Origin: Gammaproteobacteria bacterium
Lineage (GTDB): Bacteria > Pseudomonadota > Gammaproteobacteria > Thiohalomonadales > Thiohalomonadaceae
Length of the DNA stretch: 32,627 bases
Direction of reading: 5' to 3'
Assembly: GCA_003252455.1 (NCBI GenBank)
Contig: QKED01000072.1
Span: forward strand, 1-32,627
The translations under genes and the position numbers were made by a program. Shown here piece after piece: positions 1-32,627 of this stretch; position 1 is the stretch's first letter; every line of letters starts with the position of its first letter. The notes beneath the pieces were generated by a model that was given only the letters and a program-made list of their open reading frames with translations, searched no databases and was not told the origin of the DNA.

Positions 1-511
1 GGTGGTGCAGCAATCCGTGTGGGCCACTCGCATGGGGTAGACGCAGGAGCGCATCGAGGGTGAGGGTCGTCAGTTCGTCCTGTGGATAGTCGAAGAGTCT
101 GCCACTGGCCACGTTCGCCTTGAGCAGATAGCCTCGCTCGTCACAGATCAGAACGGGGTCGAAGGCGTGCTCGAAGAGCTGATTGAGCAGTGTCTGGGTG
201 TGGCGCTCGGTCGCCTCTTGCCCCTCCTGGCGCTGCAACAGCCGGGTGTTACTGCGCACTTGGAGGAGCAGGAGTGAGGCGGCGATGAGCATCAATAAGA
301 TGCTGGCGGCAAAGTGTAGGACGAGACGGTCGACCATGGGGTCGAGCGTGGCGCGACTGATCCAATCGCGCGCGTGGGCCATCTGATCGAGACCGAACCA
401 GGGTGTGAGGGCCAACGCCAGGTTGCCCAGGGCAACCAGTACCAGGCCGACCAGCGCCGGTACGCTCCAGCGTTCGATGCTGCCTGGGTTGCGATCTATC
501 GGGGGGCTCAC
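1..511 (-). CDS. Membrane PAS-domain sensor protein, N-terminal part (C-terminus beyond window)
   Basis: An open frame of 170 codons runs off the left edge. The GTG start at 511 is chosen because an AGGAG box lies about 6 nt upstream. Residues about 13-38 and 62-84 are hydrophobic and look like two membrane segments with a short periplasmic loop. A charged linker follows (about 85-108), then from about residue 110 a PAS-like stretch (FEHAFDPVLICDERGYL, then LFDYPQDEL), the usual start of a PAS sensory domain. The output domain (histidine kinase, GGDEF/EAL or other) is not visible, so the class of sensor is unknown. It lies 169 nt downstream of lipA on the same strand and may have its own promoter. 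Confident that it is coding; function only at the level of a membrane signal-transduction protein. Confidence 0.7.
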   Translation of the reverse strand, partial: MSPPIDRNPGSIERWSVPALVGLVLVALGNLALALTPWFGLDQMAHARDWISRATLDPMVDRLVLHFAASILLMLIAASLLLLQVRSNTRLLQRQEGQEATERHTQTLLNQLFEHAFDPVLICDERGYLLKANVASGRLFDYPQDELTTLTLDALLRLPHASGPHGLLHH

Positions 512-680
512 TCGTGCTCCTGAGCTGTGGGTGAAAGTCACATTTTATCCAACTCAACGGGGAAAAGCAGAACTCTAGAGTCAGCAATTTCTGATGTCTA
601 GCCGCCAGGGCCGGACGAAGTCGGATCGGGTCGCTCAGGGCCGGTGCGCCCGTCGACGGCGGGCGCGGGCCGTGGGGGCT
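512..680 (-). other. Intergenic region lipA / PAS sensor with hairpin and possible -10 box
   Basis: No gene is seen here. Just after the lipA stop, positions 646-666 form a GC-only inverted repeat (GCGCCCG paired with CGGGCGC, tight loop). No T-run follows on the minus strand, so it is at best a weak attenuator. Nearer the sensor gene the minus strand reads GATAAAAT (TAAAAT at 547-542), a plausible -10 box, but no good -35 is seen. An independent promoter for the sensor is possible but not proven. Confidence 0.3.
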
Positions 681-1646
681 CTACTTTACCTCCTGTCCAC
701 GGGCCTGCTGCTCGGCGTGGTAGGAGGAGCGCACCATGGGGCCGCTGGCTACGTGGGTGAAGCCCAAGGCGCGGGCCTCGTCGGCGAACTGTTCGAAGCG
801 TTCGGGGGTTACATAGCGCGCCACCGGGAGGTGGTGGCGACTCGGCTGTAGGTACTGGCCTAGGGTGAGGTGTGAACAGCCGTGGGCGCGCAGGTCACGC
901 AAGACATCGAGCACCTCGTCGTCCGCCTCTCCGAGCCCGAGCATCAAGCCCGATTTGGTCGGTACCGAGGGGAGTCGCTCGCCGACGGCGCGCAGCAGCG
1001 CGAGCGAGCCCTGATAGTCCGCCCCTGGGCGGGATTGTTTGTAGAGGCGCGGTACCGTCTCCAGGTTGTGATTGAAGATATCGGGTGGGGCGCTGGCGAG
1101 CTGCTCCAGGGCGAGGGCCTCTCGACCACGAAAATCGGGGGTGAGCACCTCGATGTGGGTCCCCTCGGCGGCGTCGCGCACGGCACGGATACAGGCGGCG
1201 AAGTGTGCCGCGCCGCCGTCGCGCAGGTCGTCACGGTCTACTGAAGTGATGACCACGAATCGGAGCCCCATGGCGGCCACCGCCGCCGCGAGTTGCATCG
1301 GCTCGGCGGCATCGAGCGGCTCCGGGCGGCCGTGGGCCACATCGCAGAAGGGGCAGCGGCGGGTGCAGATGCCGCCCATGATCATGAAGGTCGCGGTGCC
1401 GTGATGGAAGCACTCGCCGAGATTGGGGCAGGCCGCCTCTTCGCACACGGTGTGTAGGCGCTGCTCGCGCAGGATCCCCTTCAGGCGCTGTACTTCAGGG
1501 CTGTTGGGGGAGCGGGCGCGGATCCAGCTCGGTTTGCGCAGTGGCACCTCGACGGGGACCACCTTGATGGGGATACGCGCGGTCTTCGACTCGCCCTTGA
1601 GTGGATTGGGCGGGAGGATCTCGGGGTCGTCCGGGGTGTGGCTCAT
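681..1646 (-). CDS. lipA: Lipoyl synthase LipA
   Basis: Radical-SAM enzyme that inserts two sulfur atoms at C6 and C8 of protein-bound octanoyl groups, completing lipoate on the E2 subunits and the glycine cleavage H protein. The 321-residue product has the auxiliary 4Fe-4S cluster cysteines (C68, C73, C79 in the [13 protein letters not shown] motif), the radical-SAM CxxxCxxC (C94, C98, C101 in ICTRRCPFC) and the conserved C-terminal RSSYHA serine motif that ligates the auxiliary cluster. The frame stays open further upstream, but the ATG at 1646 is preferred: it has a TGGAGC box about 5 nt upstream, whereas a longer start would run deep into lipB. It begins 11 nt after the lipB stop, so the two are probably translated from one mRNA. 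Very confident. Confidence 0.97.
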
Positions 1647-1657
1647 GGGGGCTCCAG

Positions 1658-2323
1658 TCAGGCGGCGTGGCCGGGGAGGGGGGAGGCGGTGACGTCGATG
1701 GGTGCCGGTAGACCGAGGGTGTGGCACAGGTGCGCCACCAACCGCTGCTCCACCACTTGGCGTGGCGGCATCGTCGTCACCAGGTCGGCGAGGCGGGTGA
1801 CCCTCAGGTCGGCATAGCCGCAAGGATTGATGCGGGCGAAGGGGGCGAGGTCCAAGTCCAGGTTGAGTGCCAGGCCGTGATAGCTGCAGCCGCGCTTCAC
1901 GCGCAGGCCGAGCGAGGCGATCTTGGCCCCATCCACATAGACCCCCGGGGCGTCGCCACGCGCCAGGGCATCGATGCCGTAGTCGTGGAGCAGGTCGATG
2001 AGTGCCTGCTCCATGGCACTCACCAGGCTGCGCACGCCGATACCCAGGCGCTTGAGGTCGAGCAACAGGTAGCCGACCAACTGCCCTGGGCCGTGGTAGG
2101 TGACCTGGCCACCGCGGTCGATGGGGATCACCGGGATCTCGCCGGGGGCGATCAGGTGCTCCGGCTTGCCGTTGAGCCCCTGGGTAAAGACCGGGGGGTG
2201 TTCGAGCAGCCAGATCTCGTCGGCAGAGTGGGCGTTGCGCGAGGCCGTATAGGCCTGCATCGCCTGCCAGATAGGCAGATAGTCGACCTGGCCCAACCGG
2301 CGCAGGTGCAGGGGGGCGACCAT
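1658..2323 (-). CDS. lipB: Octanoyl-[ACP]:protein N-octanoyltransferase LipB
   Basis: Transfers octanoate from acyl carrier protein to the lipoyl-domain lysine, the step before LipA. The 221-residue product carries the family signatures [12 protein letters not shown] (70-81), the catalytic lysine in DGAKIASLG (K134) and the catalytic cysteine in INPCGY (C168). The ATG start overlaps the ybeD stop by one base (TGATG), which indicates translational coupling. The order ybeD-lipB-lipA is the classical gammaproteobacterial one. Very confident. Confidence 0.96.
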
Positions 2324-2592
2324 CAGAGCGCCATCAACACCCGCGTCTCATCGGTCAGCGCCTGATAGATGGCGTCGAGCTGTGCCCGATTGTGCGCGGT
2401 GATGGTGACGGTGATGGAGATGTATTTGCCGTTGCTGCTGGGTCGTTGTTCGACCTTGAGCGGTGCCTGCCCCGCGCAGTGGCGCGCGACGATCTCTAGC
2501 ACCAGTTCGGCAAAACCCGCAAGGTTGTGGCCCATCGCCTTGATTGGGAAAGGGCAGGGGAAGTCGAACAGCTCGTCCAGATTCTCACTCAT
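2323..2592 (-). CDS. ybeD: DUF493 / YbeD-family protein
   Basis: An 89-residue protein of the YbeD (DUF493) family, an ACT-like alpha/beta fold of unclear function that is nearly always encoded beside lipB. The sequence shows the characteristic [11 protein letters not shown] start of the domain and the terminal [14 protein letters not shown] segment; the length matches the family (about 87-90 residues). It overlaps lipB by one base, and follows dat by 18 nt. A regulatory link to lipoate synthesis has been suggested from gene context; the sequence itself does not establish it. Confident in the family, not in the role. Confidence 0.93.
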
Positions 2593-2610
2593 GGGGTGTC
2601 GCTCGTGAGT

Positions 2611-3471
2611 TCAGGCACTGCGCAGTGTGTGCAGGCACGCTTGGTAGAGGTCGAGGCAACGGCGCCAGACCGGGCCGGGCACGCCCTGGCCGATGGGGGC
2701 ACCGTCGAGGTGGGTCACCGGTACCAACTCGCTGACCGAGGAGCTGATCCACACCTCCTCGGCGCCACGCAGCGCGTCGAGGGTGATGGGCACCTCGGCG
2801 CAGGGGAGGCCATGGCTACGGCAGAGCTCCAGGGTCAGGTCGCGGGTGATGCCGGGCAGCAGCAGGCGCCCCTTGGGCGGGGTGCGGATCTCCCCATCGA
2901 TGCACGCGAAGACATTGCTCACCGCGCCCTCGGTCACCTGTCCGTCGCGCACCAGGATCGCCTCGCCTGCGTCGGCCTCCTTCACCTGGATGCGCATGAG
3001 GATATTGGGCAGCAGGTTGATGCTCTTGATGTGGCACCAGCCCCAGCGGATATCCTCCACACTGATGGCGCGGATCCCCTGCATCTGGCGTGTGTCGGCG
3101 GGCGGCAAGGGGGTGCTCATGACGAACAGGGTCGGGTGGACCTCATCGGGTACCGAGTGGTGGCGGGCAGGTGCAGGGCCACGTGTCACCTGCAGGTAGA
3201 GTTGCTGATCGCCGCCGCCGTTCAACGCGATGAGGCGGGTGAAGATCGCCAGCCACGCCTGGGGGTCGAGTGGATTCGCAAGGTCGATACCGGCGAGGCT
3301 CTGGTTCAGACGCTGCAGGTGCTCCTCGGCCCGAAAGGTGCGCCCGGCGTAGACCGGGACCACCTCATAGACCCCGTCGCCGAAGAGAAAGCCGCGGTCG
3401 AGCACCGAGACCTTGGCCTGGTCGAGGGGGAGGTAGTCGCCATTCAGATAGACGATTCGGCTGCTCTCCAT
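2611..3471 (-). CDS. dat: D-amino acid (D-alanine) aminotransferase
   Basis: Fold-type IV PLP aminotransferase of 286 residues, predicted to interconvert D-alanine and 2-oxoglutarate with pyruvate and D-glutamate. The Schiff-base lysine is K149 in CHIKSINLLPN, the cofactor-ring glutamate is E181 in TEGAVSNVF, and the N-terminal VLDRGFLFGDGVYEV block is typical of D-amino acid transaminases rather than of branched-chain ones, though class IV substrate calls from sequence remain uncertain. It sits 9 nt after dacA, whose product releases D-Ala from murein, and before ybeD-lipB. Placement in this operon fits a role in supplying or recycling D-Ala/D-Glu for peptidoglycan (inference). Confidence 0.88.
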   Translation of the reverse strand: MESSRIVYLNGDYLPLDQAKVSVLDRGFLFGDGVYEVVPVYAGRTFRAEEHLQRLNQSLAGIDLANPLDPQAWLAIFTRLIALNGGGDQQLYLQVTRGPAPARHHSVPDEVHPTLFVMSTPLPPADTRQMQGIRAISVEDIRWGWCHIKSINLLPNILMRIQVKEADAGEAILVRDGQVTEGAVSNVFACIDGEIRTPPKGRLLLPGITRDLTLELCRSHGLPCAEVPITLDALRGAEEVWISSSVSELVPVTHLDGAPIGQGVPGPVWRRCLDLYQACLHTLRSA

Positions 3472-3480
3472 ACCCTTCTG

Positions 3481-4620
3481 TTACTCCAGCATGAGCAGGA
3501 CCTTGTCCTGCAGGCGGCGCATCACCCCCCCCTCCTCGACTGCCTCCATAGCCACCAGCGGTGCATCGGCCACGGTCTCGTCCTGGAGCTTGATCACCAG
3601 GCGCCCCACCTCCTGGCCTGCGGCGATGGGGGCCATGATCTGACGTGGCACGTTCATGCTCGCCTGAAGTGCGCCACGCTGGCCGCGGGGGATGGTGACG
3701 AAGAGATCCTCGGGGATGCCGAGGCTCAGCTCCTCGCTCTCACCCATCCAGACGCGGCGCTTCTCGATCACCTGACCGGCGGTGTAGAGCTGGTGCGTCT
3801 CGAAGAAACGGAAGCCGTAATTGAGCAGCTTCTGGCTCTCTTCGGCGCGGGCGTTTTCGCTCTCGGTACCCATGACCACGGCAATGAGGCGCGCCCCGTT
3901 GTTGATCGCAGAGGAGACCAGGCAGAAACCGGCGGACTCGGTGTGGCCGGTCTTCACCCCATCCACCGTGGGGTCGCGCCAGAGCAGCTTGTTGCGATTG
4001 AACTGCTCGATACCGTTGTAGGCGAACTTCTTCTCTTTATACCAGGGGTAGAATTCGGGGAAGTCGTGGATCAGTGCGCGGGTGAGACGGGCCATGTCGT
4101 GGGCGGTGGTGATGTGCCCATCGTGTGGCAGGCCGGTGGCGTTGGTGAAGTGGCTGTGGGTCATGCCCAGGCGCGCGGCGTGCTGGTTCATGAACTGGGC
4201 GAAGGTCTCTTCGCTACCGGCCACCTTTTCAGCCAGGGCCACGCTGGCGTCGTTGCCGGAGGCGATGACCATGCCGTGGATCAGCTCGGCGACGTTCACC
4301 TCCTTGCCCACCTCGATAAACATCTTCGAACCGCCGGTGCGCCACGCCTTCTCGCTCACGCGGGTGGTGTCGTCGAGTGCCAGGTGGCCGCTCTTGACCT
4401 CGGAGAAGACCACGTAGGAGGTCATGATCTTGGTCAGGCTGGCCGGCTCCAGGGGGGCGTCGGCGTTGCGCTCGGCGAGGATATTGCCGCTCAGATAGTC
4501 CATGAGGATATAGCCGCGTGCGTTGACATCCGGCGGGTCAGGGACGAATCCGGCCATGGCGAGTGGGGTGTGGACGAGGGCGACGAGCAGGGCGAGGGTA
4601 GGTAGCAGTTTCATGGGCAT
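3481..4620 (-). CDS. dacA: D-alanyl-D-alanine carboxypeptidase (PBP5/6 family)
   Basis: Low-molecular-weight penicillin-binding protein that trims the terminal D-Ala from muropeptide stems in the periplasm. The chosen product has 379 residues: signal peptide about 1-23 (ending LAMA), SxxK at S61/K64 (ASLTKIM), SGN at 121-123 and KTG at 223-225 (DGVKTGHT), then a beta-rich C-terminal domain and a final amphipathic stretch (MRRLQDKVLLMLE) that resembles the membrane anchor of PBP5. An ATG at 4677 is in frame but would place about 20 polar residues before the signal peptide and overlaps a likely -10 box, so 4620 (or the ATG two codons on, at 4614) is preferred; no strong ribosome site is seen for any of them. 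Confidence 0.93.
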   Translation of the reverse strand: MPMKLLPTLALLVALVHTPLAMAGFVPDPPDVNARGYILMDYLSGNILAERNADAPLEPASLTKIMTSYVVFSEVKSGHLALDDTTRVSEKAWRTGGSKMFIEVGKEVNVAELIHGMVIASGNDASVALAEKVAGSEETFAQFMNQHAARLGMTHSHFTNATGLPHDGHITTAHDMARLTRALIHDFPEFYPWYKEKKFAYNGIEQFNRNKLLWRDPTVDGVKTGHTESAGFCLVSSAINNGARLIAVVMGTESENARAEESQKLLNYGFRFFETHQLYTAGQVIEKRRVWMGESEELSLGIPEDLFVTIPRGQRGALQASMNVPRQIMAPIAAGQEVGRLVIKLQDETVADAPLVAMEAVEEGGVMRRLQDKVLLMLE

Positions 4621-4769
4621 GGCAGGGGGGGTTGAGTTCAGAGGGGATCGGCGCAGGGCACGCCCGAATCCGACCATTTTACCTTGAATCCGCCAGTGAG
4701 GCGAACCGCCGGGCCGTGAGGGGCATTTGCGCCGTGGGAGTAGGCGATGAGGCGTCCATGCCGTCGGGG
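4621..4769 (-). promoter_or_regulatory. rlpA-dacA spacer with possible dacA promoter
   Basis: This 149-nt gap is the widest break within the envelope cluster. On the minus strand a TAAAAT box lies at 4681-4676 (AAGGTAAAATGG), about 55 nt before the dacA start, with only a poor -35 candidate (TTCGCC near 4705). It could allow separate transcription of dacA and the lip genes. No terminator is evident. Evidence is motif-level only. Confidence 0.3.
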
Positions 4770-5720
4770 TCAGTCGAGCACCAGGCGCGGCTCGCTGTAG
4801 CCGTAGGTGGTGAGTCTGGCGCTCAGGGTGGTGGCCTCCTCCATGTTGGCCAGGGGGCCGATCCGTACCCGGTAGAGGGGGCCGTTGGCGCCACTCGACT
4901 GGTGGATGATCACCTGTTCGGGACGGGCGCTGTCGAGCATCAGCTTGGCGCGTAGCTGCTCGGCATTGGCCCGTGCGGAGAAGGCCCCGAGTTGCAGATA
5001 GAGTGCCTCCAGTTGCTCTTCGGGCGGGGCGGGCAGGTGCGCCGGTTGGGCGCTCACCTTGGCCGGTTCCACCTGGGCCACACGCAACGCCTCGCTGCCC
5101 ACTTGGGCGGCGCGGCGGCTGAAGTCGGCACTGCTGTAGGCGGGACGCGGGGCGACCAGTTCCGGGGTGATCGCCTGGACCTCGACCTGGGCCGTGCCGT
5201 TGGCCACCATGTCGAGCTTCATCGCCGCGGCATAGGAGAGGTCGATGATGCGGTCCCCATGGAATGGGCCCCGGTCGTTGATGCGGACCACTACACTATG
5301 GCCGTTCTCCAGGTTGGTGACGCGGGCATAGGTGGGTAGTGGCAGGTCCTTGTGCGCCGCAGTCATGGCGTACATGTCGTACTCCTCACGGTTCGAGGTG
5401 AGCTTGCCGTGGAAGTTGGGGCCGTACCAACTGGCGGTGCCTCGGGCGATGTAGCCCTCGGCGCTCGGGCGCACGAAGTAGCGCTGCCCGAGCACGATGT
5501 AGGAGTTGGGGTTGCCGTACTTGCTACGTGGCTCGTACTTGGGCACGGCGTTGCCGACCTGTGCGGCACGCGCCGGGTCTGGGCCCTGGCTGCCACGCAG
5601 GGTCGACTGCGGTGGGGTGTGGCTACACCCCGCGAGGGCGAGTGCGAGGAGGAGGAGTCCGCCTCGCGGTCGTGGATTAGGGCTTCTGGTGTTGGGCTCG
5701 GGCACTGCGGATCGCCTCAC
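4770..5720 (-). CDS. rlpA: Septal-ring lytic transglycosylase, RlpA-family lipoprotein
   Basis: Outer-membrane lipoprotein of about 316 residues. The N-terminus has a hydrophobic run ending in the lipobox LALAGC (C32). A double-psi beta-barrel follows (about 88-185) with GTASWYGPNFHGKLTSN, E113, H123 and RINDRGPF (D149), positions that correspond to catalytic residues in active RlpA proteins that cleave peptide-free glycan. The C-terminal 75-80 residues (LQLGAFSARANAEQL to the end) are a SPOR domain, which binds denuded glycan at the division septum. The GTG start at 5720 overlaps the 3' end of mltB by 44 nt; another GTG five codons on (5705) is equally possible. The retained catalytic residues suggest an active enzyme. 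Confidence 0.93.
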   Translation of the reverse strand: MRRSAVPEPNTRSPNPRPRGGLLLLALALAGCSHTPPQSTLRGSQGPDPARAAQVGNAVPKYEPRSKYGNPNSYIVLGQRYFVRPSAEGYIARGTASWYGPNFHGKLTSNREEYDMYAMTAAHKDLPLPTYARVTNLENGHSVVVRINDRGPFHGDRIIDLSYAAAMKLDMVANGTAQVEVQAITPELVAPRPAYSSADFSRRAAQVGSEALRVAQVEPAKVSAQPAHLPAPPEEQLEALYLQLGAFSARANAEQLRAKLMLDSARPEQVIIHQSSGANGPLYRVRIGPLANMEEATTLSARLTTYGYSEPRLVLD

Positions 5721-6678
5721 TGAGCTGGTAGACAGCCATGGCGTAGAGTGGGCTGTGGTTATAGCGGGTGATTACATAAAAATTATTGGCCACTATCCAG
5801 TGCTCGTCACCCTCCTTGCCCTCCAGCGCAATGAGTGCGACCGGCTCCTTGGGGTCGAGGTACTCACGCGGGCTGATGCCGACGGCGGCGAGCTGGCCGA
5901 AGGGGGTGTGTGGCTTGTACCCGGCGTCGAGCAGACGCTGCGAGGGGGGCTGGGTCAGATCGGCGCGACGCGCCACGGGCCCGCCCCACTGCCAGCCGTG
6001 GGCACGAAAGTAGTTGGCCACGCTGGCAAAGACGTCACCGTGGTTGTTCCACAGGTCACGCTGGCCGTCGCCGTCGTGGTCTATGGCAAAGCTGGTGAGG
6101 CTGGTGGGGATGAACTGCGGCAGCCCCATGGCCCCGGCGTAGGAGCCGACCGGTTCTCGCGGGTTGAGCTTGTCCTTGCGACAGATGAGCAGGAACTCCT
6201 CCAACTGTCCACGGAAGAACGGCGCCCGCTTCGGATAGGCGAAGGTGAGGGTGGAGAGGGCGTCGGCCACCTTGTAGCTGCCTACGTTGCGCCCGAAGAA
6301 GGTCTCCACGCCGATGATGCCAACGATGATCTCCGCCGGTACCTGATACTCCTTTTCAATCTGCGCCAGCAGCTCGGCGTGCTCGTTCCAGAACTGCACC
6401 CCGGCCTCGATGCGCTTGGGCTGGATGAAGATATCGCGATACCGGGCCCAGGTCAGGGTTTTTTCCGCCGGGCGATTCATTGCGTCGATGATCGATTGCT
6501 GGATCTGCGTGTGCGCGAAGACCCCCTCCAGCCAGCGGCGTGAGAGGCCGTGTTTACTCACCATCTCGTCGATGAATTCGCGTACCTCACTGCGCTTCTC
6601 GATACCGGCCTGGGTCGGGGCGGCACTGATGAACAGGGGGAGGGCGAGTAGCAGAGGGGCGAGGCGCGAGGGGGTCAT
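5677..6678 (-). CDS. mltB: Lytic murein transglycosylase B
   Basis: Cleaves the MurNAc-GlcNAc glycosidic bond of peptidoglycan with formation of 1,6-anhydro-MurNAc. The 333-residue product begins with a signal peptide (about 1-24, no lipobox, so perhaps a soluble periplasmic form unlike lipidated E. coli MltB). The catalytic glutamate is E125 in IIGVETFFGRNVG; GAMGLPQFIPTS follows, and an EF-hand-like DHDGDGQRDLW loop, as in Slt35, is present. Its ATG overlaps the rodA stop in an ATGA arrangement, so translation is likely coupled. Placement after rodA suggests that murein-cleaving and murein-making activities are co-expressed. Confidence 0.95.
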   Translation of the reverse strand: MTPSRLAPLLLALPLFISAAPTQAGIEKRSEVREFIDEMVSKHGLSRRWLEGVFAHTQIQQSIIDAMNRPAEKTLTWARYRDIFIQPKRIEAGVQFWNEHAELLAQIEKEYQVPAEIIVGIIGVETFFGRNVGSYKVADALSTLTFAYPKRAPFFRGQLEEFLLICRKDKLNPREPVGSYAGAMGLPQFIPTSLTSFAIDHDGDGQRDLWNNHGDVFASVANYFRAHGWQWGGPVARRADLTQPPSQRLLDAGYKPHTPFGQLAAVGISPREYLDPKEPVALIALEGKEGDEHWIVANNFYVITRYNHSPLYAMAVYQLSEAIRSARAQHQKP

Positions 6679-7793
6679 GAGCTTCTCAGCAGGTGGCGAT
6701 GGGTGTGGACGGACATGAGGATACCGAAACCGGCCATGAGGGTCACCATGGAGCTGCCCCCATAGCTGATCATCGGCAGTGGCAGGCCCACCACCGGCAG
6801 CAGGCCACTGACCATACCGATGTTGACGAAGAAGAAGGCGAGAAAGGTCATGATCACGCTGCCGGAGAGCAGGCGTGAGTAGGAGCCCTGCGCCTGGGTC
6901 GCGATATAGAGCCCGCGCCAGAGGATGAGTAGATAGAGGGTGAGGAGGATGAGGGCCCCGAAGAGGCCGAACTCCTCACTGAGCACGGCGAAGATGAAGT
7001 CGGTGTGGCGCTCGGGGAGGAAGTCGAGCTGCGACTGGGTGCCGTTGAGCCAACCGCGTCCGTAGAGGCCGCCGGAGCCGATGGCGATCTTCGACTGGAT
7101 GATGTGGTAGCCGGAACCGAGCGGGTCACTCTCCGGGTTGAGGAAGGTGAGCACACGCTGGCGCTGGTAGGCGTGCATACCATAGTGCCAGAGCACGACG
7201 GCGCTGGGGATGGCGAGTAGGATGGCGCCGCCGACCCACTTCCAACTGATGCCGGAGAAGAGCAGCACGAAGATGCCGGAACTGGCGATGAGCAACGAGG
7301 TGCCGAGGTCGGGTTGCTTGGCGATAAGCAGGGTCGGCACCAGTACGATCATCAGGGCGATCAGCAGGCGCTTGGGCGAGGGGGGGAGTGGCTTCTCGGC
7401 CAGATACCAGGCGACCATCATGGGTACCGCCAACTTCATCAGCTCCGAGGGCTGAAAGCGCATGAAGCCGAAGTCGAGCCAGCGCTGCGCACCCTTGCCG
7501 ATCACCCCGAGGGTCAGTACCGCCACCAGCATGGCCAGGCCGATACCGTAGAGCCAGGGGGACCAGCGCAGTAGGGTGAGTGGGGGGATCTGGGCGATGA
7601 CGAACAGGGTGCCGAAGGCGACGGTGAGCCGCACCATCTGCTTTTGCAGCACCGCGATAGAGGCGTCACCGGCACTGTAGAGCACGCCGAGACCGAGCAG
7701 GGCGAGGATCAGCAGGCCGAGAAGGAGGGGCAGGTCGAGGTGCAGCATGGCCCAGAGGCCACTATCGCGACGGGTGCTTTGGTCAGTGAGCAT
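6675..7793 (-). CDS. rodA: Peptidoglycan glycosyltransferase RodA (SEDS family)
   Basis: Multi-pass inner-membrane SEDS polymerase that builds glycan strands for cell elongation together with PBP2. The product has 372 residues with about ten hydrophobic segments and the SEDS hallmarks GKGAQRWLDFGFMRFQPSE, KQPDLGTSLL, LPERHTDFIFAVLSEEFG and the terminal PLPMISYGGSS motif. The start at 7793 is supported by GGAGG 6 nt upstream; the frame stays open further upstream but that sequence belongs to mrdA in another frame. It overlaps the end of mrdA by 11 nt and its own stop overlaps the mltB start, so mrdA-rodA-mltB form a coupled unit. Confidence 0.97.
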   Translation of the reverse strand: MLTDQSTRRDSGLWAMLHLDLPLLLGLLILALLGLGVLYSAGDASIAVLQKQMVRLTVAFGTLFVIAQIPPLTLLRWSPWLYGIGLAMLVAVLTLGVIGKGAQRWLDFGFMRFQPSELMKLAVPMMVAWYLAEKPLPPSPKRLLIALMIVLVPTLLIAKQPDLGTSLLIASSGIFVLLFSGISWKWVGGAILLAIPSAVVLWHYGMHAYQRQRVLTFLNPESDPLGSGYHIIQSKIAIGSGGLYGRGWLNGTQSQLDFLPERHTDFIFAVLSEEFGLFGALILLTLYLLILWRGLYIATQAQGSYSRLLSGSVIMTFLAFFFVNIGMVSGLLPVVGLPLPMISYGGSSMVTLMAGFGILMSVHTHRHLLRSS

Positions 7794-9702
7794 GGTCGCC
7801 TCCGGGCGGCTCCGTGGCTGGCGTGTTCTCGGGGTGTTCGATCGCCTCGTAGGCCTCATCGTCGAGCAGGTAGCGATTGAGTACCGCACGTGCCACCGGG
7901 CCCGCGACCGCACCGCCACTACCTCCGTTTTCGACGATCACCGCCACCGCCAGTTGTGGCTTCTCCACCGGGGCGAAGGCGACGAAGAGGGCGTGGTCGT
8001 GCAGGCGCTCGTCCAGTTCGTCCTTCTTGTACCGCTCACCCTGGGCGATGCCGAAGACCTGGGCGGTGCCGGTCTTGCCCGCCATCTCGTACGGTAGGTC
8101 GACCGCCAGGCGCCTAGCGGTGCCGGTAGGGCCATGGATCACCCCGCGCATCGCCATCACCACCTCGTGCCAGTGGTGCGGGTCGACCACCGTGACTTGG
8201 GCCCCGAGGGTCGGCTCTAGCGGCTCGCGTGCGCGCGTCTCGGCGTCCAACAGGGTGCTCACCACGCGCGGCTCGTAGCCGACGCCGTTGTTGGCGAAAG
8301 TGGCGATGGCACTCGCCAACTGCACCGGCGTAGAGAGGACAAAGCCCTGGCCGATACCGGCGATGAGGGTCTCGCCGGGAAACCAGGGTTCGTTGCGCAC
8401 GGCGCGCTTCCAGGCGCGGTCGGGCATCAGTCCGGGTAACTCACCGGTGATGTCGAGGCCACTGGCATGCCCGAGGCCGAAGCCTTTGAGGTAGTCGGAG
8501 AGGCGGTCGATACCCAGGGTGTAGGCGAGGTCGTAGAAGTAGATGTCGCACGACTCGGCGATGGCGTGGTAGAGGTTGACCGGGCCGTGGCCGACCCGCT
8601 TCCAGTCACGGTAGTAGTGGTCGTCACCCTTGAGCTGGTACCAGCCGGGGCAGAAGAGGCTGTGCTCCGGCTCGACCACGCCCATCTCCAACCCGGCCAG
8701 ACCGACCAGCGGTTTGATGGTGGAGCCGGGGGGGTATTGGCCACGTAGGGCGCGGTTGAACAGCGGTTTGTCGAGCGAACCGGTCAGCTCCTGGTAGGTG
8801 GGCACGTCGATGCCATCGACGAACAGGTTGGGGTCGAAGCTCGGGGTACTCACCATGGCGCGTACGGCGCCGCTGCTCGGCTCGATCGCCACCAGGGCAC
8901 CCCGTCGACCCTCCAGGGCGTGCATGGCCGCCTCGTGTAGGCGGATATCGAGGTTGAGGATCAGGTCCTTGCCCGGTATCGGTGGGGTGCGCTTGAGTAC
9001 GCGCAGCACCCGGCCACGGGCGTCGGTCTCGACCTCCTCGTGGCCGACGGTGCCATGGAGCACATCTTCATAACTGCGCTCGATGCCGACCTTGCCGATA
9101 TAGCGGGTGGCGCTGTAGTTGCCGGGGTCGAGGGTCTTCAGCTCCTTCTCATTGATGCGCCCCACATAGCCGACGCTGTGAGCGGTGAGGGGGCCGAGGG
9201 GGTAGTGGCGGGTGAGGCGCGCCTGCACCTCGACCCCCGGCAGGCGGTGCAGGTCGACCGCCAGCGCCGCCACCTCCTCCTCGGTGAGGTTGTCGCGCAG
9301 CAGCACCGCATCGAAGCGGCGCAGGCGCTTGCGTGTGCGTTCGAAGCGGGTGAGGTCGCGTTCGGTCAGGGGGATACGCTCGCCGATGAGGGCCAGAGTC
9401 GCCTCCATGTCGCTCACCTGCTCGGGGATGATCTCGACGGAGAAGCTGGGCAGATTTTCCGCCAGCACCACACCGTTGCGGTCGAAGATGAGGCCACGGG
9501 TCGGGGCGATGGGGCGGATGCTGATGCGGTTGTTGTCGGAGAGGGTGGTGTAGTGGTCGTGGTGCAGTACCTGCAAGTAGACCAGTCGCCCGACCAAGAT
9601 GCCGACGCAGAGGAAGGCGAAGAGCCCCGCGACGATGGCGCGGGTGCGGAACATGTAGTTCTCGTACGCCGAGGCCTTGAGGGTACTACTCTCCCAGCCC
9701 AT
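7783..9702 (-). CDS. mrdA: Penicillin-binding protein 2 (elongation transpeptidase)
   Basis: Class B PBP that crosslinks peptidoglycan within the elongasome and activates RodA. The 639-residue product has a single N-terminal membrane anchor (about 20-43), a pedestal domain with RGLIFDRNG (69-76), and the transpeptidase motifs SxxK at S327/K330 (PPGSTIKP), SCD at 384-386 and KTG at 544-546. Length and motif spacing agree with E. coli PBP2, where the active serine is S330. The start lies 8 nt after the mreD stop. Very confident. Confidence 0.97.
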   Translation of the reverse strand: MGWESSTLKASAYENYMFRTRAIVAGLFAFLCVGILVGRLVYLQVLHHDHYTTLSDNNRISIRPIAPTRGLIFDRNGVVLAENLPSFSVEIIPEQVSDMEATLALIGERIPLTERDLTRFERTRKRLRRFDAVLLRDNLTEEEVAALAVDLHRLPGVEVQARLTRHYPLGPLTAHSVGYVGRINEKELKTLDPGNYSATRYIGKVGIERSYEDVLHGTVGHEEVETDARGRVLRVLKRTPPIPGKDLILNLDIRLHEAAMHALEGRRGALVAIEPSSGAVRAMVSTPSFDPNLFVDGIDVPTYQELTGSLDKPLFNRALRGQYPPGSTIKPLVGLAGLEMGVVEPEHSLFCPGWYQLKGDDHYYRDWKRVGHGPVNLYHAIAESCDIYFYDLAYTLGIDRLSDYLKGFGLGHASGLDITGELPGLMPDRAWKRAVRNEPWFPGETLIAGIGQGFVLSTPVQLASAIATFANNGVGYEPRVVSTLLDAETRAREPLEPTLGAQVTVVDPHHWHEVVMAMRGVIHGPTGTARRLAVDLPYEMAGKTGTAQVFGIAQGERYKKDELDERLHDHALFVAFAPVEKPQLAVAVIVENGGSGGAVAGPVARAVLNRYLLDDEAYEAIEHPENTPATEPPGGDHAH

Positions 9703-9710
9703 CGCGCAGC

Positions 9711-10199
9711 TCAGTTGACCACGAAGTAGCGGCGCACTTCACGCAGCACCAGGTAGACCCAGGGCCACAGCAGCGGACTGGTGAGCGACGGCAGCCAGTA
9801 GGCCCAGGTCTGCGGGGGTTCGCCGAGCAGGCCACGGATCCAGAGTGAGAGCATCTGCCCCATCACCACCAGCATCATTACCACCAGCGCCTGCTGGCTC
9901 AGGGGGTAGAGGCGGATACGCTGATAGAGCTGTAGCGTGAGGTAGGCGATGAGGGCCAACACCAGGGCGTGCTGGCCGAGTACGGTGCCACGGATCACAT
10001 CGAGCAGCAGGCCGAGGCTCCAGCCGATGCCCACGCCGATGCGGTGCGGTAGCGCCATACACCAGTAGATGAGGGTCAGCGCCACCCACTCGGGGCGCGC
10101 CACATGGGCCCACTCGGGCAGGGGCAGCATGGTCAGCATGAGCGCGACCACGAACGAGGCGATGATGATGCTACTGCCGTGACGGGGGATGAGGCTCAC
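9711..10199 (-). CDS. mreD: Rod shape-determining protein MreD
   Basis: Small integral membrane protein of the elongasome, 162 residues, the same length as E. coli MreD, with about five hydrophobic segments, the conserved LTLIYWCMALPHRIGVGIGW region and the LGLLLDVIRGTVLGQHAL stretch. The start is GTG at 10199, overlapping the mreC stop as GTGA, with a G-rich (GGGGGTGG) segment just upstream. A longer open frame to 10337 exists but would only re-read the mreC tail in a second frame. Confident. Confidence 0.93.
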   Translation of the reverse strand: MSLIPRHGSSIIIASFVVALMLTMLPLPEWAHVARPEWVALTLIYWCMALPHRIGVGIGWSLGLLLDVIRGTVLGQHALVLALIAYLTLQLYQRIRLYPLSQQALVVMMLVVMGQMLSLWIRGLLGEPPQTWAYWLPSLTSPLLWPWVYLVLREVRRYFVVN

Positions 10200-11143
10200 T
10201 GTCCACCCCCTGCGCCTGCCGTGGGCGCGGCAGGGGCCGATGTGTTGCCGGGGGGCTCGTCGCCGCCATCGGTCTTCTCTGCCTCCACACCCTCTCCTTC
10301 GGCCTTCGGGGGGGCGTGTACCGGCTCGCTGCGCCACACCAGCAGCACCTCGCGGATCTGCTCCAGATTGGCGCTCGGGCGGGCCAAGATCCGCGCGTAG
10401 GGCCGACCGGGGTCACGCTCCACCTGGGTAACGACGGCCACCGGGTAACCAGGAGGGAAGCGCTGACCGAGCCCTGAGGTGACCAGCAGGTCGCCCGGTT
10501 TGATGTCGGCATTGTTGGGGATGTGCGGGATCACCAACTGATTGGCCACGCCGGTGCCGAGTGCCAGGGCGCGCATGCCGTTGCGATTGACCTGTACCGG
10601 AATGGCGTGCGAAGGGTCGGTGAGTAGCAGCACGGTGCTGTTCACCGGGGTGACGTGCACCACCTGGCCCATGACGCCGTGGGCGTCGAGTACCGGCTGC
10701 TGGTCGAAGACCTGGTCGGTGCTACCGCGGTTGATCAACACCTGGTGTTTGAACGGGTCCATATCCACGGCGATGATCTCGCCGATGAGCATGCGCTCCC
10801 CCACCTTGGCCGAGGAGCCGAGCAGGGAGCGCAGGCGGATGTTCTCCTGCTCCATGGCGGCGAGGCGTTGGAGCTGGATCTGCTGGATGAGTGTCTGCTG
10901 GCGTAGCGCATCGATGTCGGCGAGCAGGCTGGCGTGGGTGCGCAGCCCCTCTTGGGCCCAGTTACCGACCTGGGCGGGGAGGTTCATGACGTACTGAATG
11001 GGGGAGAGGGCGACGGTGAGGGCGGAACGGATCGCCTCCAGGTGGTGCTCACGATGGTCGAGGTACATCAGCAACACCGAGGTGAGGGCCAACAGGGCCA
11101 GCCGCATCGAGGCGGAGGGGCCCTGGATAAAGAGCAGTTTAAT
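10196..11143 (-). CDS. mreC: Rod shape-determining protein MreC (probable ATT start)
   Basis: Bitopic periplasmic scaffold that links MreB to PBP2/RodA. The product has one N-terminal membrane segment, a coiled coil (about 73-110) and the MreC beta-barrel domain (NRGSTDQVFDQQPVLD, GVMGQVV, LLLTDPSHAIPVQVNRNG, LVTSGLGQRFPPGYPVAVV), then a Pro/Ala/Glu-rich tail. The first ATG (11107) has no ribosome site and omits a conserved N-terminal block. Reading from ATT at 11143 gives IKLLFIQGPSASMRL, which aligns without gaps to the start of E. coli MreC (MKPIFSRGPSLQIRL), with GAGGG 7 nt upstream and an in-frame TGA two codons before. ATT is therefore the likely start; 11107 is the conservative alternative. 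Confidence 0.9.
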   Translation of the reverse strand: MKLLFIQGPSASMRLALLALTSVLLMYLDHREHHLEAIRSALTVALSPIQYVMNLPAQVGNWAQEGLRTHASLLADIDALRQQTLIQQIQLQRLAAMEQENIRLRSLLGSSAKVGERMLIGEIIAVDMDPFKHQVLINRGSTDQVFDQQPVLDAHGVMGQVVHVTPVNSTVLLLTDPSHAIPVQVNRNGMRALALGTGVANQLVIPHIPNNADIKPGDLLVTSGLGQRFPPGYPVAVVTQVERDPGRPYARILARPSANLEQIREVLLVWRSEPVHAPPKAEGEGVEAEKTDGGDEPPGNTSAPAAPTAGAGGGQ

Positions 11144-11190
11144 GGCTCAGCCCTCGTGGCATGAGAGTGCAGGGGAGGCGGCGTAGCGCC

Positions 11191-12398
<1,208 letters not shown>

Positions 12399-12686
12399 AT
12401 GGCCCTGGACCGTAGCGACGTCGCGAAGATCGCCCATCTTGCCCGACTTGCCATCGACGAGGAGGCAGTGCCCACCTACGCACAGAACCTCTCCAACATC
12501 CTCGAACTGGTCGAACAGATGAACCAGATCGACACCAGTGGGGTCACCCCCATGGCGCACCCCCTGCACATGGCCCAGCGCCTGCGCGAGGACGTGGTCA
12601 GCGAGGTGAATCAGCGTGAGCACTTCCAGGCCCACGCCCCCTCCACCGAGGCAGGCCTCTTCCTGGTGCCCAAGGTGATCGAGTAA
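12399..12686 (+). CDS. gatC: Asp-tRNA(Asn)/Glu-tRNA(Gln) amidotransferase subunit C
   Basis: Small subunit of the GatCAB transamidosome that stabilises GatA in the conversion of misacylated Glu-tRNA(Gln) or Asp-tRNA(Asn) to the correct amide. The product has 95 residues, the usual length, with the conserved [12 protein letters not shown] start, the [17 protein letters not shown] segment and the terminal [10 protein letters not shown]. The start is MALDRSD, 6-7 nt after AAGGGAG; upstream in-frame ATG at 12327 is rejected. First gene of gatCAB, 50 nt before gatA. Very confident. Confidence 0.96.
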
Positions 12687-12736
12687 GGCCTCGGCCCGCC
12701 TCTCACCTATCTCAGTCAAGCCGACGAGCGACCCCT

Positions 12737-14191
<1,455 letters not shown>

Positions 14192-14226
14192 TACATTCAG
14201 TGTCTGAGTAGGCCGCTGGAAGAATT

Positions 14227-14310
14227 TTCACCACGAAGGACACGAAGAGCACGAAGTAATAAATGCATTGAAGTTTCTTCTTCGTGTGTCTTCGTGTCCT
14301 TCGTGGTTAA
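14227..14310. repeat. Inverted repeat of CACGAAG-type 9-mers between gatA and gatB
   Basis: The left arm (14227-14256) holds three tandem 9-mers of the form CACGAAGnn preceded by TTCAC; the right arm (14280-14310) is the reverse complement with few changes (three CTTCGTG units, one with an extra base). A 23-nt AT-rich spacer separates them. The sequence differs from its GC-rich surroundings and could fold into a long hairpin in the gatA-gatB message. Similar CACGAAG palindromes are familiar as dispersed intergenic repeats in several proteobacteria (from memory). It may be a mobile or domesticated small repeat, a transcript stabiliser or a weak terminator; there is no T-run of the usual kind. 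Confidence 0.8.
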
Positions 14311-14350
14311 TGACTCTTAGCCGCACTACGGGACTAGTAAAGAGGTTTGA

Positions 14351-15790
14351 ATGATGGAATGGGAAGTTGTTATTGGGCTGGAGATCCATGCCCAGCTCGC
14401 CACCAAGACCAAGATCTTCTCCGGCGCCGCCACCCAGTACGGTGCCGAGCCCAACACCCAGGCCTGCGCCGTGGACCTGGGCCTGCCCGGCGTGCTGCCG
14501 GTGCTGAATAAAGAGGCGGTGCGCATGGCGGCCAAGTTCGGCCTGGCCATCGGCGCCACCGTGGCCGAGCGCTCCGTGTTCGCGCGCAAGAACTACTTCT
14601 ACCCCGACCTGCCCAAGGGCTACCAGATCTCCCAGTTCGAGCTGCCCGTGGTCGCATGCGGCCACCTCGACATCGAGCTGGAGGACGGCAGCACCAAGCG
14701 CATCGGCGTCACCCGTGCCCACCTCGAAGAGGATGCGGGCAAGTCCCTGCACGAAGACTTCCACGGCGCCACCGGCATCGACCTCAACCGCGCCGGTACC
14801 CCGCTGTTGGAGATCGTCTCCGAGCCCGACCTGCGCTCCGCCAAAGAGGCGGTCGCCTACATGAAGAAGATCCACTCCCTGGTGCGCTACCTGGAGATCT
14901 GCGACGGCAACATGCAGGAGGGCTCCTTCCGCTGCGACGCCAACGTCTCCGTCATGCCCAAGGGCTCCGACACCTTCGGCACCCGCGCCGAGATCAAGAA
15001 CCTCAACTCCTTCCGCTTTGTCGAGCGGGCGATCGAGTTCGAGATCGAGCGCCAGATCGACCTCATCGAGGAGGGCGGCAAGGTCGTGCAGGAGACCCGC
15101 CTCTACGACGCCGACAAGGGCGAGACCCGCTCCATGCGCGCCAAGGAGGAGGCCAACGACTATCGTTACTTCCCCGACCCCGACCTGCTGCCGCTGGAGA
15201 TCGAGCCGAGCTTCATCGAGGCCGTGCGCGCCACCCTGCCCGAGCTGCCCGACGCCAAGAAGGCGCGCTTTATGGAGCAGTACGGCCTCAGCGCCTACGA
15301 CGCCGGGGTGCTCACAGCCAGCCGCGAGATGGGCGATTTCTACGAGAGTCTGGTTGAGCAGGCCGGTGGCGAGGCCAAGCAGTGCGCCAACTGGATGATG
15401 GGTGACCTGGCCGCCAGCCTGAACAAGGAGAACCTGGAGATCACCGAATCCCCCGTCTCCGCCGCCATGCTCGCCGGGATGATCAAGCGCATCCTTGATA
15501 ACACCATCTCCGGCAAGATCGCCAAGGATGTCTTCGCCGCCATGTGGGCGGGCGAGGGCGATGCCGACGCGGTGATCGAGGCCAAGGGGCTCAAGCAGAT
15601 CACCGACACCGGCGCCATCGAGACGCTGATCGACGAGATCCTCGCCGCCAACCCCGAGCAGGTCGCCGCCTACCGTGGTGGCAAGGACAAGCTCTTCGGC
15701 TTCTTCGTCGGCCAGGCGATGAAGGCCTCCAAGGGCAAGGCCAACCCCGCCCAGCTCAACGAGCTGCTCAAGGCCAAGCTGGACGGCTAG
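14351..15790 (+). CDS. gatB: Asp-tRNA(Asn)/Glu-tRNA(Gln) amidotransferase subunit B
   Basis: Kinase/transamidase subunit that activates the misacyl-tRNA carboxylate with ATP and adds ammonia from GatA. The 479-residue product begins [13 protein letters not shown], the GatB signature, then carries the [28 protein letters not shown] and [18 protein letters not shown] blocks, and ends in a YqeY-like tail domain ([13 protein letters not shown]) that touches tRNA. AGAGG lies 5 nt before the first of two adjacent ATG codons. It is separated from gatA by a 159-nt gap holding an inverted repeat, and its stop overlaps the start of the next gene. Confidence 0.98.
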
Positions 15791-16092
15791 TGGTCAAGCA
15801 CATCGTCATGTGGCGCCTCAAGGAGGAGGCGGAGGGGCGTTCCCGTGAGGAGAACGCCCTTTTGATCAAGGAGAAGCTGGAGGGGCTGGTCGGGCAGATC
15901 CCCGGCCTGCTCGCCATCGAGGTGGGCATAGACTTCAGTGCCACGCCAGACTCAGCGCATATCGTCCTCTACAGTGAATTCACCGACAGAGATGCTCTGG
16001 CGGCGTACCACCAGCACCCGGCCCATCAGGCCGTTGCACCACTTGTAGGTGTGGCACGCAGTAGTAGACAGTTGGTCGACTACGAGGTGTAG
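15790..16092 (+). CDS. Dabb (stress-responsive alpha/beta barrel) domain protein
   Basis: A 100-residue protein starting at GTG 15790, which shares one base with the gatB stop (TAGTG). It shows the Dabb fold pattern: KHIVMWRLKEEA at the start, a central IPGLLAIEVGIDFS strand and a C-terminal SEFTDRDALAAYHQHPAHQAV segment. Dabb proteins are small dimeric ferredoxin-like proteins; some are enzymes but most bacterial members have no known role. It is translationally coupled to gatB. The stop codon lies in the edge of a REP-like palindrome, so the last codons border repeat sequence. Family call good; role unknown. Confidence 0.87.
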   Translation: MVKHIVMWRLKEEAEGRSREENALLIKEKLEGLVGQIPGLLAIEVGIDFSATPDSAHIVLYSEFTDRDALAAYHQHPAHQAVAPLVGVARSSRQLVDYEV

Positions 16093-16120
16093 GGCGGATA
16101 AGCGCAGCGTCATCCGCCAA
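16090..16120. repeat. REP-like palindrome at the 3' end of the Dabb gene
   Basis: GGCGGAT (16093-16099) pairs with ATCCGCC (16112-16118) around AAGCGCAGCGTC. The TAGGGCGGATAAGCGCAGCG form is, from general knowledge, a widely dispersed REP-type intergenic element in gammaproteobacteria. Here the TAG of the element is the stop codon of the upstream gene. It probably acts in transcript 3'-end protection and sits just before the terminator. Confidence 0.7.
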
Positions 16121-16125
16121 TGAAT

Positions 16126-16158
16126 AAAGGCCCGAAGGTTGTACCTGCGGGCCTTTTT
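16126..16158 (+). terminator. Rho-independent terminator of gatCAB-Dabb
   Basis: AAAGGCCCG pairs with CGGGCCTTT, and an inner AGGT/ACCT stem closes a small loop; the plus strand ends in five T. A textbook terminator, 33 nt after the Dabb stop. The A-run on the left side is short, so activity towards the minus strand (behind the GIY-YIG gene) is possible but weaker. Confidence 0.9.
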
Positions 16159-16185
16159 CATCTCGGACACAGCACCATCGCCTGG

Positions 16186-16764
16186 TCACTCTCCGATGGC
16201 GACGTGCTTCTTGCGCTCGTTGCGTGTGATGCGCCCCTCTCTCATCAGCAGGCCAAGCACGCTGTAACTGAGATAGTCCTTCGAGCCACCGCCATAGTCA
16301 GGCTGAAGTCCGAGATACTTTGCCGCGTCTGAGTTGGCGATGCCGTTGGGGTTTGCCTTGGCCAGCTCCATCACGGCGGATTTGATCAGCTCAAGTCCCA
16401 TCTGTGCGCGTTCGTAGCATCCATCGGGTACATTGACCCGGACCTTTTTGCCAATCGTGTTCGGATTAGGTTGTACGTGGTTGGTCAGCAGCCCGCCATT
16501 TCGCCGTACTCCGAAGGCGGCAATCAGCTCCGCCTCAATCTTCAATGCCTGTTCTTCCGTCAGATTGTCCGCGATGACGGTATGCAGTACCTTGTGGCCG
16601 TCCGTATGGATGGACTGAATCACCTCACCCTTCTCTGAGTCGTCGACCTTCGCTTGGTGCTCCCAGGCGCGATTTCCCGTCCCCTTGCCGATATAGAAGG
16701 GCTTGGCCGGGCGATCGCGCGGGTCTTTTAAGGCGTAGACATAGAAGGGATTTTGTTGTGGCAT
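16186..16764 (-). CDS. GIY-YIG nuclease-fold protein with C-terminal helical, winged-helix-like domain
   Basis: 192 residues. The N-terminal half has a divergent GIY-YIG module of the LEM-3-like kind: FYVYAL (7-12) for GIY, PFYIGKGTGNR (22-32) for YIG with the catalytic arginine R32, and IEAELIAAFG with a glutamate (E77 or E79) in the metal-binding position. The C-terminal part (about 125-185; IKSAVMELAKANPNGIANSDAAKYLGL, then YLSYSVLGLLMREGRI) resembles a small winged-helix DNA-binding domain. This arrangement suggests a DNA endonuclease, perhaps restriction- or repair-related, but no methylase or partner gene is adjacent. Base composition is less GC-rich than the flanks and it lies at an accessory junction, consistent with transfer. 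Start ATG 16764 has only a weak ribosome site. Confidence 0.75.
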   Translation of the reverse strand: MPQQNPFYVYALKDPRDRPAKPFYIGKGTGNRAWEHQAKVDDSEKGEVIQSIHTDGHKVLHTVIADNLTEEQALKIEAELIAAFGVRRNGGLLTNHVQPNPNTIGKKVRVNVPDGCYERAQMGLELIKSAVMELAKANPNGIANSDAAKYLGLQPDYGGGSKDYLSYSVLGLLMREGRITRNERKKHVAIGE

Positions 16765-16899
16765 CCAAAGAGTCCAGTTATCTGTTTGGCGAGTTAGTAA
16801 TTCGGGTGGACCCTTAGGATAAGCCGTGGGGAGCTAGTCAACTACTTGTACTGCTGACACAGCCTTCTACTGCACGACCAGGAGTAAGGTACACACTGC

Positions 16900-17256
16900 T
16901 CATACTCGCCGCAGACAGAACTTCTCCACATACCCTAGCGGTCGATAACTCAGCTTCACCCGTCGCAGGTTGCGCAGCCCGAGGTCGTCACCTACGTTGA
17001 TGTAGGTACAGTCGGCGAGGGTGATGGCGATGTCGCGAAAGCGGAACTGCGCGGCGCCGGGGATCTCGACGTTGGTTTTCTCCACCAGGATGTTGGCTGT
17101 CTCGGTATTGAACCGCTCACCAAAGGTGTAGCCCTCGACCTGGCCCAGGATGCGTAGCACCAGGCCGCTAAGCCCCAGTTCGGCTGTAGAAGTGCGGTGC
17201 GTTCGATGCCGAGGCGTTCCATCTCGGCGGTGGAGGAAAAACCGGTGACCTTGTCG
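16900..17256 (-). pseudogene. Frameshifted remnant of a DUF2156-family gene
   Basis: The last 86 codons (16900-17160) are open and match the C-terminus of the intact DUF2156 protein at 18607-19665 at roughly four of five residues (VEGYTFGERFN, ILVEKTNVEIPGAAQF, DCTYINVGDDLGL, NLRRVKLSYRP). Further upstream the match continues in another frame (TAEMERLGIER), with a net one-base shift around 17190, and stops near 17256. About two thirds of the gene is missing. It is a decayed partial duplicate, in the same orientation as the intact copy about 1.7 kb away. Confidence 0.88.
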
Positions 17257-17783
17257 TAGCAGCTACACTATACCGATGCACACGAGCATCTAGATAGGCC
17301 TCATACTCAATGAAGTTGAGATGGGGCAGGTACGTTTGACGCTCATGTGCACAGACTGAGTAGCCGCCTGGCAGGCAGGGCAGCTTAAGCAGCAGTCTGT
17401 AGTGGCATAGTGAACGTGGCTGCAGGTCTGTCCGGCCAGAGCTGGGTTACCTTGACGGGGGAAATGCAGGGTCAGGTCATAATTTCGCTCTCAGATCACA
17501 CTTAGTCAATACGGTACAACGGGTCGATACTCACGGCCATATCACTACCGGTAACTAACAATCAGCGCTTACTGTCTACAGTACAACTTTGGGTAGTGCG
17601 CCGACGTTGCAGGATTGAGCAGCTCCTTCTGCGTCCATCTCTGGGTTCTAGTCGTGGCTGACCATTCACACGCTTGATCTCTTAGCAGCTATTTCGCACT
17701 CAACTCTTCTGACCACGACGCGTTGAGATCACTCTCTCTGCCCCAAATACACTTGGAGTGTCTGACACCACAAGGAGAACGCG
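17257..17783. other. Gene-free stretch upstream of the persulfide dioxygenase
   Basis: About 530 nt with no convincing coding frame, less GC-rich than the rest and rich in stop codons. It does not align by eye with the missing N-terminal part of the DUF2156 gene. A short GGGTCAGGTCATAATTTC-like stretch near 17470 is vaguely reminiscent of edges of REP-associated transposase elements but is too short to call. The right end contains the promoter and dyad of the next gene. Confidence 0.5.
17723..17773 (+). promoter_or_regulatory. Putative promoter and 21-bp operator-like dyad of the persulfide dioxygenase
   Basis: TTGAGA (17723-17728) and TACACT (17748-17753) could be -35 and -10 boxes, although the 19-nt spacing is long. 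Overlapping and following the -10 is a dyad at 17753-17773: TTGnnGTGTC, one central T, GACACnnCAA, symmetric at 8 of 10 positions per arm. Its position over the start of transcription and just before AAGGAG suggests a repressor site. The regulator is not visible in the window. Confidence 0.45.
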
Positions 17784-18518
17784 ATGATCTTCCGACAGCT
17801 GTTCGAGCCCGATTCCTCCACCTATACCTACCTAATTGCGTGTCCTGAGACCGGCGTTACGGCACTGATCGACCCGGTGCTGGATAGTGTTGAGCGGGAT
17901 CTCTCGGTGTTGCAAGAAATGGGGCTCACGCTCGACTTCACCATCGATACCCACGTACACGCGGACCATCTGACCGGGGCACGCCGTCTGCGTGAGTTGA
18001 CCGGGTGTCGTGTGGCCTATCCGGCCCTGGACGAACTGCCATGTGCCGACATTGGTGTGCGCGAGGGCGAGCCCTTTCTCGTCGGCAACATTGAGTTGCA
18101 CCCGCTCTTTACCCCCGGCCACACCGACCACCATCACGCCTATCTGATCGACAATGGCACACAACAGATGTTGTTCAGCGGAGATGCGCTTCTCATCGAG
18201 GCCTGCGGTCGCACCGACTTTCAGTCCGGCGATGCGGCCACCCTCTACCGCAGCATCCACGAGAAGTTCTTTACCTTGCCCGACGAGACGCTGGTCTACC
18301 CCGGCCACGACTACGAGGGGCGTTGCATCACCACCATACGCCAGGAGAAGCAGCGTAACCCGCGCCTCGGCAACGGCAAGAGCCTGGATGAGTTCGTGGC
18401 GATCATGCAGGGCATGGATCTGCCCTATCCGCGCAAGATCGACTTCGCCGTGCCCGGCAACCTTGAGTGTGGGGTCTGCCCGGAGAACACACCCGAGGCG
18501 TACCAGCGTCCGTGCTGA
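17784..18518 (+). CDS. Persulfide dioxygenase-like metallo-beta-lactamase-fold protein (ETHE1 family)
   Basis: 244 residues. Predicted to oxidise glutathione persulfide to sulfite with O2 at a mononuclear Fe(II). The sequence has THVHADHLTGA (H57, H59, D61, H62), TPGHTDHHHAY (H113), FSGDALLIEACGRTDFQSGD (D134) and YPGHDYEGR (H175). The LIEACGRTDFQ stretch distinguishes ETHE1-type dioxygenases from glyoxalase II. Likely iron ligands by family analogy are H57, H113 and D134. A perfect AAGGAG lies 6 nt before the ATG, and a dyad sits at its promoter. No rhodanese is fused or adjacent. It is flanked by two copies of a DUF2156 gene, one broken. Confident in the family; substrate inferred. Confidence 0.92.
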   Translation: MIFRQLFEPDSSTYTYLIACPETGVTALIDPVLDSVERDLSVLQEMGLTLDFTIDTHVHADHLTGARRLRELTGCRVAYPALDELPCADIGVREGEPFLVGNIELHPLFTPGHTDHHHAYLIDNGTQQMLFSGDALLIEACGRTDFQSGDAATLYRSIHEKFFTLPDETLVYPGHDYEGRCITTIRQEKQRNPRLGNGKSLDEFVAIMQGMDLPYPRKIDFAVPGNLECGVCPENTPEAYQRPC

Positions 18519-18606
18519 TGTGCACGGCGTCCTATCTGTCTCTATCGCTCTGTCGGGTGGCCGAGGTCGGTGCGACAGGCCATCCACTACTCCCCCAGCC
18601 GCTCCC

Positions 18607-19665
18607 TCATCGCCCTAGATGCCTTCTCAGGCTGAACTTCTCCGCATACCCCACCGGTCGATAACTCAACTTCACCCGTCTCAGGTTGGGCAGCCCCAGG
18701 TCGTCGCCCACATTGATGTAGGTGCAGTCGGCGAAGGTGCGGGCGAACTCGCGAAACAGGAACTGCGCGGCGCCGGGGATCTCGACGTTGGTCTTCTCCA
18801 CCAAGATGCTGGCGGTATCCTGGTTGAGGCGCTCGCCGAAGGTGAAGCCCTCGACCTGATCCTGGATGCGCAGCACGAGGCCGCTGAGCCCCAGTTCTGT
18901 GTAGAAGTGCAGGGCGCGCTCGATGCCGAGGCGCTCCATCTCGGCGGTGGCGAGGAAGCTGGTGACCTCGTCGCTGGCGAGGGTTGTCACGCGGCGTTGC
19001 AGCCAGCGGGCGAGGAGGGCGCGCACCTCGTCGTGGGGGGCGCGGGTGAGGGGCTCGATGGCGTGGGCTGGGTGGGCACGTGGGAACTGGTTGATCTCGT
19101 TGCGCTTGGTTTTGTAGGGGTTACCGGCGAGGTCGATGAGCTCCTGGGTGTGGTAGAGGTAGTCGGGGTAGAGCGGGTCGAGCTGCCAGCGGCCGGGGTC
19201 GAGGCGCGCGGCGAGGGCGGCATCGACGAACTCCACCTGGGAGAACTCGGCCAGCGGGTTGTAGGCGTCCATCAGTTCGAAGCAGCGCTCCAGCGCCGTG
19301 AGCTGCTGGTCACTCGGCCCGATGGGGGGCAGCAGCATGCCGAGGCGGTTACCGCGCAGACTGAAGAGGCAGAAGCAGTCGTGGATCCGCTGGTAGAAGC
19401 CGCTCATGTAGCTGAACCAGATGAAGTTGTTGGTGAAGCTCAGGTCGGCGAGCTGTGACGGGTACGCTTTGGCGTAGCGGGCGAAGAGCGTGCGGGTCTC
19501 GATGCAAACTGGTAGTAGTTTGGCGCCGTCCACGGCGAGGTGGCCGAGAAGGGGTGTGCTTTCTGTGTCGGGAGTGGGCTCTAGTGCCGGTGGGTTGGCG
19601 AGCAGGAGGTTGGTCAGGGGGAGTTCGGGCGAGAGGTCGGCAGACGTTTGATTGGGGTCGCTCAT
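18607..19665 (-). CDS. DUF2156 (phosphatidylglycerol lysyltransferase C-terminal-like) protein
   Basis: 352 residues, no membrane segments. It has the DUF2156 pattern of a double GNAT fold: LFARYAKAYPSQLADLSFTNNFIW near residue 60, DYLYHTQELIDLAGNPYKTKRNEINQF in the middle (the acyl/aminoacyl acceptor region in relatives), and a C-terminal TNVEIPGAAQFLFREFA and YINVGDDLGLPNLRRVKLSYRP. Related domains transfer lysine or alanine from tRNA to phosphatidylglycerol (MprF), but this soluble stand-alone form has no assigned substrate. The start MSDPNQ (19665) is chosen over an in-frame start at 19737 that would add a basic low-complexity leader. A partial broken copy lies at 16900-17256. It is convergent with the dioxygenase gene, 88 nt apart. 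Confidence 0.87.
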   Translation of the reverse strand: MSDPNQTSADLSPELPLTNLLLANPPALEPTPDTESTPLLGHLAVDGAKLLPVCIETRTLFARYAKAYPSQLADLSFTNNFIWFSYMSGFYQRIHDCFCLFSLRGNRLGMLLPPIGPSDQQLTALERCFELMDAYNPLAEFSQVEFVDAALAARLDPGRWQLDPLYPDYLYHTQELIDLAGNPYKTKRNEINQFPRAHPAHAIEPLTRAPHDEVRALLARWLQRRVTTLASDEVTSFLATAEMERLGIERALHFYTELGLSGLVLRIQDQVEGFTFGERLNQDTASILVEKTNVEIPGAAQFLFREFARTFADCTYINVGDDLGLPNLRRVKLSYRPVGYAEKFSLRRHLGR

Positions 19666-19931
19666 CGGTGTCTTCGGTGCTGTCTGGGCGCGGTGGCGCG
19701 GTCGGCGCAAGTATAGGGGGGGGGCCGACGCGGTCAAGCGGGCTGCCTGCGCCGATGGGGTCGTTGCTGGGGCTAGCCGTGGATTCGGTGTAGGTGCTCT
19801 TCAGCACCGCTTGGATGGCGCACATGGCACGGCACCGATGTGTCAGGGTCAACCAAGCTGGGTGTTTAGCCATGAAGCCTCGGCATAGAACGTTTACAAT
19901 CCACACCCTACAACCCTTGTTGGATATCCCC
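19666..19931. promoter_or_regulatory. Divergent spacer between the DUF2156 gene and hslO
   Basis: The 266-nt region contains no gene. On the plus strand TTTACAAT gives a good -10 box (TACAAT, 19895-19900) about 32 nt before the hslO ATG, without a clear -35. A run of nine G occurs near 19720. A heat-shock promoter would be expected for hslO but the sequence is not clear enough to assign a sigma factor. Confidence 0.3.
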
Positions 19932-20798
19932 ATGAGCAAAGACACCCTGCACCGGTTTATCTTCGATGGTCACCCTGTTCGGGGTGACATGGTCTCGCTG
20001 GACGGTGTCTGGCAGGAGGTGCAGGCGCGTAAGCGCTATCCGGAGCCAGTGCGAGAGCTGCTCGGTCAGATGCTCGCGGCGGCGGCGCTGCTCAGTGCGA
20101 CGATCAAGATCGACGGCGGTATCAGTCTACAGATCCAGGGGACGGGCCCCATCACCCTGTTGGTGGCCGATGCCACCAGCGCCCGCACCCTACGCGGCGT
20201 GGCCCGTTGGCGTGGGGAGGTGCCTGAGCACAACTTCCGTGCGCTGGTCGGTGATGGGCGCCTGGTGATCACCATCGACCCAGGCAAGGGGCGTGAGCGC
20301 TATCAGGGCATCGTCGAGCTGACGGGCGAGAGTCTGGCCGATTCGATCATCGGCTATCTGGAGCGTTCGGAGCAGTTGGCGACGCGCCTGCAGTTGGTCA
20401 GCGACCATCAACGCGCCGCTGGCCTGCTTCTGCAGAAGCTGCCGGGGGAGGCGGACGAGGACCACGACGCCTGGAATCGCATCACCACGTTGGCGCAGAC
20501 GCTTACTGCCGAGGAGCTACTCGGGCTCGACGCGCAGGAGGTGCTGCATCGGCTGTTTCACGAGGAGTCTTTACGCCTCTTTGACCCGGAGAAGGTGCGC
20601 TTTCATTGTGATTGCTCGCGTGAACGCGTGGCAGAGATGCTGCGCACGCTCGGGCGCGAAGAGGTCGATTCGATTATCGCCGAACGTCGTGTGGTCGAGG
20701 TCGACTGTCAGTTCTGCAACGCCAGCTATCGCTTCGACGCGGTGGATGCAGAGCAGCTCTGGCACGACAGTCGTCAGGCCCCCGACGCCACCCAGTGA
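19932..20798 (+). CDS. hslO: Redox-regulated chaperone Hsp33
   Basis: Cytosolic holdase activated by oxidative unfolding. The 288-residue product has the N-terminal domain with LLGQMLAAAALLSATIKIDGGISLQIQG and GVARWRGE, and the C-terminal zinc switch with C226, C228 (HCDCSRER) and C259, C262 (VDCQFCNASY). On oxidation these cysteines release zinc and form disulfides. The ATG at 19932 is chosen from the family start (SKDTLHRFIFDG); the frame stays open further upstream but that segment is not conserved. It ends 6 nt before the convergent permease gene. Very confident. Confidence 0.96.
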   Translation: MSKDTLHRFIFDGHPVRGDMVSLDGVWQEVQARKRYPEPVRELLGQMLAAAALLSATIKIDGGISLQIQGTGPITLLVADATSARTLRGVARWRGEVPEHNFRALVGDGRLVITIDPGKGRERYQGIVELTGESLADSIIGYLERSEQLATRLQLVSDHQRAAGLLLQKLPGEADEDHDAWNRITTLAQTLTAEELLGLDAQEVLHRLFHEESLRLFDPEKVRFHCDCSRERVAEMLRTLGREEVDSIIAERRVVEVDCQFCNASYRFDAVDAEQLWHDSRQAPDATQ

Positions 20799-20804
20799 AC
20801 CGGG

Positions 20805-21566
20805 CTAGAGCGCCTGGAAGATGAGGTGGATACCGATCAGGGTCATGAGGTAGACGAAGCTCTCCTTGAGGCGCTTCTCTTTGAGCCGCTGGCCGAAGCG
20901 GGCGCCGAGTTGGGCGCCGATGAGGGTGCCGAGTGCCCCCCAGAGGAGGTGATTCCACTGCCACTGGGCGGAGAGCACACCGTGCAGCCCACCGGCGACC
21001 AGTGCCAGCAGGAACATCATGGGGACGACGCTGGCGATGGCGCGACTCATCTCCAGACGCAGTTGCCGCTGTAGCGCAGGGATCACCCACTCGCCGATAC
21101 CCACGGAGAGCACGCCCATCATCAGACCGAAAAAGCCCGGGATGGGTAGGAGGCCGTAGAGGGCCTTGGTATCGACCGTGCTTCCGGAGCCATGCGCCTC
21201 CAAGGGCTCACGCCCGGCGACGAAGAGCAGGGCCAGGGTCAGGGCCATGGAACCGAGGACGATCTGGACCACCGCCTGCGGCAGGCTCACCGAGAGGAGG
21301 GAACCGAGCACCACGCCGGGGAGGGCAACGGCCGTGAGGGTGAGGGTGATGCGTGGCACCACCAGACCGGCGCGCAGGTAGGCGACCGTCCCGCTCCCCA
21401 TACCGACCACCTGGATGAGGAGTGAGGTGGTGATGGCCGCCGCTGGCTCCTGACCGTAGGCGAGGATCAACAGGGGGGTCCAGAGGATGCCGCCACCGAT
21501 GCCGATGGCCATGGCCACCGTGGCGATGGCGATGCCGGCGATGAGGAGGCCAGGCTCAAACATCAT
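20805..21566 (-). CDS. TSUP (TauE/SafE)-family permease
   Basis: 253 residues with about eight hydrophobic segments in two repeats and the family motifs AIGIGGGILWTPLLIL near the N-terminus and GFFGLMMGVLSVGIGEW in the second half. The family exports small sulfur or organic anions such as sulfite, sulfoacetate or thiosulfate-related compounds; substrate cannot be read from the sequence. GGAGG lies 9 nt before the first of two adjacent ATG codons. It overlaps the end of the HAMP protein gene by 11 nt, so the two are co-translated. With the nearby persulfide dioxygenase, which produces sulfite, a sulfite-export role is attractive but inferential. Confidence 0.9.
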   Translation of the reverse strand: MMFEPGLLIAGIAIATVAMAIGIGGGILWTPLLILAYGQEPAAAITTSLLIQVVGMGSGTVAYLRAGLVVPRITLTLTAVALPGVVLGSLLSVSLPQAVVQIVLGSMALTLALLFVAGREPLEAHGSGSTVDTKALYGLLPIPGFFGLMMGVLSVGIGEWVIPALQRQLRLEMSRAIASVVPMMFLLALVAGGLHGVLSAQWQWNHLLWGALGTLIGAQLGARFGQRLKEKRLKESFVYLMTLIGIHLIFQAL

Positions 21567-22146
21567 GGCCGGTCCCCTCCGCCTCGTTCACCAACAGGGT
21601 GAAGGAGTCGACGAACTCCAGTAGCGAGCCCACCTCCTGCATCGCCACCTCCAAGTCTTCAGGGGTGAGCGCCTCGCCTGCCGTCAGCCGTTCACGTAGC
21701 CGTTCGAGTTGCTCCTGCGCATTGCCGGCGGTGAGTGAGGTAAAGGCGGCCACCTCCTGCAGATTACTGGTCAGCTCGTTGATGGTGCTACCCACCAGGC
21801 CGATCTCGTCATTGGTCTCGACCTCTACCACCTGGCTCAGGTCACCCTCGTTGATGCGTGAGGCGACGGCGGCCATGCGCAGCAGCGGTTGGGTGATGTT
21901 GCGGATGAACATCAGCAGCACGATGGCCACCACTAGGGTCAGTACCCCGAACATGACCACGATCTTGGTACGCAGGTCGTTGAGTGGGGCGAGTCCCGAG
22001 CTGTCTGGCGCAACGCAGGCGCTACACAGCCCCTGCTGTAGCGCTGGACTGCGCATCTCGAAGTAGAACTCGATACCGATCATCACCGCCGCCATGGTGA
22101 TGAGTAGAAAGTAGTTGAGTAGGCGGAATTCGAGGCGACCGGTCAT
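21556..22146 (-). CDS. Two-TM HAMP-domain protein lacking an output domain
   Basis: 196 residues: TM1 about 10-28, a short periplasmic loop with a C41xxC44 pair (LCSACVAPDSS), TM2 about 62-82, a HAMP domain about 83-135 (NITQPLLRMAAVASRINEGDLSQVVEV, NDEIGLVG) and a C-terminal helical tail. There is no kinase, MCP signalling tip, GGDEF or cyclase domain. The CxxC in the periplasm could be a redox or metal/heme-binding site. It is translationally coupled to a TSUP permease, suggesting it regulates or senses for that transporter. Real gene by its clear domain order; function unknown. Confidence 0.82.
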   Translation of the reverse strand: MTGRLEFRLLNYFLLITMAAVMIGIEFYFEMRSPALQQGLCSACVAPDSSGLAPLNDLRTKIVVMFGVLTLVVAIVLLMFIRNITQPLLRMAAVASRINEGDLSQVVEVETNDEIGLVGSTINELTSNLQEVAAFTSLTAGNAQEQLERLRERLTAGEALTPEDLEVAMQEVGSLLEFVDSFTLLVNEAEGTGHDV

Positions 22147-22342
22147 GGGTAGCTCGCGTGCGGGTGGTGCCCTATTGTAGCGAGATTGTTACGTCTGTGG
22201 GTACGCAAGCGGCCTCTATGAGGTGGGCACGTTGCGCGAGCAGCGCACTCCGCGTTTGTGCGCCGCCGAGCGTGACCGTTGGCGCGAGTCGGGTGTGCGG
22301 CGACGTGGTGAGATGCGACCGTACAGTGCGCTGAGACGGGCC

Positions 22343-22543
22343 TCAGTTGACCCAATCGGCGCTCGAATTGGACGGGTGTTCGTCATCGAGTGGCGAAGGG
22401 GCCCGACCTGGGATGCGATGCTCCTCTCCGGCCCAGGCGCCGAGGTCGATGAGGCGGCAGCGCTCGCTGCAGAAGGGGCGATAAGTCGACTCCGGGCGCC
22501 AGTCGACGGGGGCGTTGCAGGTGGGGCACTTTACCGTAGGCAT
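22343..22543 (-). CDS. yacG: DNA gyrase inhibitor YacG
   Basis: 66-residue zinc-ribbon protein with C6xxC9 and C25xxxC29 ([25 protein letters not shown]). In E. coli YacG binds the GyrB C-terminal region and inhibits gyrase. A perfect AGGAGG precedes the ATG by 5 nt, and the gene follows the coaE stop by one base. zapD, often found between coaE and yacG, is absent here. A 196-nt gap with no recognisable gene separates it from the HAMP protein gene. Confidence 0.94.
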
Positions 22544-22544
22544 C

Positions 22545-23165
22545 TTATCCTCCTCTTACTTCGGTGACCTCGGCCAGGGCGAGGTAGTGTGCGTGTAAGC
22601 GGTCGACCTCTGCCAGGAGTCCCTGTGTGTCGCCCTGGTTATCGAGGCGATCATCGGCGCAGGCGAGGCGCTGTGTGCGTGATGCCTGGCGTTGCAGGAT
22701 GGCGTCGAGGGTCGCCGTGTCGAGCGAGGCGTCGCGTGCCTGGGCCCTCTGACGCTGTAGCGGCTCGGGGAGGTCCACCACCAATACCCGATCGACCTCG
22801 CCTTGCCAACCCCGCTCGACCAGTAGCGGGATGGCGATAAGTGCATAGGGGGCCGAGAGGAGGCCCCACTGTCGGCGCACCTCTGTGCGGATCGCCGGGT
22901 GCATGACCGCCTCCAGCGCCTGCAACGCGGCCCCCTCGGCAAAGACCCGTTGGCGCAGGGCGGCCCTGTCGAGGGTTTGATCGGGTCTGAGAATCGAGTC
23001 GCCGAAGGTGGCCACCAGGGCCGTGAGTGTCGGTGCACCCGGGGTCACCAATTGATGGGCGATGAGGTCGGTGTCGATGAGCGGCACTTGGTGGCGCTCG
23101 ACAAAGAGCCGACACACCGTGCTTTTACCCGAGGCGATACCCCCGGTGACGCCGACCTTGAGCAT
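22545..23165 (-). CDS. coaE: Dephospho-CoA kinase
   Basis: Last step of coenzyme A synthesis: ATP-dependent phosphorylation of the 3'-hydroxyl of dephospho-CoA. The 206-residue product has the P-loop GGIASGKST (8-16), the [10 protein letters not shown] motif, the MHPAIR segment and the IPLLVERGW motif, all typical. The start MLKVGVTGG (23165) is chosen over an upstream in-frame codon at 23234, which would extend into pilD. It begins 2 nt after the pilD stop. Very confident. Confidence 0.96.
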
Positions 23166-23167
23166 CG

Positions 23168-24043
23168 TTAGTGGGGCTTGGCCCACTCCAGATAGGAGGT
23201 GACGATGAGCGGTCCCCACATCAGTGCCAACCAACCCGCTGCGGCCAGGTAGGGGCCGAAGGGGATCGGTTTGTTCCGCTCGTGATTACCCAGTGTCACC
23301 ATCAGGACCCCGCTGACGGCCCCGACCAGCGAGGAGAGGATGATGATCAAGGGCAGCATCTCCCAGCCGAGCCAGGCGCCGAGCGCCGCCAGTAGCTTGA
23401 AGTCGCCGTAACCCATCCCCTCCTTGCCGGTGAGAAGGCGGAAGAGGTGAAAGACGCCCCACAACACCAGGTAACCGGCCATGGCACCCATGACCGCCTG
23501 GTTGAGTGGCACAAAGAGGCCATTCATGTTGGCCATCAGGCCGAGCCAGAGCAGGGGGAGGGTGATGTCGTCGGGCAGGAGCTGGGTGTCGTAATCGATA
23601 AAGCTCAGTGCCACCAGCGCCCAGGTGAGGGCCAGAGCGAAACCCAACGGCCAGCCAAAGCCGAATTTCCAGGCTACGGCGGCACTGAGCAGGGCGGTAA
23701 GGAGCTCGACCGAGGGGTAGCGCGCCGAGATTGAGGCGCCACAGTGTTTGCAGCGCCCCTTTTGCAGTAGGTAGCTGACGAGTGGGATGTTCTCCAAAGG
23801 ACCGATCGCGTGCTTGCAGTGCGGGCAGCGCGAGGGGGGGGCGGTGAGGCTCAAGCGCTCACTGACGGGAGGCGCCTCGCTCTCCAGGAGTTCGTGGCAC
23901 TGGTCGCGCCATCCCTGTTCGAGCATACGCGGGAGGCGGTGCACCACAACGTTGAGGAAGCTGCCCAGCATGAGGCCGAGCAGCGCCGCGAGGGCGATGG
24001 TCAGTGTCGGTGTGGTGACCAGCAGGTCGATGAGTGTGCTCAT
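23168..24043 (-). CDS. pilD: Type IV prepilin peptidase / N-methyltransferase PilD
   Basis: Inner-membrane aspartyl protease that removes prepilin leader peptides and N-methylates the new N-terminus; it may also serve type II secretion. The 291-residue product has the cytoplasmic CxxC pairs C73/C76 and C98/C101, multiple membrane helices, and the catalytic aspartates D150 (SFIDYDTQLLPDD) and D214 (GYGDFKL), close to the positions in P. aeruginosa PilD. It lies 21 nt after pilC. Very confident. Confidence 0.97.
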   Translation of the reverse strand: MSTLIDLLVTTPTLTIALAALLGLMLGSFLNVVVHRLPRMLEQGWRDQCHELLESEAPPVSERLSLTAPPSRCPHCKHAIGPLENIPLVSYLLQKGRCKHCGASISARYPSVELLTALLSAAVAWKFGFGWPLGFALALTWALVALSFIDYDTQLLPDDITLPLLWLGLMANMNGLFVPLNQAVMGAMAGYLVLWGVFHLFRLLTGKEGMGYGDFKLLAALGAWLGWEMLPLIIILSSLVGAVSGVLMVTLGNHERNKPIPFGPYLAAAGWLALMWGPLIVTSYLEWAKPH

Positions 24044-24064
24044 GCAGGGTTCAATCGCTGGCCA

Positions 24065-25291
24065 TCAGCCCACCACCTCACCCATCTTGAAGATGGGCAA
24101 GTACATGGCGATCACCAGGCCACCGACCACGACGCCGAGGAAGGCCATGATCATCGGCTCCATCAGGGAGCTGAGGCTGTCCACCGCGTTGTCGACCTCC
24201 TCCTCGTAGAAGTCGGCCACCTTGCCGAGCATGGTGTCGAGTGAGCCCGCCTCTTCACCGATGGTGGCCATCTGCACCACCATGTTGGGGAAGATGCCGG
24301 TCTCCGCCATGCTCTGTGTCACCGAGGTGCCGGTGGCAACGTCGTCACGGATCTTGAGGACGGCATTTTTGAACACGATGTTGCCGACCGCACCCGAGAC
24401 CGAGTCCATCGCCTCGACCAGCGGCACACCGGCAGCGAACATGGTGGAGAGGGTACGGGCAAAACGGGCAATGGCCGCTTTGGTGAGGATTTCGCCAAAG
24501 ATCGGGGCGTGGAGCGAGGCCCGCTGTACGGCCTCGTTGAACGCCTTGGAGCGTCTGTTGAGGGTGGAGAAGCCGTAGGAGAACCCGAAGATAAAGCCGA
24601 AGAGCGCCCACCACCACTCCAACACAAAGTGCGACATATCCACCACGAACTGGGTGGGTGCCGGGAGATTGGCGCCAAAGCCTGAGAAGAGGGACTCGAA
24701 CTGCGGGATCACAAAGATCAGCAGGATGATGGTGATGATGAAGGCGACGATCACCACGGCCGTCGGGTAGGTGAGGGCCTTTTTGATCTTGCCCTTGATG
24801 ATCTCGGTCTTCTCTTTGTAGGTGGCGATCTTGTCCAGAAGGTCCTCAAGAATACCGGCCTGCTCACCGGCATGTATCAAGTTACAGGTGAGATCGTCGA
24901 AGTATTGCGGGTGGCGTCTGAAGGCGTCGGCCATGGGCAGACCACCTTCGAGGTCGGTCTTTACTGTGGCAATCAGCGCAGCGAGGGCGCCATTCTCCGT
25001 ACCCTTGGCCATGATGTCGAAGGACTGCACCAGCGGTACACCCGAGGACATCATCACCGCCAACTGGCGAGTGAAGATAGCAATATCCTTCGGCAGGATC
25101 TTTCCCTTCGGTTTGGAGCCGAAGAGCGAGGCGGCTTTTTTCTTGACTTTGAGGGGGTTGATACCCTGCCGGCGAAGCTCGGTCTTGACCAGGGCGGGCG
25201 AGGTACCCGACATCTCACCCTTGACTCGCTCCCCCTTCTTGTTAGTCCCTTCCCAAGAGTAGGTATCTTTTTTGTCCTGTTTCGCTGCCAT
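24065..25291 (-). CDS. pilC: Type IV pilus inner-membrane platform protein PilC
   Basis: 408 residues, GspF/PilC family. It couples the PilB/PilT motors to pilin assembly. Two homologous halves are visible: each carries a four-helix cytoplasmic domain (FTRQLAVMMSSGVPLVQSFD and FARTLSTMFAAGVPLVEAMD), with membrane helices around 175-195, 225-245 and near the C-terminus (PMIMAFLGVVVGGLVIAMYL). AAGGA lies 6 nt before the ATG and the gene starts 2 nt after the pilB stop. Very confident. Confidence 0.97.
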   Translation of the reverse strand: MAAKQDKKDTYSWEGTNKKGERVKGEMSGTSPALVKTELRRQGINPLKVKKKAASLFGSKPKGKILPKDIAIFTRQLAVMMSSGVPLVQSFDIMAKGTENGALAALIATVKTDLEGGLPMADAFRRHPQYFDDLTCNLIHAGEQAGILEDLLDKIATYKEKTEIIKGKIKKALTYPTAVVIVAFIITIILLIFVIPQFESLFSGFGANLPAPTQFVVDMSHFVLEWWWALFGFIFGFSYGFSTLNRRSKAFNEAVQRASLHAPIFGEILTKAAIARFARTLSTMFAAGVPLVEAMDSVSGAVGNIVFKNAVLKIRDDVATGTSVTQSMAETGIFPNMVVQMATIGEEAGSLDTMLGKVADFYEEEVDNAVDSLSSLMEPMIMAFLGVVVGGLVIAMYLPIFKMGEVVG

Positions 25292-25293
25292 GG

Positions 25294-27024
25294 TTAATCC
25301 TTGGTTACGCGGTTGATCTCTTCAAGGCTGGTGAGTCCGTCCATGACCTTTTTCAGTGCGGACCGTCGCAGGTCGGGAATTCCCTCTTTATGCGCCTGGT
25401 CGGCGATATCGTACGAGGTGGCCGAGCCGGTCATGATGAGGCGTCCCATGTCCTCGGAGATAGGCATGACCTGGTAGATGCCGACACGTCCCTTATAACC
25501 CGCGTTGCAGGAGTCACAGCCCGCCGTGTTGGCCTTGTAGAGTTTGAAACCGGTATCGATCTGCGCCTGGGTGAAACCCTCTTCGAGCTTGGCCGCCTCG
25601 GGGATCTCTTCGACCAGTTTGCAGCTGGAGCAGAGGCGCCGGGCAAGGCGTTGGGCAATGATGAGGTTGACCGCCGAGGCGATGTTATAGGGTGGGATGC
25701 CGATGTTCATCAGACGGGTGATGGTCTGTGGGGCGTCGTTGGTGTGCAGGGTAGACATCACCATATGGCCGGTCTGGGCGGCCTTGACGGCAATCTCTGC
25801 GGTGGTGATGTCACGAATCTCACCCACCATGATGATGTCAGGGTCCTGACGTAGGAAGGATTTGAGTGCGGCGGCGAAGGTGAGGCCGACCTTGTCGTTT
25901 ACGTTGACCTGGTTGATGCCTTCGAGGTTGATTTCCGCCGGATCCTCGGCGGTGGAGATGTTGATATCTTCACGGTTGAGGATGTTCAGACCGGTATAGA
26001 GCGACACCGTCTTACCCGAGCCGGTCGGGCCGGTCACCAGGATCATGCCGTAGGGCTTGGCGAGGTTGTCGAGATAGAGCTGCTTTTGTTCGGGCTCGTA
26101 ACCGAGGGCGTCGATACCCAGCTTGGCGCTGGAGGGATCGAGAATACGCATCACGGTCTTTTCGCCGAACAGGGTCGGGCAGGTGCTGACACGAAAGTCG
26201 ATGGCCTTGTTCTTCGACAGAGTCAGCTTGATACGGCCGTCCTGCGGAACGCGCTTCTCCGAGACGTCGAGCTTGGACATCACCTTGATACGCGCGGCGA
26301 TCTTCGCTGCCAACTGGATCGGCGGGCTGGAGACCTCGCGCAGCATGCCGTCCTGGCGCAGGCGCACGCGGTAGCGCTTCTCGTAGGGCTCGAAGTGGAT
26401 ATCCGAGGCGCCTTTGTTGATGGCGTCGAGCAACACTTTGTTGACGAAGCGCACCACCGGGGCGTCGTCGATATCCGATTCGGCGGAGGTCCCCTCGGGC
26501 TCTTTGCCCTCGTTCTCCGCCTCGATATCGAGGTCTTCCAACCCCTCGTCGGCGAGTCCTGCCATGGAGGTGTCGTTGGCCTCCAGAGCGGCGTTGATCG
26601 CGGAGTCGAGCTTGTTCTCCTCGACCAACACCGGGACAGTGTTGATACCGACGTGGAACTTCACCTCATCGAGGCCCGCCAGTTGGGTCGGGTCGGAGAT
26701 GGCGACGAAGAAGGTGTTGCCGCGGCGGTAGAGTGGCAGGATATGGTGGTTACGCACCAACTTCTCATCCACCATCTTCACGACTTCGTTGTCGATATCC
26801 ATGGCGGAGAGGTCTAGGAGCGGTAGACCGAAGTCGGTGGAACCGATGGTGGCGACCTGGCGTGGGTCGACCATCTTCTCCTTTACGGCGCAGGTGATGA
26901 AGGGCAGCCCCTGCTCACTGGCGAGCTTGATCGCCTTGGCGGCGTTCTCTTCGGTGATGAGTTTGTCGATGACAAGTTTCTTCGCCAAGCCCGTGAGCAT
27001 GGGGGTCGCTGAGGGGGTCGCCAT
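25294..27024 (-). CDS. pilB: Type IV pilus assembly ATPase PilB
   Basis: Hexameric motor that powers pilus extension. The 576-residue product has an N-terminal MshE-like domain, a linker, and the ATPase domain with Walker A GPTGSGKT (332-339), the Asp box, Walker B DPDIIMVGEIRD (394-405) and the His box. The zinc-binding tetracysteine CSSC...CDSC near the C-terminus marks PilB rather than PilT. It heads pilBCD-coaE-yacG. No pilin gene is next to it. A paired octamer lies about 60 nt upstream. Confidence 0.97.
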   Translation of the reverse strand: MATPSATPMLTGLAKKLVIDKLITEENAAKAIKLASEQGLPFITCAVKEKMVDPRQVATIGSTDFGLPLLDLSAMDIDNEVVKMVDEKLVRNHHILPLYRRGNTFFVAISDPTQLAGLDEVKFHVGINTVPVLVEENKLDSAINAALEANDTSMAGLADEGLEDLDIEAENEGKEPEGTSAESDIDDAPVVRFVNKVLLDAINKGASDIHFEPYEKRYRVRLRQDGMLREVSSPPIQLAAKIAARIKVMSKLDVSEKRVPQDGRIKLTLSKNKAIDFRVSTCPTLFGEKTVMRILDPSSAKLGIDALGYEPEQKQLYLDNLAKPYGMILVTGPTGSGKTVSLYTGLNILNREDINISTAEDPAEINLEGINQVNVNDKVGLTFAAALKSFLRQDPDIIMVGEIRDITTAEIAVKAAQTGHMVMSTLHTNDAPQTITRLMNIGIPPYNIASAVNLIIAQRLARRLCSSCKLVEEIPEAAKLEEGFTQAQIDTGFKLYKANTAGCDSCNAGYKGRVGIYQVMPISEDMGRLIMTGSATSYDIADQAHKEGIPDLRRSALKKVMDGLTSLEEINRVTKD

Positions 27025-27322
27025 AGCGTGATAGGCCCTTGATAACAGTGATTTAGGTCTGTCTTTTTTGCCCTAAGTACGTCAAAGTAGTACGTCTTAG
27101 TGCCTCCTTTTACAGTCCCAACACTTTAGCCATCTGCTGCGGAAAAGTGAACTCCTCGGCACCAGAGTGCGTCACACTTTGGCATTACTTCAGGGGTATA
27201 TACCGTTGTGATTCGGCTGGGAGATGGCGGCTACGTCAGGCGCTGTTCACCCTAAAGTAGCATTGTCCAGGTCCTCGTTGGTCTGGTATCTATCTCGCAA
27301 AATTCATTGGAGCTGAGCTACG
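27025..27322. promoter_or_regulatory. Divergent control region between pilB and the spermidine-synthase-like operon
   Basis: 298 nt without a gene, less GC-rich than its flanks. Plus strand: TTGTCC (27263-27268) and TATCTA (27287-27292), 18 nt apart, form a plausible sigma-70 promoter about 30 nt before the first gene. Toward pilB there are two direct copies of AGTACGTC (27076-27083 and 27089-27096) with a 13-nt period, and a 10-bp palindrome GGTATATACC (near 27196-27207). No sigma-54 box of the type often used by pilA genes was recognised. Confidence 0.4.
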
Positions 27323-29068
27323 TTGCGATTGAGGGAACACCCTTCGCTCCTCGGGCGAGACCTGGCCATCTTTCTCATCATGGCCATTCTGGCCGGGTGT
27401 GGATTGGTCTACGAGTATCTGGTCTCGCACTATGCCGGGCGTGTGCTCGGGGCGATGGAGACCGCCATCTACGGCATCATCGGTACCATGATCGTCTCCA
27501 TGGGCATCGGCTCGTTCCTGGCCCGACGCATCCGTGACGCTCACAGCGGCTTCGCCTGGCTGGAGGTACTCATCGCCCTGTTGGGTGTCTCCTCGGTGTT
27601 GATCATCTCGGCCACTTTTGCCATCGCCAACCTCTTGCCACATGTCATTGGTCAGGTCTTCGACCTGCCACCGGACCTGCTGCCCCGAGGTGGTGGCATC
27701 GAGTGGGCGCGACAGATTGCCAAGGTCTCGCCCTATGTGATCGGTGCCATCCTCGGCATCCTCATCGGTATGGAGATCCCGCTCATCGCACGGGTGCGCG
27801 AGGCGCTCTATGGCGAGCACCTGGAGCACAATACCGGTTCCATCTATGGCATCGACTACATCGGCGCTGGGGTAGGGGCTGCGCTCTGGGTGCTGTTCAT
27901 GCTGAGCATGGACCTGACCCTCTCCGCGGCCCTCACCGCCTCGGCCAATCTTGCGGTGGGGGTGCTCTTCTTCGTCCTCTTTCGCGATAAAATCCGTTGG
28001 CCGCGTCTGCTCCTCGCCGCCCATTTGCTCACCTTCCTGCTCGTGCTGCTCATCGCCGAGCAGGGGCAGGAGTGGGAGACGGCCATGGAAGACCTGCTCT
28101 ATCAGGACCACGTGGTGTTCCGTATGAACACCACGTTCCAGCACCTGACGATTACCCGGCGCATCAACGACCCGCGCAAGGCGCCGGTCTACACCTTCTT
28201 TCTTAACGGGCGCACCCAGTTCGCCAGTAACGATGAGCGCATCTACCACGCCATGCTGGTCTATCCCGCCTTGGCGGCCTCGGCGCGACACGATCGCGTG
28301 CTGGTGATTGGCGGTGGGGATGGCCTCGCCCTGCGTGACATCCTCAAGTGGGAGCCCAAACAGGTGGTTCTGGTCGACCTCGACCGTGAGCTGGTGGACT
28401 TCTTCACCCACCCCTACAGCGTGGACGGAGAGGTGGTCAACCAGGCACTGCTGGAGCTCAACGAGTTCTCCTTCAGCGACCCGCGAGTGCAGGTGCATAT
28501 CGGTGACGCCTTTACCCAGGTCGACGCCCTGATCGAGGCCGGAGCGCTGTTCGATACCATCATCGTCGACCTGCCCGACCCTAGCCACCCGGACTTGAAC
28601 AAGCTCTACAGCACGCGTTTTTACGCCAAACTGCGTAATCTCCTCGCCGGGGATGGGGCGATGACAGTGCAGTCCACCTCGCCTTACCACGCCAAACACG
28701 CCTTCCTCTCCATCGGGAAGACGGTGGCCTACGCCGATTTCGCCCATGTGGAGCAGTACCACCACAACGTCCCCTCGTTCGGCGAGTGGGGCTGGACCAT
28801 CGCGGTACGCAACGGCGCCCCCGCGCGTACACGTCTCGCACGGTTGGATGAACCACTGGCGGTGGACGATGGTTGGACCACGCGCGGCGTGATGCTCGCC
28901 GCTTTTGAATTTAGTCGCCATTTCTTCGATGATGTGCCAGCGATCAAGGTAAATCACCTCGGTTCTATGGTTGCCTATCAATACCATCAGAATGATTGGC
29001 GGCGTGAACAGGGGATCTTCACCCCCTTTGAAGACACGCAAGCAACACCCACAAAGGAGACGCAATGA
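27323..29068 (+). CDS. Membrane-embedded spermidine synthase-like aminopropyltransferase
   Basis: 581 residues from a TTG start; an in-frame TGA three codons upstream rules out longer forms. The first about 245 residues form about seven hydrophobic segments. The rest is a spermidine/spermine synthase-type Rossmann domain: ASNDERIYHAML (301-312, the QxTxxDExxYHE region), VLVIGGGDG (327-334, SAM/decarboxy-SAM site), VDLDRE (351-356), HIGDAF (392-397) and DLPDP (416-420) in place of the DxxDP of classical enzymes. Predicted to transfer an aminopropyl or related group at the membrane; substrate unknown. Its stop overlaps the next start (ATGA). Head of the operon. Confidence 0.87.
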   Translation: MRLREHPSLLGRDLAIFLIMAILAGCGLVYEYLVSHYAGRVLGAMETAIYGIIGTMIVSMGIGSFLARRIRDAHSGFAWLEVLIALLGVSSVLIISATFAIANLLPHVIGQVFDLPPDLLPRGGGIEWARQIAKVSPYVIGAILGILIGMEIPLIARVREALYGEHLEHNTGSIYGIDYIGAGVGAALWVLFMLSMDLTLSAALTASANLAVGVLFFVLFRDKIRWPRLLLAAHLLTFLLVLLIAEQGQEWETAMEDLLYQDHVVFRMNTTFQHLTITRRINDPRKAPVYTFFLNGRTQFASNDERIYHAMLVYPALAASARHDRVLVIGGGDGLALRDILKWEPKQVVLVDLDRELVDFFTHPYSVDGEVVNQALLELNEFSFSDPRVQVHIGDAFTQVDALIEAGALFDTIIVDLPDPSHPDLNKLYSTRFYAKLRNLLAGDGAMTVQSTSPYHAKHAFLSIGKTVAYADFAHVEQYHHNVPSFGEWGWTIAVRNGAPARTRLARLDEPLAVDDGWTTRGVMLAAFEFSRHFFDDVPAIKVNHLGSMVAYQYHQNDWRREQGIFTPFEDTQATPTKETQ

Positions 29069-29484
29069 GCGAGCAACAGTTGCAGGCGATCTGCCAGGGC
29101 CTGAACGGCATCACCACCGAGGAGGGCTTCACCTTCTGCGCTGTGATGGTCAAAGAGGGTGACGTCACCCTGGCCAAGGTCGAGGTCGAGGACCGCGAGG
29201 AGTTCCCCATCTTCATCTCACTGGACGACGACCAGTTGGTCTGCATGACCTACCTCTGGCCCGAGTCCGAGGTCAAGACCGAGCGCCGCGGTGAACTGCT
29301 GGAGGCGATGTTGACCATGAACGTACCCATGCCCCTCTCCTCGTTCGGCAAGGTGGGCGATCAGTACCTCATCTTCGGGGCCATGGCCAACAACAGCGAG
29401 ATGGCCGAGATCCAGCACGAGCTGATGGTGCTCAGTGACAACACCCTGAGCGCGGTGGAACTCTTCACCGATTACCTCAACTAA
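29065..29484 (+). CDS. DUF2170 (YjfI-like) protein
   Basis: 139 residues, acidic, soluble, no signal peptide. It resembles E. coli YjfI (DUF2170): short alpha/beta protein with VEVEDREEFPIFISLDDDQLVCMTYLW, LLEAMLTMNVPMPLSSFG and YLIFGAMANNS blocks. It overlaps the upstream gene by ATGA and precedes the pspA-like gene by 34 nt; GGAG lies 6 nt upstream. In E. coli yjfI is likewise followed by the PspA-like yjfJ. The fold and context suggest a small chaperone- or adaptor-like partner of the PspA protein (inference). Confidence 0.85.
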   Translation: MSEQQLQAICQGLNGITTEEGFTFCAVMVKEGDVTLAKVEVEDREEFPIFISLDDDQLVCMTYLWPESEVKTERRGELLEAMLTMNVPMPLSSFGKVGDQYLIFGAMANNSEMAEIQHELMVLSDNTLSAVELFTDYLN

Positions 29485-29518
29485 CCGCCCGCACACCTTA
29501 GTTTTCCAAGGAGACACC

Positions 29519-30211
29519 ATGAGCATTTGGAACAAACTGCTGACCGCCATGCGCGGTGCTGCCAACGAGGCAGGCGAGGCCATCGTCGACAACCAGGCCC
29601 TGCGCATCCTCGACCAGGAGATGCGTGACGCCAAGGAGCACCTGGGCCGAGCCAAGGAGTCCCTCACCGCCGTGATGGCCGAGGAGATGGGCGTACGCCG
29701 TAAGGTCGAGCAACTGCGTAAATCCATCGAAGAGCACGAGGGCTATGCCGTCAGCGCCATGAACAAGGGCGACGAGGGACTGGCCATGGAGGTGGCGGAG
29801 AAGATCGCCGAACTCGAAGGCGAGCTGGAGGCCCAGGAGACCCTGCTCAAGGGCTACACCGACAATGTCGCTCAGCTCAAGCGCACCATCGCCGAGACCG
29901 AGCGCAACATCCGTACGATGGAGCGCGAAGTCTCCGCCGTGAAGGCCACCGACGCAGTGCAGAAGGCCAGTAGCGCCGCTGCCGCCAAGTTCTCCGGCAG
30001 CAACTCCTCTATGCGCTCCGCCACCGACTCCCTGGAGCGCATCAAGGCCAAGCAGCAGAAGCGTGCCGACCAGATGAAGGCCGCGATGGAGCTGCAGAAC
30101 GAGAGCAGTGGCGCCGACCTGCAGGCCAAGCTCAAGGCCGCAGGCGTGGTCACCGGCGCCTCCAGCGCCAACTCCGTGCTCGAACGCCTGAAGAAGCAGC
30201 AGGGCAGCTGA
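29519..30211 (+). CDS. PspA/IM30-family membrane-remodelling protein (YjfJ-like)
   Basis: 230 residues, almost entirely predicted coiled coil, the ESCRT-III-like PspA/Vipp1 fold. N-terminal MSIWNKLLTAMRGAANEAGEAIVDNQALRILDQE is typical: an amphipathic membrane-binding helix followed by the NQALRILDQE motif of the IM30 start. The C-terminus is rich in Ser/Ala and ends in a charged helix (SVLERLKKQQGS). It is encoded with DUF2170 upstream and DUF2491 downstream, as yjfJ in E. coli, so it belongs to the YjfJ branch and not to the pspF-pspABC locus. AAGGAG precedes the ATG. Followed by a set of hairpins. Confidence 0.9.
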   Translation: MSIWNKLLTAMRGAANEAGEAIVDNQALRILDQEMRDAKEHLGRAKESLTAVMAEEMGVRRKVEQLRKSIEEHEGYAVSAMNKGDEGLAMEVAEKIAELEGELEAQETLLKGYTDNVAQLKRTIAETERNIRTMEREVSAVKATDAVQKASSAAAAKFSGSNSSMRSATDSLERIKAKQQKRADQMKAAMELQNESSGADLQAKLKAAGVVTGASSANSVLERLKKQQGS

Positions 30212-30372
30212 GGCCCGGGTGGCCGCGAAGGCGGTCACCTCACCCGATGGTATGTTTGACGCGCCGACCCAAGCGCGTCACGCTCTGTGCCTTCACCGTC
30301 ACACCCGCAGTGAACGGGTGACCCGGTCGAAGGTGCGACACGGTTATTTCCCAGGACGAGGAGGGGAGTGTG
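30212..30372 (+). promoter_or_regulatory. Structured spacer with three successive hairpins between pspA-like and SPFH genes
   Basis: Hairpin 1, 30219-30238: GTGGCCGC, loop GAAG, GCGGTCAC. Hairpin 2, 30257-30280: perfect TGACGCGC, 8-nt loop, GCGCGTCA. Hairpin 3, about 30298-30322: GTCACACCCG against CGGGTGAC with a two-base bulge. None is followed by a clear T-run, so these may be attenuators, processing sites or a protein-binding leader. A GAGGAGG ribosome site closes the region before the SPFH gene. Confidence 0.6.
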
Positions 30373-31836
30373 ATGAGTGAGGTCGTAACACCGGACAGCC
30401 CCAAGGGGCGTCTCGGGCGGTTGCTTGCGCGTGGTGGTGCCATGATGCGCTACACCTTGGCGGGCATCCTATTCCTGACGGGTGGGCTAATGCTCACCAC
30501 CTTCTGGTTCCAGACCGACGCGGGGTATACCTACGTCTACCAAAACAACATCACCGGCCAGCTCTCGGTCTACACCGAGCCGGGGATCCACTTTCGAATC
30601 CCTGGCTTCTCGCGCGTCTTCGAGTACAAGCAGGTGATGACCATCTCCTTCGGCGGCGAGGGCGACCATGACGGGCCGCTCGACTCCTTCAGCCGCAACT
30701 ACTCCACCCGTGGCCTGGAGCCCATCAGCGTACGCTTCGCCGACACCTACACCGGGCTGCTGCCGACGACCTTCCGCTTCAAGCTCTCCTCGGACCCTGA
30801 GCGCATCCTGCAGATGCATCGCGAGTTCCGAAACTTCGACAATCTAGTCGACGCCCTGCTGGTGAAGAATGCACGCAACGTCACGGTGATCACCGCCACC
30901 CAGTACACTGGTGAGGAGTTCTTCCAGGGGGGGCTCAACCAGTTCAAGGCCAAGCTCGAAGACCAACTGCGCAACGGTATCTACATCACCGAGCGCCGTC
31001 AGGTGGAGATCGAGCAGACCGACCTCGCCCCTGTGGGGCTCGATCAGTCCGACTCCAACAAGCTGCAGAGCACCAAGCAGTTGGTGTGGAAGACCGTCCC
31101 GCTGCTGGATGACAACGGCGCCGTGCGTCGCCAACCCAATCCCCTCGACCAGTATGGCATCGAGGTGACCCAGGTGACCGTGGGTGACCCGGTGCCCGAG
31201 GCGCAGCTCAACACCCTGCTGACGGACAAGAAGCGCCTGGTCGCCGAGCGCATTCGCACCATCCAGGAGCAGGAGACCGCCCGCGCCCAGGCCAAGACCG
31301 AACAGCTGAAGAAGGAGATCGAGCGCACTCGTGCCGTGCAGGACGCCCAGCGCGAGAAGGAGTTGGCGGTCATTGCCCAGCAGCGCGAGGTGGAGGTGGC
31401 TCGTCAGATCGCCGAACGTGAGCTGGTCGAGCAGCGCAAGAAGAAGGATGTCGCCGCGGTAGAGAAGGAGAAGGAGCTGGCGGTGGCCGAGGCCAATCGC
31501 AACATCCAGAAGGCCAACGCCGAGGCGGCAAAATTCGAGGCCGAGGCGATCCGCGAAAAGGGTCAGGCGGAGGCCGAGGTGACCAAGGCCAAGTACGCCG
31601 CGCTGGGGGCCAATCAGGTCATCTATCTGGCAGAGATCCGCCGCGACATCGCCCGCGTCATGTATGAAAACCTCAAAGACTTCACGGTGCAGATGCCGCG
31701 CAACCTCATTACCGGTGACGCCCAGGGCGGCCTCAACACCAATCTCGACGTCATCTCCGCCTTCGCCGCCCTCGGCCTGATGGAGAAGGGCGGCAAACTG
31801 GCCGAGGGTGATGCCTCGGGCGCCGACAACCGTTAA
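30373..31836 (+). CDS. SPFH/band-7 (flotillin/prohibitin-like) membrane scaffold protein
   Basis: 487 residues from ATG 30373, 8 nt after AGGAGG; a GTG one codon earlier (30370) is possible but too close to the ribosome site. One N-terminal membrane segment (about 25-47), then a band-7/SPFH domain (about 50-270; AGYTYVYQNNITGQLSVYTEPGIHFRIPG). A very long charged coiled coil follows (about 285-410, Glu/Lys/Ala/Arg-rich). A short C-terminal region follows. This domain order fits a membrane-associated oligomer of the HflK/flotillin type. It sits between PspA-like and YjfK-like genes, suggesting it is a scaffold for that system. Confidence 0.9.
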   Translation: MSEVVTPDSPKGRLGRLLARGGAMMRYTLAGILFLTGGLMLTTFWFQTDAGYTYVYQNNITGQLSVYTEPGIHFRIPGFSRVFEYKQVMTISFGGEGDHDGPLDSFSRNYSTRGLEPISVRFADTYTGLLPTTFRFKLSSDPERILQMHREFRNFDNLVDALLVKNARNVTVITATQYTGEEFFQGGLNQFKAKLEDQLRNGIYITERRQVEIEQTDLAPVGLDQSDSNKLQSTKQLVWKTVPLLDDNGAVRRQPNPLDQYGIEVTQVTVGDPVPEAQLNTLLTDKKRLVAERIRTIQEQETARAQAKTEQLKKEIERTRAVQDAQREKELAVIAQQREVEVARQIAERELVEQRKKKDVAAVEKEKELAVAEANRNIQKANAEAAKFEAEAIREKGQAEAEVTKAKYAALGANQVIYLAEIRRDIARVMYENLKDFTVQMPRNLITGDAQGGLNTNLDVISAFAALGLMEKGGKLAEGDASGADNR

Positions 31837-31853
31837 CTGCAAGGAGTAGGCAT

Positions 31854-32495
31854 ATGGGATTCTTCAAGGGCATCTTTGGGGGTGACGAGCAACCTGAGCG
31901 CCCCGTGCGCACCCTCGACCACCCCAAGTCGCTGCAGATCGGCGATATGCTCAAGCTCGGTTTTACCGGCGAAGAGGGGCTCTCGGCCCAGACCTTCACC
32001 GTCAAGGGGATCGACACCCAGGACCTCGGTGGCGAGGCGCTCAAGAAGGCGCTCTTCAACGTCGAGGGGGTCGACGGCCACTATCGCATGGCGGTGGTCA
32101 AGGAGCGGGGGGAGGAGTGGCTGGAGGTAGCGCGTCAGTGCTACCCCGAGGATGTGCTCTCGATCTTCGAGCAGGAGGCCTTTATCGATCTGCTCGACCC
32201 CGAGACCGGCGTCAACCACTCCCTGGCGCGCATCGGCGAGCCCGCCGAGTTCAGCGGCTGGACCTGTGCCGCCTACCGCCAAGAGGCAGGGCACAACGCC
32301 TATTTCCATCACGGCGACTATCGCAACCGCTCTATCACCTATGTGCAGGGCGAGGCGTTCAGCTACTACCGCCTGGTGAGCGACGAGCGCCTCTGTGCCT
32401 TGGAGGTGCAGGTCTATGACGGTGGGCGTACCGACGTCTGGCTGTGCAAACTGCTGCCGCTGCACAAGGTCGAGGAGCTGTGGCCCGCCGCCTGA
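31854..32495 (+). CDS. DUF2491 (YjfK-like) protein
   Basis: 213 residues, soluble, acidic. Starts MGFFKGIFGG and shows the DUF2491 pattern: DHPKSLQIGDMLKLGF, CYPEDVLSIFEQEAFIDLLDP and a C-terminal YYRLVSDERLCALEVQVYDGGRTDV. E. coli YjfK has the same family and lies after yjfJ. It starts 17 nt after the SPFH stop with AAGGAG upstream, and is followed 25 nt later by another gene. Function unknown; by context part of the PspA-like membrane system. Confidence 0.85.
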   Translation: MGFFKGIFGGDEQPERPVRTLDHPKSLQIGDMLKLGFTGEEGLSAQTFTVKGIDTQDLGGEALKKALFNVEGVDGHYRMAVVKERGEEWLEVARQCYPEDVLSIFEQEAFIDLLDPETGVNHSLARIGEPAEFSGWTCAAYRQEAGHNAYFHHGDYRNRSITYVQGEAFSYYRLVSDERLCALEVQVYDGGRTDVWLCKLLPLHKVEELWPAA

Positions 32496-32520
32496 GGGGT
32501 CGATAGCAGAAGGAGTGGGC

Positions 32521-32627
32521 ATGTTCAGTTGGCTCTTCACCTGGGTGCGCGTGCATCGCAACCGCCCTTCACGGGCGCTGCGCCTGGAGCTCGGGCGCAC
32601 CCTGGTTCAGACCGGTCTCTACCTCCT
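32521..32627 (+). CDS. Unidentified protein, N-terminal 35 residues only
   Basis: An ATG at 32521 with AAGGAG 6 nt upstream opens a frame that runs off the window. Visible residues MFSWLFTWVRVHRNRPSR and LELGRTLVQTGLYLL suggest a basic, partly hydrophobic N-terminus, perhaps of a membrane protein. By analogy with the E. coli locus a DUF350 (YjfL-like) or other membrane protein would be a candidate, but 35 residues are too few to say. Confidence 0.6.
   Translation, partial: MFSWLFTWVRVHRNRPSRALRLELGRTLVQTGLYL

Follow-up and report, generated by a model that had tools for sequence, protein, structure and literature searches.

The window analysed here, a stretch of 32,627 nucleotides that forms one contig (QKED01000072.1) of a Gammaproteobacteria bacterium, encodes a membrane protein that we interpret as an aminopropyltransferase of the COG4262/NF002956 type using decarboxylated SAM (dcAdoMet), composed of a bundle resembling half of an MFS transporter, a seventh helix and a SpeE-like domain predicted to be periplasmic, all within a PspA-DUF2170 envelope operon. 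We give this joint explanation a probability of about 0.5. Within it, dependence on dcAdoMet and aminopropyl transfer is, judged from the sequence, very probable, and the periplasmic position of the catalytic domain is somewhat favoured. This is mostly a known family in which one motif was misread in the initial annotation; both the family and the operon are already catalogued, and the new part is the predicted topology.

Table 1. Features of the synthase gene, its product and the genes downstream (window coordinates; rows are the window protein and its relatives).
Feature	Position	Strand	Basis
Possible ribosome-binding site GGAG, 10 bases before TTG	27309..27312	+	Sequence only
Membrane aminopropyltransferase gene (NF002956 / COG4262 type), 581 aa, TTG start	27323..29068	+	NF002956 profile, ORF reading
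Residues 1-223, six-helix bundle like half an MFS transporter	27323..27991	+	Structure alignment
Helix 7, residues 227-257, from the cytoplasmic side outward in the inferred topology	28001..28093	+	Model, hydropathy
SpeE-like catalytic part, residues 251-560, no cysteine	28073..29002	+	Pfam, structure alignment, cysteine count
D304 E305 .. Y308 H309 motif	28232..28249	+	81/81 rows
GGGDG, residues 330-334	28310..28324	+	81/81 rows
D416-L-P-D419-P420, intact DxxDP gatekeeper loop	28568..28582	+	81/81 rows
DUF2170 protein	29065..29484	+	PF09938 1.2e-29; four-base overlap with the end of the synthase gene
PspA/IM30 protein	29519..30211	+	PF04012 2e-42
SPFH/Band 7 protein, insertion between the PspA and 213-aa genes	30370..31836	+	PF01145
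213-aa protein, at the DUF4178 position of the published operon	31854..32495	+	No Pfam match

The reading frame was confirmed as initially described, with a TTG start next to an upstream in-frame stop, a TGA that begins nine bases ahead of it. This start is plausible because the second choice, the in-frame ATG at 27380, falls inside helix 1 and would cut into it. The TTG start was also considered as a sign of regulation and rejected, since 23 of the 80 relatives are likewise without an ATG before helix 1. The reduced translation that the initial annotation read into this start is unsupported.

Of 428 relatives confirmed in scanning genome contigs, the best 80 were used in the analyses; conservation was counted over 81 rows, i.e. 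the window protein plus the 80 relatives. The NCBIfam profile NF002956 (PRK03612, polyamine aminopropyltransferase) matches residues 12-562 with 587.3 bits, above its cut-off of 472, and the membrane half alone scores 213.9 bits against it. The SpeE equivalog TIGR00417 gives 111.1 bits, below its cut-off of 249.55, and the Pfam domain Spermine_synth (PF01564) matches residues 305-499. We take COG4262 and NF002956/PRK03612 to be two names covering the same proteins; nothing on COG4262 topology or activity was found in the searched literature, among the matches listed. The name and description of COG4262 follow the available portion of PMC4510999. Aminopropyltransferases were the best solved relatives in the sequence comparison, and the modelled catalytic part aligns with Thermus thermophilus SpeE (1uir) at Z 35.3 over 280 residues (2.2 A), with the Medicago thermospermine synthase (MtTSPS) at Z 32.8, with Pyrobaculum SpeE (PcSpeE) at Z 31.9 and with E. 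coli SpeE at Z 28.6. The initial annotation had named a collapsed cofactor pocket as grounds for abandoning its proposal; with Z values of up to 35.3 to solved aminopropyltransferases, the predicted fold is not collapsed.

The phylogeny suggested at the same time was made with 40 rows: the window protein, 16 of the 80 PspA-type relatives, three of ten ordinary COG4262 members, 13 of 31 soluble SpeE, one fusion and six PDB chains, with G363 absent. The ten ordinary members include L012, and G257, with only a partial membrane match, was left out. A branch with 100/100 support separates the membrane proteins from the rest, and thus the window protein does not cluster with ordinary soluble SpeE; the PspA-linked clade has a support of 99/98. 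The soluble SpeE of the window's own genome groups with the other soluble enzymes.

The catalytic residues of TIGR00417-type enzymes (DxxDP, GGGDG and Tyr-His) are present in 81 of 81 rows, and D304, E305, Y308, H309, D333, D416, D419, P423 and Q450 are invariant. That GGGDG (330-334) and the DE..YH region (304-309) are kept had been seen correctly from the start. The same annotation held that the classical DxxDP loop was replaced, which was a misreading: DLPDP is itself D-x-x-D-P, with both aspartates and the proline kept in all 81 rows, which also keep the gatekeeper proline. The altered active-site signature is therefore rejected, and with that premise wrong there is no reason for the changed acceptor that had been deduced from it. 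Compared with canonical SpeE, Leu-Pro replaces Ser-Thr between the aspartates, HPDLNKLYS closes the loop, PTYPSG becomes PSFGEW (Pyrobaculum 7xif likewise has PSFG) and the Glu after Tyr-His is lost, with A310 in the window protein and, over the 81 rows, Ser in 44, Ala in 19, Gly in six, Lys in five, Gln in four, Glu in two and another residue in one. DLPDP, DMPDP or DFPDP is usual in membrane-fused homologues, being found in 10 of 10 ordinary members.

In Plasmodium SpdS, as described in the accessible part of PMC4356361, His103, Asp127 and Asp196 hold the aminopropyl nitrogen. By motif they correspond to H309, D333 and D416, which never vary in the 81 rows, supporting the retained binding of dcAdoMet proposed initially. 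Furthermore, Y308, D419 and P423 match other ligand contacts given there for PfSpdS and are identical in 81/81, and the sole mapped contact that changed is Tyr264, a Phe in 81/81. According to the accessible text of PMC11107197, bacterial spermine synthases are marked by D(G/C)G in motif 2 together with Glu in motif 3, and thermospermine synthases by Glu in motif 2, a rule to which two exceptions have been published. Motif 2 reads DGL in all 81 rows, always with Asp, and motif 3, by alignment D352, is Asp in 77 and Glu in four of 81. Applied to these sequences, the published rules exclude the spermine-synthase pattern and would also disfavour a thermospermine synthase, leaving the substrate unspecified.

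In the operon, homologues of the neighbouring genes were detected by tblastn among the 80 relatives for DUF2170 (68), PspA (66), the 213-aa protein (63), YjfL (69) and the lipoprotein (68), the denominator including loci that end at contig ends. The SPFH/Band 7 gene was found in none of the 80 (tblastn, E 1e-4), and in one relative (L144, from G008) the 19 kb read contains the synthase but neither DUF2170 nor PspA nor YjfL. An operon with PspA and a synthase bearing a "7TM transporter-like domain" is described in the available part of PMC11237479 (Ravi et al. 2024), so the synthase-PspA-DUF2170 association was already known; that text ties such operons to intracellular membrane dynamics and polyamine level and mentions other substrates of aminopropylation. 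The core arrangement given there, a 7TM synthase, a CesT/Tir-like protein and PspA, is found adjacent in the window when the DUF2170 protein is taken as the CesT/Tir-like partner. The window contig (C55) ends at 32627. Contig C112 of the same genome (positions 1-3028, locus L190 of G000) starts inside a homologue of the Kch-type potassium-channel gene of the relatives, followed by lipoprotein and YjfL genes, and the operon therefore probably continues there across the contig break. On the other side of the synthase, divergent genes lie on the minus strand at 24065-27024, which from their translations we take to be type IV pilus PilC and PilB-like.

The donor was approached through SpeD, in a class sample of 377 genomes that includes 14 carriers of the PspA-linked enzyme (bits over 600), spread over ten family labels. 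All 14 carriers have SpeD, against 217 of the 377 genomes overall (Fisher p 3.6e-4, kinship ignored). Among the 80 loci it is encoded in 17, and in four of them it lies ~40-90 bp upstream on the same strand. Decarboxylated SAM is favoured as donor because SpeD occurs in every carrier of the sample and is sometimes adjacent. A carrier outside the class sample, G012 (72% complete), gave no SpeD match. Soluble SpeE is also found in nine of the 14 carriers (>140 bits, frames of ~300 aa), and there SpeD is explainable without the membrane enzyme since the soluble one would need it. The other five (G008, G071, G183, G337 and G363), without a match of the soluble type, all have SpeD, in G008 as a partial match. 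As unambiguous evidence for the use of dcAdoMet, G071 was discarded: G180, from the same genus, encodes SpeD without any PF01564 match, so that SpeD need not imply the membrane enzyme. G180 itself is a candidate for a neofunctionalised or polyamine-independent SpeD.

The cleanest case left for dcAdoMet use is G363, a genome of 1.1 Mb with no PF01564 match besides the synthase in the operon. Its locus (L141, 1544-7407) is a run of SpeD, lipoprotein, YjfL, synthase, DUF2170, PspA and DUF4178-like genes. The genome has one PF02784 match, which from its score is presumably LysA. The SpeD scores 88.5 bits against TIGR03330 (cut-off 75.65), a profile that may not separate neofunctionalised decarboxylases. 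Such neofunctionalised SpeD, acting as ornithine or arginine decarboxylases, appear in the available part of PMC10407285, and the G363 protein could be one of them. In the window's genome ordinary-type SpeE, SpeD and SpeA are also present, making the membrane enzyme an extra.

The seven-helix membrane anchor noted initially is corroborated by hydropathy, which gives seven hydrophobic segments (threshold 1.5), and by an AlphaFold2 model with seven membrane-length helices plus a short one (151-163) in residues 7-257 and a mean pLDDT of 88.3. The model was built from a 53-row alignment, the window protein plus 52 of the 80 loci picked for spread (L068, with a stop, was left out). Residues 1-223 modelled alone reach a pLDDT of 92.7 and align with one half of MFS transporters at Z 15.1-17.6 over 175-202 residues (50 entries listed). 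This match comes from VIA-align of Foldseek candidates; with Foldseek alone, no hit to the membrane part reached significance (best E 0.02). The spermine-bound 9d7x (Z 16.0) and the spermidine-bound 9d7v (Z 15.2) both tie with many other entries. Both termini of an MFS half are cytoplasmic. The loop charges point the same way: over the 53 rows, loops L2, L4 and L6 (39 residues in the window protein) contain on average 7.3 Lys plus Arg, and L1, L3, L5 plus the beginning of the catalytic part (67 residues) 4.0. The even loops are denser in 53 of 53 rows, which would place the N-terminus inside, and also in 10 of 10 ordinary COG4262 proteins, whose helix limits were set by alignment because the hydropathy segment counts were uneven (6, 5 and 7 in three members at the first threshold). 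With the N-terminus inside, by loop charges and MFS-half fold, and seven helices, the catalytic domain would come to lie outside the cytoplasm. The bundle also contains four buried acids, E31, E81, E151 and D178, kept in 80, 81, 81 and 81 of the 81 rows (Gln at the E81 position in four of ten ordinary members), which would suit a path for a cation, dcAdoMet or a polyamine.

Cysteine content was used as another indication of location. The catalytic domains of the 81 proteins contain two cysteines in 26,149 residues, with none in 79, and 201 would be expected at the rate of neighbouring ORFs. Soluble SpeE has 1.73 cysteines per 100 residues, 4.9 each on average (30 of 31 rows, L021 left out as a long frame), DUF2170 has 1.42 per 100 and the linked SpeD 2.14 per 100. 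No cysteine was found in 2649 residues of the predicted outer loops L1, L3 and L5, and 16 in 583 residues of the predicted cytoplasmic loop L2. The predicted cytoplasmic L4 and L6 are cysteine-poor too (one in 958 and none in 530), the PspA of these loci has 0.03 per 100 (none in 62 of 66), and 134 of 678 other mechanically called ORFs of at least 200 aa are cysteine-free. Ordinary COG4262 domains have nine in 2995 residues (10 proteins, about one each). Since the cytoplasmic PspA is almost cysteine-free too, and the 81 rows are related, the scarcity would be support, not proof, for a periplasmic catalytic domain.

We know of no dcAdoMet exporter, and dcAdoMet and SpeD are cytoplasmic, which counts against periplasmic catalysis. 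The same aminopropyltransferase could instead have its catalytic domain in the cytoplasm and produce spermidine or a related polyamine at the inner membrane face, beside PspA and DUF2170. This placement seems rather unlikely to us given the odd helix number, the positive-inside charges in both sets of proteins, the orientation of MFS halves and the near absence of cysteine from the catalytic domain, even if SpeD, PspA and DUF2170 are established or expected to be cytoplasmic, SpeD is encoded near the gene in the 17 loci, and the operons are related to intracellular membrane dynamics and polyamine level in the accessible portion of PMC11237479.

A wider comparison was made with 18 other proteins combining PF01564 and membrane helices (L170-L186 and L004), 17 of them from nine genomes and L004 from the window's genome; up to nine PF01564 matches occur in one genome with such MFS-fused proteins. 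At a hydropathy threshold of 1.4, the domain is preceded in 12 of the 18 by 13 helices, the number in an MFS transporter plus one, so the odd helix number recurs in a second architecture. L183 and L185 have 12, L186 six and L004 ten, and L181 and L184 have helices on both sides of the domain. Positive-inside charges have the same sense as in the window protein in all 12 of the 13-helix proteins, the domain stretch is without cysteine in 13 of 18, and 13 helices and a cysteine-free domain go together in 10 of 18. Three of four scanned passed the cut-off of NF037959 (fused MFS/spermidine synthase), and NF002956 aligns to the second membrane half plus the domain of L171. In 11 of 11 loops readable by pattern another residue stands at the second Asp of DxxDP (EPSNP, DLFHP or ELLKP), and the Asp of GGGDG is lost in 10 of 10 readable. 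These losses, together with that of the Glu after Tyr-His (kept in 2 of 81), would fit a domain without aminopropyl transfer, i.e. a polyamine or dcAdoMet sensor or a SAM methyltransferase that signals to PspA. For the window protein we regard this as very improbable, because the mapped ligand-contacting side chains are invariant except for Tyr264 to Phe and there is an association with SpeD.

In the preferred reading of a periplasmic aminopropyltransferase, SpeD would make dcAdoMet in the cytoplasm, and the half-MFS bundles might pair within the SpeE dimer, giving twelve helices with the buried acids E31, E81, E151 and D178. This hypothetical paired bundle would pass dcAdoMet or an amine across the inner membrane, and the outer domain would transfer the aminopropyl group to a putative periplasmic amine, the resulting polycation helping to stabilise the envelope when PspA is engaged. 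An amino lipid or peptide of the membrane might also be the acceptor in place of a free polyamine, as the initial annotation proposed, and a membrane-side acceptor is conceivable because the catalytic domain is predicted to be periplasmic. The fusion of the synthase to a membrane bundle would agree with it, as would the established action of PspA on membranes, the aminopropylation of other substrates mentioned in the available text of PMC11237479, and the soluble SpeE, SpeD and SpeA of the genome, which would make plain spermidine synthesis redundant. We consider it improbable, since the Tyr and Asp residues through which SpdS binds the acceptor amines are unchanged (Y308, D416 and D419), the nearest folds are soluble enzymes acting on small amines, and the altered-loop argument fails.

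Extending the periplasmic reading, we tentatively propose, with doubts prevailing, that COG4262 and probably also the MFS-fused proteins hold their SpeE-like domain outside, the paired bundle exporting dcAdoMet or moving polyamine in a vectorial periplasmic synthesis linked to PspA defence. If the domain is periplasmic, this would be, to our knowledge, the first known aminopropyltransferase outside the cytoplasm. It would imply that dcAdoMet or polyamines have a way across the inner membrane, and would account both for the fusion of a polyamine enzyme to a transporter-like bundle and for its retention next to PspA.

Among known systems, the likeness to COG4262/PRK03612 (NF002956) extends over the full length, membrane half included, and all ten ordinary members have DxPDP, and GGGDG followed by L, M or F, as in the window protein; the PspA-linked clade differs from them in that the Glu of YHE is lost in nearly all rows and the catalytic-domain cysteines are nearly all lost. 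The Thermus thermophilus triamine/agmatine aminopropyltransferase SpeE (1uir, 3anx) has the catalytic fold in common but is soluble, with 25% identity and without a membrane part. The soluble SpeE of the window's genome (C84, L007:4474-5346) likewise has the PF01564 fold and the catalytic aspartates, but with DSTDP, GGGDCG and YHE, and again without a membrane part. Compared with a twelve-helix, two-half MFS transporter, the window protein has one half only (Z up to 17.6). The NF037959 fusions also have a membrane part followed by a SpeE-like domain, and an odd helix number in those 12 of 18, but most contain a full MFS plus one helix and the second Asp of DxxDP is lost. Finally, the operon has the synthase, DUF2170, PspA and DUF4178-position genes in common with the Shewanella operon of Ravi et al. 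2024 (AAN56744.1, AAN56746.1, AAN56747.1), as given in the accessible part of PMC11237479, with Kch, lipoprotein and YjfL genes lying here on C112, the probable continuation of the operon, and with an extra SPFH/Band 7 gene in the window.
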